Assembly (NCBI RefSeq): GCF_026344005.1
Contig: NZ_JAPKNH010000011.1
Coordinates: forward strand, 62,001 to 126,000
Direction of reading: 5' to 3'
Length of the DNA: 64,000 nt
From: Kaistia terrae
GTDB taxonomy: Bacteria; Pseudomonadota; Alphaproteobacteria; Rhizobiales; Kaistiaceae
Below the pieces are notes generated by a model. That model was given only the letters and a program-made list of their open reading frames with translations. It was not told the origin of the DNA and did not search any database. Below, piece by piece: positions 1 to 64,000 of the stretch (its first letter is position 1; each line of letters starts with the position of its first letter). The position numbers and the translations under genes were made by a program.

Positions 1-2
1 GC

Positions 3-158
3 GACAGCGAAAGCTACCGCTATCTGGTCGAATCGATCCGCCGCTTTCCGCACCAAGAGCGCTTTGCCGAGATGATCCGGCAGGCCGGATTTGCCAAAGT
101 CTCCTATCGCAATCTGACGGGCGGCATCGCCGCCATTCACTCGGGCTGGAAAATCTGA
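3..158 (+). CDS. ubiE: UbiE, C-terminal fragment (ubiquinone/menaquinone C-methyltransferase)
   Basis: Only the last 51 codons lie in the window; the gene starts beyond the left edge. UbiE is a cytosolic SAM-dependent C-methyltransferase of ubiquinone biosynthesis. The fragment reads [10 protein letters not shown], then [10 protein letters not shown], then [17 protein letters not shown], the typical carboxy end of the family, whose [14 protein letters not shown] signature is highly conserved. The stop lies four bases before the ubiB start, so the two genes are almost certainly co-transcribed. The reading frame begins at base 3. Identification is firm despite the truncation. Confidence 0.93.
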
Positions 159-162
159 CGCA

Positions 163-1737
163 ATGGCGCTCGGCATAGCCGCCCTTTTCCGCCTCGCCGC
201 GGCAGGTTTCGTTCTGGCGCGTGAAGGCGCGTTCAGCCTCGTGGACATTGATGACCTGCCGTCCGGCGCCCGCCTTGGCGTTCGGCTCGGCCGGCTGGTG
301 GAGCGGCGTTCGGCGCTGGTCGCCGATCGCGGCGAGCGGATCACCGCCGCTCTCAACAAGCTCGGCCCTTCCTATGTGAAGCTCGGCCAGTTCATGGCGA
401 CCCGGCCCGATTTCGTCGGCGAGGATGTTGCCGATGCGCTCGGAAAGCTGCGCGACGAGATCGAGCCCTTCGGCGAGCCGGCGGCGCGCGTCGTCATCGA
501 GAAGAATTTCGGCAAGCCGGTCGACACCATCTTCACCAATTTCTCGCCGCCGATCGCCGCCGCCTCGATCGCGCAGGTGCACAAGGCCGATGTGATCGAA
601 AGCGATGGCAGCCTGCGCGCCGTTGCCGTCAAGGTTTTGCGTCCGGGCGTGCGCACGCGCTTCCACCGCGATCTCGAAACCTTCTATGCCGGCGCAAAGC
701 TGGTCGAACGCATGGATCCGGCAATGCAGCGGCTCAAGCCGCTCGCCGTCGTCGACACGCTCGCGCGATCCGTATCGATGGAAATGGACCTCCGCCTCGA
801 AGCGGCGGCCCTTTCGGAAATGGCCGAGCGCACCCAAGGCGACCCCGGCTTCCGCGTGCCAAAAGTCGACTGGGCCCGGACGGCGCGCGATGTCTTGACC
901 ATGGAGTGGATCGACGGCGTCAAGCTTTCTGATCCCGTCGGCATCGAAGCCGCCGGCCATGATCTGAAGGCTGTCGCCCGCCGGCTGATGCAGGCGTTCC
1001 TGCGCCACGCCATGCGCGACGGCTTCTTCCATGCCGACATGCACCAGGGCAATCTGTTCGTCGATGCGGCCGGCGACGTCGTCGCGGTCGATTTCGGCAT
1101 CATGGGCCGGCTCGGCCAGGCCGAGCGACGATTCCTCGCCGAAATCCTCTATGGCTTCATCAAGCGCGACTACCTGCGCATCGCTGAAGTTCATATGGAA
1201 GCCGGCTATGTACCGGCACGCCACGCGCCGGAAGATTTTGCCCAGGCACTGCGCGCTATCGGCGAGCCGATCCATGGCCAGCCGGCCAGCGATATCTCGA
1301 TGGCCAAGCTGCTGACGCTGCTGTTCGAAGTTACCGAGCTGTTCGACATGCAGACGCGGCCGGAACTTCTCATGTTGCAGAAGACCATGGTTGTCGTCGA
1401 AGGCGTCGCCCGCTCGCTCGATCCCACCTTCGACATGTGGGACGCCTCGGAACCGGTTGTGCGCGAATGGATCGAGCGCAATCTCGGGCCGCTGGGCAAG
1501 CTCCAGGAAGCCGGCTCCGGCATCGCCGACCTCGGCCGCGCCGTGACGAGCCTGCCGACCATGCTGCAGCATGGCGCGCGGATCGCCGCGCAATTGAGCG
1601 ACGCGACCCGCGACGGCATCACGCTGTCGCCGGAAACCGTCGAGGCGATCGGCCGGGCCGAAGGCCGGGGCAATCGCTGGCTGACGATCGGCGTCTGGGT
1701 GGCGGTTGTGCTGCTCGCCTGGAATATGTTCACGTAG
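163..1737 (+). CDS. ubiB: UbiB, ABC1/ADCK atypical kinase required for ubiquinone biosynthesis
   Basis: Protein of 524 aa, the usual length. UbiB is a membrane-associated protein-kinase-like ATPase that supports the aerobic ubiquinone biosynthesis complex. Visible family marks are the KLGQ motif near residues 73-76 followed by FMATRPD, the alanine-rich nucleotide loop AAASIAQVHKA, an invariant-lysine stretch VAVKVLRPGV, the catalytic loop HADMHQGNLFVD and the metal-binding VDFGIMG. The C-terminus ends in a hydrophobic stretch (WLTIGVWVAVVLLAWNMF) fitting a membrane anchor. The ATG at 163 directly follows ubiE, and coaBC begins 45 bases after the stop, matching the ubiE-ubiB-coaBC order common in Rhizobiales. 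Confidence 0.96.
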   Translation: MALGIAALFRLAAAGFVLAREGAFSLVDIDDLPSGARLGVRLGRLVERRSALVADRGERITAALNKLGPSYVKLGQFMATRPDFVGEDVADALGKLRDEIEPFGEPAARVVIEKNFGKPVDTIFTNFSPPIAAASIAQVHKADVIESDGSLRAVAVKVLRPGVRTRFHRDLETFYAGAKLVERMDPAMQRLKPLAVVDTLARSVSMEMDLRLEAAALSEMAERTQGDPGFRVPKVDWARTARDVLTMEWIDGVKLSDPVGIEAAGHDLKAVARRLMQAFLRHAMRDGFFHADMHQGNLFVDAAGDVVAVDFGIMGRLGQAERRFLAEILYGFIKRDYLRIAEVHMEAGYVPARHAPEDFAQALRAIGEPIHGQPASDISMAKLLTLLFEVTELFDMQTRPELLMLQKTMVVVEGVARSLDPTFDMWDASEPVVREWIERNLGPLGKLQEAGSGIADLGRAVTSLPTMLQHGARIAAQLSDATRDGITLSPETVEAIGRAEGRGNRWLTIGVWVAVVLLAWNMFT

Positions 1738-1782
1738 TTTTGGCCTTCGCGCACCGCGCGGGGACGACAGCGGGGAAGCATC

Positions 1783-3033
1783 ATGGCGGATTTTGACGCG
1801 ACGCTTCAGGGCAAGCGCATCCTGCTGATCATCGCGGGCGGCATCGCCGCCTATAAGAGCCTCGACCTGATCCGCCGCCTGAAAGAGCGCGGCGCCACGG
1901 TTCGCGTGGTGATGACCAAGGGCGCGACCGAGTTCATCACCCCGCTCGCGGCCGGCGCACTCGCCGGCGGCACCGTCTACACCGATCTGTTCGACCGCGA
2001 ATCCGAGCAGGATGTCGGCCACATCCGGCTTGCCCGCGAGGCGGACCTGATCGTCGTCGCCCCCGCCACCGCCGATCTGATGGCGAAGATGGCCGGCGGG
2101 CATGCCGACGACCTCGCCAGCGCTGTTCTGCTCGCGACCAAGCTTCCCGTCCTCGTCGCTCCGGCGATGAACCCGGCCATGTGGGCGCACCCGGCAACCC
2201 AGCGCAACATCGCGACGCTCCTCGCCGACGGCATCCGGCTTGCCGGTCCCGAACGCGGCGAAATGGCAGAGAGCGGCGAGGCCGGAACCGGACGCATGTC
2301 CGAGCCGCTGGCCATCGTCGCGGCGGTCGAGGCGCTTCTCTCTGGCGACAATGGCGCAGACGCAAGCGCCAAGCCCTTGTTGGGAAAGCATGTTCTGGTG
2401 ACGGCCGGGCCGACGCACGAGCCGATCGACCCCGTCCGCTACATTGCCAACCGCTCCTCCGGCAAGCAGGGTTTTGCCATCGCGGCGGCAGCTGCGGCGG
2501 CAGGCGCCCGGGTGACGTTGGTCGCCGGACCGGTCGGGATGGCGGATCCCGAGGGCGTTTCGGTGCGCCGGGTCGAGACGGCGCGCGACATGCTGGCTGC
2601 CGTCGAGATCGCGCTTCCCGCCGATATCGCCATCTTCGCCGCGGCGGTTGCCGACTGGCGGCCGGCGCATGAAGCGGTCTCGAAGCTGAAGAAGGACGGC
2701 TCCGGCATCGTGCCGCCGCTGCACGTGACCGAGAACCCCGACATCCTTGCAACCATTGCGCATCGCCGGGACGGTCGCCCCGGCCTCGTCGTGGGCTTCG
2801 CCGCCGAGACGGACGATGTGCTTGAAAACGCAACGAAAAAGCTAAGCCGCAAGGGCGCCGACATCATCGTCGCCAATGACGTTTCGCCGGCGAATAATGT
2901 CATGGGCGGCGCAGCCAACACCGTTCATCTGGTGACAGCGGAGGGCATCGAAAGCTGGCCGCAGCTTCCGAAGGACGAGGTCGCCCGCCGCCTCGTGCAC
3001 TGGATCGCCGGCCGCGTTCCGACCAAAGCCTGA
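1783..3033 (+). CDS. coaBC: CoaBC, phosphopantothenoylcysteine synthetase/decarboxylase
   Basis: Bifunctional coenzyme A enzyme of 416 aa that ligates cysteine to 4'-phosphopantothenate (CoaB) and decarboxylates the product (CoaC, FMN-dependent). The N-terminal flavoprotein half shows GGIAAYKSLDLIRRLKERG, the PATADLMAKMA segment equivalent to the PASANT motif, and the substrate-binding PAMNPAMW. The C-terminal CoaB half begins near residue 200 with LVTAGPTHEPIDPVR, followed by the nucleotide-binding ANRSSGKQG and the KLKKDG lysine cluster. Both halves are complete. It is a cytosolic housekeeping gene in the ubiE-ubiB-coaBC-dut cluster. Confidence 0.96.
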   Translation: MADFDATLQGKRILLIIAGGIAAYKSLDLIRRLKERGATVRVVMTKGATEFITPLAAGALAGGTVYTDLFDRESEQDVGHIRLAREADLIVVAPATADLMAKMAGGHADDLASAVLLATKLPVLVAPAMNPAMWAHPATQRNIATLLADGIRLAGPERGEMAESGEAGTGRMSEPLAIVAAVEALLSGDNGADASAKPLLGKHVLVTAGPTHEPIDPVRYIANRSSGKQGFAIAAAAAAAGARVTLVAGPVGMADPEGVSVRRVETARDMLAAVEIALPADIAIFAAAVADWRPAHEAVSKLKKDGSGIVPPLHVTENPDILATIAHRRDGRPGLVVGFAAETDDVLENATKKLSRKGADIIVANDVSPANNVMGGAANTVHLVTAEGIESWPQLPKDEVARRLVHWIAGRVPTKA

Positions 3034-3035
3034 CC

Positions 3036-3040
3036 GGAGG
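3036..3040 (+). promoter_or_regulatory. Ribosome binding site that points to an AUC start
   Basis: GGAGG lies three bases after the coaBC stop. It is spaced five bases from the ATC codon at 3046 and 29 bases from the TTG at 3070, so it supports the upstream non-canonical start of the DUF4105 gene. Confidence 0.5.
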
Positions 3041-3045
3041 CACAC

Positions 3046-4059
3046 ATCATCCGCGCCCTCCTGACCCTGTTGCGATGGACCGGACGACTGGTCCTCTGGC
3101 TGGTGATCGCGCTGACCGCGACGCTGGTCGGCATGGCGTTCTGGTACCAGCTGCCGCTGCCGCCAATCGTGCTGAAGATTGCCATCGGCGCCTGGGCCAT
3201 CTTCGCGCTCGGCGTACTTTTCCTTGAGATAACAAGGCGTTCGTGGATCGTTCGCGGCGTCTATGCGCTGGCGCTGATCGCCGCTCTCGTCTGGTGGGCG
3301 AGCATAAAACCGAACTTTGATCACGAATGGGCGCCCGATGTCGCTCATATCGTCACCGGCACCCGCGACGGCGATATCGTCACCTTGGAGAACGTCCGCA
3401 ACTTCGACTGGCGGACGGAAACCGACTTCACGCCGCGCTGGGAAACCCGCGCCTACGACCTCTCGAAGGTGGAGAGCGTCGACCTGTTCCTGTCCTATTG
3501 GGCCGGGCCTGCGATTGCCCACACGCTGGTTTCCTTCGGCTTCGAAGGCGGCGAACATGTTGTTTTCTCAGCGGAAATCCGCAAGGAGAAGGGCGAGAGC
3601 TTCTCGTCGATCGGCGGCTTCTTCAAGGAGTTCGACCTGGCGCTGATCGCCGCCGACGAGCGCGACATCATCCGTTTGCGGACCAATATCCGTGGCGAGG
3701 ATGTCTATCGCTACCGGATCGAGATGCCGAAGGCGGGGATGCAGGCGCTGTTTCTCTCCTATCTCGAGACAGGAAACCACCTGGCGAAGGTCCCGACCTT
3801 CTACAATACCGTCACCGCCAATTGCACGACCGTGGTTTTCAAGCTTTTGCGCGCGCTCGACCCGGCGCTGCCGTTCGATTATCGCATCCTGCTTTCGGGC
3901 TATCTTCCCGGATATATCTATCAAAATCAGGGCTTTACCACTGGCCTGAGCGAGGCCGAATTCCGGCGTCGCGCCGCCATCAGCGCGCTTGGAATCGCCG
4001 CAGGAGACAGCCCAAACTTCTCCGAAGCCATCCGGGTTAACAGCCCCCCGCTCCGTTAA
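3046..4059 (+). CDS. DUF4105-domain membrane protein, probably AUC-started
   Basis: About 337 aa. Three hydrophobic segments occupy roughly the first 85 residues, followed by a large soluble domain matching DUF4105 (PF13387). Conserved blocks seen are DLFLSYWAGPAIAHTLVSFGF, with a family His, and YNTVTANCTTVVFKLL, with a Cys expected to be catalytic in a papain-like fold. Function is unproven; Bacteroidetes Lnb lipoprotein N-acyltransferases use a related domain. The start is unusual. GGAGG at 3036-3040 sits five bases before ATC at 3046, giving a start MIRALLTLLRW, whereas the first standard start in frame is a TTG at 3070 with no ribosome site. The gene lies between coaBC and dut, which are often adjacent in relatives. 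Confidence 0.75.
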   Translation: MIRALLTLLRWTGRLVLWLVIALTATLVGMAFWYQLPLPPIVLKIAIGAWAIFALGVLFLEITRRSWIVRGVYALALIAALVWWASIKPNFDHEWAPDVAHIVTGTRDGDIVTLENVRNFDWRTETDFTPRWETRAYDLSKVESVDLFLSYWAGPAIAHTLVSFGFEGGEHVVFSAEIRKEKGESFSSIGGFFKEFDLALIAADERDIIRLRTNIRGEDVYRYRIEMPKAGMQALFLSYLETGNHLAKVPTFYNTVTANCTTVVFKLLRALDPALPFDYRILLSGYLPGYIYQNQGFTTGLSEAEFRRRAAISALGIAAGDSPNFSEAIRVNSPPLR

Positions 4060-4081
4060 CACCCCGTTAGCCCATCGTTAA
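4056..4081 (+). promoter_or_regulatory. Candidate CtrA-type boxes upstream of dut
   Basis: TTAA at 4056, TTAG at 4067 and TTAA at 4078 are spaced exactly 11 bp apart, giving two overlapping near-matches to the alphaproteobacterial CtrA consensus TTAA-N7-TTAA. A further TTAA lies at 4037. They sit 17-42 bp before the dut start, where a promoter is expected. The site is inferred from the pattern only. Confidence 0.3.
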
Positions 4082-4097
4082 GCATGAGGACATTTCC

Positions 4098-4574
4098 GTG
4101 CCGCACCAGCCGACCATCGAACTGAAGGTGCTCGATCCCCGCCTGGAAGCCTGGGGAATGCCCGCCTATCAGAGCGACATGGCGGCGGCGATCGACCTGC
4201 GCGCCGCGCTCGACGCGCCCGTCTCGATCGAGGCCGGATCGCCGGCCATCCTGATCCCGAGCGGGCTCTCCCTCTTCATCCGCGACCCGTTCGTCGCCGC
4301 GATGATCCTTCCCCGCTCCGGCCTCGGTCACAAGACGGGTCTCGTGCTCGGCAATTCGACCGGGCTGATCGACGCCGACTATCTCGGGCCGATCCTCGTC
4401 AGCGTCTGGAACCGCAACGCATCCGGCACGCCGCCGATCGAAATCCAGCCCGGCGACCGAATCGCCCAGATGATGTTCGTGCCGGTGGTGCGGCCGCGCT
4501 TCGAGGTGGTCACGGAATTTTCCGCCGAGACTTCGCGCGGCGCCGGCGGCTTCGGCTCGACCGGCGGCAAATAG
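4098..4574 (+). CDS. dut: dUTPase (deoxyuridine 5'-triphosphate nucleotidohydrolase)
   Basis: 158-aa trimeric dUTPase that hydrolyses dUTP to dUMP and pyrophosphate, keeping uracil out of DNA and supplying thymidylate synthesis. All five motifs are present: AIDLRA (31-36), PRSGLG (72-77), GLIDADY (89-95), PGDRIAQM (118-125) and the glycine-rich [10 protein letters not shown] (147-156). The start is a GTG; no in-frame ATG lies just upstream. It follows the DUF4105 gene by 38 bp and precedes cysK by 70 bp. The upstream TTAA repeats could couple it to the cell cycle. Confidence 0.96.
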
Positions 4575-4644
4575 CGAGGCTCGACCCGGCCGACCGGCTG
4601 GACTAGGCTTTCGACACAAGACAAACGGGTTGAGGAGACGAAGA

Positions 4645-5610
<966 letters not shown>

Positions 5611-5628
5611 GGCTGAGGGCTTTCCCCA

Positions 5629-5650
5629 CCTCTCCCGCGCGCGGGAGAGG
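5629..5650. repeat. Family A palindrome
   Basis: A perfect 22-bp palindrome, CCTCTCCCGCG followed by its reverse complement, 18 bp after the cysK stop. It is followed by TTTTGCTGAGG and may also help end cysK transcription. Confidence 0.75.
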
Positions 5651-5675
5651 GTTTTGCTGAGGGGTATCCCTCAGA

Positions 5676-5816
5676 GCCCGATCAAAACGCCTCAGCCGTG
5701 GGACAGGTGAGAGGCGCACTGCATCCGGCGTCATCCCCGCGAAGGCGGGGATCCATGCAGCTTCCCAAGGCACTCGGCTGAATGGATCCCGGGTCAAGCC
5801 CGGGATGACGGCGAGT
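5676..5816 (+). repeat. Direct duplication, copy 1 (141 bp)
   Basis: Starts at GCCCGATCAAAACGCC and ends at GATGACGGCGAGT. The same 141 bp recurs at 5831-5971, offset by 155 bp, with one difference seen (CAGCCGTGGG here, CAGCCATGGG there). It includes a complete family C hairpin element at 5730-5809. Confidence 0.92.
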
Positions 5817-5830
5817 ATGGTTGTCCAAGG

Positions 5831-5971
5831 GCCCGATCAAAACGCCTCAGCCATGGGACAGGTGAGAGGCGCACTGCATCCGGCGTCATCCCCGCGAAGG
5901 CGGGGATCCATGCAGCTTCCCAAGGCACTCGGCTGAATGGATCCCGGGTCAAGCCCGGGATGACGGCGAGT
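5831..5971 (+). repeat. Direct duplication, copy 2 (141 bp)
   Basis: Second copy of the 5676-5816 segment, separated from the first by 14 bp. The enclosed family C element is at 5885-5964. Near-identity suggests a recent tandem duplication. Confidence 0.92.
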
Positions 5972-5999
5972 TGGAGAATTCGGGCGAGGCTCGTCCTGC

Positions 6000-6037
6000 C
6001 CCCTCGCCCGCTTGCGGGAGAGGGCTGGGGTGAGGGG
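6000..6037. repeat. Family A half element
   Basis: CCCTCGCCCGCTTGCGGGAG followed by AGGGCTGGGGTGAGGGG. It is the right-hand half of the paired family A element found complete at 18161, 43086, 44213 and 49140. Confidence 0.75.
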
Positions 6038-6071
6038 CTTTTCTTTCGGGCTGCCCCGCCCACCCCGTCCT

Positions 6072-6178
6072 CAACATCCTGAGGTGCCGGCGAAGCCGGC
6101 CTCGAAGGACGCAGGGGGCCGTGCAAGCCAGGTCGCCTTGCGTGCTTCGAGACGGCCCTTCGGGCCTCCTCAGCATGT
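6072..6178. repeat. Family D inverted-repeat element
   Basis: Outer ends CAACATCCTGAGG and CCTCAGCATGT are nearly inverted. Inner segments CCTCGAAGGACG and CGTGCTTCGAG are also roughly inverted, as in the element at 14449-14577. Confidence 0.7.
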
Positions 6179-6230
6179 CGAGAACCGACCACCTCATCAC
6201 GGAGTTGCCCCCTCGGCACCCAACTCCCCC

Positions 6231-6337
6231 GTCATCCCGGCGGAAACGGGGATCCAGACACGCCGTCGCCGGGCGAGATGCCTGTGCGTCGATTTCCCTG
6301 GCCTGAGCTTATGGGCCCCGGCCTTCGCCGGGGCGAC
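6231..6337. repeat. Degenerate family C element
   Basis: The left arm is GTCATCCCGGCGGAAACGGG and the right arm is a GGCCCCGGCCTTCGCCGGGG stretch. Relative to the copy at 26660 both arms have diverged. Confidence 0.55.
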
Positions 6338-6356
6338 AAGCAGGCACGCCCCCCAA

Positions 6357-6390
6357 ACAAAAAAGGGGCCGGCGCGAACGCCGGCCCCTT
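6357..6390 (-). terminator. Rho-independent terminator of the SDR gene
   Basis: On the minus strand a 12-bp stem (6379-6390 with 6363-6374) closes a CGAA/TTCG tetraloop and is followed by a run of Ts (A-rich 6357-6364 on +). It lies 18 bp after the SDR stop. Confidence 0.9.
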
Positions 6391-6407
6391 CGATGGAAAA
6401 GAAAAAC

Positions 6408-7169
6408 TCAGACCCAGCCGCCGTCGACGACGTAGCTCTGGTTGGTGCAGCCGGAGGCTTCTTCGGAGGCGAAGAACAGCACCGGCTTGGCGATGTCGTC
6501 CGGGAACAGCTTGCGCTTCAGGCACTGCTTGGCCATCAGATCGGCTTCGGCTTCCGGCGTCAGCCAGAGGTCGATCTGGCGCTGGGTCATGATCCAGCCG
6601 GGGACGACGCAGCAGACGCGGATGTTGAACGGGCCGAGATCGCGCGCCAGGCCACGGGTAAGGCCCTGCACGGCGGATTTGGCCGAGGTGTAGGCCGGCA
6701 TGCCGCCCTGGCCGATCATCCAGGATGTCGAGCCCATGTTGATGATGGCGCCGCCGCCGGCTGCCTTCATGTCCTCGGCAACGGCCTGGGCCGCGAAGAA
6801 CTGGTGGCGGATGTTGACCTGGTAGCGCTCGTCCCAATATTCGGGCGTCACGTCTTCCAGCTTGTGGCGCTGGTCGTGCGCGGCGTTGTTGACCAGGATC
6901 GTGATCGGCCCGAGCGCTTCACGCACATTGGCGATCGACTGGCGCAAAGCTGCGATATCGCGCAGGTCGCACTTTTCGAAGTGCACGGTGCCGGTGGCGG
7001 AAAGCTCTTTTACGAGCGCTTCGGAAGCTTCGGCGTTGATGTCGAGGAAGCCGACTTTCGAGCCCTGGGCGACGAAGTGGCGAACAATGGCTTCGCCGAT
7101 TCCGCTGCCGCCGCCGGTGATGAGCACGGTCCGGCCCTTGAGGCTCGGATAAATGGCGCCGCTGGTCAT
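6408..7169 (-). CDS. SDR-family dehydrogenase, sugar 1-dehydrogenase-like
   Basis: 253-aa short-chain dehydrogenase. It has the NAD(P)-binding TGGGSGIG (18-25), NNAA (94-97) and the catalytic triad S147, Y160 and K164 in GSTS and YTSAK. The start SGAIYPSLKGRTVLITGGGS and the block HKLEDVTPEYWDERYQVNIRH closely recall Caulobacter D-xylose 1-dehydrogenase as remembered, so a pentose or hexose substrate oxidised to its lactone is the best guess. It stands alone with its own terminator; no sugar pathway genes are nearby. The accessory, low-GC ParB-like gene diverges from it upstream. Confidence 0.85.
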   Translation of the reverse strand: MTSGAIYPSLKGRTVLITGGGSGIGEAIVRHFVAQGSKVGFLDINAEASEALVKELSATGTVHFEKCDLRDIAALRQSIANVREALGPITILVNNAAHDQRHKLEDVTPEYWDERYQVNIRHQFFAAQAVAEDMKAAGGGAIINMGSTSWMIGQGGMPAYTSAKSAVQGLTRGLARDLGPFNIRVCCVVPGWIMTQRQIDLWLTPEAEADLMAKQCLKRKLFPDDIAKPVLFFASEEASGCTNQSYVVDGGWV

Positions 7170-7477
7170 GAGTGTTTCCGTCCCTGAAACGATGTCTCTT
7201 CGCCGGCAGGGCCGGCCCGCGCCTGTTTTAGGCCAAACCGGGAAGGAGAGGAATCAAAATTTGAGGGGCGCACGTCAGAGGGGGAAAGACCCGGAGCACT
7301 GGCTGTTGCTCGCGACGGTCGTTCCACAATCGCGGCGAAGATGCCGACGACGCTGCTGCCCAGCTAAGCGGCGTTGCCAACGCCACAACCATGCAGAAAT
7401 TCCCAACGGTAAGGTTGCATGAACAGATAGACTCTGGCGTATCTATACTAGTTAAACTTGCGACCGGGGGCTCGCAC
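7170..7477. other. Divergent intergenic region between SDR and ParB-like genes
   Basis: 308 bp with no credible gene. It should hold the SDR promoter and that of the low-GC gene. A possible -10 hexamer TATACT lies at 7444-7449, but no well-spaced -35 was found. GGGGG at 7466-7470 is the likely ribosome site of the downstream gene. Base composition falls towards the right end. Confidence 0.5.
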
Positions 7478-8791
7478 ATGGCATTTCGCTCACTGCCACT
7501 TTCGCTACTCATAGTAAACAAGGCGAATGATCGTCACGGCGAACTCGAAAATGAAACTGCCGCGATCGGATGGCTGTTCAGCAACCGCGAACTGCATATG
7601 AGGAATTTAGCCAAGGACATCGTCGCGGAGGGCGGGATATACGACGCTCCGCTAGTCACCCCCAACGGCGAAGAATACCTGGTATTCGACGGAAACCGTC
7701 GCGTGACCTGCATGAAGCTCATTGCAAGGCCCAATCGCTCGCCGACAATTGAGCTCCAGCGCTTTTTCATCGAACTTCGAGAGCAATGGGAAGGCGAGTT
7801 TCCCAGTCGCATTACGTGCCAAGTTGAAAGCAACCGGGATCGGATCGATGACATACTTTATCGACGGCACACCGGCACCCAGAATGGAGTTGGCCAGAGT
7901 ACTTGGGACGACCGTATGAAGTCGAACTTCGTTGAACGAACCGGCAAATCAAGCGGTCTTCATATTGCGGACGAAGTGGAGAAACGGTTGGTTGGCGCTA
8001 GCCTATGGGATAGTAAGCGGAAAATACCACGTTCTAACATGAACCGCTTGCTATCGTCCGAGGCCTACAGAAACCGCGTTGGGTTCAGCATCTCGCGCGG
8101 CAATTTTGAATTCACTCACAACGAAACTGCCTCACTCAAGGCATTGTTTAAAATCGCAGACGATCTCACAAGCAAATCAGTCGTTTTGAACGACATCTGG
8201 GACGTATCCGCGAAGCGACAATATCTAGATCGGTTGGATCGCGAAGGCGTATTGCCTACCGCAGCAGACGTTTTGACACCCCCGTCAATGCCACCGAGCA
8301 AGCCCCTAGCGATATCACAGCCAAAGCCATTCTCAGCGCCCAAGACACAGCCGAGGATCACGCTGATACCCAACGACGTCGAATACCCTCTGACATGGTC
8401 CGGAGAACAGCAACGACTCAAGGCGATATGGGACGAACTTGCATGCAATTTAGAGCTCTCCAAGCACCCTAACGCCATAGCGGTAATGTTCCGGGTTCTG
8501 GTTGAGCTTGCAGTGGATAGCTACATCCGAAGCATGAACCTGTCGGAGGTTCACGAGAATGACAAGTTGTCCAATCGCGTGTTAAAAGTTGCGGCGGATA
8601 TGAACGCGAGGAAAAAAATCGATAAACGATACTATGATGAGTGTAAAAAGCTAAACAATTCAGATCAATTACTATCAATGGCAACGATGAATAGCTGGGT
8701 TCATTCGCCAAGATTTAATCCGTCACCGCAACACATGATATCAATGTGGGGTTCCTTATCGACTTTCATCGTTGAATGCATAAACGCGTAG
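7478..8791 (+). CDS. Orphan protein with ParB/sulfiredoxin-like N-domain and helical C-domain
   Basis: 437 aa, not assigned to a characterised family. Residues about 1-130 look like a ParB/Srx fold: LPLSLLIVNKANDRHGELEN, then YLVFDGNRRVTCMKLI, where GNRR (72-75) stands at the place of the ParB GERR motif. HTGTQNGVGQSTWDDRMKS (131-149) resembles a block following this domain in other ParB-like proteins. A proline-rich linker (about 266-293) joins a helical domain (about 300-437) containing AVMFRVLVELAVDSYI and NSWVHSPRFNPSPQHM. Base use is strikingly AT-rich: 17 of 60 bases at 8621-8680 are G or C, against well over 60% around it. The ATG at 7478 follows GGGGG by seven bases. No partner gene is adjacent. 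Probably acquired by transfer; a defence or DNA-transaction role is only a guess. Confidence 0.7.
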   Translation: MAFRSLPLSLLIVNKANDRHGELENETAAIGWLFSNRELHMRNLAKDIVAEGGIYDAPLVTPNGEEYLVFDGNRRVTCMKLIARPNRSPTIELQRFFIELREQWEGEFPSRITCQVESNRDRIDDILYRRHTGTQNGVGQSTWDDRMKSNFVERTGKSSGLHIADEVEKRLVGASLWDSKRKIPRSNMNRLLSSEAYRNRVGFSISRGNFEFTHNETASLKALFKIADDLTSKSVVLNDIWDVSAKRQYLDRLDREGVLPTAADVLTPPSMPPSKPLAISQPKPFSAPKTQPRITLIPNDVEYPLTWSGEQQRLKAIWDELACNLELSKHPNAIAVMFRVLVELAVDSYIRSMNLSEVHENDKLSNRVLKVAADMNARKKIDKRYYDECKKLNNSDQLLSMATMNSWVHSPRFNPSPQHMISMWGSLSTFIVECINA

Positions 8792-8880
8792 CGATCGAGC
8801 TGAGATAACACTCTCGGAGTGCCGCCGCAGGCTCTTGTCGTGATCCCTGGTTGGATTCCTCCTTACTCACGAACAGTTAG

Positions 8881-8999
8881 CGCGTCCTCATCACCTTCGT
8901 CGTCGCATCTGACGGCGTGTTCGCCCTCGCCGACGCCATGACGACGGTGGCGCTCGCCATCTCGACGCTGATCGTCAAATCGACGCAGGGCGACGCGCG
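8881..8999 (+). pseudogene. Remnant of a cation diffusion facilitator gene
   Basis: About 40 codons (RVLITFVVASDGVFALADAM then TTVALAISTLIVKS) match residues 10-67 of the intact transporter at 10832-11758. A 21-bp stretch at 8886-8906 is identical to 10867-10887. The fragment lacks a net 48 bp plus one GCC codon relative to the intact gene, both multiples of three. A TAG stands just upstream at 8878-8880. It lies between the orphan low-GC gene and the channel gene, in the same orientation as the intact copy. Confidence 0.8.
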
Positions 9000-9004
9000 C
9001 TGCC

Positions 9005-9442
9005 TCAGCCGTGCCTGCCGCGCGGCCATCTCGCGATGGCGTTCTGGACAGCGGCGATGAAGATCGCCGTGCTGATGCCAAACATCATCAAGCCATTGGC
9101 AGCCTGCATCGGCGCAAGCAGCCGCATGCGGCCGCTCAGCACGACATCGCCATAACCGAGCGACGTGAAGGTCACACCGGAAAAATACCACGCCGTTTCA
9201 AAGTTTTCGAAGGCGCCGAGCGCGATATAGAGCAGCGCCCAAAAGGCGATCTGGACGAAATTGCCAAGCATCAGCACGGTCATCAGGATCGAGAATTGCA
9301 GAAAAATCGCCCGCCACGGCTTCGGGCCCAGCGGTCGCGTTCCGGCCCGCGCGAAGTAGCGCACCGCGACCATCGATGCGTAGGCCTGGAGCACAAGGCA
9401 TCCCAATATCGCCAACAGGCCGAGAGCCAGGATTACGATCAC
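9005..9442 (-). CDS. Two-helix potassium-channel-like membrane protein
   Basis: 145 aa. A hydrophobic N-terminal helix (about 2-25), a second membrane helix (about 47-76), a pore loop with the selectivity-filter sequence TSLGYGDV (93-100) and a last helix (about 115-133) fit an ion-channel pore domain (Ion_trans_2 type). The expected filter is TVGYGD, so the GYGD core is intact. No cytoplasmic ligand-sensing domain is attached. Its start overlaps the end of the upstream AI-2E gene by four bases, so translation is probably coupled. Potassium or other monovalent cation passage is inferred from the filter only. Confidence 0.8.
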   Translation of the reverse strand: MIVILALGLLAILGCLVLQAYASMVAVRYFARAGTRPLGPKPWRAIFLQFSILMTVLMLGNFVQIAFWALLYIALGAFENFETAWYFSGVTFTSLGYGDVVLSGRMRLLAPMQAANGLMMFGISTAIFIAAVQNAIARWPRGRHG

Positions 9443-10545
9443 GGTAGTGGTTCATCCCCCCGCTGGCCGTTGCCGACCGGGCGCTGGCGCAGCCATTCCA
9501 TCAGCAGCACATAGGCGACAGCCAGAAGCACCGGCCCGACAAACAGGCCGAGAAGACCATCGGCAAGCACACCTCCAATGACGCCGATCAGGATCACCGG
9601 CATCGGCACTTCCAGCCCGCGACCCAGCAGCAGGGGCTTCAGCGCATTATCGCTGAGGCCCATGACGAGGCTCCAGATCGTGAAGAGGACGGCCGGCGTC
9701 GTGGCTTCGGTCAGGAAGACGTAGGCGATGACAGGCAGCGTCAAGAGCGTCACCGGCACCTGCACGATGCCCAGCAGGAGGGCGACAAGCGTCAAAAGAC
9801 CGGCCGCCGATAGACCGATGGCGAAGAAGCCGATCCCGACCAGCAGGGCCTGGATCACCGCGACGCCGATGACGCCGAGGGCCACGCCCCGGATCGTGGC
9901 GACCGTCAGCGTCGCGAGGTGCGCCCCTCGCTCCCGGCTACCGGTGACACGCTGCAACAGGCGCAGGGCGAAATTGGCGGCGCCCTTGCCATAGGCGACG
10001 AGCACAGCGGCGATGCCGACGGAAACGACGAATGACAATTCGCCGGCGGCGAGATCGCGAGCGAACGACAGCAGCCACGCCGTGAACCCGCTTAGCGCCG
10101 AGCGATATTTGGCAAGTGCTGCCGGCAGATTGGTGGCGACGAGCGCCCAGATCTCGGTCAGCTTCGCGCCCACCACCGGGATGTCGGCAAGCCGGGGCGG
10201 CGGCGGCGGCACGGTCAGGTCGTTGTTCTGCAGGCCCGAGACAAGCGAATAGAGCGAAGACCCGAGCGACGTCACCACGACGACCATCGGCACCAGCGTC
10301 AAGGTGACGCCGACCACGCCGATCAGCAGCGCCGATCCGCGATTTCCGAGAGGAACGGCCAGACGGCGATGCAGCGGATACAGCATCACGCCAAGGATAA
10401 CCGACCAGAGCAGAATGGCGGTAAAGGGCAGCAGGATGCGGACGCAGACATAAACCAGAAGGGCCGCCAGCCCGAGCTGGAGCGCCGTATCGAGCAGGTT
10501 GGAGCGCGGCGGCGCGTAGCCAGCCTCTGGCGCATCCTGATCCAT
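9439..10545 (-). CDS. AI-2E family transporter (PF01594)
   Basis: Polytopic membrane protein of about 368 aa with at least seven hydrophobic segments. The C-terminal part NALKPLLLGRGLEVPMPVIL then IGVIGGVLADGLLGLFVGPV is the hallmark of the AI-2E/PerM family. Family members export signals or act in Na+(Li+)/H+ antiport; substrate cannot be read here. I chose the ATG at 10545 (MDQDAPEAGYAPPRSN), preceded by AGAGGG; an ATG at 10566 and one at 10671 are in frame. The downstream channel gene overlaps by four bases, suggesting a two-gene ion-homeostasis operon. Confidence 0.85.
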   Translation of the reverse strand: MDQDAPEAGYAPPRSNLLDTALQLGLAALLVYVCVRILLPFTAILLWSVILGVMLYPLHRRLAVPLGNRGSALLIGVVGVTLTLVPMVVVVTSLGSSLYSLVSGLQNNDLTVPPPPPRLADIPVVGAKLTEIWALVATNLPAALAKYRSALSGFTAWLLSFARDLAAGELSFVVSVGIAAVLVAYGKGAANFALRLLQRVTGSRERGAHLATLTVATIRGVALGVIGVAVIQALLVGIGFFAIGLSAAGLLTLVALLLGIVQVPVTLLTLPVIAYVFLTEATTPAVLFTIWSLVMGLSDNALKPLLLGRGLEVPMPVILIGVIGGVLADGLLGLFVGPVLLAVAYVLLMEWLRQRPVGNGQRGDEPLP

Positions 10546-10724
10546 CCGCTTGCCCTCTGCTTCCATCTCTTGCAGCAGTTTTCGCGACGCGCCCGGTCCG
10601 TCCCAACAGCATATCACAAATGACATCTTCCCCTGCGTAAGTTTGCGGGATGAGCGGGGTATGGGGTGCATCGACCGACCGGCGCCGCTAGAGCGAGATC
10701 CATCTTCTTTGAAGCGCCATTCCT

Positions 10725-10747
10725 CACCTCTCCCTGAGGGAGAGGTG
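10725..10747. repeat. Family B palindrome
   Basis: CACCTCTCCCT facing AGGGAGAGGTG around a single base, 85 bp before the cation-efflux gene. It is the simplest copy of family B, in the divergent region between the AI-2E and CDF genes. Confidence 0.75.
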
Positions 10748-10831
10748 AAAAGTCGGATTCTACCCAGGTGCTTCTTGCTCTAAAGTCCGGCGACCGGCGC
10801 ATTCGGGCGGCCGGAGGGTGAGGAAAGAATA

Positions 10832-11758
10832 TTGCTGACCGAACAGGGCGTCCTTCGCGCGTCGATCCTCATCACCTTCGTCGTCGCGGCGTTCGGCATC
10901 GTTTTCGGGCTGCTTTCGGGCTCGTTCTCCATCGCCTTCGACGGTGTGTTCGCGCTGGCCGACGCCGCCATGACGACCGTGGCGCTGGGCGTTTCGGCGC
11001 TGATCGTCAAATCGGCGCAGAGCGACGCGCTTTCAGGAAAACTGCGCAACCGCTTCACCATGGGCTTCTGGCATCTGGAGCCGATGGTTCTGGGGCTGAA
11101 CGGCACCATTTTGATCATGGTTGCCATCTATGCGCTGATCAACGCCATCCTCTCGATCCAGGGCGGCGGCCGCGAACTGGAATTCGGCTATGCCATCCTC
11201 TATGCCGCGACGACGCTGGTCGTCTGCCTCGGCATGGCGTTTTTCGACTGGCGCGCGAACCGGAAAATCGAGTCCGACTTTCTCAAACTGGACATCCATT
11301 CCTGGCTGATGTCCGGCGCGATCAGCGCGGCGCTGCTGATCGCCTTTCTCATCGGCTATGGCGTCGAGGGCACGCGATACGACTGGATGACGCCCTATAT
11401 CGACCCGGCCGTGCTGGCGATCATCAGCGTCGCCATCATCCCGATTCCGATCGGCACGGTGCGGCAGGCGGTGGCCGACATGCTGCTTCTGACGCCGGCC
11501 GACCTGAAGGAACATGTCGACCAGGTGGCGCGGGATACGGTCCAGCGGCATGGATTTCTCACCTATCGCGCCTATGTCGCCAAGGTGGGCCGCGCCAAGC
11601 AGATCGAGATCTATTTCATCGTCGCCCGCAACGGCGCGGCGCGGCGGCTGGAGGAATGGGACAAGATCCGCGACGAGATCGGCGAGGCCATCGGCGACGA
11701 GAGCTATAATCGCTGGCTGACCATCGCCTTCACCACCGACAGCGAATGGGCCGAATAG
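10832..11758 (+). CDS. Cation diffusion facilitator family transporter
   Basis: 308 aa with six hydrophobic segments and a cytoplasmic tail (from about 225) typical of CDF antiporters that export divalent metals in exchange for protons. Start TTG at 10832 follows GAGGAAAG. The four ligands of the FieF transport site appear only half kept: by eye, D37 and H156 align with the first Asp and the His, but A41 and M160 replace the second and fourth Asp. HLEP (81-84) stands where GHxKxE is usual. Metal specificity is therefore unclear. A decayed partial copy lies at 8881-8999. Confidence 0.85.
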   Translation: MLTEQGVLRASILITFVVAAFGIVFGLLSGSFSIAFDGVFALADAAMTTVALGVSALIVKSAQSDALSGKLRNRFTMGFWHLEPMVLGLNGTILIMVAIYALINAILSIQGGGRELEFGYAILYAATTLVVCLGMAFFDWRANRKIESDFLKLDIHSWLMSGAISAALLIAFLIGYGVEGTRYDWMTPYIDPAVLAIISVAIIPIPIGTVRQAVADMLLLTPADLKEHVDQVARDTVQRHGFLTYRAYVAKVGRAKQIEIYFIVARNGAARRLEEWDKIRDEIGEAIGDESYNRWLTIAFTTDSEWAE

Positions 11759-11872
11759 CTTTTCTCCCTAATTTTTCCCGCGGCTGTCGATTCCGGCCGG
11801 GCTCGTTCGTTGAGGAGTGGAGGCGCGGCTGTTTTGGCCGGCGCCAGCGCGAACCAGCAAGGGGATGAGAAA

Positions 11873-12586
11873 ATGCCTCATGACCAGATCGTCCAGCCGG
11901 GAGACCTTGTCCCGGCAGCGGAAATGGCCGCGCGGAACACCGGCCGGGTTCTGAACGAAAGCGACGAGTATCGCCGCGCGCGCCAGGCGCTCCTGGCGGA
12001 AGAGATCGAGTTGCGTCGCCATATCGAGCGGGTGGCCGAGTTGCGGCGTCACCTGCCGCCGGGCGGCGTCGTTGCGAAGAACTATGCGTTTGAAAGCGAA
12101 ATGGGGCCGGTCGATTTCGCCAGCCTGTTCGGCGATCACCAGACCTTGGTCGTCTACAGCTACATGTATGGCCCGCAGCGCAAGCGGCCCTGCCCGATGT
12201 GCACCTCGATGATGAGCGCCTGGGACGGCGAGGCGCGCGATGTCGAGCAACGCGTGGCCCTGGCGATGATCGCCCGCTCGCCGATCGAGCGGCTGTGGGC
12301 GTTCAAGCAGGAGCGCGGCTGGAAGGCGCTAAAGCTCTATTCTGACGTCAGCGGCGATTTTACCCGCGATTATGTGAGCGCCGAGGATGCCGATATTCCG
12401 GCCCTCAACGTGTTCACCCGGCGCGACGGCGTCATCCGGCATTTCTGGGGCGACGAGATGGGCGAGACCGCCGATCCCGGCCAGGACCCGCGCGGCGCGC
12501 CGGACCCGATGCCGCTCTGGACCATCCTTGACCTGACGCCGGAAGGCCGCGGCACCGATTGGTATCCGAGCCTCGAATATCGCTGA
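11873..12586 (+). CDS. DUF899 family thioredoxin-like protein
   Basis: 237 aa. The N-terminal helical region (RRARQALLAEEIELRRHIER) leads to YAFESEMGPVDFASLFG, HQTLVVYSYMYG and the cysteine pair in RPCPMCTSMMSAWDG, all typical of DUF899 proteins, which adopt a thioredoxin-like fold. The C-terminal GTDWYPSLEY is also characteristic. Enzymatic function is unknown; redox chemistry is suggested by CPMC. The ATG at 11873 is preceded by AAGGGGATGAGAAA. It is followed 43 bp later by a YciI-family gene and the two may be co-transcribed. Confidence 0.88.
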   Translation: MPHDQIVQPGDLVPAAEMAARNTGRVLNESDEYRRARQALLAEEIELRRHIERVAELRRHLPPGGVVAKNYAFESEMGPVDFASLFGDHQTLVVYSYMYGPQRKRPCPMCTSMMSAWDGEARDVEQRVALAMIARSPIERLWAFKQERGWKALKLYSDVSGDFTRDYVSAEDADIPALNVFTRRDGVIRHFWGDEMGETADPGQDPRGAPDPMPLWTILDLTPEGRGTDWYPSLEYR

Positions 12587-12629
12587 GGCCGGGCCTCACC
12601 CTACCCGCGCGCAAGAACGGAGATTTCCG

Positions 12630-13049
12630 ATGCAGTTTGCCTGCCTGGTCTATGTCGACGGCGACGCGATGGCGGCGCTTTCGAAGGAAGAGCAAGCCCG
12701 GCTCACCGACGAGACGATCGTCCAGGATTGGGCCCTGCGCCAGGCGGGCCGGCTGATCCTGGCGCGGCCGCTGCAAGCGCCGGAGAGCGCCGCCGTCGTG
12801 CGCGTGCGCGCGGGGCACGCCAACGTCACCGACGGCCCCTTCTCCGAGGCCAAGGAGATTCTCGGCGGCTTCCTGATCATCGAGGCGGACGACAGGGAGG
12901 CGGCGATCGCGGTGGCGAAGGCGTCGCCGATGGCGCGGATGGGCAGCATCGAGGTCCGGCCGATCCTCGACCAGACGCACAGCGTGACGGGCGAAGGGCG
13001 GCCACCCGCCCTTTCGCGCGCGGTCGATCAGCCGTCGACCCGCTCATAG
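12630..13049 (+). CDS. YciI-family (YCII/DGPF domain) protein
   Basis: 139 aa. The ferredoxin-like YCII domain spans about residues 1-112, with VTDGPFSEAKEILGGF matching the DGPF motif that gives the family its name and a final GSIEVRPIL. Such proteins often sit beside ECF sigma factors; none is present here. The last 25 or so residues (from THSVTGEG) go beyond the usual domain end, and the final 22 bp overlap the 3' end of deoA on the other strand, so the stop may have been acquired by read-through. Function is unknown. Confidence 0.88.
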   Translation: MQFACLVYVDGDAMAALSKEEQARLTDETIVQDWALRQAGRLILARPLQAPESAAVVRVRAGHANVTDGPFSEAKEILGGFLIIEADDREAAIAVAKASPMARMGSIEVRPILDQTHSVTGEGRPPALSRAVDQPSTRS

Positions 13050-14338
13050 ACCGTCGCGGCGGGCTCCGGCTTGTCACCGAGGCGATAGGCGGCGCGCAGA
13101 AGTTCGCTGACACGGTCGGCATCCGCGTCTGACCTGGCGTGGATGCGGGCGAGCGGCGTGTTCGCGTCGAGGCGCGTGCCGAGGCCGGCCAGGTGAGAAA
13201 AGCCGACGGAAAGGTCGATCGGGTCGCTGGCGACACGACGGCCGCCGCCAAGCTCGATCACGGAGATGCCGACGGCGCGGGTGTCGATCGCCGAAACATG
13301 GCCCTCGCCTTCCGCCAGCACGTCGCGGACCACGGTAGCCTTCGGCAAATAGTCATCGACGCGCTCGACGAAATCCGTGGGGCCGCCGAGCCCCGCCACC
13401 ATGCGTCCAAACACCTCCGCCGCGCGGCCGGAGGTAATCGCCGTCTCGATGCGGTCACGCGCGGCGGAAACGCCATCGGCTCGGCCGGCGGTGATCAGCA
13501 TCTCGGCGCCGAGCGCCACGGTGATCTCATGCAGGCGTGCATCTCTCGCGGCGTCCGTCAGGTAGTGGACGGCGTTTCTCACCTCGAGCGCATTGCCGGC
13601 GGCGGACGCAAGCGGCTCGTTCATGTCGGTGATCAGGGCCGTGGTGCGGACACCGGCGCCATTCGCCACCTCGACCAGGCTTTTTGCCAGCGCGCGAGCG
13701 TCAGCGTGGCTGGCCATGAAGGCGCCAGTGCCGGTCTTGACGTCGAGGACGAGGCCCTGCAGCCCGGCGGCGAGCTTTTTCGACAGGATAGAGGCCGTGA
13801 TCAGCGGGATCGATTCGACCGTCGCGGTGACGTCGCGGATGGCGTAGAGGCGCTTGTCGGCCGGCGCGAGATCGGCGGTCTGGCCGATGACGGCGGTGCC
13901 GCAATCCCTCACCACCTGGCGGAACAGATCGAGGTCGGGCTGGCTCTTGTAGCCGGGGATGGCGTCGAACTTGTCCAGCGTGCCGCCGGTATGGCCGAGA
14001 CCACGACCGGAAATCATCGGCACATAGACACCGCATGCGGCAACGGCCGGGGCCAGCATCAACGAGACATTGTCTCCGACGCCGCCGGTCGAATGCTTGT
14101 CGACAACGGGGCCATCGAGATGCGACCAGTCCAGCACCGAGCCGGAATCACGCATGGCGAGCGTCAGCGCCACCGCCTCGTCGCGGCTCATGCCGCGAAA
14201 GAAGATCGCCATGGCGAAGGCGGCGACCTGCCCCTCCGAGACGGCGCCGGAGGTCAGCCCCTCGACCATGAAGCGGATCGCGTCCGAGGGCAGAACCTCG
14301 CCCTCGCGCTTGGCGCGGATGATTTCCTGCGGCAGCAT
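13028..14338 (-). CDS. deoA: Thymidine phosphorylase
   Basis: 436 aa, standard length. It converts thymidine and phosphate to thymine and 2-deoxyribose 1-phosphate. Visible marks are the N-terminal helical domain (LPQEIIRAKREGEVLPSDAI), the signature block DKHSTGGVGDNVSL, GRGLGHTGGTLDKFDAIPG, and VLDVKTGTGAFM for phosphate binding. Start MLPQEIIRAK at 14338 fits family lengths and follows GGGAGG by 12 bases. It is last in the nucleoside uptake and salvage series. It is separated from punA by a 351-bp repeat-rich gap, so it may be expressed less than the upstream genes. Confidence 0.95.
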   Translation of the reverse strand: MLPQEIIRAKREGEVLPSDAIRFMVEGLTSGAVSEGQVAAFAMAIFFRGMSRDEAVALTLAMRDSGSVLDWSHLDGPVVDKHSTGGVGDNVSLMLAPAVAACGVYVPMISGRGLGHTGGTLDKFDAIPGYKSQPDLDLFRQVVRDCGTAVIGQTADLAPADKRLYAIRDVTATVESIPLITASILSKKLAAGLQGLVLDVKTGTGAFMASHADARALAKSLVEVANGAGVRTTALITDMNEPLASAAGNALEVRNAVHYLTDAARDARLHEITVALGAEMLITAGRADGVSAARDRIETAITSGRAAEVFGRMVAGLGGPTDFVERVDDYLPKATVVRDVLAEGEGHVSAIDTRAVGISVIELGGGRRVASDPIDLSVGFSHLAGLGTRLDANTPLARIHARSDADADRVSELLRAAYRLGDKPEPAATVYERVDG

Positions 14339-14448
14339 TTTTTTGGCACGCCTCCCAAGCGTAGTCCGAGTTCGACCCGGCTTCTTCCAACCGGATCGCA
14401 CTATACCTCACCTCTCCCCTCGGAGAGACCTTTGCAAAGCCCCGCCCT

Positions 14449-14577
14449 CAACATCCTGAGGAAGCCCGCAGGGCCGTCTCGAAGGACGCGGAGCCGTCGT
14501 GCAAACCCGAGCGAATCCTGCCCTTCAGTCGTGCGTCCTTCGAGACGGCTTTCTTCGAAAGCCTCCTCAGGATGTTG
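14449..14577. repeat. Family D element with perfect terminal inverted repeats
   Basis: 129 bp. CAACATCCTGAG (14449-14460) and CTCAGGATGTTG (14566-14577) are perfect 12-bp inverted repeats. A second perfect 17-bp pair, GCCGTCTCGAAGGACGC (14473-14489) and its complement at 14533-14549, lies inside. A MITE-like layout without any coding sequence. Confidence 0.85.
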
Positions 14578-14623
14578 GACATGGGGGTACTGCGGAACGG
14601 GGAACCATCCGGTGAGGCCGTAA

Positions 14624-14672
14624 ACCCTCACCCGGAGCTTCGCTCCGACCTCTCCCTCAGGGAGAGGTGAAA
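14624..14672. repeat. Family B element
   Basis: CCCTCACCCGGAGCTTCGCT followed by the CCTCTCCCTCAGGGAGAGG palindrome. It ends 18 bp after the punA stop in the direction of transcription and may act as a transcript end. Confidence 0.75.
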
Positions 14673-14689
14673 GGAGGGCTGGATCGTCC

Positions 14690-15508
14690 TCAGTCCCCCA
14701 GATCCCGCAGAAAGCGGCGGATGATCTTTTCGAGCTTTTTCGCGCCGAGCGGAGCCATCTCCTTGGTCTCTTCATGCGAAAGCTCGCCCGCCGCCATGCC
14801 GGCGCCGAGATTTGTGATGTTGGAGATGGCGGCGACCTTCAGCCCGAAGAAGCGGGCCAGAATGGTCTCCGGAACGGTCGACATGCCGACGGCATCGGCG
14901 CCGAGGATGCGCGCCATGCGGATTTCGGCCGGCGTCTCGAAGGCGGGGCCGGAGAACCACATGTAGATGCCGCTCTCCAGATCGAGGCCCTCGCGCTTGG
15001 CGGCGCGCTCCAGGCTGGCGCGCCAGACCAGGTCATAGGCGACCGAAAGGCCAACGAAGCGGGCATCCGTCTCCTCGCCGATCAGCGGATTGCGGCCCGA
15101 GAAATTGATGTGGTCTTCCAGCATCATCAGCGAGCCGGGGCCCATTTCCGGGCGCAGCGAACCGGCGGCGTTGGTGAGGATGACGCCCTCGCAGCCCAGT
15201 TCTTTCAACATGCCGATGGCGTTGCGCATCACCGATGCATCGCCGGACTCGTAAAAGTGCGAGCGGCCGGAGAAGACGAGGACTTCGACGCCGTCCAGTC
15301 GTCCCGCCACCAGCGCGCCGGCATGGGCAGAGACCTTCGAGACCGGCATGCCGGGCAGGTCGGCATAGGGGATCCGGACGGCGTCGGTGACGGCGTCCGC
15401 CAGCGGGCCAAGGCCGGAACCGAGGACGATGCCGATGCGATAGGGCGCATCGCGCCGATCGCGCAGCACGGCGGCCGCGGCGCGACCGTCGTCCCGGAGC
15501 GCGGACAT
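14690..15508 (-). CDS. punA: Purine nucleoside phosphorylase
   Basis: 272-aa phosphorylase of the trimeric PNP/MTAP class that splits purine nucleosides to base and ribose 1-phosphate. It shows the N-terminal phosphate loop GIVLGSGLGPLAD, the SGRSHFYESG block, LTNAAGSLRPEMGPGSLM, and AFETPAEIRMARILGADAVGM followed by SNITN, all typical of class I PNP. Start ATG at 15508 overlaps the cdd stop by one base (TGATG), so translation is coupled. The extra 28 codons upstream in frame overlap cdd and are not used. The symbol punA is used by analogy; deoD is the unrelated hexameric type. Confidence 0.9.
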   Translation of the reverse strand: MSALRDDGRAAAAVLRDRRDAPYRIGIVLGSGLGPLADAVTDAVRIPYADLPGMPVSKVSAHAGALVAGRLDGVEVLVFSGRSHFYESGDASVMRNAIGMLKELGCEGVILTNAAGSLRPEMGPGSLMMLEDHINFSGRNPLIGEETDARFVGLSVAYDLVWRASLERAAKREGLDLESGIYMWFSGPAFETPAEIRMARILGADAVGMSTVPETILARFFGLKVAAISNITNLGAGMAAGELSHEETKEMAPLGAKKLEKIIRRFLRDLGD

Positions 15509-15933
15509 CAGAACCGCTCGTCCATGGAGAAGCCGGCGGGCAGCAGCTGGGCCATGGTGAAATCCTGGCCCTCGCCGGTCGGATCCGAGCAATGGATCAA
15601 GGTGTTGGGATGCGAAAATTCCTTCAGCCGCTGGCGACAGCCACCGCAGGGCGTGCAGACAATGCCGCCATCGACCCGGTCGGCCACGACGACGACAGCC
15701 GCGATGCGGCGGCCTTCGCCGGGAATGCCGGCGGCGATCATCTGGCCGATAGCCGAAGTCTCAGCGCACCAGCCCTCGGGATAGGCGGCGTTTTCGACAT
15801 TGGCGCCGACATAGACGCTGCCGTCCTCGGTCAGGACGGCGGCGCCGACCAGAAATTTCGAATAGGGCGCGTGGGCATTGAGGCGGACTTCCTGCGCCCG
15901 CTCCAGCAGTTCGGCCTTCAGCTGGTCGTCCAT
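15508..15933 (-). CDS. cdd: Cytidine deaminase
   Basis: 141-aa zinc deaminase converting cytidine and deoxycytidine to uridine forms. The family start HAPYSKFLVGAAV, the catalytic CAET (zinc Cys plus catalytic Glu) and the second zinc pair PCGGCRQ are all present. Length matches small homotetrameric CDAs. It begins one base after the permease stop and overlaps punA by one base, so transporter and salvage enzymes form one tightly packed operon. Confidence 0.95.
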   Translation of the reverse strand: MDDQLKAELLERAQEVRLNAHAPYSKFLVGAAVLTEDGSVYVGANVENAAYPEGWCAETSAIGQMIAAGIPGEGRRIAAVVVVADRVDGGIVCTPCGGCRQRLKEFSHPNTLIHCSDPTGEGQDFTMAQLLPAGFSMDERF

Positions 15934-15934
15934 T

Positions 15935-16903
15935 CTAGCGCTCCTTCACATAGGGCACGCCGCCAGCCTTGGGCGGGATCGCCTTGCCGATGAAGCCGGC
16001 AAGCAGGATCACGGTCAGGATGTAGGGCAGTGCCTGGATCAACTGGACCGGAACCTCGCCGAAGCCCGGGATGATGATGCCCTGCAGGCGGATCGAGGCC
16101 GCATCGAGGAAGCCGAACAGCAGGCAGGTCAGAAGCACGTTGAGTGGCTTCCACTTGGCGAAGACGAGCGCGGCAAGCGCGATATAGCCCTTGCCGGCCG
16201 ACATCTCGCGGATGAAGCCGGCGGACTGGGCGATCGACAGATAGGTGCCGGCGAAACCGGCAAGGATGCCGCAGCAGATCAGCGCGCGATAACGCAGCCA
16301 CGCCACCGAAATGCCGGCCGTGTCGACGGCGCCGGGATTCTCGCCCACCGCGCGGACGCGGAGGCCAAAGCGGGTGCGATAGAGCACCCACCAGGTGAAC
16401 GGGACGGCGAGGAAGGCCAGATAGACGAGGATGTTCTGGCCGGAGATCAGCCCGGAATAGAGCGGGCCGATGAAGGGGATCGGCGCGATATCGGCAGCAA
16501 ACGGCAGCGTGATCTCGGTGAAGCGCGCCGTATTGGGCAATTGCGGCGTGCGGCCGCCCTGGCCGAACCAGGCATTGCCGAGCAGGATCGTCAGGCCGGA
16601 GGCGATGAAATTGATCGCGACGCCGGAGATGATCTGGTTGCCGCGCTGGGTGATCGAGGCGAAGCCGTGCAGCAGGCTGAGCAGCACGCCGGTCAGGATG
16701 CCGGCGAAAAGGCCGAGCCAGGCCGATCCGGTGACGGTGGCGACCGAGGCGGCCGAAAAGGCCGAGAACAGCATCTTGCCTTCAAGGCCGATGTCGAAGA
16801 TGCCGGAGCGCTCGGCATAGAGGCCGGCGAGCGCGGTGAAGATCAACGGCACCGACAGGCGAACCGTGGCGGCGAGGATCTGGATCAGATCGGCGAAGTC
16901 CAT
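15935..16903 (-). CDS. Nucleoside-type ABC transporter permease (second)
   Basis: 322-aa membrane subunit with about eight to ten hydrophobic segments. YAERSGIFDIGLEGKMLFSA and GFLDAASIRLQG match the BPD_transp_2 permeases that pair with BMP-family binding proteins (NupQ/YufQ type). It forms the translocation pore with the neighbouring permease. The nine-base gap to the upstream permease and one-base gap to cdd indicate one transcript. Nucleoside uptake is inferred from the adjoining cytidine deaminase and phosphorylases. Confidence 0.92.
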   Translation of the reverse strand: MDFADLIQILAATVRLSVPLIFTALAGLYAERSGIFDIGLEGKMLFSAFSAASVATVTGSAWLGLFAGILTGVLLSLLHGFASITQRGNQIISGVAINFIASGLTILLGNAWFGQGGRTPQLPNTARFTEITLPFAADIAPIPFIGPLYSGLISGQNILVYLAFLAVPFTWWVLYRTRFGLRVRAVGENPGAVDTAGISVAWLRYRALICCGILAGFAGTYLSIAQSAGFIREMSAGKGYIALAALVFAKWKPLNVLLTCLLFGFLDAASIRLQGIIIPGFGEVPVQLIQALPYILTVILLAGFIGKAIPPKAGGVPYVKER

Positions 16904-16912
16904 GATCGCTCC

Positions 16913-18043
16913 TCAGGCCGCGCCGGCGGCGGAAGCCGCGACGGATTTGGGTTTCGGGGCGAACAGCACGATCAGCGCCGGACGGAACATGTGTTCGAGC
17001 GCACCGGCGAACAGGATGACCAGACCCTGGATCAGGATGATCACCTCGCGCGAGATATTGGGCATGTCGAAAGCGAGCGCCGCGCCGCCCTGGTACAGCA
17101 CGCCGAACAGGATCGAGGCGATGACGATGCCGACCGGATGCGAGCGGCCCATCAGCGCCACGGCGATGCCGACAAAGCCGGCGCCGGCGGGAAAATCGAT
17201 CTGCAGCTTGCCGGCGTCGCCCATCACCGGGTTCAGCGCCATCATGCCGGACAGGCCGCCGGAGATCAGCATGGTGACGACGACGGTCTTCACATAGGGA
17301 ATGCCGGCATAGACGGCGGCCGTCGCATTGGTGCCCATCGTGCGGATCTCGAAGCCGAAGCGGGTGCGCCAGATCAGCAGCCACACCGCGAAGGCCGCGA
17401 CCAGCGCGATCAGGAACGAGACATTGAAGGGCGCGGCGCCGATGTCGAGGCCGAACACCTGCATCAGCCAGCCGAGCTTCGGCAATTGGCCGCCTTCCTC
17501 GAACAGGCGCGTCTGCGGCGACATGTTGCCGGGCTGCTTGATGACGTTGACCAGCAGATAGACCATCAGCGCGGCGGCGATGAAATTGAACATGATCGTC
17601 GTGATGACGATGTGGCTGCCGCGTTTCGCCTGCAGCCAGGCGGGAATGAACGCCCACGCCGCGCCAAACGCGAAAGCGGCGGCCGTCGCCAGCACGGCGG
17701 TGATGTACCACGGCATGTAGCGGTCGAGCGCGAGCGCTGCGAAGGCGACGCCAAGGCCGCCGAGATAGACCTGGCCTTCACCGCCGATGTTGAACAGGCC
17801 GCCATGGAAGGCGACCGCGACCGCGAGGCCGGTGAAGATGAAATTGGTGGCGTAATAGAGGGTGAAAGCAATGCCCTCGCCGTCGCCGAGCGCGCCGGCA
17901 ACGAGATATTTCACCGCTTCGATCGGGTTTTCGCCGATGAACAGCACGACGAGGCCGGAAATGGCGAAGGCCACGGCGACGTTGAGAAGCGGCAGCAGGC
18001 CAAAATTGACCCAGCGCGGCAGGGTTCCGAGTGGGACGCTCAT
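16913..18043 (-). CDS. Nucleoside-type ABC transporter permease (first)
   Basis: 376 aa, with an N-terminal membrane helix and the core block HGGLFNIGGEGQVYLGGLG that characterises NupP/YufP-type permeases. GVEYQGGAAL-like motifs and an FNVSFLIALVAAFAVWLLIW helix follow. It is partner of the downstream 322-aa permease. A 256-bp repeat-bearing gap separates it from the ATPase gene upstream, which could place a transcript boundary or processing point inside the operon. Confidence 0.92.
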   Translation of the reverse strand: MSVPLGTLPRWVNFGLLPLLNVAVAFAISGLVVLFIGENPIEAVKYLVAGALGDGEGIAFTLYYATNFIFTGLAVAVAFHGGLFNIGGEGQVYLGGLGVAFAALALDRYMPWYITAVLATAAAFAFGAAWAFIPAWLQAKRGSHIVITTIMFNFIAAALMVYLLVNVIKQPGNMSPQTRLFEEGGQLPKLGWLMQVFGLDIGAAPFNVSFLIALVAAFAVWLLIWRTRFGFEIRTMGTNATAAVYAGIPYVKTVVVTMLISGGLSGMMALNPVMGDAGKLQIDFPAGAGFVGIAVALMGRSHPVGIVIASILFGVLYQGGAALAFDMPNISREVIILIQGLVILFAGALEHMFRPALIVLFAPKPKSVAASAAGAA

Positions 18044-18080
18044 GGGTGCAATCCGTTGATGGTGCGCGGGCCGAAATCTT

Positions 18081-18129
18081 CACCTCTCCCTGAGGGAGAG
18101 GTCGACGGCGAAGCCGGCGGGTAAGGGTT
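18081..18129. repeat. Family B element
   Basis: CACCTCTCCCTGAGGGAGAG followed by GTCGACGGCGAAGCCGGCGG and GTAAGGGTT. It lies in the gap between the ATPase and permease genes. Confidence 0.7.
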
Positions 18130-18160
18130 CACGGCGTTGCCGGAAACGGTCGGCCGAAGT

Positions 18161-18279
18161 CCCCTCACCCCAGCCCTCTCCCGCAAGCGGTAGAGGGGGC
18201 CGATCGAGCCTGGTCCCGGCGTCACCGCCACACCGGCGGAAAGGCCCTCGCCCGCTCGCGGGAGAGGGTTGGGTGAGGG
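18161..18279. repeat. Family A paired inverted element
   Basis: 119 bp. The left arm begins CCCCTCACCCCAGCCCTCTC (18161) and the right arm ends GGGAGAGGGTTGGGTGAGGG (18279). Each arm holds its own hairpin, and the two arms are inverted with respect to each other. It sits within the transporter operon, downstream of the ATPase gene. Confidence 0.8.
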
Positions 18280-18299
18280 TCTTGCTTGACCATCAGACA

Positions 18300-19847
<1,548 letters not shown>

Positions 19848-20038
19848 TCAGGGCCCCGAAACGGCTGCATCTTCGCACGGAAGATGGCCGGATTGTTCAT
19901 CGCCATGACCGGGACAGGGGCCGGACCGCCTCACCCGCCCGAAGCCATGCTTCGCCGGGATATCCCCTGTCGTCTCGGTTCGCCGCCGTTCTCCGCGCCG
20001 GACAATCCGACGGCGCCTCTGGCCGCGTCGCTCGTGAA

Positions 20039-20068
20039 CCGCGATGCCGGATCGCTCCGGCATCGCGG
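20039..20068 (-). promoter_or_regulatory. Strong intercistronic hairpin after the binding-protein gene
   Basis: A perfect 13-bp stem (20039-20051 with 20056-20068) closed by a four-base loop, 24 bp after the BMP gene stop. There is no T run, so it is more likely an mRNA-stabilising or processing element than a terminator. Such hairpins are known after binding-protein genes in ABC operons. Confidence 0.6.
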
Positions 20069-20092
20069 CCTCGTCTCAGGAAGCGTCCGGGA

Positions 20093-21085
20093 TTAGCCCG
20101 GGCACTTCTCGTCGCTCATGTAGTCATGAACCTTGACGGTGCCGGAGATGATGTCGGCCTTGGCCTTCTCCACGGCAGCCTTCATCTCGTCGGTGACGAG
20201 CGGCTTGTTGTTGTCGTCGAGCGCCCAATCCACGCCGCCTTCCTTCAGGCCGAGGGCCTGGGTGCCGGCGGTGAACTTGCCTTCCTTGACGTCGGCATAG
20301 GCATTGAACACGGCCACATCGACGCGCTTGACCATCGAGGTCAGGATCTTGCCGGGATGCAGGTGGTTCTGGTTGGAATCGACGCCGATGCCGAGCTTGC
20401 CCGCGTCGACGGCCGTCTGCAGCACGCCGAGGCCGGTTGCGCCGGCAGCCGCGTAGATCACGTCCGCGCCCTGGTCGATCTGCGACTTGGCGAGTTCGCC
20501 ACCGCGCACGGGATCGTTCCAGGCAGCGCCCGTCGTACCGGTCATGTTCTGGAACACGTCGGTCGCACCGGCAGCCTTGGCGCCCTGGACATAGCCGCAG
20601 CCGAACTTGCGGATCAGCGGGATATCCATGCCGCCGACGAAGCCGACCTTCTTGGATTCAGACTTCAGGCCGGCGAGAACGCCGACGAGATACGAGCCTT
20701 CATCCTCGGCGAACACGACCGAACGGACGTTCGGCGCATCGACGACGGAGTCGACCAGCACGAACTGGGTCTCCGGGAATTCCTTGGACACCTTGGCGAC
20801 CGCATCGGTCCAGGCGAAGGAGAGCGCGACGACGGGGTTATAACCGCGCTTGGCGAAATTGCGGATTGCCTGCTCGCCCTGCGTGTCGTTCTGCGGCTCG
20901 AAATCCTTGTAGTCGATGCCGGTCTCGGTCTTGAACTTCTCCGAGCCGTTGAAACCGGCTTCGTTGAAGGATTTGTCGAACTTGCCGCCCGTGCCATAGA
21001 CGATGGCCGGCTTGACGTCGGCAGCCCATGCCGAACCGGTAGCCATAAGGGCCACGAAGGCTACACCGATAAACTTGCGGATCAT
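20093..21085 (-). CDS. BMP-family nucleoside-binding lipoprotein-like periplasmic protein
   Basis: 330 aa. A signal peptide MIRKFIGVAFVALMATGSAWA is followed by ADVKPAIVYGTGGKFDKSFN, the start of a BMP (PnrA/Med) domain; GGMDIPLIRKFGCGYVQGA and YAAAGATGLGVLQTA are typical of the family. No lipobox cysteine is present, so it is a soluble periplasmic binding protein. BMP proteins bind nucleosides, and downstream cdd, punA and deoA support that here. Start ATG at 21085 follows GAGGAGAG. It opens the operon and has an unusually long, foldable leader. Confidence 0.92.
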   Translation of the reverse strand: MIRKFIGVAFVALMATGSAWAADVKPAIVYGTGGKFDKSFNEAGFNGSEKFKTETGIDYKDFEPQNDTQGEQAIRNFAKRGYNPVVALSFAWTDAVAKVSKEFPETQFVLVDSVVDAPNVRSVVFAEDEGSYLVGVLAGLKSESKKVGFVGGMDIPLIRKFGCGYVQGAKAAGATDVFQNMTGTTGAAWNDPVRGGELAKSQIDQGADVIYAAAGATGLGVLQTAVDAGKLGIGVDSNQNHLHPGKILTSMVKRVDVAVFNAYADVKEGKFTAGTQALGLKEGGVDWALDDNNKPLVTDEMKAAVEKAKADIISGTVKVHDYMSDEKCPG

Positions 21086-21109
21086 GATGGTGACTCTCTC
21101 CTCTTGAAG

Positions 21110-21272
21110 GCTTTTTCGTCCGGCTGGCATTTGGCCGCCAGACCGAAAGTTCCCCTGACGTTACCGACGAGCGGGCGTTCAGCCCAATTTCGCATGGGGC
21201 TACGCAAATTTCATGCGCTTTCTTTGAACAGCCCCCCGCCTATCCGCCGCTTTCCCTGCAAGGCGGATCGTG
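21110..21272 (-). ncRNA. Structured 5' leader of the nucleoside-uptake operon (candidate)
   Basis: If transcription starts near 21272, the leader is about 185 nt. Pairings readable on the minus strand are 21262-21268 with 21242-21248 (7 bp), 21225-21234 with 21173-21181 (GTTCA and GGGC stems with one bulge), 21212-21217 with 21191-21196 nested inside it, and 21137-21141 with 21124-21128. It does not match a purine, preQ1 or other riboswitch I know. GC-rich DNA folds easily, so the call is tentative. Confidence 0.3.
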
Positions 21273-21278
21273 GGGGCC

Positions 21279-21307
21279 AGATTATGCGGCGACATTTTTT
21301 TATACAA
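21279..21307 (-). promoter_or_regulatory. Candidate sigma-70 promoter of the nucleoside-uptake operon
   Basis: On the minus strand TTGTAT (21302-21307) and TAATCT (21279-21284) are spaced by exactly 17 bp, with an A-tract between them. It lies in the 350-bp space divergent to mgsA. No other hexamer pair as good was seen there. Confidence 0.45.
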
Positions 21308-21435
21308 CTGATCAAAGAAACGCCGTCGCGAGGCGCTCAATCAAATTGTCGTCTGCCGCACTTTCGGCTTTTCCTCGGACCCCGATTTTTCTATCACTGA
21401 CGAGCCGGTCCGGACGACCGCATGGAGGACTGACG

Positions 21436-21861
21436 ATGACGATCCGCCCGGCCGAAAGACGCCCAGACCAGATCCACCCGGCATTGGCGCTGGTTGCCCA
21501 TGACAAGAAGAAGGACGACCTCGTCGCCTTTGCCGTGACGCATCAGGCCAAGCTTTCGGACTTCGACCTCTATGCGACCGGCACGACCGGCAGCCGCATC
21601 CTCGACGCGGTGCCGAGCCTGCCGGTGACGCGGCTGAAGAGCGGACCGCTCGGCGGCGACCAGCAGATCGGATCGCTGATCGCGGAAGGCCGCATCAAGG
21701 GGCTTATCTTCTTCGTCGATCCCTTGACGCCGATGCCGCATGACGTAGACGTCAAGGCGCTGATGCGGCTGGGGGCACTCTACGACATTCCGATGGCGCT
21801 TAACCGCTCCACCGCCGAATTGCTGATCGCCCATCCCGACGCGTTCCTGCAGACGACCTGA
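21436..21861 (+). CDS. mgsA: Methylglyoxal synthase
   Basis: 141 aa. It converts dihydroxyacetone phosphate to methylglyoxal and phosphate, relieving sugar-phosphate stress. [17 protein letters not shown], the phosphate-binding TGTTG, the catalytic [17 protein letters not shown] and [18 protein letters not shown] are all conserved. Start ATG at 21436 follows GGAGG. glk begins 44 bp after the stop, so glucose phosphorylation and the bypass enzyme are probably co-expressed. Confidence 0.95.
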
Positions 21862-21905
21862 CGACCCGATCCCGTTTCCCGACGCGCGAGCGAACCCAAG
21901 GCACC

Positions 21906-22943
21906 ATGACCGCTTCCTCTCCGACCCGCGATTTCGTTCCGTTCCCGACGCTGATTGGCGATATTGGCGGCACCAACGCCCGCTTTGCGCTGGTTCCCGA
22001 CGAGGACGGGCGGGTCATCCGTTTCCCGACCGTGCTGACCGCCGATTTCGCCACCATCGATGATGCGATCGCCGCCGTGCTGCCGGAAGGCGTGACGCCG
22101 CATTCGGCCGTGCTGGCGCTGGCCGGGCCGATCCAGGGCGACCGGGTGCCGCTGACCAATTGCCATTGGGTTGTCGAGCCGAAGCGGATGATCGCCCGCT
22201 TCGACATGGACGAAGTGATCCTGCTGAATGATTTCGAAGCGCTGTCGCTGTCGCTGCCGGCGCTGGCCGGCGACGATCTGGTGACGATCGGCAGCGGCCA
22301 GCCGCACGCCAGCGCCGCGCAGGTCGTGGTCGGCCCCGGCACCGGCCTCGGCGCGGCGGCCCTGATCCACGCCAATGGCATCTGGGTGCCGGTCCCCGGC
22401 GAAGGCGGCCATATCGACCTCACCCCTGTGAGCCGGCGCGATTTCGAGATCTGGCCGCATATCGAGCGCCCGCACCAGCAGACCGACCCGTTTGCGCGCA
22501 TCGAGGGCGAGACGCTGCTCTCCGGCAGCGGCCTGTTGCGGCTCTATCGCGCCGTCGTCGCCGCCAATGGCGCATCGCCCCGCTTCGACAACCCGTCCGA
22601 GATCACCGCCGCCGCGATGGATCGCTCCGACGCGGCCGCCGAGGAAGCGCTTGAACTCTTCTGCGTCCATCTCGGCCGTCTTGCCGGCAATCTGGCGCTG
22701 ATCTTCATGGCGAATGGCGGCGTGTTCCTGGCTGGCGGCATCGCCGCCAAGATTGCGCCCTTCCTGAAGCAGAGCGGGTTTCGCGAGGCCTTCATCGACA
22801 AGGTGCCGCATGGCGCGATGATGGACCGGATGCCGACCTCGGTCGTGGTCCATCCGGAGCCGGCCTTGGCCGGCATCACCGCCTATGCCCGCCATCCCGA
22901 GCTTTTCGGCGTCGTCACCGAAGGCCGCCGCTGGCACAAGTGA
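21906..22943 (+). CDS. glk: Glucokinase
   Basis: 345-aa ATP-dependent glucokinase of the bacterial Glk (non-ROK) family. LIGDIGGTNARFALV (16-30) is the phosphate-binding loop, LLNDFEAL contains the catalytic Asp, VVGPGTGLGAA is the adenosine loop, and PGEGGHIDLTP and GVFLAGGIAAKI follow in order. It feeds glucose into the Entner-Doudoroff or glycolytic pathway. The ATG is close behind mgsA on the same strand. Confidence 0.95.
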   Translation: MTASSPTRDFVPFPTLIGDIGGTNARFALVPDEDGRVIRFPTVLTADFATIDDAIAAVLPEGVTPHSAVLALAGPIQGDRVPLTNCHWVVEPKRMIARFDMDEVILLNDFEALSLSLPALAGDDLVTIGSGQPHASAAQVVVGPGTGLGAAALIHANGIWVPVPGEGGHIDLTPVSRRDFEIWPHIERPHQQTDPFARIEGETLLSGSGLLRLYRAVVAANGASPRFDNPSEITAAAMDRSDAAAEEALELFCVHLGRLAGNLALIFMANGGVFLAGGIAAKIAPFLKQSGFREAFIDKVPHGAMMDRMPTSVVVHPEPALAGITAYARHPELFGVVTEGRRWHK

Positions 22944-22961
22944 GCGGGCGTTCTTCCTTCA

Positions 22962-22980
22962 CCACTCCCCGAGGGAGTGG
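22962..22980. repeat. Short family B hairpin
   Basis: CCACTCCC and GGGAGTGG with a short loop, 18 bp after the glk stop. It may serve as a transcript end although no T run follows. Confidence 0.6.
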
Positions 22981-23088
22981 CCTGCAATCGAGCAGGTCGA
23001 TCATCACCCTGAGTGTCTGGCCCGTAATACGTAGTTGAGGGAAGCAGTTGGAGCCTCCTCACTGGTGCGGTCCGAAAGGCCCTTCCTT

Positions 23089-23210
23089 CACCTCTCCCTG
23101 AGGGAGAGGTCGACAGCCGAAGGCTGGCGGGTGAGGGTCTACGGCCTCTCCGGATGGTTCCCTAAACCCTCACCCGGAGCTGCGCTCCGACCTCTCCCTC
23201 AGGGAGAGGT
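23089..23210. repeat. Family B paired inverted element
   Basis: 122 bp flanked by CACCTCTCCCTGAGGGAGAG on the left and CCTCTCCCTCAGGGAGAGGT on the right; inner CCCTCACCC and GGGTGAGGG sequences are inverted too. Layout is parallel to the family A pairs. Confidence 0.75.
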
Positions 23211-23269
23211 AAGGGGCAACGGGGGTCGAATGGAAGATCGGGCTCGCTTTTCGAATTATGGGCCGGACA

Positions 23270-23403
23270 CTGAGGTGCCCGGCAAAGCCGGGCCTCCAAG
23301 GAGGGTCCGGAAGCGCTCTGATTTCGCCGGACTTCCGTTGACATGCCGGGATGCCCGCTGGAGCCTCCTTCGAGGCTTCGCTGACGCGAAGCACCTCAGG
23401 ATG
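23270..23403. repeat. Family D element
   Basis: Ends CTGAGGTGCC and GCACCTCAGG are inverted. Inner GGAGGGTCC and GCCTCCTTCGAGGC partly pair, with more divergence than in the copy at 33724-33893. Confidence 0.7.
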
Positions 23404-23460
23404 ATGGCGGAGGCGGTCCACAGGCCGGTTTCCGAGGACGCCAGTCGGCGAGGCCGTACC

Positions 23461-23513
23461 CCCTCGCCCGCCGGCCTTCGGCCGTCGACCTCTCCCTAGA
23501 GGCGAGAGGTGAA
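23461..23513. repeat. Family B copy
   Basis: CCCTCGCCCGCCGGCCTTCG followed by GCCGTCGACCTCTCCCTAGA and GGCGAGAGGTG. A slightly diverged member. Confidence 0.65.
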
Positions 23514-23587
23514 GGAACGCCGCCTCAGCTCGCCCGCCGCAGGCTTGAGCCTTGCGCCCAGGCTCCGAAGGCAAACACCCAAACTCC

Positions 23588-23695
23588 GTCATCCTCGCGC
23601 AAGCGAGGATCCATGCAGCCGAAGCCCAGGGCGTTCAGGCTTCAGCTTCGCGTCAAAAACCCGGATGAATGGGTCCCCGCCTGCGCGGGGATGAC
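23588..23695. repeat. Family C element
   Basis: The left arm is GTCATCCTCGCGCAAGCGAG and the right arm ends CGCCTGCGCGGGGATGAC. It lies 48 bp from the 3' end of the DUF2442 gene. Confidence 0.75.
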
Positions 23696-23743
23696 GGCGA
23701 GCGTGGGGCAGCGCTCCGCGACCCATCCTGCGCTGGAGTCCCC

Positions 23744-23971
23744 TCAGCTGATCCGCAGCAGGCTGGCGATCTCGATGTCTTCGCCGATATCGGGCCAGTG
23801 AATGCCCTCGCCACGGCCGACGAGCTGCCAGTTCTCACGCTCGGCACGGGTCGCCCCGACGAGGCGCGGGAACCAGTCGATCGGGGTTGCCAGTTCGCGG
23901 CCATCGGCCAGGCTGACCAGAAGCGCCTCCTTGGTCACGGCCGCATCGATGGCGACGGGATCGATCTTCAT
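23744..23971 (-). CDS. DUF2442 domain protein
   Basis: 75 aa. The sequence LLVSLADGRELATPIDWFPR then NWQLVGRGEGIHWPDIGEDI is the complete small DUF2442 domain, a fold with unknown function often found in toxin-antitoxin-like or stand-alone settings. The ATG at 23971 follows AAGGAA. A longer in-frame extension upstream has unusual composition and no ribosome site and is rejected. No partner toxin gene is adjacent; HrpB lies 163 bp upstream on the same strand. Confidence 0.85.
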   Translation of the reverse strand: MKIDPVAIDAAVTKEALLVSLADGRELATPIDWFPRLVGATRAERENWQLVGRGEGIHWPDIGEDIEIASLLRIS

Positions 23972-24134
23972 GGGCGTTCCTTTCCGCGACCTGGAGCCTT
24001 GCCTACGCGCATTTACGTCACGCGAACCGACACCCACTTCGCTCGAAAACGGTCTGGGCGTGATTCGCCTTTCTTCAACGATGCCCACGGCAGAATGGCG
24101 ATTCCGAGTCCCGATCCGCCTTTTTTTCCGCGGA

Positions 24135-26600
24135 TCAGGTGCCGCGCGGCTTGGCCCGCGCCGTCGCCTTGGCGACCAGCGGATCATCCGGCCAGACATG
24201 CTTTGGATAGCGCCCGCGCATGTCGGAACGGACATCCTTCCAGGAACCACGCCAAAAGCCCGGCAGGTCTTTGGTGATCTGGATCGGTCGATGCCCCGGC
24301 GACAGCAGCGTCACGGTCACCGGCACACCGCCATCCGCCACCGCCGGATGGCGGTCGAGCCCGAACAGTTCTTGCACACGGATTTCCAATACGGGGCCGT
24401 TCTCGTTCGAGTAATCGATCGGCACGCGCGATCCCGAGGGCGCATCGAAATGCGTCGGCGCGAGACGATCCATCGCCGCGCGCTTGTCCCAGGGCACGAG
24501 GCTTGCGAGCCCTTCATGCAAGACACCCGGCGTCACCGCATCGAGCCGGCGTTTTCCATTCAGGAACGGCCCGAGCCAATCCGCCAGAGTTTCGGCCAGC
24601 GCCATGTCGGACACATCCGGCCAGTCGCCGGCAAGCCGCGCATGCAAGAAGGCGATGCGAGCGCGAAACTGCTCGGCAGATTTTTCCCACGGCAGTTCGG
24701 CCACGCCACGCCGGCGGATCTCTGCCAGCAGGGCTGAATGCACCGCCCCATCCGACACTTTTGCAATCGCCCGATCGCCGAGGATCAAACGGCCAAGCCG
24801 GCGCACGGCCCGACCGCGAACCGAGCCGGTTTGGGAATCGAAGGCGACGCTTTCCTCGTCGACGATCAGGCTCGAAAAATTGGCCTCGATTTCGGCCAGC
24901 GTGATCGGCGCCGCTGTCAGGATGCGGGCTTTTTCCGCCGCGCCCTGCAGGCTGGCGATCGCCAGGAACGGCTCGCGCGACAGAGCGTCGGAAGCATCCA
25001 GGACGCCGCCACGCCCATTCGCCATGACAAAAGCGCCCGGCGCGCCGCGGGCCATGGCGATGCGGTCCGGGAAGGCAAAGGCGAGCAGCAGGCCCGCTTC
25101 CTCCGGCGCCTGCCGGCCGTCGTCCGGCCGCGCGCCGACATCGCGCGCCCAGCGCGCGGCCAGGCCGAGTGAATCGCGGGATCTCGGATCGCGCGCGGCA
25201 AACAGCCGGCGCACGCGCTCGCGAAGGTCGGTGTCGTTGCCGCCAAGGCCGATTTCGGAAAGCACCGCCGCGACGGCGCCGGCAAGACCGCCGAGTCCGA
25301 GGTCGGCACCTTTGCGCAGCATGTGACCAAGGCGCGGGCTCAGCGGCAGTCGCGCCAGCGCTTCACCTTCCTTCGTCAGGCGGCGATCGGCGTCGAGCGC
25401 ATCGAGCCGGGTCAGCAGCGCGACGGCTTCCTCCCAGGCGGGCTTCGGCGGTGGATCGAGAAAGGCAAGCTGGCCGGGATCGGCGACGCCCCAATTGGCG
25501 AGATCAAGCACCAGCGGCGCGAGGTCGGCCTCGAGAATTTCCGGCCGGTCGAAGGGGGCGAGCGCCGCCGTCTGGCCCTCTTCCCAAAGACGGTAGCAGA
25601 TGCCGGGCTCGGTGCGTCCGGCGCGGCCGCGACGCTGGTCGGCCGCCGCGCGAGAGACGCGGCGGGTTTCCAGCCGGGTCAGCCCGGTCGCCGGCTCATA
25701 GATCGGGGCGCGGGCAAGACCGGAATCGATGACGACGCGAACGCCTTCGATGGTCAGCGAGGTCTCGGCGATCGAGGTCGCCAGGACGACCTTGCGTTTT
25801 CCCGGCGCTGTCGGGCGAATGGCGCGGTCCTGCACGGAAAAATCGAGCGCGCCATAGAGCGGCGCGATCTCGACCTCAGGCCCAACACGCCCCTCCAATC
25901 GCTCTGCGACGCGGCGGATTTCGGCTTGCCCCGGCAGGAAGACGAGCAGACTGCCGGTTTCGGCCGCCAGCGCCCGGCGCACGGCATCGGCGACATCGTC
26001 CTCCATGCGGCGGGCGGGATCGCGGCCGCCATGCCGGGTCTCGATGGGGAACATCCGGCCGAGGCTTTCGACCACCGGCGCATCGCCGAGCAGCCGCGCC
26101 ACGCGCGCGCCGTCGATCGTTGCCGACATGACGAGGATGCGAAGATCGTCGCGCAGCGCACCCTGTGCATCCAGCGCGAGGGCAATACCGAGATCGCCAT
26201 CGAGGCTGCGCTCGTGAAATTCGTCGAAGATCACCGCCGCGATGCCTTCAAGCGACGGATCATCGAGGATCATGCGGGTGAAGACACCCTCGGTGACGAT
26301 CTCGATCCGGGTTTTCGCCGAGACCTTCTTGTCCAGCCGGACGCGATAGCCGACGGTCTGGCCGACCTCCTCGCCCAGCGTTTCGGCCATGCGGCGGGCG
26401 GCGGCGCGGGCAGCGAGCCGGCGCGGCTCCAGCATCAGGATGCGGCGATCACCACGCCAGGGCGCATCCATCAGCGCCAGCGGCACACGCGTCGTCTTGC
26501 CGGCGCCGGGCGGCGCGACCAGCACGGCGCTGGTGCCACTTTCGAGCACGGATTTCAGTTTTGGAAGGACGTCATCAACGGGCAGCATGCCTGCCGTCAT
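24135..26600 (-). CDS. hrpB: HrpB, DEAH-box ATP-dependent helicase
   Basis: About 821 aa, normal for HrpB. It shows Walker A APPGAGKTTRVP, Walker B as DEFH in IFDEFHERSLDGD, motif III SATIDG, motif V ATSIAETSLTIEGVRVVIDSG and motif VI DQRRGRAGR. The C-terminal HrpB domain includes DYSNENGPVLEIRVQELFG and SPGHRPIQITKDLPGFWRGS. The in vivo RNA or DNA substrate is not settled for the family. The start is uncertain: ATG at 26600 and at 26588 are both possible. A family C element lies just upstream. Confidence 0.94.
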   Translation of the reverse strand: MTAGMLPVDDVLPKLKSVLESGTSAVLVAPPGAGKTTRVPLALMDAPWRGDRRILMLEPRRLAARAAARRMAETLGEEVGQTVGYRVRLDKKVSAKTRIEIVTEGVFTRMILDDPSLEGIAAVIFDEFHERSLDGDLGIALALDAQGALRDDLRILVMSATIDGARVARLLGDAPVVESLGRMFPIETRHGGRDPARRMEDDVADAVRRALAAETGSLLVFLPGQAEIRRVAERLEGRVGPEVEIAPLYGALDFSVQDRAIRPTAPGKRKVVLATSIAETSLTIEGVRVVIDSGLARAPIYEPATGLTRLETRRVSRAAADQRRGRAGRTEPGICYRLWEEGQTAALAPFDRPEILEADLAPLVLDLANWGVADPGQLAFLDPPPKPAWEEAVALLTRLDALDADRRLTKEGEALARLPLSPRLGHMLRKGADLGLGGLAGAVAAVLSEIGLGGNDTDLRERVRRLFAARDPRSRDSLGLAARWARDVGARPDDGRQAPEEAGLLLAFAFPDRIAMARGAPGAFVMANGRGGVLDASDALSREPFLAIASLQGAAEKARILTAAPITLAEIEANFSSLIVDEESVAFDSQTGSVRGRAVRRLGRLILGDRAIAKVSDGAVHSALLAEIRRRGVAELPWEKSAEQFRARIAFLHARLAGDWPDVSDMALAETLADWLGPFLNGKRRLDAVTPGVLHEGLASLVPWDKRAAMDRLAPTHFDAPSGSRVPIDYSNENGPVLEIRVQELFGLDRHPAVADGGVPVTVTLLSPGHRPIQITKDLPGFWRGSWKDVRSDMRGRYPKHVWPDDPLVAKATARAKPRGT

Positions 26601-26659
26601 AGAGGGGGACGGAGTTTCGTGCCAGTGGGGGGCGCGCGGGCTCCGTCCCCCCAAACGCC

Positions 26660-26752
26660 GTCATCCCCGCGAAGGCGGGGATCCATGCAGCCGAAACCTT
26701 GGTCCATCAGCGAAAACCCGGCTGAATGGGTCCCCGCCTTCGCGGGGATGAC
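26660..26752. repeat. Family C element, best-preserved copy
   Basis: 93 bp. Left GTCATCCCCGCGAAGGCGGG plus GATCCA and right TGGGTCCCCGCCTTCGCGGG plus GATGAC form near-perfect 26-bp terminal inverted repeats. It stands between hrpB and mtnC. Confidence 0.85.
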
Positions 26753-26801
26753 GGCGAGAGCAGGAATGAAACAGGGAGTCTTCTAAGGTTGCCAAAAACC
26801 C

Positions 26802-27512
26802 TCAGGCGACCGTGCCGGCCTTCGCGTCGATGGCGTTGAAGTCGGTGACGATCGGGTGGGTTGTGTCGGGGGGAATGACGACTTCGCCCCTGTCGAGGCC
26901 GATCGTCGCCATGCCGGCGTCGCGGGCCGCGTCCAATTCCTTCGTATTGTCCGACAGGAACAGTATTTCCGAAGGCGAAAATCCGATCTCGGCGGCGATG
27001 GCGATGTAGGACGACGCTTCGAGCTTCGAGCCGATGGCGGTGTCGAAATAGCCGGAAAACAGCGGCGTCAGATCGCCGGCGTTGGTAAAGCCGAAGATCA
27101 GCTTCTGCGCCAGAACCGAGCCGGACGAATAGACATAGAGCGAAAGGCCATCGGCCTTCCATGCGGTCAGCTTCTCGACGACGTCGGGATAGATGTCGCC
27201 CTTCAGCACGCCGGAGCGGTAGCCGTCTTCCCAGATCATGCCCTGCAGCGACTTGAGCGGCTTGGCCTTGCGGTCCTCGTCGATCCAGGCGGCCAGCAGC
27301 TCGGCCGTTTCTTCCGCGTTGAGATCCGGCCTTTTGGCGAGATCGCGCGCTTCGGCCAGCGCCTCGGCGACGGCGGGTTCGGCCGCATGCTCGGCGACAA
27401 AATCCTTCAGCCGGCTGCGCGCATAGGGAAACAGCACGTCCTTGACGAAGGAGATCGACGAGGTGGTGCCCTCGATATCGGTCAATACGGCGCGGATTGG
27501 CGAGGTCGACAT
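26802..27512 (-). CDS. mtnC: Acireductone synthase (enolase-phosphatase E1)
   Basis: 236-aa HAD-superfamily enzyme of methionine salvage. It enolises and dephosphorylates 2,3-diketo-5-methylthiopentyl-1-phosphate. VLTDIEGTTSSISFVKDVLF holds the modified HAD motif I (D-x-EGT), VYSSGS is motif II and FLSDNTKELDAARDAGM carries the metal-binding acidic residues. It is divergent to mtnA, with 87 bp between the starts, so one small control region probably serves both. mtnB, mtnD and mtnK are not in the window. Confidence 0.94.
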   Translation of the reverse strand: MSTSPIRAVLTDIEGTTSSISFVKDVLFPYARSRLKDFVAEHAAEPAVAEALAEARDLAKRPDLNAEETAELLAAWIDEDRKAKPLKSLQGMIWEDGYRSGVLKGDIYPDVVEKLTAWKADGLSLYVYSSGSVLAQKLIFGFTNAGDLTPLFSGYFDTAIGSKLEASSYIAIAAEIGFSPSEILFLSDNTKELDAARDAGMATIGLDRGEVVIPPDTTHPIVTDFNAIDAKAGTVA

Positions 27513-27599
27513 CGATGGAACCCTGATGGTTGACTGGAACTTCCGCCTCTAACCGATTACGTGAAGGCGGTCATCCCATTTTCGGTCGAGGAATTTTTG

Positions 27600-28694
27600 A
27601 TGAAAGTCGACGGCGTAGCCTATCGCTCGATCTGGCGCGATCCCTCGGAGACCACGGTTACCGTCGTCGACCAGACGCTGCTGCCGCATCGTTTCGATAC
27701 GCTGAAGCTGATGAATGTGGCGGACGCCATCGATGCGATCAAGCGCATGGTCGTGCGCGGCGCGCCGCTGATCGGCGTCACCGGCGCCTATGGCTATGCG
27801 ATGGCGCTGCGCGACAACCCGTCCGACGCCAATGTCGACGCCGCCTTCGACGCCATCAACGCCGCGCGGCCGACCGCCGTGAACCTGCGCTGGGCGCTGG
27901 AAATCATGCGCAACGAGGTTCGTGAGCTCGCGCCGGACGACCGTGCCGTCGCCGCCTATGTCGCGGCCGATCGGCTGCGCGCCGAGGACATCGAGACCAA
28001 CGGGACCATCGCCGAACATGGCGCGAAGCTGGTGCGCGAGATTTACGAGGCCAATGGCCGCTCGCGCCCGGTCAACATCCTGACCCATTGCAACACCGGC
28101 TGGATCGCCTGCGTCGACTGGGGCACGGCGCTCGGTGTCGTCTATCGCGCCCATGATGACGGCATTCCCGTCCATGTCTGGGTCGACGAGACGCGCCCGC
28201 GCAACCAGGGCGCCAGCCTGACGACATGGGAACTCGGCTCGCATGGCGTGCCGCATACGCTCGTTGTCGACAATGCCGGCGGCCACCTGATGCAGCATGG
28301 CCAGGTCGACATCTGTTTGGTCGGCGCCGACCGCGTCACCGCCTCGGGCGACGCCTGCAACAAGATCGGCACCTATCTGAAGGCGCTGGCCGCCAAGGAC
28401 AATAACGTGCCGTTCTATGTCGTGCTGCCCGGCTCGACGATCGACTGGTCCATCGATGACGGCGTCGCCGAGATCGAGATCGAGGAACGCGCCTCCGACG
28501 AGGTGACGCATATTTCCGGCATTTCCGGTGACGGCAGCATCGTCAAGGTGCGGCTGGCGCCGAAGGGCACGAAAGCCGGCAACCCGGCCTTCGACGTGAC
28601 GCCTGCCCGCCTGGTCACCGGGCTGGTGACCGAGCGCGGCGTCGCCGAGGCGAGCCGCGCCGGGCTTTTGGGGCTTTATCCCGAAAAGGCGTGA
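27600..28694 (+). CDS. mtnA: S-methyl-5-thioribose-1-phosphate isomerase
   Basis: 364 aa. It interconverts 5-methylthioribose 1-phosphate and 5-methylthioribulose 1-phosphate in the salvage of methionine from methylthioadenosine. VRGAPLIGVTGAYGYAMAL, the catalytic-Cys block LTHCNTGW and the catalytic-Asp block VGADRVTASGD are conserved, and NKIGTY follows. The ATG at 27600 is preceded by GAGGA; the ATG-less extension to 27561 is not needed. Its TGA is directly followed by the stop of the convergent MFS gene with no gap. Confidence 0.94.
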   Translation: MKVDGVAYRSIWRDPSETTVTVVDQTLLPHRFDTLKLMNVADAIDAIKRMVVRGAPLIGVTGAYGYAMALRDNPSDANVDAAFDAINAARPTAVNLRWALEIMRNEVRELAPDDRAVAAYVAADRLRAEDIETNGTIAEHGAKLVREIYEANGRSRPVNILTHCNTGWIACVDWGTALGVVYRAHDDGIPVHVWVDETRPRNQGASLTTWELGSHGVPHTLVVDNAGGHLMQHGQVDICLVGADRVTASGDACNKIGTYLKALAAKDNNVPFYVVLPGSTIDWSIDDGVAEIEIEERASDEVTHISGISGDGSIVKVRLAPKGTKAGNPAFDVTPARLVTGLVTERGVAEASRAGLLGLYPEKA

Positions 28695-29894
28695 TCAGGC
28701 CGGGTCGGGCTCGGCGCGGGAGGCAAGCTTTGCCGTCCGCGCCGGCGACTTCATCGTCGCCAGCAACAGGATGAGGGCCGCCAGCTCGAACAGGGCGGCG
28801 GTCCAGCCGATCGCCGTGATCGAGATGAAGTCGATCGCCAGCGCGCCGATGGCAGCGCCCGCCGCCGTGCCGAAATAGAGCGCCGACGAGTTCAGCGACA
28901 GGGACACCGCGGCAAGCGAGGGCGCCAGCTTCACGAGCCGCACTTGCTGCACGGCGGGGAACGACCAGCCGGCCAGGCCCCATATGGCGACGATGATATA
29001 GACGACGACGAGGCCGTGCCGGCCGGGCGCGAAGATCGAGACCAGCGACAACGCCGCGAAATTGATCGTCAGCGTCACCAGAACGGCGGTCAGGAAGCGC
29101 CGGGCGTTCCAGCGGTCGGCCGCACAGCCGCCGATCAGATTGCCGGCCGCGCCGCCGATGCCGGCGAGGAACAGCGCGCCTGCGACCATTTCCGGAGTCG
29201 CGCCAAACACGCTGATCATCAACGCGCCGAAATAGGTGTTGATGGCGAAGATGCCGCCGAGCGTCAGGAAAGTCAGCGCCAGGACGACCAGCAGGTCCGG
29301 CCGGCGCACCATTTCCATGCGGGCGGCGAGCGAGACGCTGGCCGGCGAGGCGACGCGGGGCAGCGCGACAAGAATGCCGAGCAGCGCCAGGGCGGCGAGC
29401 CCGGCGACACCGAAGAAGGTGGCGCGCCAGCCGAAATGCTCGGCGACGATGGTGCCGATCGGCACGCCGACGATCATCGACACCGTCATTCCCGTATAGA
29501 TGATCGAAATGGCGCGGCCGCGCTTCTCCGGCGCGACGATGGTCGCCGCCGTGCCGGTGGCGGTCGGCACGAAGGCGGCGGCGGAAAGCGCCAGCAGCAC
29601 GCGCGAAATCATCAGCCAGAGATAATCCGGCGCCATGCCGGCAACGATGTTGGCGAGGCCGAATGCGGTTATCGCCAGGATCAGCAGCGTCTTACGCGGC
29701 CAGTTGGCGGTCGCCACCGCCAGCAGGGGCGCGGAGACGGCATAGACGAGCGCGAAGCAGGTGACGAGATGGCCGGTCGCGGCGACCGAGACGTGCAGGT
29801 CATCGGCGATCATCGGCAGGATGCCGGCGATCATGAAACCCTCGGTGCCGATGGCGAAGGTGCCGAGCGCCAGCCAGATCAGGGAACGGAGCAT
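28695..29894 (-). CDS. MFS transporter, DHA1-type exporter
   Basis: 399 aa with 12 predicted membrane helices. The start LIWLALGTFAIGTEGFMIAG then ILPMIADDLHVS matches the AraJ/NepI/YdhP drug- and purine-exporter group, and TGTAATIVAPEKRGRAISII with VGVPIGTIVAEHFGWRATF is motif C region of 12-helix antiporters. Substrate unknown. It is divergent from a small ArsR-type regulator and the 114-bp space carries two related operators, so it is probably repressed by that regulator. Confidence 0.88.
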   Translation of the reverse strand: MLRSLIWLALGTFAIGTEGFMIAGILPMIADDLHVSVAATGHLVTCFALVYAVSAPLLAVATANWPRKTLLILAITAFGLANIVAGMAPDYLWLMISRVLLALSAAAFVPTATGTAATIVAPEKRGRAISIIYTGMTVSMIVGVPIGTIVAEHFGWRATFFGVAGLAALALLGILVALPRVASPASVSLAARMEMVRRPDLLVVLALTFLTLGGIFAINTYFGALMISVFGATPEMVAGALFLAGIGGAAGNLIGGCAADRWNARRFLTAVLVTLTINFAALSLVSIFAPGRHGLVVVYIIVAIWGLAGWSFPAVQQVRLVKLAPSLAAVSLSLNSSALYFGTAAGAAIGALAIDFISITAIGWTAALFELAALILLLATMKSPARTAKLASRAEPDPA

Positions 29895-29910
29895 GGTGAT
29901 TTGTCCAAGA

Positions 29911-29928
29911 GTTCAATAACTATTGGAC
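29911..29928. promoter_or_regulatory. Operator 1 of the MFS/ArsR divergent pair
   Basis: GTTCAATAACTATTGGAC, an imperfect 6-6-6 palindrome 17 bp from the MFS start. It lies within a larger perfect inverted repeat, TTGTCCAA (29901-29908) and TTGGACAA (29923-29930). It shares GTTCAATAACT-TTG with operator 2. Confidence 0.6.
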
Positions 29929-29961
29929 AATTGGATCCGTTTGGCCGCGACGTCAAGCAAT

Positions 29962-29979
29962 GTTCAATAACTCTTGAAC
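29962..29979. promoter_or_regulatory. Operator 2 of the MFS/ArsR divergent pair
   Basis: GTTCAATAACTCTTGAAC, with perfect 6-bp arms GTTCAA and TTGAAC, 30 bp before the ArsR start. It begins 51 bp from operator 1, about five helical turns, so the two sites face the same side of the DNA. Confidence 0.65.
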
Positions 29980-30008
29980 TGATTGCGATCCAGATTTATG
30001 TGTCGGCC

Positions 30009-30329
30009 ATGGCCAAGGAACTTTTTCACCCGCTGACCGAACAGATCGACCTCTCCGCCGTGCTGGAGGCGCTGAGCGACCCGACGCGACGCGACGTGGT
30101 GCAGCATCTGCTCAGGGTTGGTGAGGACAGCTGCGGCGCCACCTCGGCGTTTGCCGGCATGACCAAGACCAATCTGACCTATCACCTCGCCAAGCTGCGC
30201 GAGGCCGGCATCACCCGCGCCCGCATTGACGGCGCCAGGCGGATGATTTCGGTGCGCTATGACGACATGCAATCCCGGTTTCCGGGGCTGCTGCCGGCGA
30301 TTCTAGGCAACGGCACGCCCGAGACCTGA
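30009..30329 (+). CDS. ArsR-family winged-helix regulator
   Basis: 106 aa. The N-terminal dimer helix is followed by LEALSDPTRRDVVQHLLRVG and the recognition region SAFAGMTKTNLTYHLAKLRE then AGITRARIDGARRMISVRYD, a standard ArsR wing. The metal-binding ELCVCDL motif is absent, and one Cys (in EDSCGATS) remains, so the inducer is probably not a thiophilic metal bound at the classic site. It is divergent from the MFS gene and probably also represses itself. The ATG at 30009 was chosen because an open frame upstream has no regulator-like sequence. Confidence 0.88.
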   Translation: MAKELFHPLTEQIDLSAVLEALSDPTRRDVVQHLLRVGEDSCGATSAFAGMTKTNLTYHLAKLREAGITRARIDGARRMISVRYDDMQSRFPGLLPAILGNGTPET

Positions 30330-30331
30330 AG

Positions 30332-30670
30332 CTACCTTCCCCGGCGCGGAATCTCCGTCGTGCCTTGCAGGACCGCGCCCTTTGAATTGCGGCAGAAGCA
30401 GCGGTCGCCCACCTGCTCCAGCCGGCCGGTCAGGCAGGTTCCCTGAAGCGTCCGGCACTGGCTGCCGGTCATCGACCGGGCCTTTGGTGCGTTGGGCATC
30501 CGGACACTCGGCTGCGGCGCGGTGAACAACTTTGGCTGGGCAAACAGATTCGGCTGGTTGAAGAGGCCAGGCGTGTCGATTCGGGTACTCCCCTGCGCCA
30601 TCGCCGACGTCAGGCTGATGAAAATCGCCAACACGCCGAAAAGCGCGCTCCACAAAACGTGTCTCTGCAT
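30332..30670 (-). CDS. Small secreted protein, unknown function
   Basis: 112 aa. The signal peptide MQRHVLWSALFGVLAIFISL then TSAMA is followed by a mature part with an asparagine-proline repeat (LFNQPNLFAQPKLF) and four cysteines in SQCRTLQGTCLTG and DRCFCRN, which could form two disulfides in the periplasm. No known family recognised. It runs convergent with the ArsR gene, with stops two bases apart. The upstream ATG-less codons to 30712 are not needed. Confidence 0.65.
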   Translation of the reverse strand: MQRHVLWSALFGVLAIFISLTSAMAQGSTRIDTPGLFNQPNLFAQPKLFTAPQPSVRMPNAPKARSMTGSQCRTLQGTCLTGRLEQVGDRCFCRNSKGAVLQGTTEIPRRGR

Positions 30671-30887
30671 CAGACGTCTCCGGGCAGCGCGGGTGTGTCG
30701 CGCGCAAACCATCTTATCAGGCCGGCCATCTCGCGACGATCCGACAAATCCGCCGGGCTTTCGGTCGCGGGGCGGCTATGTTAGGAAGGCCACGATCAGC
30801 GTCGGGGGTTTAGCGTCTCCACGCCAACAGCATCGTGCGCGCGTTCGGTATTCGAGCGCTGGCGCCCAACAGAGGTAGATTGACGGC

Positions 30888-31415
30888 ATGGCAGATCGCC
30901 CGTCGAGCTTCGACTATGAGGCTCTGCTCGCCTGCGGGCGGGGGGAATTGTTTGGCGAAGGCAATGCGCAACTGCCGCTGCCTCCCATGTTGATGTTCGA
31001 CCGCATCACGTCGATCAGCGAAGAAGGCGGCGAATACGGCAAGGGCCATATTCGCGCCGAGCTCGACGTCAATCCGGATCTCTGGTTCTTCCAGTGCCAT
31101 TTCCAGGGCGATCCGGTAATGCCGGGCTGCCTCGGCCTCGACGCCATGTGGCAGATGCTCGGCTTCTTCCTCGGCTGGAGCGGCTCCGAGGGTCGCGGTC
31201 GCGCGCTTTCGACCGGCGAAATCAAGTTCTCCGGCATGGTCGTGCCGAGCGTCAAGAAGGTCGAATACGGCGTCGATCTGAAGCGCGTTCTCCGCTCGCG
31301 ACTGGTGCTTGGCATCGGCGACGGCTGGTTGAAGGCGGATGGCGTCACCATCTACCAGGCCAAGGACCTCCGCGTCGGCCTGTTCAAGGGCGAAGCGACA
31401 CCGGCCGTCGGTTGA
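30888..31415 (+). CDS. fabA: 3-hydroxydecanoyl-ACP dehydratase/isomerase
   Basis: 175-aa hot-dog enzyme. It dehydrates 3-hydroxydecanoyl-ACP and isomerises trans-2- to cis-3-decenoyl-ACP, the branch point to unsaturated fatty acids. The active-site His71 is in [11 protein letters not shown] and Asp85 in [10 protein letters not shown], equivalent to E. coli H70 and D84. [10 protein letters not shown] near residue 31-40 is conserved. The ATG at 30888 follows AGAGG. fabB starts 69 bp downstream. Confidence 0.96.
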
Positions 31416-31484
31416 TGGCGGGGCCGGCTCCAGCGAGCCGGTCGGTCATCCCCGAACGTTAGTATTCAGGAAGGACACCGAGCG

Positions 31485-32711
31485 ATGAAGCGGGTCGTAG
31501 TGACGGGGATGGGTATCGTCTCCTCCATCGGGAACAACACCCAGGAAGTGCTGGCAAGCCTCCGTGAGGCCAAGAGCGGCATTTCCTTCGCACGCGATTA
31601 TGCCGAACACGGCTTCCGCAGCCAGGTCGCCGGTGCACCGACGCTGGATCCGACGGAATATGTCGACCGCCGCGCCATGCGTTTCCATGGCGGCGGTACG
31701 GCGTGGAATCACGTCGCGATGGACCAGGCGATCCGTGACGCCGGCCTCGAGGAGAGCGAAATCTCCAACGAGCGGACCGGCATCATCATGGGTTCCGGCG
31801 GCCCGTCGACGCGCACCATCGTCGAATCGGCGCAGAAAGCCCTGGCTTCGGGCTCGTCCAAGAAGGTCGGCCCGCTTGCCGTGCCGAAGGCAATGTCTTC
31901 CTCGCCCTCGGCCACGCTCTCGACCTGGTTCAAGATCAAGGGCGTCAACTATTCGATCTCCTCGGCCTGCGCGACGTCCAATCATTGCGTCGGCAACGCC
32001 TATGAGATGATCCAGTACGGCAAGCAGGACCGGATGTTCGCCGGCGGCTGCGAAGAGCTCGACTGGACGCTCTCCGTGCTGTTCGACGCCATGGGCGCTC
32101 TGTCGTCCAAGTACAACGACCGCCCCGCGGTCGCCTCGCGCGCCTATGACGCCAACCGGGACGGCTTCGTCATCTCCGGCGGCGCCGGCGTGCTGGTGCT
32201 GGAGGAGCTCGAGGTCGCCAAGGCACGCGGCGCCCGTATCTATGGCGAGATCGTCGGCTACGGCCTCTCCTCCGACGGCGCCGACATGGTCGCCCCGTCC
32301 GGCGAGGGCGCGGCGCGCTGCATGCGCCAGGCGATTTCGGCGGTGAACGGCAAGATCGACTACATCAACCCGCACGCCACTTCGACGCCGGTTGGCGATC
32401 TGAAGGAAATGGAAGCGATCCGCGAAGTGTTCGGCTCGGGCGACAATTGCCCGAAGATCTCGGCGACCAAGTCGCTGACCGGCCATTCGCAGGGCGCCAC
32501 GGGCGTGCACGAATCGATCTATAGCCTGCTGATGATGAACAACCACTTCATCGCGGAATCGGCCAATATCGAGGAACTGGATCCGGCCTTCGCCGACATG
32601 CCGATCGTGCGCAAGCGCATCGACAACGCGAAGATCGATACCGTACTCTCCAATAGCTTCGGCTTCGGCGGCACAAACGCCTCGCTGGTCTTCCAGCGCT
32701 ACGTCGCCTGA
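31485..32711 (+). CDS. fabB: Beta-ketoacyl-ACP synthase I
   Basis: 408-aa condensing enzyme extending cis-3-decenoyl-ACP and other acyl-ACPs with malonyl-ACP. The nucleophile is C162 in SSACATSNH, and the two histidines lie in [11 protein letters not shown] and [12 protein letters not shown]. The C-terminal [14 protein letters not shown] is standard. It pairs with FabA for unsaturated chains. fabI follows 26 bp later, giving a fabA-fabB-fabI operon. Confidence 0.96.
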
Positions 32712-32737
32712 GACAAAACAAAAACAAGGACGATCGA

Positions 32738-33583
32738 ATGACGGCACCAATCAGCAACCTGATGAGCGGCAAACGCGGGCTCATCATGGGTGTCGCCAAC
32801 GATCATTCGATCGCCTGGGGCATTGCCAGGACACTGGCAGCGCACGGCGCCGAAATGGCCTTCACCTATCAGGGCGAAGCCTTCGGCCGTCGCGTGAAAC
32901 CGCTGGCCGACAGCATCGGCGCCAAGCTGCTGCTGCCCTGCGATGTCGATGACGTAGCCTCCGTCGACAGCGTCTTCGCGACGCTGGAGAAGGAATGGGG
33001 TTCGATCGACTTCATCGTCCACGCGATCGGCTTCTCCGACAAGAACGAGCTGAAGGGTCGCTACGCCGACACGACGCGTGACAATTTCGTGAAGACGATG
33101 GTGATCTCGTGCTTCTCCTTCACGGAGATCGCCAAGCGCGCTGCAACGCTGATGACCAATGGCGGCTCGATCCTGACGCTGACCTATGGCGGCTCGACCC
33201 GCGTCATGCCGAACTACAACGTCATGGGCGTGGCCAAGGCCGCGCTGGAGTCCTCGGTGCGCTATCTCGCCATGGACTTTGGCGGCGACAACATCCGCGT
33301 CAACGCCATCTCGGCCGGCCCCGTCCGCACGCTTGCCGGCTCGGGCGTCGCCGATGCGCGCATCATGTACAACTACCAGAAGAAGAACGCGCCGCTCCGC
33401 CGCACCGTCTCGCTCGACGAAATCGGCGGCTCGGCCCTCTATCTGCTGTCGGAGCTGGGTGCTGGCGTCACAGGCGACGTGCACTTCGTCGATTCGGGCT
33501 ACAACATCGTCTCGATGCCGCGCCTGGAAGAGCTGAAGGTCCACGAGGCGCACGCCGAAGCGATCAACCCGCAGGCCGACTGA
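32738..33583 (+). CDS. fabI: Enoyl-ACP reductase (NADH)
   Basis: 281-aa reductase completing each elongation cycle. MSGKRGLIMGVANDHSIAWG is the modified Rossmann loop of FabI, and the catalytic pair is Y161 and K168 in NYNVMGVAKAA (Tyr-x6-Lys), with Y151 in TYGG. This is the triclosan- and isoniazid-class target fold in general. It is the last gene of the fabA-fabB-fabI operon and is followed 27 bp later by a good terminator. Confidence 0.96.
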   Translation: MTAPISNLMSGKRGLIMGVANDHSIAWGIARTLAAHGAEMAFTYQGEAFGRRVKPLADSIGAKLLLPCDVDDVASVDSVFATLEKEWGSIDFIVHAIGFSDKNELKGRYADTTRDNFVKTMVISCFSFTEIAKRAATLMTNGGSILTLTYGGSTRVMPNYNVMGVAKAALESSVRYLAMDFGGDNIRVNAISAGPVRTLAGSGVADARIMYNYQKKNAPLRRTVSLDEIGGSALYLLSELGAGVTGDVHFVDSGYNIVSMPRLEELKVHEAHAEAINPQAD

Positions 33584-33609
33584 TCTTTTTCGCTGCCGCA
33601 GAATTTCAA

Positions 33610-33635
33610 AGGGCGCCCATGAGGCGCCCTTTTTC
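33610..33635 (+). terminator. Rho-independent terminator of fabABI
   Basis: An 8-bp stem (33610-33617 with 33623-33630, AGGGCGCC/GGCGCCCT), five-base loop, then TTTTT. Confidence 0.9.
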
Positions 33636-34073
33636 TATTTCAACGCGCTCGCTGTTCCGCCGCTTGCCGCAAGCCGCACGATCCTCATCCTGAGCGTCTG
33701 GCCCGTTCGTCGAAAAACTCGACCATCATCCTGAGGTGCCCGGTGCAGCCGGGCCTCGAAGGAGGGTCCAGACGGCTCCTGGCGCCGGTCCGGCCCCGGC
33801 AAGCGGCGGATGTGACGCTCACGTGGGGGAGTTCCTGAGTTTCGCTGGACCCTCCTTCGAGGCTTCGCTGACGCGAAGCACCTCAGGATGATGAGGAGCA
33901 GGGAATGGTGGATGCAGATTCAGGCTCCGGCTGTAGATCGGCGCGAAGATGCTCCGGAGCGGCATGTGAAAAGCACGGCTCTGTCACGTGCGCCCCGGCC
34001 AAGCCGTGCTATCGTCGCGCAAACTCCCCTCCCCGCCGCCTGCGTGACGGGCGTCCTCAACGGTGATGCAAGA
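33636..34073. other. Repeat-bearing region between fabI and rppH
   Basis: 438 bp without a gene. It is largely one family D element (33724-33893). Near its right end a 9-bp inverted repeat AGCACGGCT (33972-33980) and AGCCGTGCT (34002-34010) lies about 65 bp before rppH and could be part of its control region. Confidence 0.65.
33724..33893. repeat. Family D element, complete copy
   Basis: 170 bp. Perfect 16-bp terminal inverted repeats CATCATCCTGAGGTGC (33724-33739) and its complement (33878-33893). A perfect 17-bp inner pair GCCTCGAAGGAGGGTCC lies at 33753-33769 and 33847-33863. Confidence 0.88.
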
Positions 34074-34592
34074 ATGTCCGGCAAGAAGCTGATCGATCCC
34101 ACCTCGCTGCCCTACCGCCCCTGCGTCGGCGCGGTCGTGTTCAACAAGGAAGGCCTGGTCTGGATCGGCGAGCGCTCGCCCAATGCCGAACTGACGCCGG
34201 GCGATCCGGTCTGGCAGCTGCCGCAGGGCGGCATCGACAAGGGCGAGGATCCCCTGCCCGCCGCACGGCGCGAGCTGTACGAGGAGACGAGCATCCAGAC
34301 GGTTTCGCTGCTGGCCGAGGCCGAGGGCTGGTTCGACTACGACCTGCCGCCAGAACTGGTCGGCATCGCCCTCAAGGGCAAGTATCGCGGCCAACGCCAG
34401 AAGTGGTTCGCCTTCCGCTTCGAGGGTGACGAGAGCGAGATCAACGTGCTGGAGCCGGGCGATGGCAGCGCCGAGGCCGAGTTCATCTCCTGGCGCTGGG
34501 AGCCGATCGAGCACCTGCCCTCGCTGATCGTGCCGTTCAAGCGCAAGGTCTACGAGCAGGTCGTCTCGGCCTTCCGCCATCTGGCGCCCTGA
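34074..34592 (+). CDS. rppH: RNA pyrophosphohydrolase (Nudix)
   Basis: 172 aa. It removes pyrophosphate from 5'-triphosphate RNA (and can hydrolyse Ap5A-type nucleotides), starting mRNA decay. The Nudix box occupies residues 52-74 (GGIDKGED, then REL-EET), with the conserved [11 protein letters not shown] at the front and WQLPQGG before the box. The ATG at 34074 gives the family length; the open frame continues upstream into repeat sequence without a better start. A neighbour of atpC in many Rhizobiales. Confidence 0.93.
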
Positions 34593-34729
34593 CGCCTACC
34601 GCCGGGCTCAGGCCCGCCGCGCGGCGCCACACCTTGGCCACGGACCTTAACAATTCATAAGGCAGCCATTCAGTTTGAGTTCATCGGGCCGGGCCCATAA
34701 GGGGGGCATCAACCAAGAGGATGCCCCCG

Positions 34730-35083
34730 ATGAAGAAGATCCTTCTCGCAACGATCGCCCTGTCGATGCTCGCCACGCCGGCCGCCTTTGCGCAGCAGTA
34801 TCGGGGCGACGGCGACCGCTACCAGGGCCGGGATCGCGATGGACGCGGCGGCTATGAGCAGCAGCATCGCAAGCCCGAGATGCGCAAGCAGCAGAAGAAC
34901 CGTCGTCATTGGTCGAAGGGCCAGCGCGTGCCGTCGCAGTATCGCGGCGGTCGGGTCGACTATCACCGGCACAATCTGAAGGCGCCGCCGCGCGGCTATC
35001 AGTGGGTCGAGAATGACGGCCAGTACCTGATGATCGGCATCGCTACCGGCCTGATCGCCGCGATCGCGAACTCCGGCCGGTAA
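34730..35083 (+). CDS. RcnB-like periplasmic protein
   Basis: 117 aa. The signal peptide MKKILLATIALSMLATPAAF then AQ precedes a strongly basic, Arg/Gln/His-rich mature region. The C-terminal PPRGYQWVENDGQYLMIGIA then TGLIAAI is the RcnB (PF11776) signature. In E. coli RcnB modulates nickel and cobalt export, but alphaproteobacterial members occur without rcnA and their role is open. The ATG at 34730 fits the AGAGG spacing better than the ATG at 34721. Confidence 0.85.
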   Translation: MKKILLATIALSMLATPAAFAQQYRGDGDRYQGRDRDGRGGYEQQHRKPEMRKQQKNRRHWSKGQRVPSQYRGGRVDYHRHNLKAPPRGYQWVENDGQYLMIGIATGLIAAIANSGR

Positions 35084-35176
35084 AGTCTGGATCGGCGCTG
35101 CAACCCAGCGCCGCCTTTCACCTCTCTCCGTCGGGGGAGGGGAAGGGTTCCGGCCCAGCTAAGCCCAGCCGACCCA

Positions 35177-35212
35177 TAAAAAAACCCGCCATCACCGATG
35201 GCGGGTTTTTTC
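35177..35212. terminator. Bidirectional terminator between the RcnB-like gene and atpC
   Basis: A 9-bp stem (35185-35193 with 35197-35205) with ACC loop, flanked by A7 on the left and T6 on the right, so it can end transcription from both sides. Confidence 0.92.
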
Positions 35213-35249
35213 GTCGTGCGTTCACGCGGCTCGACGCCGCGTAAATAGA

Positions 35250-35654
35250 TTAGTGGCCGAGCGCTTCGCGGATGTCCTGAAGCTGCTGCAGCTTGGTCTG
35301 CGCCACAGTGCGTTCGGCGTCGTCGCGCGCGTCGGCGACGTCTTCCTCGGCATTGCGGATCTCGAGTGCGAAAGTCTCGGGATCGAGGCTTTCGGTCGGG
35401 ATGGCCTGTTCGGCGAGGATGGTCAGACCGGCCCCGTTCACGTCGGCAAAGCCGCCGCGGACGAAGAACTTCTGAACACCGCCGCCGACTTGCGTGACGA
35501 TAACGCAGCCCGGCTTGAGGGTCGCCATGAAGGGCGCATGGTCCTTGAGGACCGTGAAATCGCCTTCAGCACCCGGGACCACAACCGAGAGGACCTGCTC
35601 TGAAAGCAGGAGCCGCTCGGGTGAGACGAGTTCGAACGAGAACGGATCTGCCAT
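35250..35654 (-). CDS. atpC: ATP synthase F1 epsilon subunit
   Basis: 134 aa. FSFELVSPERLLLSEQVLSV then VVPGAEGDFTVLKDHAPF is the N-terminal beta-sandwich of epsilon, and the last 45 residues (ALEIRNAEEDVADARDDAER) form the helical hairpin that can block rotation. It is the last gene of the atpHAGDC operon, 26 bp after atpD, and precedes a bidirectional terminator. Confidence 0.95.
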   Translation of the reverse strand: MADPFSFELVSPERLLLSEQVLSVVVPGAEGDFTVLKDHAPFMATLKPGCVIVTQVGGGVQKFFVRGGFADVNGAGLTILAEQAIPTESLDPETFALEIRNAEEDVADARDDAERTVAQTKLQQLQDIREALGH

Positions 35655-35680
35655 GTTGGGCTCTTTCTCTCGTCAGACGA

Positions 35681-38024
<2,344 letters not shown>

Positions 38025-38089
38025 GAGCGTCCCTGTCGAGCGGAATGAAAGCCGGGCCGCTCAGGCGACCCAGCTTTGCAGACCTAGGT

Positions 38090-40179
<2,090 letters not shown>

Positions 40180-40392
40180 CTGATCCTCGCTCTGTGACGC
40201 GCCCCCACTTCCGGGTTGGTCCGGATGCTGCACGCAACGCCTTGAACGTATTGAAGATTTTTTCAACGAGAACACGCCGCCAAAAACGACATTCCCCGAA
40301 GCCGCGCGTTCGTTAGCACAGCGTCCGGCGACTCGCAACACGGCCCGCGCTTTGAATCGTCCAGAAGGACCCGCTGACGTGCGCGTCACCCG
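40180..40392 (-). promoter_or_regulatory. Upstream region of the atpHAGDC operon
   Basis: 213 bp between the priA stop and atpH, both on the minus strand. It should carry the F1 promoter. Only a short A/T-rich tract near 40253-40265 (TTGAAGATTTTTTCAA, itself a near-palindrome) stands out; no clear hexamer pair could be assigned. Confidence 0.35.
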
Positions 40393-42621
40393 TCAAAGGA
40401 AGCTCTGCGGATCGATGTCGACCTGCACTCGCAGGCTGCCGCGGACTGCCGGCGCCTCGGCCAGCCAAGTGCGCAGAAACGCCTGCAAATCGACCGAACG
40501 GGGCGCCTGGACCAGCAGGCGAAAGCGGTGGCGGCCACGCAAAACCGCCAGCGGCGCTTCGGAAGGTCCGAGAACCATCACCGGCCCGCTTTCCGGCGCC
40601 GTCCGGCGCAGCGCCATCGCATAACCATAGGACGTCGCGCGGTCAGCGGCGGAGATGATGATGCCGGCGAGCCGGCCGAACGGCGGCAGCACGGCGATTC
40701 GTCGCGATTCAATCTCGCGGGCATAGAAGGCCTCGCGATCCCCCGAGGCGATCGCCGCGATGACGGGATGCTCCGGCGCATAGGTTTGCAACAGCGCGCG
40801 GCTGTCGCCGCCGGCGCGACCGGCGCGGCCGGTCACCTGCGCCAGCAACTGAAACGTCCGTTCGGCGGCGCGCGGGTCACCATGGGCCAGCCCCAGATCG
40901 GCATCGACGACGCCGACCAGCGCCAGCAGCGGGAAATTGTGCCCCTTGGCGACGAGCTGCGTGCCGATGATGATGTCGGCGGCGCCGTTGCGGATGGCGT
41001 CGAACTCCTCGCGCATTTTCTTCACGCCGCCGAGCAGATCGCTCGACAGCACGATTCTTCGCGCATCCGGGAACCGTGTGGCCACCTCTTCCGCCACCCG
41101 CTCGACGCCCGGCCCGCAGGCGACGAGGCTGTCCTCGGCGTCGCAGACCGGACACTGGTCCGGCCGGCGCTCGTTATGGCCGCAATGATGGCAGACGAGT
41201 TGGCCGCGAAAACGGTGGTCGACCAGCCATGTCGAGCAATTCGGGCACTGGAAGCGATGGCCGCAGCTGCGGCAGAGCGTCAGCGGGGCATAGCCGCGCC
41301 GGTTCAGGAACAGCAGCGCCTGGCCCTTGTTGGCGATCGTCTCCTCTATCGCCTTGACCAGCGACGGCGCCAGGAACTGACCGCGCTCCGGCGTGTCGAT
41401 GCGGAGATCGACCGGCGTGATCTCCGGCAGCTTGGCCGCCGCATAGCGCGCCGTCAGCAGGATGCGCCGATAGCGGCCCTGATCGGCATTGACCCGGCTT
41501 TCGATCGAGGGCGTCGCCGAGGCGAGCACCACCGGGAAGCCGCCGATATGGCCGCGCACCACCGCCATGTCGCGGGCGTTGTAGATAACGCCCTCTTCCT
41601 GCTTGTAGGCCGTGTCGTGCTCTTCATCGACGACGACGAGGCCGAGCTTCTGGAACGGCAGGAACAGCGCCGAGCGCGCGCCGACCACGGCCTGCACCGC
41701 CCCGGTGGCGACGCCGCGCCAAACCCGTTCGCGCATACGCGGTGGCATTTCAGAGTGCCATTCGGCCGGACGATGGCCGAAGCGGCGAGCGAATCGGTCG
41801 AGGAAATCGACGGTCAGCGCAATTTCCGGCAGCAGCACCAGCGCCTGCTTGCCCATGCGCAGCGTTTCGGCCAGTGCCTCGAAATAAACCTCCGTCTTGC
41901 CGGAGCCGGTGACGCCGTCGATCAGGGTTACGGAGAAAGTTTCCTCGTCGACGCTGGCGCGCAGAAGTTTTGCCGCGTCGTCCTGGCCGGGATCGAAGGT
42001 CGGGCGGGCAAAATCGGGCTCTGGCGGCAGGGTCAGAGGCGGCGGCGGCAGCGGGACCGCCTCCAGCGCACCCTGCTCCAACAGGCCGTTGACGACGCTG
42101 GACGAAACGGCGGCGAAGGCGGCGACCGCGCTTTTCGGCATCGGCTCGCCACCGGCCAAGGCATCGAGCACGCGCTGGCGCGAAGGCGTGACGCGGTCCG
42201 GCGTCTTGCCGGTGACGCGCAGCGCCGCCACGGCGCGCTCGGGTTCCAGCGCGTCGGGTGCGCGAAGCACCATGCGCAGCACCATGCCGCGCTGGCTCAG
42301 CGTGTAATTCGCCACCCAGTCGACGAAGCGGCGCAAGCTCGGATCGATCGGCGGCGAATCATAGTGATGCAGCACGGCACGCAGCCGATTGTGACCGACG
42401 GAGGGATCGACGGGATCGTCCCAGACGGCGCCGATCATCTCGCGGGGCCCGAGCGGCACGCGCACGATATCGCCCGGCGCCAGCTCCATGCCGGCCGGAA
42501 CCTTGTAGGTGTAGGGTCCGTCGACGGCGAGGGGCAGCAGGACCGAAACGGTTCGACCCAGATGCGCCGGCGTCCCCAGATCCAGAGTCAGGTCCAGTGG
42601 CAAGTCCAATGGGGGGTCCAA
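40393..42621 (-). CDS. priA: PriA, primosomal replication-restart helicase
   Basis: About 742 aa. PriA reloads the replisome at stalled forks. The N-terminal VSVLLPLAVDGPYTYKVPAG is the 3'-DNA-binding domain, DGVTGSGKTEVYFEA Walker A, VVVDEEHDTAYKQEE Walker B (DEEH), and the zinc-binding cysteines lie in CRSCGHRFQCPNC and CHHCG with CPVC. Helicase motifs follow (GTQLVAKGHNFP, QVTGRAGRAG). The start is unclear: no ATG exists near the N-terminus, the first usable codon is a TTG at 42621, and the first codons are a repetitive LDLPLDLTLDL. No ribosome site is visible. Confidence 0.93.
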   Translation of the reverse strand: MDPPLDLPLDLTLDLGTPAHLGRTVSVLLPLAVDGPYTYKVPAGMELAPGDIVRVPLGPREMIGAVWDDPVDPSVGHNRLRAVLHHYDSPPIDPSLRRFVDWVANYTLSQRGMVLRMVLRAPDALEPERAVAALRVTGKTPDRVTPSRQRVLDALAGGEPMPKSAVAAFAAVSSSVVNGLLEQGALEAVPLPPPPLTLPPEPDFARPTFDPGQDDAAKLLRASVDEETFSVTLIDGVTGSGKTEVYFEALAETLRMGKQALVLLPEIALTVDFLDRFARRFGHRPAEWHSEMPPRMRERVWRGVATGAVQAVVGARSALFLPFQKLGLVVVDEEHDTAYKQEEGVIYNARDMAVVRGHIGGFPVVLASATPSIESRVNADQGRYRRILLTARYAAAKLPEITPVDLRIDTPERGQFLAPSLVKAIEETIANKGQALLFLNRRGYAPLTLCRSCGHRFQCPNCSTWLVDHRFRGQLVCHHCGHNERRPDQCPVCDAEDSLVACGPGVERVAEEVATRFPDARRIVLSSDLLGGVKKMREEFDAIRNGAADIIIGTQLVAKGHNFPLLALVGVVDADLGLAHGDPRAAERTFQLLAQVTGRAGRAGGDSRALLQTYAPEHPVIAAIASGDREAFYAREIESRRIAVLPPFGRLAGIIISAADRATSYGYAMALRRTAPESGPVMVLGPSEAPLAVLRGRHRFRLLVQAPRSVDLQAFLRTWLAEAPAVRGSLRVQVDIDPQSFL

Positions 42622-42756
42622 AAACGGGATCCAAACCGGGATCCGGGTGGCAAAGCCTTGTGTCGGACCCTATACGAATCTAGGGACCGGCGAAGCGGCC
42701 GACGATGCCGCCATCGACGGCCAAAGAAAAGCCTTCTCTCCGCGAGACCGACGATC

Positions 42757-43053
42757 ATGATCCTCGAACACGCTTTGCTTATCGTGAAGCCCGGCCAATT
42801 CGTCGCTTTCGAGACGGCGATGGCACAGGCTGCTCCGCTCATCGCCGCCAGCCCCGGCTTCCGCGGGCTCGAAGTGCGGCCCTCGATCGAAAAGCCCGGC
42901 ACCTATCTGTTGCTGGTGCGCTGGGAGCAGCTGACCGACCACGACCCCGACTTCCGCGCCTCGGACCGCTACCAACGCTGGAAGGCGCTGCTGCATGATT
43001 TTTATGAGCCGTTTCCGATCGTGACGCATTTTTCCGAGCCGCTGCTGCTGTAG
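42757..43053 (+). CDS. Antibiotic biosynthesis monooxygenase (ABM) domain protein
   Basis: 98 aa forming one ferredoxin-like ABM fold. LEHALLIVKPGQFVAFETAM, PGFRGLEVRPSIEKPGTYLL and VRWEQLTDHDPDFRASDRYQ then RWKALLHDFYEPFP match small dimeric ABM/DUF4188-like proteins. These include quinol oxygenases and haem-degrading enzymes, but many are uncharacterised. The ATG at 42757 lies 135 bp from the divergent priA start. Function is not assigned. Confidence 0.85.
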   Translation: MILEHALLIVKPGQFVAFETAMAQAAPLIAASPGFRGLEVRPSIEKPGTYLLLVRWEQLTDHDPDFRASDRYQRWKALLHDFYEPFPIVTHFSEPLLL

Positions 43054-43085
43054 GGGGGATTGCACGGCTGCAGAAGCAAGCAAGG

Positions 43086-43191
43086 CCCTCACCCAACCCT
43101 CTCCCCGTCGGGGCGAGGGCTTTTTGGCCAGCGCTCGACGCCCGGCGTGAGCGCCCCCTCGCCCGCTTGCGGGAGAGGGCTGGGGTGAGGG
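43086..43191. repeat. Family A paired inverted element
   Basis: 106 bp from CCCTCACCCAACCCTCTCCC to the right end GGGCTGGGGTGAGGG. It begins 33 bp after the ABM gene and ends 48 bp before xerC. Confidence 0.8.
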
Positions 43192-43239
43192 TCTTGCTCC
43201 CTTAACCCGACATCAACCAAGATATCGTCGAATGGCGCC

Positions 43240-44193
43240 ATGTCCGCGCCCCTCGTCATTGCCGCCCGCGACACGCTCGAACAGATCGACGCGTGGGGCG
43301 AACATTTGCGCGGCGAGCGGCGGCTATCGCCCAAAACGCTCGAAGCGTATTCGCGCGATCTCGAACAATTCCTGTCGTTCCTGACCGGCCATATCGGCAA
43401 TCCGCCTACCATCGCCGATTTCGCAGCGATCCGGACGGCGGACCTGCGCGGCTTCATGGCGACGCGGCGCTCGTCCGGCGCCGGAGCGCGAACTTTGGCG
43501 CGCGGTCTGGCAGGTATCCGCTCGTTCATCGGCTACCTGGAGCGCGAGGGCCATGCCAACGGCGCCGCCTTCCGCGCCATGCGCTCGCCGCGCCAGCCAA
43601 AGACCCTGCCCCGCCCGCTCACCGCCCCGTTGGCCCGACGCGTCGTAGAGATGGACGAACAACTCGACGAAGAGCCCTGGGTGGCGGCGCGAAATGCCGC
43701 CGTGCTGGCGCTCTGCTATGGCTCGGGACTGCGCATTTCCGAAGCGCTCGGTATTCGCCGCGTCGACGCACCGCTCGATCCCTCGGCGACCCTGCGCGTT
43801 ACCGGCAAGGGCGGCAAGATCCGCCTGGTGCCGGTGCTGCCGGTCGTGGCCGAGGCGGTGGGAGAGTATCTGCGCCTGTCGCCGTCGCAATCGAAGCCGG
43901 ACGGGCCGCTGTTTCTCGGCGTGCGCGGCGGACCGCTCAAGGCACGCATCATCCAGTTGGCGATGGCCAAGCTGCGCGGCGCGCTGGGGCTTTCGGACAG
44001 CGCCACGCCGCATGCGCTGCGCCATTCGTTTGCGACGCATCTGCTGGCCAATGGCGGCGATTTGCGCGCCATCCAGGAGCTGCTCGGCCACGCCAGCCTG
44101 TCGACGACGCAGGTCTATACCGCCGTCGACACGGAGCGCCTTCTCGCCGTCTTCGAGATGGCGCATCCCCGCGGCAGCAACCGACCGGGCTGA
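43240..44193 (+). CDS. xerC: Tyrosine recombinase XerC
   Basis: 317 aa, acting with XerD at dif to resolve chromosome dimers. The N-terminal SAM-like core-binding domain (about 12-110) includes LSPKTLEAYSRDLEQFLSFL. The catalytic residues are R165 (GSGLRISE), K190, H258 and R261 (HALRHSFATHL), H284 (LLGHASLSTTQVYT) and nucleophile Y293. The location next to priA and the ATP synthase genes argues for the housekeeping enzyme, not an integrase. No dif site was recognised here. Confidence 0.92.
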   Translation: MSAPLVIAARDTLEQIDAWGEHLRGERRLSPKTLEAYSRDLEQFLSFLTGHIGNPPTIADFAAIRTADLRGFMATRRSSGAGARTLARGLAGIRSFIGYLEREGHANGAAFRAMRSPRQPKTLPRPLTAPLARRVVEMDEQLDEEPWVAARNAAVLALCYGSGLRISEALGIRRVDAPLDPSATLRVTGKGGKIRLVPVLPVVAEAVGEYLRLSPSQSKPDGPLFLGVRGGPLKARIIQLAMAKLRGALGLSDSATPHALRHSFATHLLANGGDLRAIQELLGHASLSTTQVYTAVDTERLLAVFEMAHPRGSNRPG

Positions 44194-44212
44194 GGCCCGC
44201 GATAAAGCCAGC

Positions 44213-44336
44213 CCCTCACCCCACCCTCTCCCGCAAGCGGGCGAGGGCTTTTCGGCAGGCAATCTTCATCGACTGTGAGTCTGAACAAGCTCAATCGGCC
44301 CCCTCTCCCGCGCGCGGGAGAGGGCTGGGGTGAGGG
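44213..44336. repeat. Family A paired inverted element
   Basis: 124 bp between the convergent xerC and methyltransferase genes. The left arm begins CCCTCACCCCACCCTCTCCC; the right arm contains the CTCTCCCGCGCGCGGGAGAG palindrome and ends GGGCTGGGGTGAGGG. Confidence 0.8.
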
Positions 44337-44340
44337 TCGT

Positions 44341-45132
44341 TTACACCGCCACCAGTTCGAACACCGCCTGATCGATGGTGAAGGAACCATCCGGTTCGAT
44401 GGCAAAGTGCTCGCGCACGCCTTCCGACATCGCCGCCTGCAAGGCGCGGATCGCCTCGACCATCACGGCTGGCGTCCGCATCCGCCCGACCCAGGCGTCA
44501 AAATCGAGCGGCAGGCGGCGGCGCGTCACGCCGACCACGGCAAATCCGGCCTCGGCCGCGATCGCAACCCATTCGGCGCTGGAATAATCCCGCACGTGAG
44601 ATGGGTCGCGCAGCATCTCGAAGGTCTGCAGGAAGGTGTCGGACACAGGCACTTCCGGCGCGATGATGTCGGAGATCACCGCCGTGCCGCCGGTCTTGAT
44701 GACACGGCGCGCCTCGCGAACACCCTGGCGAACATTCTGCCAGTGATGGGCCGAGTAGCGCGACAGCACGACATCGAATTCGCCATCGGCAAAGGGCAGC
44801 TTTTCCGCCGCGCCCTGCTTCGTGGACAAATTGGCAAAGCCTCGCTTCGCCGCCTCGGCCGCGACGGCCTCCAGCATGCCGGCCGACAAATCATAGGCCA
44901 CGACAGACGCCACAACCGGCGCCACGCCATAGCTGACATGACCACCACCGCAGCCGAGGTCGATGGCGCGGGCATTCGGGGTGCGCGCCGCGATCTCGAT
45001 CATCTGCTGGAGATCCGCGCCCTGGGCGTGGACGGTGCTGGCGACATAGGCCGAGGCCTGCGAGCCGAATTGCTGCACGACCAAAGCCTCGTGGCTTTGG
45101 CGCTGGGCAGCGCTGTTTGTCGATTGGGTCAT
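44341..45132 (-). CDS. Class I SAM-dependent methyltransferase
   Basis: 263 aa. AIDLGCGGGHVSYGVA is the SAM-binding motif I, VVAYDLSAGM is the acidic loop, FDVVLSRYSAHHW is motif II region and GGTAVISDII motif III. The layout resembles UbiE/YcgJ-like methyltransferases; the substrate is unknown. It is divergent from an HTH regulator that probably controls it, as such methyltransferase/regulator pairs often do. Its stop lies inside four bases of a family A repeat. Confidence 0.85.
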   Translation of the reverse strand: MTQSTNSAAQRQSHEALVVQQFGSQASAYVASTVHAQGADLQQMIEIAARTPNARAIDLGCGGGHVSYGVAPVVASVVAYDLSAGMLEAVAAEAAKRGFANLSTKQGAAEKLPFADGEFDVVLSRYSAHHWQNVRQGVREARRVIKTGGTAVISDIIAPEVPVSDTFLQTFEMLRDPSHVRDYSSAEWVAIAAEAGFAVVGVTRRRLPLDFDAWVGRMRTPAVMVEAIRALQAAMSEGVREHFAIEPDGSFTIDQAVFELVAV

Positions 45133-45211
45133 GGCTGTTTTCCGCGCGGTCGATCTTGTTGGTGGTGATCATCGACCGTCCCGGAAGGAATTGCCAGTCA
45201 CCGTAAACCCG

Positions 45212-45236
45212 TACCAGATCCTACTTTATCCTGGTA
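45212..45236. promoter_or_regulatory. Candidate operator of the methyltransferase/HTH pair
   Basis: TACCAG (45212-45217) and CTGGTA (45231-45236) are perfect inverted half-sites with a 13-bp A/T-rich spacer, 12 bp before the regulator start, in the 115-bp divergent region. Confidence 0.4.
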
Positions 45237-45247
45237 TAAGGGATGCC

Positions 45248-46054
45248 ATGATCCCGGAAACCGACATCGTCCGCCGCCGCGAGCTTGGCGAATTCATCCG
45301 CGCCCATCGCGAGCGGCTGCAACCGGCCATGTTCGGGCTAGATCCCGGCACGCGGCGTCGTACGCCGGGCCTGCGCCGGGAAGAGCTGGCACAGCTCGCG
45401 GGCGTCAGTGCGACCTGGCTGAGCTGGATCGAGCAAGGGCGCGAGATATCGGTCTCGGCGACGGCGATTGCGCGGTTGGCGCGGGTGATGCGGTTGACGC
45501 CGGCCGAGCGGGCCTATCTGTTCGATCTCGGCGGAAAACGAGATCCGCAGGCGGGCGAGGACATGGGCGTCGACGTCCTGCCGCCGGAGCTGGCTGCGAC
45601 GCTGGCGAAAATGCCGGACCCGGCCTATGTGCTGGATCGCTCCTGGAACGCGCTGGCCTGGAACGAGGCGGCGGCGCATCTCTTCGTCGGCTGGCTGGAT
45701 GGCGAAGCGTCGGGCGCAAGGAATCTGCTGCGCTACATGTTCACGTCACCGGCGGCGCGAGAGATGATCCAGGACTGGGAAAGCCGGGCGCGGCGGGTTG
45801 CGGCGGAATTCCGCGCCGATTACAGCCGCCATCTGGAGGCGCCGGAAATGCGGGCGCTGGTCGAGGAATTGATCCGACTCAGCCCGTTCTTCGCGCAAGC
45901 CTGGGAGGCGCATGCCGTGGTCGACCGCGAAGGCGGCCTGCGCACCTTCACCCATCCGCAGGATGGCTTCTTGCGCTACGAGCAGATCACCTTCCTGCTC
46001 GCGCGCCATCCCGACATCAAGCTGGTGATGCTGGCGCCTTCAGGCGCGGGGTAG
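45248..46054 (+). CDS. HTH regulator with MmyB-like ligand-binding domain
   Basis: 268 aa. The N-terminal Xre-type HTH runs over about residues 5-75, with LGEFIRAHRERLQP, TPGLRREELAQLAGVSATWL and SWIEQGREISVSATAIARLA. The rest matches the MLTR/MmyB-like ligand-binding domain: LPPELAATLAKMPDPAYVLD, SWNALAWNEAAAHLF and HPQDGFLRYEQITF. Members bind fatty-acid-like or other small molecules and repress a divergent neighbour. The ATG at 45248 was chosen; the open frame extends upstream only through the control region. Confidence 0.9.
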   Translation: MIPETDIVRRRELGEFIRAHRERLQPAMFGLDPGTRRRTPGLRREELAQLAGVSATWLSWIEQGREISVSATAIARLARVMRLTPAERAYLFDLGGKRDPQAGEDMGVDVLPPELAATLAKMPDPAYVLDRSWNALAWNEAAAHLFVGWLDGEASGARNLLRYMFTSPAAREMIQDWESRARRVAAEFRADYSRHLEAPEMRALVEELIRLSPFFAQAWEAHAVVDREGGLRTFTHPQDGFLRYEQITFLLARHPDIKLVMLAPSGAG

Positions 46055-46098
46055 CCACCGTCTACTCCCGGTGCTCGCCGGCATCTCCAACGCGCGCC

Positions 46099-46196
46099 GT
46101 CATCCCCGCGAAGGCGGGGACCCATGCAGCCGTGCTGCCGGAAGGTTTGCTCGGCAAGTTTCCAGCTGAATGGATCCTCGCTTTCGCGAGGATGAC
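46099..46196. repeat. Family C element
   Basis: Left GTCATCCCCGCGAAGGCGGG and right TCCTCGCTTTCGCGAGGATG plus AC, with the diverged right arm still self-complementary. Confidence 0.78.
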
Positions 46197-46241
46197 GCCG
46201 GAGACGGATCGGCCTCAGGCAACCATCCGGTGAGGCCGTAA

Positions 46242-46293
46242 ACCCTCACCCGCCGGCCTTTGGCCGTCGACCTCTCCCTCAGGGAGAGGTGAA
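46242..46293. repeat. Family B element
   Basis: ACCCTCACCCGCCGGCCTTT followed by the CCTCTCCCTCAGGGAGAGG palindrome. Very similar to the copy at 49356-49409. Confidence 0.75.
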
Positions 46294-46349
46294 AGTCAGC
46301 ACCATGCTCCAACTGCGCCGTCTCTCTGAACGGCGCAAGCCGAGAGAAA

Positions 46350-47612
46350 TCAGGCGGCGACGACGCCGTAGCGGGTCGCGGCGTCGATGGTGAGGCCGGT
46401 GCCGACCGAGCCGAACGTGTCGCCGTCGACGACGCGCGCATCCGGCACGGTGCCGAGGATGGCGGCATGGACATGCGCCAGCCGGGTCGAACCACCGGTC
46501 AGGAACACGGCGTCGATGGCGTTTGGGCCGAGGCCGGCGTCGCGCAGGCAATCGCCGATCCGGGCGGCAATCTTGTCGGCGAGGCCGCGCGTCTTGTCGA
46601 CCAGCACCGTGCGGTCGACATTCATGGCAAGGCCGCTCTCGATCCAGTCCAGCAGCACCTGCACCTGCGGCTCGTCCGACAGCGCGATCTTCGCCGCCTC
46701 GATGTCGATGGCGAGGCGGTGGCCGCCATGCTCCTCGACGACATGGATCAGCCGCTCGATCAGTTCGGGATGCTGCGCCTCGCGCCGGACCTCATGCAGC
46801 TGCCGCATGACGCCGCTCTCATAGAGCCGGTTGATCGCCGACCAGGTGGCGAGATCGTGATAGTAGCCGCCCGGAACCGGCAGGCCGGCGCGCTTCATGC
46901 CGGTGCCGAAGCCGAGCAGCGGCATCGCCGTGCCGATCGAAAGGTAGTGGTCGAAATCCGTACCGCCGATGCGGATACCGTCATTGGCCAGGATGTCGTC
47001 GATGCGATCGGCCTTGTGGCGACGCTCCGGTCCGAGGCGGACGATGGAAAAGTCCGACGTGCCGCCGCCGATATCGGCGATCAGCGCCACTTCCTCATGG
47101 TTGACCTGGCGCTCGTAGTCGAGGGCCGCCGCGATCGGCTCGTACTGGAAGGAGATGTGCTTGAAGCCGACTTCCTGCGCGATCGCCTCCAGCGCTTCCT
47201 CGGCCTTGCGGTCGCCATCGGGATCGCTATCGACGAAATGCACCGGCCGTCCATGCACGACGGCGTCGATCTCGACGCCGGAGGTCGCCTCGGCCTGCTT
47301 CTTGATGATGTCGACATATTGCGAGATCACGTCGCGAAACGAGACGCGGCCACGGCCGATGGCGGTCGATTCATTGATCAGCGAGCTGCCGAGCACGGAC
47401 TTCAGGCTGCGCATCAGGCGGCCATTATTGCCATCGACATAGGAGCGGATGGCGGCGCGGCCAACGGCCGGCGGCGCTCCGTTCGGCGTGTAGAAAATCG
47501 CGCTGGGGATGGTGACGCTAGACCCTTCAAGCGCGATCAGCGCCGGACCGTCCGCCGTGGTTATCCCGAGCGTCGTGTTGGACGTGCCAAAGTCGAGGCC
47601 GCAGGCTACCAT
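46350..47612 (-). CDS. yegD: YegD-like Hsp70-family ATPase
   Basis: 420 aa, containing only the actin/Hsp70-type ATPase and no substrate-binding domain. GLDFGTSNTTLGI is phosphate loop 1, LIADIGGGTSDFSIVRL is phosphate loop 2 and VFLTGGSTRLAHVHAAI is the adenosine loop; HISFQYEPIAAALDYE is the connect segment. This matches E. coli YegD, a putative chaperone of unknown client. It stands alone, divergent from an MFS transporter. Confidence 0.88.
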   Translation of the reverse strand: MVACGLDFGTSNTTLGITTADGPALIALEGSSVTIPSAIFYTPNGAPPAVGRAAIRSYVDGNNGRLMRSLKSVLGSSLINESTAIGRGRVSFRDVISQYVDIIKKQAEATSGVEIDAVVHGRPVHFVDSDPDGDRKAEEALEAIAQEVGFKHISFQYEPIAAALDYERQVNHEEVALIADIGGGTSDFSIVRLGPERRHKADRIDDILANDGIRIGGTDFDHYLSIGTAMPLLGFGTGMKRAGLPVPGGYYHDLATWSAINRLYESGVMRQLHEVRREAQHPELIERLIHVVEEHGGHRLAIDIEAAKIALSDEPQVQVLLDWIESGLAMNVDRTVLVDKTRGLADKIAARIGDCLRDAGLGPNAIDAVFLTGGSTRLAHVHAAILGTVPDARVVDGDTFGSVGTGLTIDAATRYGVVAA

Positions 47613-47811
47613 GATAGAGAACTCCGTGAAGGGCCGGTCTGGTTAAGGGGTCGAAGCGCCCGGATCAAGGCCTGCGGCGGAAATATCGCCGCATTGCAGC
47701 ATGGATCTTTCACGATGAAACCAATCTTGATTTGGTCTCACCCCCATCCTGTCGGATTGACGCAGCGTCTGGGGAGGCGCCGATTCGCGGCGTCGGGATA
47801 GGGAGAAGACG

Positions 47812-49131
47812 ATGCGGGCTGTCACCATCGACGAGGCGTTGAACGCCGCCGGTACAGGGGCGTTCCAGCGCCGGCTGTTCCTGATATTCGGCCTCGTATG
47901 GACCGCCGACGCGATGCAGGTGCTGTCGATCGGCTTTACCGCGCCGTCGATCGCCAAGACCTTCGGCCTCACCCTGCCCGTGGCGCTGCAGACCGGCACG
48001 ATCTTCTTCGTCGGCATGCTGATCGGCGCGGCCCTGTTCGGCCGCCTCGCCGACCGCATCGGCCGCCGCAACCTGCTGATCATCACCGTCCTGCTCGATG
48101 CGCTGTTCGGCCTCGCCTCGGCCTTCGCCTCCGATTTTACCATGCTTCTGGTATTCCGCTTCATCACCGGCCTTGCCGTCGGCGGCACGCTGCCGGTCGA
48201 CTATGCGATGATGGCCGAGTTCCTGCCCGCCAACCGGCGCGGCCGCTGGCTCGTCGGCCTCGAAGGTTTTTGGGCCGTCGGCACGGTCATCGTGGCGCTC
48301 GCCGCCTGGTATGCCGCCGCTACCGGCATGGTCGATGGCTGGCGCTTCATCTTCATCATCACGGCGCTGCCGGCGCTGATCGGCCTGGCGTTGCGTTTCT
48401 GGGTGCCGGAATCGCCGTTCTACCTATTGCGAAGCGGCAAGGCGGCGGAAGCGAAAGCCGTTCTCGACCAGATCGCCACCACCAATGGCAAGCCGGTGCT
48501 GAACGGCAAGCTCGTCGACACGCAGGAGCCGCGCCTGCCGCTCTCCGCCCTGTTCTCCGGCCCCTATGCCCGCCGCTCCTACCTGATCCTCGCCGCGTGG
48601 CTGCTGGTGTCGATCTCCTATTACGGCATCTTCGTCTGGCTGCCGGGCAAGCTGGTCTCGGCCGGCGAGCACTACGGATTCCTGCGCGGCTACGGGTTCC
48701 TGGTGCTGCTGGCCCTGGCACAAATCCCCGGCTATGCGCTGGCCGCCTATGGCGTCGAGCGCTGGGGCCGCAAGCCGACGCTGATCGCCTTCCTGCTGCT
48801 CTCGGCGGTCGGCTGCTTCCTCTATGCGGTTCTGAGCGATCCGACGGCCGTCGGCGCGGCGATGATGCTGATGAGCTTCGCGCTGCTGGGCACCTGGGGC
48901 GCGCTCTACGCCTTCACGCCGGAACTGTACCCGACCTCGCTGCGCGCCAGCGGGATGGGCCTGGCGGGCGCCATGGCGCGGCTGGGCGGCCTTCTGGCCC
49001 CGACCCTTGTCGGCGCCGTCGTGACCTACTCCTTCAACGTCGCACTCGGCCTGTTCGCCGCGATCCTGCTGCTCGGCGCCATCGCCACGGCGATGATCGA
49101 CGTCGAGACGAAGCAGAAGCCGCTGACGTAG
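47812..49131 (+). CDS. MFS transporter, aromatic-acid/sugar-type symporter
   Basis: 439 aa with 12 helices. GRLADRIGRRNLLII is the loop 2-3 motif A, LPVDYAMMAEFLPANRRGRW lies after helix 4, and WVPESPFYLLRSGKAAEAKA with ELYPTSLRASGMG in the second half resembles the NiaP/AAHS group of the sugar-porter-related MFS. Likely proton-coupled import of a small organic acid, but the substrate is not visible. No catabolic genes are adjacent. Confidence 0.85.
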   Translation: MRAVTIDEALNAAGTGAFQRRLFLIFGLVWTADAMQVLSIGFTAPSIAKTFGLTLPVALQTGTIFFVGMLIGAALFGRLADRIGRRNLLIITVLLDALFGLASAFASDFTMLLVFRFITGLAVGGTLPVDYAMMAEFLPANRRGRWLVGLEGFWAVGTVIVALAAWYAAATGMVDGWRFIFIITALPALIGLALRFWVPESPFYLLRSGKAAEAKAVLDQIATTNGKPVLNGKLVDTQEPRLPLSALFSGPYARRSYLILAAWLLVSISYYGIFVWLPGKLVSAGEHYGFLRGYGFLVLLALAQIPGYALAAYGVERWGRKPTLIAFLLLSAVGCFLYAVLSDPTAVGAAMMLMSFALLGTWGALYAFTPELYPTSLRASGMGLAGAMARLGGLLAPTLVGAVVTYSFNVALGLFAAILLLGAIATAMIDVETKQKPLT

Positions 49132-49139
49132 CGGGGCAG

Positions 49140-49264
49140 CCCCTCACCCCACCCCTCTCCCGCAAGCGGGAGAGGGGGTTCGCCGGTGCAGGTTGAAACG
49201 CGGAGCCAGCAAGCCAACAGCCGAAAAGCCCTCGCCCGCTTGCGGGAGAGGGTGGGGTGAGGGG
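49140..49264. repeat. Family A paired inverted element
   Basis: 125 bp starting nine bases after the MFS stop. CCCTCACCCCACCCCTCTCC on the left, GGGAGAGGGTGGGGTGAGGG on the right. Confidence 0.8.
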
Positions 49265-49283
49265 CTTGCTTGGTAAAAAAACG

Positions 49284-49323
49284 AAAAAGCCGGCGCCTGT
49301 CCAAGGACGAGCGCCGGCTTTTT
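49284..49323. terminator. Rho-independent terminator between the MFS gene and lpdA
   Basis: A 13-bp stem AAAAAGCCGGCGC (49284-49296) with its complement at 49311-49323 and a 14-nt loop. The T run on either strand makes it usable in both directions for these convergent genes. Confidence 0.88.
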
Positions 49324-49355
49324 GTTGTTCAGGACGTCATCGGGTAAGGCCGTAA

Positions 49356-49409
49356 ACCCTCACCCGCCGGCCTCCGGGCCGTCTACCTCTCCCTCAGGGA
49401 GAGGTGAAA
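49356..49409. repeat. Family B element
   Basis: ACCCTCACCCGCCGGCCTCC leading to CCTCTCCCTCAGGGAGAGG, immediately before the lpdA stop. Confidence 0.72.
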
Positions 49410-49414
49410 AAATC

Positions 49415-50812
49415 CTACATGTGGATCGGCTTGAACCAGGCGGCGAGCGCCGCTTCCTTGATCGATTCCGACATCGTCGGATGAGCGTGGGTCGAACGGG
49501 CCAGATCCTCGGCCGAGCCGGCGAATTCCATCAGCACGACGGCCTCATGGATCATCTCGCCAGCACCCTTGCCGACGATATGCGCGCCGAGCAGCCGATC
49601 GGTCGTGGCATCGGCCAGAACCTTGACGAAGCCATCGGTCGCCAGCATGGCGCGGGCGCGGCCATTGGCCGAGAACGGGAACTTGCCGACCTTGTAGGCG
49701 ATACCAGCAGCCTTCAGCTCTTCCTCGGTGGCGCCAACGGTGGCGACCTCCGGACTGGTGTAGACGACGCTCGGAATCGCGCCGTAGTTCACATGGCCTG
49801 CCTGGCCGGCGAGTATCTCGGCAACCGCGACGCCCTCGTCCTCGGCCTTGTGGGCCAGCATCGGGCCGGCGATCACGTCGCCGATGGCATAGATGCCGGC
49901 GACATTGGTCTGGTAGTGGACATCGACCTTGACGCGCTTGCGCTCGTCCAGTTCGACGCCGACGCCTTCGAGACCCAAGCCCTCCGTGAACGGACGGCGG
50001 CCGATCGAGACCAGCACGACGTCAGCTTCCAGCGTCTCGGCAGCACCGCCTGCCGCCGGCTCGACGGTGACCTTCAGCGTCTTGCCGCTGGTGTCGACGC
50101 CGGTGACCTTGGTGCCGAGCTTGAACGCGAAGCCCTGCTTGTCCAGCAGGCGCTGGAACTGCTTGGCGACATCGCCGTCCATGCCGGGCAGGATGCGGTC
50201 GAGATATTCGACGACGGTCACTTCCGCGCCGAGACGACGCCAGACCGAGCCGAGCTCGAGGCCGATAACGCCAGCTCCGACGACCAGCAGCTTGCCGGGA
50301 ACCTTGGTGAGTTCCAGCGCGCCGGTCGAGGTGACGATGCGCTGCTCGTCAACCGTTACGCCGGGCAGCGGTGCGGAGTCGGAGCCCGTTGCGATGACGA
50401 TCGCCTTGGTCTCGAGCGTCTCGGACGTGCCGTCTTCCTTGGTCACGACGACCTTGCCGGGAGCGGCGATCGAGCCGGTGCCGATATGGCCGTCGATCTT
50501 GTTCTTCTTGAACAGATAGGCGACGCCGTCGACATTCGACTTCACCGTCGCGTCCTTGTGGGCGAGCATGACGGGCAGGTCGAGCTTCGGCTTGGCGACC
50601 TTGATGCCGAGCGCGTCGAGATGGCCGACCTCGTCGAACATCTCGGAAGCGTGCAGCAGCGCCTTGGACGGGATGCAGCCGATGTTGAGGCAGGTGCCGC
50701 CATAGGTCGCGCGCTTCTCGACGACGGCGACCTTCAGGCCGAGCTGGGCTGCCTTGATGGCGCAGACATAGCCACCCGGACCGGAACCGATGACGATGAG
50801 ATCGTAGGACAT
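49415..50812 (-). CDS. lpdA: Dihydrolipoamide dehydrogenase (E3) of the 2-oxoglutarate dehydrogenase operon
   Basis: 465 aa flavoprotein. [20 protein letters not shown] is the FAD site, the redox disulfide is C41-C46 in [13 protein letters not shown], and [15 protein letters not shown] is the NAD site. The interface [13 protein letters not shown] near the C-terminus contains the catalytic His. The ATG at 50812 matches the family; an in-frame extension to 50890 does not. It lies 258 bp after sucB on the same strand, so it is likely the E3 serving this complex. Confidence 0.95.
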
Positions 50813-50939
50813 GGGGTCTCCCGGACGATTTTTGGCGTTAGCCAGCGGCGCGTTTTTCCGCGCAGAAACGAAAATGGCCGGAGTCGTCACGGCGGCGCGA
50901 AAGGCGCCTATCCGTTGCTCCGGCCGGCTGAATGTCGAA

Positions 50940-50960
50940 GCGCGCCCGAAAGGGGCGCGC
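50940..50960 (-). promoter_or_regulatory. Hairpin in the sucB-lpdA gap
   Basis: A perfect 8-bp GC stem (50940-50947 with 50953-50960) and five-base loop, with no T run. The 258-bp gap otherwise contains only weak GC-rich pairings. It could mark mRNA processing between sucB and lpdA. Confidence 0.35.
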
Positions 50961-51070
50961 CGTCTTCACGGGCCTTCGCCGCCACCACCAGAAGAAGGCC
51001 CGGAACGCGGGAGCGCGCCGGGACTGCCTGGGGTCGGGGGACGAAAGCCATGTCGGTTCCGTCCTGGCGA

Positions 51071-52294
51071 TCAGAGATCGAGAACGAGACGCTGCGGATC
51101 CTCGAGGTTCTCCTTGACGCGCACCAGGAACGTCACGGCTTCCTTGCCGTCGACGACGCGGTGATCGTAGGAGAGCGCCAGATACATCATCGGACGGATC
51201 TCGATCTTGCCGGCAACGACCATCGGCCGCTCCTGGATCTTGTGCATGCCGAGAATGCCCGACTGCGGCGCGTTCAGGATCGGCGTCGACATCAGCGAAC
51301 CGTAGATGCCGCCATTGGTGATCGTGAAGGTGCCGCCCTGCATCTCTTCGATCTTGAGCTGGCCGTCGCGAGCCCGCTTGCCGAGACCGGCGATCGTCTT
51401 CTCGATGCCGGCGAGCGACAGCTGGTCGGCGTCGCGCAGGACCGGAACGACGAGGCCCTTCTCGGTGCCGACGGCGATGCCGATGTTGTAGTAGTTCTTG
51501 TAGATCAGGTCGGTGCCGTCGATCTCGGCGTTAACCGCCGGGATTTCCTTCAGCGCCTGGATCACGGCCTTGGTGAAGAAGCTCATGAAGCCGAGCTTCA
51601 CGCCGTGCTTCTTCTCGAACAGGTCCTTGTACTGGGTACGCAGAGCCATCACGGCGCCCATGTCGACCTCGTTGAAGGTCGTCAGCATGGCGGCGGTGTT
51701 CTGCGCATCCTTCAGGCGGCGCGAGATGGTCTGGCGCAGCTTGGTCATGCGGACGCGTTCTTCACGCGATGCGTCGTCGGCCGAAACCGGCGCACGGAGG
51801 GCGACGGGAGCGGCAGGCACCGGAGCGGTAGCACCGCCGGCGATCGCGCCGAGCAGGTCGCCCTTGGTGACGCGGCCATCCTTGCCGGAACCGGCGACGG
51901 CCGAGGTATCGACGCCGCTTTCGGCGGCCAGCTTGGCAACGGCCGGGCCGTTGGAGCCGGCAGCAGCGGTTTTGGCGGGGGCCGGGGCGGATGCGGCGGA
52001 GGCAGCCGGGGCGGCCTTCGGCGCTTCCGTCTTGGCGGGAGCAGCAGCGGCGCCGGCGCCGGCGGCGATCGTGCCGAGCAGCGCGCCAACGCCGACCGTG
52101 TCGCCATCCTTGGCGGCGATCGCTTCAATCACGCCGGCGACGGGCGAGGGAACCTCGATCGTGACCTTGTCGGTCTCGAGCTCGACAACCGGCTCGTCGA
52201 TCGCGACCGTCTCGCCGACTTTCTTGAACCACCGTCCAATCGTCGCCTCGGTCACGGACTCGCCGAGGGTCGGGACACGAATTTCGGTTGCCAT
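51071..52294 (-). CDS. sucB: Dihydrolipoamide succinyltransferase (E2) of 2-oxoglutarate dehydrogenase
   Basis: 407 aa. The N-terminal lipoyl domain (about 1-76) carries the modified Lys in [14 protein letters not shown]. An Ala/Pro-rich linker leads to the peripheral-subunit-binding domain (about 113-150: [20 protein letters not shown]). The catalytic domain ends with [20 protein letters not shown], whose His and Asp are catalytic. Only one lipoyl domain is present, normal for SucB. It follows sucA by 107 bp. Confidence 0.96.
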
Positions 52295-52368
52295 GGCTTG
52301 GGTCTCTTACCGTTCGAACTTTGTGGACATTGGATGAAGCGAAGTTTCGCTGGATGATAGGTAGTTTT

Positions 52369-52392
52369 GGGCGGCACAGGGAAGCGCCGCCC
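52369..52392 (-). promoter_or_regulatory. Hairpin in the sucA-sucB gap
   Basis: GGGCGGC (52369-52375) and GCCGCCC (52386-52392) pair 10 bp after the sucA stop. A second small hairpin AGCGAA-GT-TTCGCT occupies 52338-52351. No T run follows, so simple termination is unlikely. Confidence 0.4.
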
Positions 52393-52401
52393 GAATTTTG
52401 A

Positions 52402-55380
52402 TCAGGAAAGCGCGTCGTCGAGGAAGGCGTTCAGCTGAGCCAGATGCTTGGACATCAGGCCTGTCGCCGTCGCTGCCGATGCCGGACGACCGACATAGCG
52501 GGCGCGGTTCGACTTGCCGGCGACCTGACCGAGCACCCATTCCAGATAGGGCTCGACGTGAGCCCAGGAACCCTGGTTCTTCGGCTCTTCCTGGCACCAG
52601 ACGATCTCGGCGTTCTTGAAGCGGCCGAGCTCCTGGACCAGAGCCTTGAGCGGGAACGGATACAGCTGCTCGACACGCAACAGATACACATCGTTGATGC
52701 CGCGCTTCTCGCGCTCCTCGTAGAGGTCGTAATAGACCTTGCCCGAGGTGAGCACGACGCGACGGATGCGCTCGTCGGGAACGAGCTTGATCGGCTCGTC
52801 CTTCAGGAATTCCGCATCGTCCCACAGCAGGCGGTGGAACGATGAATCCGGACCCAGCTGGTCGAGCGTCGACACGGCGCGCTTGTGGCGCAGCAGCGAC
52901 TTCGGCGTCATCAGGATCAGCGGCTTGCGGATGTCGCGCTTCAGCTGCCGGCGCAGGATGTGGTAATAGTTAGCCGGCGTCGTGACGTTGGCGACCTGCA
53001 TGTTGTCTTCCGCGCACATCTGCAGGAAGCGCTCGAGACGGGCGGAGGAATGCTCCGGACCCTGGCCCTCATAGCCATGCGGCAGCAGGCAGACGAGGCC
53101 CGACATGCGCAGCCACTTGCGCTCACCCGACGAGATGAACTGGTCGAACACCACCTGGGCGCCGTTGGCGAAATCGCCGAACTGGGCTTCCCAGAGCGTC
53201 AGCGCGTTCGGCTCCGACAGCGAATAGCCGTACTCGAAACCGAGCACCGCTTCTTCCGAGAGCATCGAGTTGATGACCTCGTAGCGGGCCTGGCCCTCGC
53301 GGAGATTGTTGAGCGGGATGAAGCGCTCCTCGTTCTCCTGGTCGTAGAGCACGGAATGGCGCTGCGAGAACGTGCCGCGCTCGACATCCTGACCCGACAG
53401 GCGGATCGGGTTGCCGTCATTGGCGAGCGTCGCGAAGGCAAGCGCCTCGGCGGTGGCCCAATCAATGCCGACGCCCGTCTCGATCGCCTTCTTGCGATTG
53501 TCGAGGAAGCGCTGGACGGTGCGGTGGACGTGGAAGTCCGCCGGCACGTCGGTCAGCTTGGCGCCGAGCGCCTTCAGCGTGTCGATCTCGACGCCGGTCT
53601 TGCCGCGACGCGGCTCGTCATCGGCGGCAGCAGCCTTGAGGCCGGCCCACGCGCCGTCGAGCCAATCGGCCTTGTTCGGCTTGTAGGACTGGCCCGCCTC
53701 GAACTCGACCTCAAGCCGCGAACGCCAGGCAGCCTTGGCTGCCTCGACTTCCTCGGACGTGACCAGGCCCTCGGCGATCAGCTTCGTCGAATAGATCTCG
53801 ACGATGGCAGGATGGCTGCGGATGTTCTTGTACATCAACGGCTGGGTGAAGCCCGGCTCGTCGCCTTCGTTGTGACCGAAGCGGCGATAGCAGAACATGT
53901 CGATGACGACAGGCTTGTGGAACTTCTGGCGGAACTCGATCGCGATCTTGGCAGCGAAGACCACCGCTTCCGGATCATCGCCGTTCACGTGGAAGATCGG
54001 CGCCTCGATCATCTTGGCGACGTCGGACGGATACGGCGAAGAGCGCGAGAAGCGCGGATTCGTCGTGAAGCCGATCTGGTTGTTGACGATGAAGTGGATG
54101 GAGCCGCCGGTGCGGTGTCCCTTCAGGCCCGACAGACCAAAGCACTCCGCCACGACGCCCTGGCCGGCAAAGGCCGCATCGCCGTGCAGCAACAGCGGCA
54201 GCGTGCCGGTGCGGACGTAATCCTTGTGGATGTCCTGCTTGGCGCGGGCCTTGCCGAGCACGACGGGATCGACGATCTCGAGATGCGACGGGTTGGCGGT
54301 CAGCGACAGGTGGACCTTGTTGCCGTCGAACTCGCGGTCCGAGGAAGCACCCAGATGGTACTTCACGTCGCCCGAGCCTTCGACGTCGTCGGGGGCGTAG
54401 GAGCCGCCCTTGAACTCGTGGAACAGCGCGCGGTGCGGCTTGGCCATCACCTGCGTCAGCACGTTCAAACGGCCGCGATGCGACATGCCGACGACGATCT
54501 CGTGCACGCCGAGCGTACCGCCGCGCTTGATGATCTGCTCGAGCGCCGGGATCAGCCCCTCGGCGCCGTCAAGGCCGAAGCGCTTGGTGCCGGTGAACTT
54601 GACGTCGAGGAACTTCTCGAAGCCCTCGGCCTCGATCAGCTTGTTGAGGATCGCCTTCTTGCCTTCCGGCGTGAAAGCGATGGTCTTGTCCGGGCCTTCG
54701 ATGCGCTCCTGGATCCAGGCCTTCTCGACCGGATCGGAGATGTGCATGAACTCGACGCCGAGCGTCGAGCAATAGGTGCGCTTCAGGATCTCCAGCATCT
54801 CGGGGATGGTGGCGAATTCGAGCCCGAGAACGTTGTCGATGAAGATCTTGCGGCTGTAGTCGGCCTCGGTGAAGCCATAGGAGGAGGGATGAAGCTCCTC
54901 ATGGTCGCCGGCGGTCGCGATGTGCAGCGGGTCGAGGTCGGCATGCAGATGGCCGCGCATGCGATAGGCGCGGATCATCATGATGGCGCGGACCGAATCA
55001 CGCGCCGCCTGCTGGATCGCAGCCTCGGACAGCACGGGAGCCGCCTGGCCATTCGGCGCAACCGCCGGAGCCTGGGCCGCCTTCGCCTTCAGCTTGTCCG
55101 TGACCGTCTTCTCGATCTGTCCCCAATTGCCGTCCATGGCCGAGACAAGCTCGCCATTGGCGTGGAGAGGCCAGTCGGCGCGCTTCCAGGGCGCACCGCG
55201 AGCCTCGGCCACGACGGCCTTCGGGTCATCCTTGAGCGCTGAAAAGAACGTCTGCCACTCCGGATCGACCGAAGCGGAATCGTTCTGATAGCGGGCGTAC
55301 AAATCCTCGATATAGGCGGCGTTGCCACCATACAGGAAGGATGAGGTCGCAAAGGCCGCGTTGGCTTGCTCGCGTGACAT
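52402..55380 (-). CDS. sucA: 2-Oxoglutarate dehydrogenase E1 component
   Basis: 992-aa thiamine-diphosphate enzyme, decarboxylating 2-oxoglutarate in the TCA cycle. The E1o N-terminus (FLYGGNAAYIEDLYARYQND), the small HRGRLNVLTQVMAKP block, the ThDP/Mg motif region GDAAFAGQGVVAECF with NNQIGFTTNP, and the C-terminal HGYEGQGPEHSSARLERFLQ are all present. The ATG at 55380 gives MSREQANAAFATSSFLYGG; an in-frame extension to 55464 overlaps the terminator and is rejected. It heads sucAB-lpdA. Confidence 0.96.
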   Translation of the reverse strand: MSREQANAAFATSSFLYGGNAAYIEDLYARYQNDSASVDPEWQTFFSALKDDPKAVVAEARGAPWKRADWPLHANGELVSAMDGNWGQIEKTVTDKLKAKAAQAPAVAPNGQAAPVLSEAAIQQAARDSVRAIMMIRAYRMRGHLHADLDPLHIATAGDHEELHPSSYGFTEADYSRKIFIDNVLGLEFATIPEMLEILKRTYCSTLGVEFMHISDPVEKAWIQERIEGPDKTIAFTPEGKKAILNKLIEAEGFEKFLDVKFTGTKRFGLDGAEGLIPALEQIIKRGGTLGVHEIVVGMSHRGRLNVLTQVMAKPHRALFHEFKGGSYAPDDVEGSGDVKYHLGASSDREFDGNKVHLSLTANPSHLEIVDPVVLGKARAKQDIHKDYVRTGTLPLLLHGDAAFAGQGVVAECFGLSGLKGHRTGGSIHFIVNNQIGFTTNPRFSRSSPYPSDVAKMIEAPIFHVNGDDPEAVVFAAKIAIEFRQKFHKPVVIDMFCYRRFGHNEGDEPGFTQPLMYKNIRSHPAIVEIYSTKLIAEGLVTSEEVEAAKAAWRSRLEVEFEAGQSYKPNKADWLDGAWAGLKAAAADDEPRRGKTGVEIDTLKALGAKLTDVPADFHVHRTVQRFLDNRKKAIETGVGIDWATAEALAFATLANDGNPIRLSGQDVERGTFSQRHSVLYDQENEERFIPLNNLREGQARYEVINSMLSEEAVLGFEYGYSLSEPNALTLWEAQFGDFANGAQVVFDQFISSGERKWLRMSGLVCLLPHGYEGQGPEHSSARLERFLQMCAEDNMQVANVTTPANYYHILRRQLKRDIRKPLILMTPKSLLRHKRAVSTLDQLGPDSSFHRLLWDDAEFLKDEPIKLVPDERIRRVVLTSGKVYYDLYEEREKRGINDVYLLRVEQLYPFPLKALVQELGRFKNAEIVWCQEEPKNQGSWAHVEPYLEWVLGQVAGKSNRARYVGRPASAATATGLMSKHLAQLNAFLDDALS

Positions 55381-55444
55381 GTGCTGGTCGAGGAGCGCCG
55401 CCCCTCTCTCCTCTAACGCGCGGCCATGCGCCGCGCTCTTGTTG

Positions 55445-55477
55445 AAAAACCGACATTCCGGCACTCGGAATGTCGGT
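55445..55477 (-). terminator. Rho-independent terminator between sucD and sucA
   Basis: An 11-bp stem (55466-55476 with 55450-55460) closes a five-base loop and is followed by five Ts (55445-55449, A on +). It stands ten bases after the sucD stop and so separates mdh-sucCD transcripts from sucAB. Confidence 0.88.
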
Positions 55478-55485
55478 CTTGTGTC

Positions 55486-56370
55486 TTAGCCCTTCAAGAC
55501 CTCAACCAAGGTCTTTCCAAGGCGCGCCGGCGACGGCGACACCCGGATACCCGCGGCTTCCATCGCCGCGATCTTGTCTTCCGCGCCGCCCTTGCCGCCG
55601 GAGATGATCGCACCGGCATGGCCCATGCGACGTCCCGGAGGCGCCGTGCGGCCGGCGATGAAGCCAACCATCGGCTTCTTGCGGCCGCGCTTGGCTTCAT
55701 CAGCCAGGAACTGCGCTGCTTCTTCCTCGGCCGAACCGCCGATTTCACCGATCATGACGATCGACGTGGTCTCATCATCGGCCAGGAACATTTCCAAAAT
55801 GTCGATGAACTCGGTGCCCTTGACCGGATCGCCGCCGATGCCGACGGCCGTGGTCTGGCCGAGGCCTTCCTGGGTCGTCTGGTAAACGGCTTCATAGGTC
55901 AGCGTGCCGGAGCGCGAGACGATGCCGACCGAGCCCTTCTTGAAGATGTTGGCCGGCATGATGCCGATCTTCGAGGCGTCGGCGGTGACGATGCCGGGGC
56001 AGTTCGGGCCGATCAGGCGCGACTTGGAGCCGGACAGCGAACGCTTGACGCGCACCATGTCGAGCACCGGGATGCCTTCGGTGATGCAGACGATCAGCGG
56101 GATTTCCGCGTCGATCGCTTCGCAGATCGCATCGGCGGCGCCGGGCGGCGGCACGTAGATGACGGAAGCATCGGCGCCGGTGGCGTCGCGGGCTTCAGCC
56201 ACGGTGTCGAATACCGGCAGGCCGAGATGGGTCTGGCCGCCCTTGCCGGGCGAGGTGCCGCCAACGACCTTGGTGCCGTAAGCGAGCGCCTGCTCCGAAT
56301 GGAACGTGCCGTTCTTGCCGGTGAAGCCCTGGGTGATGAGCTTGGTGTTCTTGTCGATCAGGATGGACAT
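55486..56370 (-). CDS. sucD: Succinyl-CoA synthetase alpha subunit
   Basis: 294 aa. [20 protein letters not shown] then [10 protein letters not shown] is the CoA-binding fold, IGPNCPGIV follows and the phosphorylated His is in [15 protein letters not shown]. Its start overlaps the sucC stop by one base (TGATG), so the two subunits are translated together. A longer in-frame reading inside sucC is not real. Confidence 0.96.
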
Positions 56371-57569
56371 CAGACGGCTTCCTTCACGGCCTTGACGATC
56401 TTCTGCGCGGCATCGTCGAGATCGTCGGCGGGGATTACGTTCAGGCCGCTCTCGCGGATGATCTGCTTGCCGAGTTCGACGTTGGTGCCTTCGAGACGCA
56501 CGACCAGCGGAACCGTGAGGCCGACCGTCTTCACCGCGGCGATGACGCCGCGTGCGATGACGTCGCACTTCATGATGCCACCGAAGATGTTGACGAGAAT
56601 GCCCTTCACCTTCGGATCGGAGGTGATGATCTTGAAGGCTGCCGTCACCTTCTCTTCCGAAGCGCCGCCGCCGACATCCAGGAAGTTCGCCGGGCTTTCG
56701 CCGTAGAGCTGGATGATGTCGAGCGTCGCCATGGCGAGACCGGCGCCGTTGACCATGCAGCCGATCGAGCCATCGAGCGCGATGTAGGCGAGGTCATACT
56801 TGGACGCTTCGATTTCCTTGGCGTCTTCCTCGGTCTCGTCGCGCAGCGCCAGCATGGCCGGCTGGCGGTAGAGCGAGTTGGAGTCGAACGACACCTTGGC
56901 GTCGAGGACCTTGAGGTTGCCGTCCTTGGTGACGATCAGAGGATTGACCTCGAGCATCTCCATGTCCTTGGCGACGAAGGCCGTATAGAGCTTCGTCACG
57001 ACATCGGTCGCCTGCTTGGCGAGCGCGCCGGAAAGGCCGAGCGCCTTGGCAACGGTGAGGCCGTGATGCGGCATGATGCCGGTCGCGGGATCGACCGAGA
57101 AGGACTTGATCTTCTCAGGCGTCGAATGGGCGACTTCCTCGATGTCCATGCCGCCTTCGGTCGAAACGACGAAGGAGATGCGGGCGGTCTCGCGGTCGAC
57201 CAGGATCGAGAGGTAGAATTCCTTCTCGATGTCCGAGCCGTCCTCGATGTAGAGGCGGTTGACCTGCTTGCCGGCCGGGCCGGTCTGGATCGTGACCAGC
57301 GTGTTGCCGAGCATCTGCTCCGCGAACGCCTTCACTTCTTCGATCGACTTGGCGAGGCGGACACCGCCCTTTTCGCCGGCAGCCGCTTCGTTGAACTTGC
57401 CCTTGCCGCGTCCGCCGGCATGGATCTGCGACTTGACGACCCAAAGCGGACCGCCAAGTTCCTTGGCCGCGGCTTCAGCCTCGGCTGCCGAGAAGATTGC
57501 GACGCCGCGCGAAACCGGGGCGCCGAATTCCTTCAGCACCGCCTTCGCCTGATATTCGTGAATGTTCAT
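56370..57569 (-). CDS. sucC: Succinyl-CoA synthetase beta subunit
   Basis: 399 aa ATP-grasp subunit. [20 protein letters not shown] is the standard start, [16 protein letters not shown] the ATP-grasp loop, [12 protein letters not shown] contains metal ligands and [18 protein letters not shown] closes the active site. Together with sucD it makes ATP or GTP from succinyl-CoA. It lies 87 bp after mdh. Confidence 0.96.
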
Positions 57570-57656
57570 CGATGACGTTCCGCCTTTGGGGATCGTTGTC
57601 TAGGTCCGGGTCCCGGACGTGGCGCGGGACCCGGTATTATTGCAGGGCTCGGCCGA

Positions 57657-59946
<2,290 letters not shown>

Positions 59947-59997
59947 CGAATAACCCCTACCCGTCCCTATTCCGCGCAGCCGAAACCGCTTGGCGTA

Positions 59998-60573
59998 TCA
60001 GCGATAGAAGGAAACCGCCGCGCCGCCATTGATCTGGCCGTTGAACTGCGTCTTGCCGGTCGAGGAGAGGCTCGCAACCGAAACGCCATTGGCGCCGGCC
60101 AGAACCACCTGCGAACCGTTGAGGCTCCAGGCCGAGATCGACTTCAGCGTCGGAGACTGGCAGCCGCGCGTCGAGGCGCGGTAACCGCCGGTCCAGCTCG
60201 TCAGCGTCATGAACAGCTGGCAGCTCTCGCCGCCGGACTGGAGCGTCCAACCGCCGAGCAGATCGGTGCGGCCGATCTCTGCGCCGGAAGCCGTCGAGAC
60301 GGGCGGCGGCGTGGTCGGCGCAGCGTTGATGGGGGTGGCACCCGGCATCGCGCCATCCGTGATCGGCGGCGGCGTCTGGGCATTCGGATCCATCGGCGGC
60401 GGCGCCAGAGCGTTGCGCGTCACCGGCGCGGAAGCGACCGGCGGCAGCGTATCGCTGACCACGGGCTTCGGCTGTTCCATCGGACCGAGGCCGATGGCCC
60501 CGAACGAGCCGCAGCCGCTCAAGGCGGCCGCCAGCGTGGCGACCAAGCCGATCGGCGCGAGACGTCGGAACAT
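59998..60573 (-). CDS. Outer-membrane lipoprotein with AprI/Inh protease-inhibitor domain
   Basis: 191 aa. MFRRLAPIGLVATLAAALSG and then C form a lipoprotein signal with the lipobox LSGC. A long proline/alanine-rich linker (about 25-95) leads to a C-terminal Inh domain (about 100-191: LLGGWTLQSGGESCQLFMTL, GCQSPTLKSISAWSLNG, QFNGQINGGAAVSF). Brucella Omp19 has the same arrangement and inhibits proteases. Two starts, 60588 (after GAGGA) and 60573 (after GGAG), are possible; 60573 gives the more typical signal peptide. Confidence 0.85.
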   Translation of the reverse strand: MFRRLAPIGLVATLAAALSGCGSFGAIGLGPMEQPKPVVSDTLPPVASAPVTRNALAPPPMDPNAQTPPPITDGAMPGATPINAAPTTPPPVSTASGAEIGRTDLLGGWTLQSGGESCQLFMTLTSWTGGYRASTRGCQSPTLKSISAWSLNGSQVVLAGANGVSVASLSSTGKTQFNGQINGGAAVSFYR

Positions 60574-60829
60574 GAAATTCTCCATCATCGAAATCCTCGT
60601 TGCCGCACCATGCGCGCACAATCGAGCCGCTTTGAGGCAAGCGAGAATACGGTCATCACCCCAGCCAACACGTCCACCGTCGCGCACGTTGCGCGAACCG
60701 GACCGTCGAGACGAGAAGAATGATGGGAAATCACACGAAATTCCGCAGCCTGTCTGACTTTGCGCAATACGGCATAACGCCAGTTACGACAAGTCTCGTC
60801 AGGACACGCCCGCGCAAGAAAACGACCGA

Positions 60830-61219
60830 CTATTCGGGTCGATGGCACACGGCCTCGATGTTGTGGCCGTCAGGATCGAGCACGAAGGCGGCGTAGTAGC
60901 CCGGATGATAGTGGGGACGGATGCCGGGCCCGCCATTGTCGGTACCGCCGGCGGCCAGAGCCGCGGCATGGAACGCATCGACGGCGGCGCGGTTTTCGGC
61001 GGCAAGCGCGATATGGACATGCGGCGTCGTCTTCTCGCCGCCGGAAAGCCAAAGCTCCGGCTTGGCCGCGCCATAGCCGACGACGTCGCCATAGCCGGTC
61101 AGCTCGCCCGGAACCCGCATGAGTTCCTTGACGCCGAGCGGCGCCAGCGCCGCACTATAAAAGGCCAGCGAGCGGTCCAGCTCGCTGACCGTGATGCCGA
61201 TATGATCCAGAACGCCCAT
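60830..61219 (-). CDS. VOC-superfamily (glyoxalase-like) protein
   Basis: 129 aa. LDHIGITVSELDRSLAFYSA and HVHIALAAENRAAVDAFHAA with AAFVLDPDGHNIEAVCH form two beta-alpha-beta-beta-beta units. The metal ligands would be His6, His68 and Glu122 by position. It resembles bleomycin-resistance/dioxygenase-like proteins of unknown substrate. The ATG at 61219 follows GAGGGG. Longer in-frame sequence upstream is unrelated. Confidence 0.85.
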   Translation of the reverse strand: MGVLDHIGITVSELDRSLAFYSAALAPLGVKELMRVPGELTGYGDVVGYGAAKPELWLSGGEKTTPHVHIALAAENRAAVDAFHAAALAAGGTDNGGPGIRPHYHPGYYAAFVLDPDGHNIEAVCHRPE

Positions 61220-61308
61220 TCGCCCCTCCAGCCGTCTCGCCTCTGCCACGCAGACCCGCGCAGCAGGGAAACCCGGCGCCGGGGCGGCGTCAAGTTTCTC
61301 TGAAAACC

Positions 61309-61494
61309 TCAGGGCGTCATCGGCTCGATATCGAGCGCCAGGCCGAGTTCGGCCGCCTTGCGGCGCACCTCTTCCTCGGGCCGGTGCATGGCCGTGGCGA
61401 TGATGTCGGCCGGAACATGCTCGACCGCCAGTTCGCGCAGGCGATCGATCGCCTCGATCGTCCAGGACTTCTCTAGATCTTCTTTGATGGTCAT
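61309..61494 (-). CDS. Small conserved helical protein
   Basis: 61 aa, starting MTIKEDLEKSWTIEAIDRLR, with a second part HRPEEEVRRKAAELGLALD. It looks like a small helix-turn-helix-like protein seen as a hypothetical in Rhizobiales; function unknown. The ATG at 61494 is preceded by GGAG seven bases upstream, while the ATG at 61506 has no ribosome site. It lies downstream of the sdhB terminator and 89 bp before the VOC gene. Confidence 0.7.
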   Translation of the reverse strand: MTIKEDLEKSWTIEAIDRLRELAVEHVPADIIATAMHRPEEEVRRKAAELGLALDIEPMTP

Positions 61495-61532
61495 GGTCGT
61501 CTCCATCCGAAAACCGATCGGTCCGAGCCAAA

Positions 61533-61563
61533 CGAAAACGGCGCGGAAAAGTTCCGCGCCGTT
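61533..61563 (-). terminator. Rho-independent terminator after sdhB
   Basis: On the minus strand a 12-bp stem (61552-61563 with 61537-61548), three-base loop, and TTTTCGTTT after it. It lies 30 bp beyond the sdhB stop. Confidence 0.9.
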
Positions 61564-61592
61564 GCATCAAAATTCGGGTCACCGCGGAGAAA

Positions 61593-62372
61593 TCAGACGC
61601 GGCGCTCGACCATCATCTTCTTGATCTCAGCGATCGCCTTGGCCGGATTGAGGCCCTTCGGGCAGGTCTGCGCGCAGTTCATGATGGTGTGGCAGCGATA
61701 GAGGCGGAAGGGATCTTCCAGATTGTCCAGACGCTCGCCGGTCGCCTCGTCGCGGCTGTCGATCAGCCAGCGATAGGCCTGCAGCAGAACGGCCGGGCCG
61801 AGGTAGCGGTCGCCGTTCCACCAGTAGCTCGGGCACGAAGTCGAGCAGCAGGCGCACAGGATGCATTCATACAGGCCGTCGAGCTTTTCGCGGTCGGCAT
61901 GGCTCTGCAGCCATTCCTTCTGCGGCTCCGGCGTCGCCGTCTTGAGCCAGGGCTCGATCGAACGGTGCTGGGCGTAGAAATGGGTCAGGTCCGGGATCAG
62001 GTCCTTGACCACTTCCATGTGTGGGAGCGGATAGATCGCGACCGGGCCCTTCACATCGTCGATGCCCTTGGTGCAGGCGAGCGTGTTCGAGCCGTCGATG
62101 TTCATCGCGCACGAGCCGCAAATGCCTTCGCGGCAGGAGCGGCGGAAGGTCAGCGTCGGGTCGATCTCGTTCTTGATCTTGATCAGCGCGTCGAGAACCA
62201 TCGGCCCGCAATCGTCGAGATCGAGGAAGTAGGTGTCGACATGCGGGTTCTTGCCGTCGTCCGGGCTCCAGCGATAGACGCGGAACTCCCGGACATTGTT
62301 GGCCCCAGCCGGCCGGTCCCAGACCTTGCCTTCTGTAAGCTTCGAGTTCTTCGGGAGGGTCAGCTGGACCAT
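61593..62372 (-). CDS. sdhB: Succinate dehydrogenase iron-sulfur subunit
   Basis: 259 aa. The [2Fe-2S] ligands lie in [16 protein letters not shown] and the following Cys of LACTKG. The C-terminal half has [16 protein letters not shown] and [11 protein letters not shown], binding the [4Fe-4S] and [3Fe-4S] clusters. It passes electrons from SdhA to the quinone. A 28-bp gap separates it from the DUF3052 gene upstream. Confidence 0.96.
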
Positions 62373-62400
62373 GGTAAGCGTCCTCGGGCGTAAATTTCGT

Positions 62401-62850
62401 TCAGCGACGGTCCTTGCGGACCATGAGTTTCAAACCGGACCAGGTAGCGTCGATCGCCGCGACCTTGATGTCGACGAGATCGAGCTTGAGCGCCGCATCG
62501 CGGACGACATCCTCGGTCACGTCGCTTGCAACCTTCGAGGCCTTCTTCGGCCAGGAAACCCAGATCATGCCGTCGCGCCGGATGGCATTTTGGAGCCGCA
62601 CAAGATCGCGTTCGACCTCGGCGCGGCTCTTCGTAAACGCATGGATCGCGTCGAGCGCAGGATCGGAACCGAGCGGCGAAGCCCAATCGTCCGTGCGCAA
62701 AACCGCATCGAAGGCCACGCTGTCGGCCAGAGCTTCCAACTCGGCCGGCAGCGCCACGAACGCCACCGCCATGCCATCCTTGAAGCCGAGCTTTTCGGGA
62801 AGCGAACGCCCCGAAGTGCCGGACGAAGAAGACGTGGCGGCGGACATCAT
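62401..62850 (-). CDS. DUF3052-type protein between sdhA and sdhB
   Basis: 149 aa. [40 protein letters not shown] and [20 protein letters not shown] then [20 protein letters not shown] resemble DUF3052 and its relatives. No catalytic motif or membrane helix is evident. It starts seven bases after the sdhA stop and ends 28 bp before sdhB, so it is transcribed within the succinate dehydrogenase operon. The role is unknown; an assembly or quality role is only a guess. Either of two adjacent ATGs (62850 or 62847) could start it. Confidence 0.82.
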
Positions 62851-62856
62851 GCGCCC

Positions 62857-64000
62857 TTAGTAAACGCGAGCCTTGGGCTCGATATAGGCGATGTCGTTCG
62901 ACATCGTGTAGGTGTGCACCGGCCGGTCGTCGAGCTTCACCGTCTTGGCGTCGGCGTCGATGTAGGCGAGCGAGTGCTTCATCCAGTTGACGTCGTCGCG
63001 AGCCGAATAATCCTCGCGAGCATGGGCGCCGCGCGATTCCTTGCGGGCTTGCGCCGAGTCCATGGTGACCACTGCCTGGACGATCAGATTCTCGAATTCG
63101 AGCGTCTCGACCAGATCCGAGTTCCAGACCAGCGAACGGTCGGTGACCTTGATGTCATCCGAACCCTTCCAGACCTGGTGGATCAGCTCATGGCCCTCGT
63201 CGAGCACTTCGCCGGTGCGGAACACGGCGCAGTTCGACTGCATGACCTTCTGCATGTTGAGCCGCATCTCGGCCGTCGAGGTCGAGCCATTGGCAAAGCG
63301 CAGGCGGTCGAGTCGGGCGATCGAGTCCTCGCCGGCATTCTTGGCGAGTTCCTTCTGCGGCTGGCTCGGCTGCACCGTCTCGATGCAGCGCAGCGCCGCC
63401 GCGCGGCCGAACACGACGAGATCGGTGAGCGAGTTCGAGCCGAGGCGGTTGGCGCCATGCACGGAAACGCAGGCCGCCTCGCCCACGGCCATCAGGCCGG
63501 GAACGATGGTGTCCGGGTCGCCGCCGACCTTGTTCAGCACTTCGCCGTGATAGTTCGTCGGGATGCCGCCCATGTTGTAGTGGACGGTCGGCAGGACCGG
63601 GATCGGCTCCTTGGTCAAGTCGACGCCGGCGAAGATCTTGGCACTCTCGGAGATGCCGGGCAGCCGCTCATGCAGCAGCGCCGGATCGAGATGGTCGAGG
63701 TGAAGGTGGATATGATCCTTCGCCTTGCCGACGCCGCGGCCTTCGCGAATTTCCATGGTCATGGCGCGCGAAACGACGTCGCGCGAGGCCAGGTCCTTGG
63801 CGGAGGGGGCATAGCGCTCCATGAAGCGCTCGCCTTCCGAATTGGTCAGGTAACCGCCCTCGCCGCGCGCACCCTCGGTGATCAGGCAGCCCGCGCCATA
63901 GATGCCGGTCGGGTGGAACTGCACGAATTCCATGTCCTGCAGGGGCAGGCCGGCGCGCAGAACCATGCCGCCGCCGTCGCCGGTGCAGGTATGGGCCGAG
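62857..64000 (-). CDS. sdhA: Succinate dehydrogenase flavoprotein subunit, C-terminal part
   Basis: About 380 codons lie in the window; the gene continues beyond the right edge. [39 protein letters not shown] and [12 protein letters not shown]-like [19 protein letters not shown] hold substrate-binding His and Arg residues, and [19 protein letters not shown] the FAD contact. The C-terminal [12 protein letters not shown] and [20 protein letters not shown] are standard. It transfers succinate electrons via FAD to SdhB. Confidence 0.96.

What the first reader, a model, noticed from the sequence alone, without database searches (positions are those of the whole stretch)
7478..8791. Solitary low-GC gene with a ParB/Srx-like domain fused to an unassigned helical domain
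The gene is far more AT-rich than every neighbour (17 G+C in 60 bases at 8621-8680), has different codon use and no operon partner. The N-domain carries FDGNRRVTCMKL, a ParB/Srx-like motif in which GNRR replaces GERR, followed by HTGTQNGVGQSTWD. The C-domain (FRVLVELAVDSYI ... NSWVHSPRFNPSP) is separated by a proline-rich linker and belongs to no family I can name. Free-standing ParB-fold proteins occur in mobile defence islands, so a one-gene nucleic-acid-targeting or defence function is possible.
Basis: partly seen in the sequence, partly recalled or inferred. Interest (0 to 1): 0.65.

Follow-up and report, generated by a model that had tools for sequence, protein, structure and literature searches.

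The report
Anti-phage gene missing its usual methylase
This foreign-looking gene is a relative of a known bacterial anti-virus protein (PD-Lambda-5), but it belongs to a branch that lacks the partner enzyme which normally marks DNA in that system, so how it would tell friend from foe is an open question.

Summary
In detail: window 7478-8788 is one intact 437-aa gene, GC 0.50 in 0.65 DNA, absent from the 13 congeners searched. It is not family-less. The whole protein matches PADLOC PD-Lambda-5_A (E 3e-76), one half of the anti-phage system PD-lambda-5. Models show an N-terminal ParB/Srx NTPase fold and a C-terminal HEPN-like fold without the Arg of Rx4-6H. In the paired form a D12 adenine methylase (PD-Lambda-5_B) lies beside A. 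The window gene sits in an alphaproteobacterial branch without it: B is near 0 of 41 close homologues, but near 20 of 26 distant loci where tblastn finds an A; one 100/100 branch separates them, with one long-branched row left out. About half of the close homologues have instead a HEPN-like gene with an intact motif and/or a GIY-YIG gene; the window copy has neither. Three congeners carry other single low-GC genes at the same edge, one defence-like. Best reading: a horizontally acquired, methylase-free PD-Lambda-5-type defence protein. Its action and how it spares self are inferred. New variant of a known kind.

The parts
7478..8791 (+). PD-Lambda-5_A-like gene, 437 aa plus stop
   Evidence: PADLOC PDLC03998 E 3.4e-76 over residues 1-433; start supported by the alignment of homologues
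7478..7948 (+). ParB/Srx NTPase-fold domain, about residues 1-157
   Evidence: AlphaFold2 model and PDB comparison
7688..7702 (+). DGNRR (residues 71-75), the ParB box II / P motif (GxxR)
   Evidence: G72, N73, R75 in 33 of 33 solo and 16 of 16 A-B rows
7862..7876 (+). RRHTG (residues 129-133) with H131
   Evidence: H131 in 33 of 33 solo and 16 of 16 A-B rows
8282..8344 (+). low-confidence linker, residues 269-289
   Evidence: pLDDT below 50
8396..8788 (+). HEPN-like fold, residues 307-437
   Evidence: domain model pLDDT 91.9; best PDB rows are HEPN proteins
8702..8704 (+). His409, the one kept residue of the HEPN motif; position 404, where Arg of Rx4H would be, is Leu or Met
   Evidence: H409 33 of 33 and position 404 L29/M4 in solo rows
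7285..8884 (.). foreign low-GC segment; homology to five congeners stops at 7279-7284 and similarity to the window's own cation-efflux gene begins at 8885. No congener read shows a clean empty site: the whole SDR-to-efflux interval varies (2.8 to about 8 kb)
6408..7169 (-). left flank: native SDR gene, conserved in congeners
8885..8998 (+). right flank: partial, diverged copy of the 5' part of the cation-efflux gene at 10832
   Evidence: 22 of 22 identical at 8885-8906, 83% over 8903-8998

Best explanation
The gene is a horizontally acquired anti-phage protein: the A component of PD-lambda-5, from a methylase-free branch of that family seen so far in Alphaproteobacteria. Shown here by sequence and models: family match, two-domain fold, no B methylase next to the gene or in the genome, foreign composition, a variable site. 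Inferred: the N-terminal ParB/Srx domain binds an NTP (perhaps with DNA) and works as an infection-sensing switch; the C-terminal HEPN-like domain, which keeps its His but not its Arg, is driven by that switch to act on nucleic acid itself, or to pair with and control an active HEPN RNase where one is encoded; the outcome is an arrest of phage growth, probably abortive. Because B is missing, self is not spared through a cognate mark, so the trigger is more likely an infection cue than unmethylated DNA.
For: Full-length PADLOC match E 3.4e-76; 25 of 25 models hit are named PD-Lambda-5_A. PD-lambda-5 is an experimentally selected anti-phage system that affected plating or plaque size of all but one of ten phages (PMC9519451; section 7 read; other passages). 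ParB/Srx fold Z 10.3; HEPN-like fold Z 8.3, with HEPN or HEPN-like proteins in the 18 best of the rows listed and Z down to 4.8 at rank 21 (nine of the 18 are called HEPN in their titles, 2q00 and 1wwp in PMC3710099, the other seven by recall). B model PDLC04018: 0 matches in G000; in the 31 genomes behind the close homologues nothing better than 3.9e-21; E 1.6e-82 or better in 8 of the other 15. B in the neighbourhood: 0 of 41 close A genes, 20 of 26 distant loci in which tblastn finds an A. One branch, 100/100, separates 33 solo rows from 15 A-B rows. Solo A is lower in GC than its surroundings in 25 of 25 loci measured, out of 31. Low-GC single genes at the same edge in 4 of 12 genomes of the genus examined, this one included; one is a NOV_C protein.
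Against: I found no test of the solo branch. The E. coli system includes a methyltransferase, so A alone may do nothing. None of ten neighbouring genes is phage- or integrase-like by Pfam, and a scan of IMG/VR with the solo alignment confirmed no relative; PD-Lambda-5 is described as often prophage-borne (PMC10482375), though in one study only 2 of 8 were (PMC12824646). The HEPN motif is incomplete, Z 8 is only moderate for a helical bundle, and Foldseek E-values for the C-domain alone are weak (best 0.57). B is also missing in some distant loci: taking every distant place that the A profiles or tblastn reached and that I read, 21 of 39 have B, although most of the 18 without it match the profile over a short stretch and may be other ParB-fold proteins; L211, in a genome that has an A-B pair elsewhere, is an A-like gene without B. 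Several solo copies are broken (L024, L029, L030, L032, L074, L150), as expected of a dispensable gene.
Confidence: 0.6

Rival explanations
1. A is not the effector but the sensor and keeper of a separate toxin: its Arg-less HEPN-like domain pairs with the active HEPN RNase encoded beside it in many relatives and releases it on infection. The window copy would then be an orphan without its toxin.
For: A HEPN-like gene (whole, partial or remnant) lies beside 12 of 31 close loci, a GIY-YIG gene beside 9, a PDC-S64/DUF3644-like gene beside 3, at least one beside 15. The HEPN keeps RNxRxH in 9 of 9 aligned (the partial or broken copies in L013, L014 and L030 were not aligned), the DUF3644-like one RN[AS][IV]QH in 3 of 3. 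In 385 class genomes the HEPN was found in one and the GIY-YIG in two, each time within 1 kb of a solo A. On plasmids the HEPN was found in two records, beside an A split by an IS and beside a 32-residue A remnant.
Against: 16 of 31 close loci have no such neighbour (two of them, L027 and L028, end just after A), among them the nearest relative L004. In 12 of the 15 the partners are on the other strand from A; only L020, L023 and L026 have one on the same strand. Three GIY-YIG homologues of 40-43% identity lie on plasmids where the A search found nothing. The HEPN assignment is below Pfam's cut-off (23.0 and 25.7 against 27.1 bits) and the DUF3644 link is weak (PADLOC E 2.5e-9 to PDC-S64, 0.0076 to DUF3644).
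Confidence: 0.15
2. A restricts DNA that lacks the host's own CcrM (GANTC) methylation; the housekeeping methylase has replaced B as the self mark.
For: 37 of 38 solo genomes carry a CcrM homologue (E 1e-147 or better; the miss is a 67%-complete genome), 7 of 10 A-B genomes, 161 of 230 in a class sample. The host's copy matches solved CcrM 6pbd at E 2.4e-161.
Against: No nuclease active site is known in A.
Confidence: 0.08
3. A modification-dependent (type IV-like) factor similar in logic to GmrSD, which also has a ParB/Srx-fold part, attacking modified phage DNA.
For: [quoted passage not shown]
Against: No HNH or other DNase domain found in A; HEPN domains are known mainly as RNases (PMC3710099).
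Confidence: 0.1
4. An orphan ParB-like regulator of transcription or replicon maintenance with no defence role.
For: The N-domain is ParB-like; the ParB fold occurs with many partner domains (PMC12704722 passages).
Against: No ParB HTH or dimerisation domain by Pfam; no ParA among ten neighbours scanned; patchy, low-GC member of a defence family.
Confidence: 0.07

Closest known systems
PD-lambda-5 (PADLOC PD-Lambda-5_A + PD-Lambda-5_B), Vassallo et al. 2022, PMC9519451
   Same: A protein matches end to end; GNRR, H131, W143, R190 and E343 are shared with 14 or more of 16 A-B rows
   Different: No B methylase beside it or in the genome; DGNRR where 14 of 16 A-B rows have Glu in place of the Asp; no phage genes among ten neighbours scanned; about half of the branch has other neighbours
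ParB-HEPN fusion typified by Saro_3948, and the MAE_28990 HEPN in operons with ParB and methylase genes (Anantharaman et al. 2013, PMC3710099, table passages seen)
   Same: ParB-like and HEPN domains in one protein, or ParB, HEPN and methylase in one operon
   Different: Saro_3948 type is listed as mostly active; I could not identify its sequence, so whether it belongs to this family is open. Plasmid pNL2 of its species is in the plasmid collection and was not among the hits of the solo A, but I do not know that the gene lies there
Parep1/8 HEPN family (PDB 2q00)
   Same: HEPN fold with His kept and the motif Arg not conserved (PMC3710099 passage); second row of the fold comparison, Z 8.2, tied with the first
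   Different: listed as archaeal, and with no ParB domain in the passage seen
GmrSD (DUF262-DUF1524)
   Same: ParB/Srx-related domain joined to a second domain in a defence protein
   Different: DGQQR-type motif and HNH-like nuclease in GmrSD (PMC10952713 passage); neither found here

Membership tests
PD-lambda-5 system | protein of family PD-Lambda-5_A | tested here: met
   E 3.4e-76, residues 1-433 of 437 on positions 1-462 of 466
PD-lambda-5 system | D12 methylase PD-Lambda-5_B beside A | tested here: not met
   none in the 64-kb window; 0 matches to PDLC04018 in the genome, 99% complete
PD-lambda-5 system | protection against phages | not testable with these tools
   needs experiment
ParB/Srx superfamily | fold | tested here: met
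   7bnr_A Z 10.3, rmsd 2.0, 95 residues
ParB/Srx superfamily | GxxR P motif | tested here: met
   GNRR; G72 and R75 in 49 of 49 rows
canonical chromosome/plasmid ParB | HTH and C-terminal dimerisation domains | tested here: not met
   no Pfam hit above cut-off; C-domain HEPN-like
HEPN superfamily | HEPN fold | tested here: met
   4nqf_A Z 8.3, rmsd 3.5, 120 residues, and 17 further HEPN or HEPN-like rows below it; moderate for a helical bundle, and Foldseek alone is weak
HEPN superfamily, catalytic | Rx4-6H | tested here: not met
   His409 kept; the Arg position of Rx4H is Leu or Met in 33 of 33 solo rows
GmrSD type IV enzymes | DUF1524/HNH domain | tested here: not met
   no such Pfam hit

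The most novel reading that the evidence does not exclude
A distinct alphaproteobacterial defence system that arose from PD-lambda-5 by losing the methylase once and recruiting interchangeable HEPN RNases (Cthe_2314-like or DUF3644-like) and a GIY-YIG nuclease, with A (ParB NTPase plus Arg-less HEPN) as the sensor that arms them. Stand-alone copies such as the window's act alone or await a toxin in trans.
Probability: 0.3. Interest if true: 0.65.

Novelty: new variant of a known kind. Interest (0 to 1): 0.45.

Why it matters
PD-lambda-5 was read by its discoverers as a compact restriction-modification plus abortive-infection system (PMC9519451). A branch that keeps the A protein without the methylase makes it possible to ask what A senses and how it spares the host without a cognate mark. 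The HEPN and GIY-YIG neighbours of that branch name candidate effectors. The edge beside the SDR gene, where several congeners carry different low-GC single genes and where I recognised no integrase, could be mined for defence genes in this genus.

Tried and rejected
Pfam and NCBIfam gave nothing above cut-off for the protein. A PDB sequence search with the alignment found three weak hits (best E 0.45), taken as chance. The IMG/VR scan with the solo alignment had 16 pattern matches, none confirmed. Foldseek on the C-domain alone gave nothing below E 0.57; the HEPN reading rests on the consistent ranking and VIA Z values. No direct repeat of 11 bp or more lies at both edges of the low-GC segment; shorter target duplications were not tested. 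Promoter and terminator scans gave about as many sites as shuffles. The CcrM self-mark idea was tested and not supported beyond confounding. Saro_3948 could not be identified by tag.

Rows and loci dropped. Tree: broken, truncated or split A genes L024, L027, L028, L029, L030, L032, L074, L150; very divergent L173, L175, L177, L180, L183, L184; and L182, whose branch of 8.9 made the solo group need two changes instead of one. L178, L179, L181 gave no A hit by tblastn and have no row; L204-L216 were fetched after the tree. L151 and L152 repeat L023 and L033 and are counted once. Of the ten phage and plasmid hits, eight were read; H9 and H10 were not.

Counting B. The solo/distant line was drawn after looking, at about 35% identity to the window protein. 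All distant places read: 21 of 39 have B. Where tblastn with the window or the Kosakonia A finds an A: 20 of 26 (without B: L073, L175, L184, L211, L212, L215). L204 has B but only a profile match to A at a contig end. Twelve B-less places (L178, L179, L181, L205-L210, L213, L214, L216) have no tblastn A hit. 'Near' means within the stretch read, up to 10 kb a side and less at contig ends; in most B loci it is the next gene, in L173 it is about 1.7 kb away.

Full report
What is there. Window 7478-8788 encodes an intact 437-residue protein. Its composition is foreign: GC 0.503 against 0.647 for the window, GC3 0.574 against a mean of 0.82 for 42 other ORFs (picked mechanically, with a preference for high GC3), 17 G+C in 8621-8680, codon score 6.9 sd off. 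Of 313 blocks of 900 bp from the window and 11 arbitrary congener stretches only one is under GC 0.54, and it lies in this gene. The gene was found in 2 of 61 genomes, its own and, in two pieces, one other genome of the same order; 0 of 13 congeners have it. Ten genes around it (3070-14401) carry ordinary Pfam domains (dUTPase, PALP, SDR, ion channel, AI-2E transporter, cation efflux and so on); none is phage-, integrase- or ParA-like.

Family. Pfam and NCBIfam give nothing above cut-off. PADLOC gives 25 models, all named PD-Lambda-5_A, the best with E 3.4e-76 over the whole length. PHROGs gives phrog_9592, function unknown, which is also the best match of the A proteins of a Kosakonia plasmid and a Burkholderia replicon. 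PD-lambda-5 was found by functional selection in E. coli; [quoted passage not shown] section 7 read, other passages seen). Eleven papers of the library hold the name; I saw passages of five, and those passages do not describe a methylase-free branch. The searches were made; papers outside the library are not covered.

Fold. The AlphaFold2 model from 25 solo sequences has mean pLDDT 84.5 and pTM 0.44. Its N-terminal part matches ParB bound to a CTP analogue (7bnr_A, Z 10.3, rmsd 2.0, 95 residues, model 2-138). The C-terminal 145 residues modelled alone have pLDDT 91.9. In the comparison with the 210 chains that Foldseek ranks highest, the 18 best rows are HEPN or HEPN-like: nine by their titles, 2q00 and 1wwp by PMC3710099, seven (5yep, 1ylm, 6m6w, 6m6u, 7bxo, 1jog, 1wty) by recall. 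The best is 4nqf_A (Z 8.3, rmsd 3.5, 120 residues), and Z is 4.8 at rank 21. This is moderate for a helical bundle, and Foldseek alone is weak. His409 is kept in 33 of 33 solo and 11 of 16 A-B rows, but the Arg position of Rx4H is Leu or Met in all 33 solo rows; R339 and E343 are invariant in solo rows and present in 10 and 14 of 16 A-B rows. A HEPN family with His but without the motif Arg, Parep1/8, is described in PMC3710099 (passages), where other basic residues were proposed to stand in; its structure 2q00 is the second row here. The same paper lists a ParB-HEPN fusion, Saro_3948, so the architecture as such is not new.

The missing methylase. In Kosakonia (L069) and Burkholderia (L070) a DNA adenine methylase follows A directly, and PADLOC names it PD-Lambda-5_B. 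The window has none. Searching 47 genomes or records with PDLC04018, 18 had some match; eight reach E 1.6e-82 or better (W01, W02, G121, G156, G321, G360, G368, G409). G000 had none; of the 31 genomes of the close homologues seven had a weak match, the best 3.9e-21. In neighbourhoods, B lies near 0 of 41 A genes with about 35% identity or more to the window protein (window, L004-L034, L068, L071, L074, L150, L154, L155, L157, L164, L171) and near 20 of 26 more distant loci in which tblastn finds an A; over all 39 distant places read, weak profile matches included, 21 have B. In a tree of 49 proteins the 33 solo rows lie on one side of a 100/100 branch; a first tree with one more row, L182, on a branch of 8.9, needed two changes. 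The midpoint-rooted tree nests the solo rows among A-B rows, which suggests one loss of B, but the rooting is not proven. Of the 31 records, 30 are Alphaproteobacteria by their names (class recalled) and one is named only Proteobacteria; that scan used patterns of the window protein and could find only close relatives.

Other partners. Around those 31 loci, a HEPN_Cthe2314-like gene (whole, partial or remnant) lies beside 12, a GIY-YIG gene beside 9, a PDC-S64/DUF3644-like gene beside 3; 15 have at least one and 16 none. The HEPN match is below Pfam's cut-off and the DUF3644 match is weak; MUG113 and T5orf172, the GIY-YIG models, are above theirs (that these two are GIY-YIG models is recalled). 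The HEPN keeps RNxRxH in 9 of 9 aligned and the DUF3644-like one RN[AS][IV]QH in 3 of 3. In 385 class genomes the HEPN occurs in one and the GIY-YIG in two, each time within 1 kb of a solo A. On plasmids the HEPN occurs in two records, beside an A gene split by an IS5-like element and beside a 32-residue A remnant. Against exclusivity, three GIY-YIG homologues of 40-43% lie on plasmids where no A was found. The window genome has neither partner.

The site. Homology of five congeners to the left flank stops at 7279-7284, just upstream of the SDR gene. Beyond it G003, G011 and G012 carry other single low-GC genes (0.48, 0.51, 0.53), so 4 of 12 genomes of the genus examined have one there (G007 and G013 were not examined). 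The G011 gene has a NOV_C domain (E 9.4e-13, above cut-off), the G003 gene a sub-threshold AbiGi match (E 0.0025), the G012 gene a match to phage family phrog_34659 of unknown function (E 9e-66). The whole interval to the cation-efflux gene varies between congeners and none read shows a clean empty site, so that the gene was inserted here is inferred from composition and absence. Solo A genes are lower in GC than their surroundings in 25 of 25 loci measured, median difference 0.13; six of the 31 were not measured.

How it probably works. Shown here by sequence and models: family, folds, conserved residues, absent methylase, foreign composition, variable site. Inferred from the families: NTP binding through GNRR, since changing the P-motif Arg abolished it in other ParB-fold proteins (PMC12704722 passages); switching of the HEPN-like domain; arrest of phage growth. 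A self mark by CcrM was examined: 37 of 38 solo genomes have CcrM against 161 of 230 in a class sample, but 16 of the 20 listed genomes without it are 2.4 Mb or smaller, so this does not discriminate.

Verdict. A real, foreign, defence-family gene; not family-less; a methylase-free variant of PD-Lambda-5_A. Interesting mainly as an entry to the solo branch and its HEPN/GIY-YIG neighbours.

Noticed in passing
L147:2043-3023, L148:10956-11939, L149:2101-3384: Other single low-GC genes beside the SDR gene in three congeners: a weak AbiGi match, a NOV_C protein and a phrog_34659 relative; a possible small hotspot of defence-type genes.
   Followed up: partly
window 8885-8998: Partial diverged copy of the 5' part of the cation-efflux gene at 10832, at the right edge of the low-GC segment.
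   Followed up: partly
window 5719-6342 and 10679-10794: Short repeats of about 100 bp with many matches elsewhere in this and congeneric genomes.
   Followed up: no
L024, L029, L030, L032, L074, L150, L202: Broken, split, IS-interrupted or remnant copies of the solo A gene in several Alphaproteobacteria.
   Followed up: no
L071: A 4.5-kb unverified record named Bacteriophage sp. from human faeces carries a solo A gene (56% identity); whether it is phage DNA was not tested.
   Followed up: no
G000:C37:117459-118328: A second N6/N4 methylase match (608-aa frame) in the host genome besides CcrM.
   Followed up: no
L073:1-3284: Vibrio phage with a PD-Lambda-5_A gene and a convergent HNH restriction-like gene, without B in the 7.6 kb read.
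   Followed up: no
L211: A second A-like gene without B in G321, a genome that has an A-B pair elsewhere.
   Followed up: no
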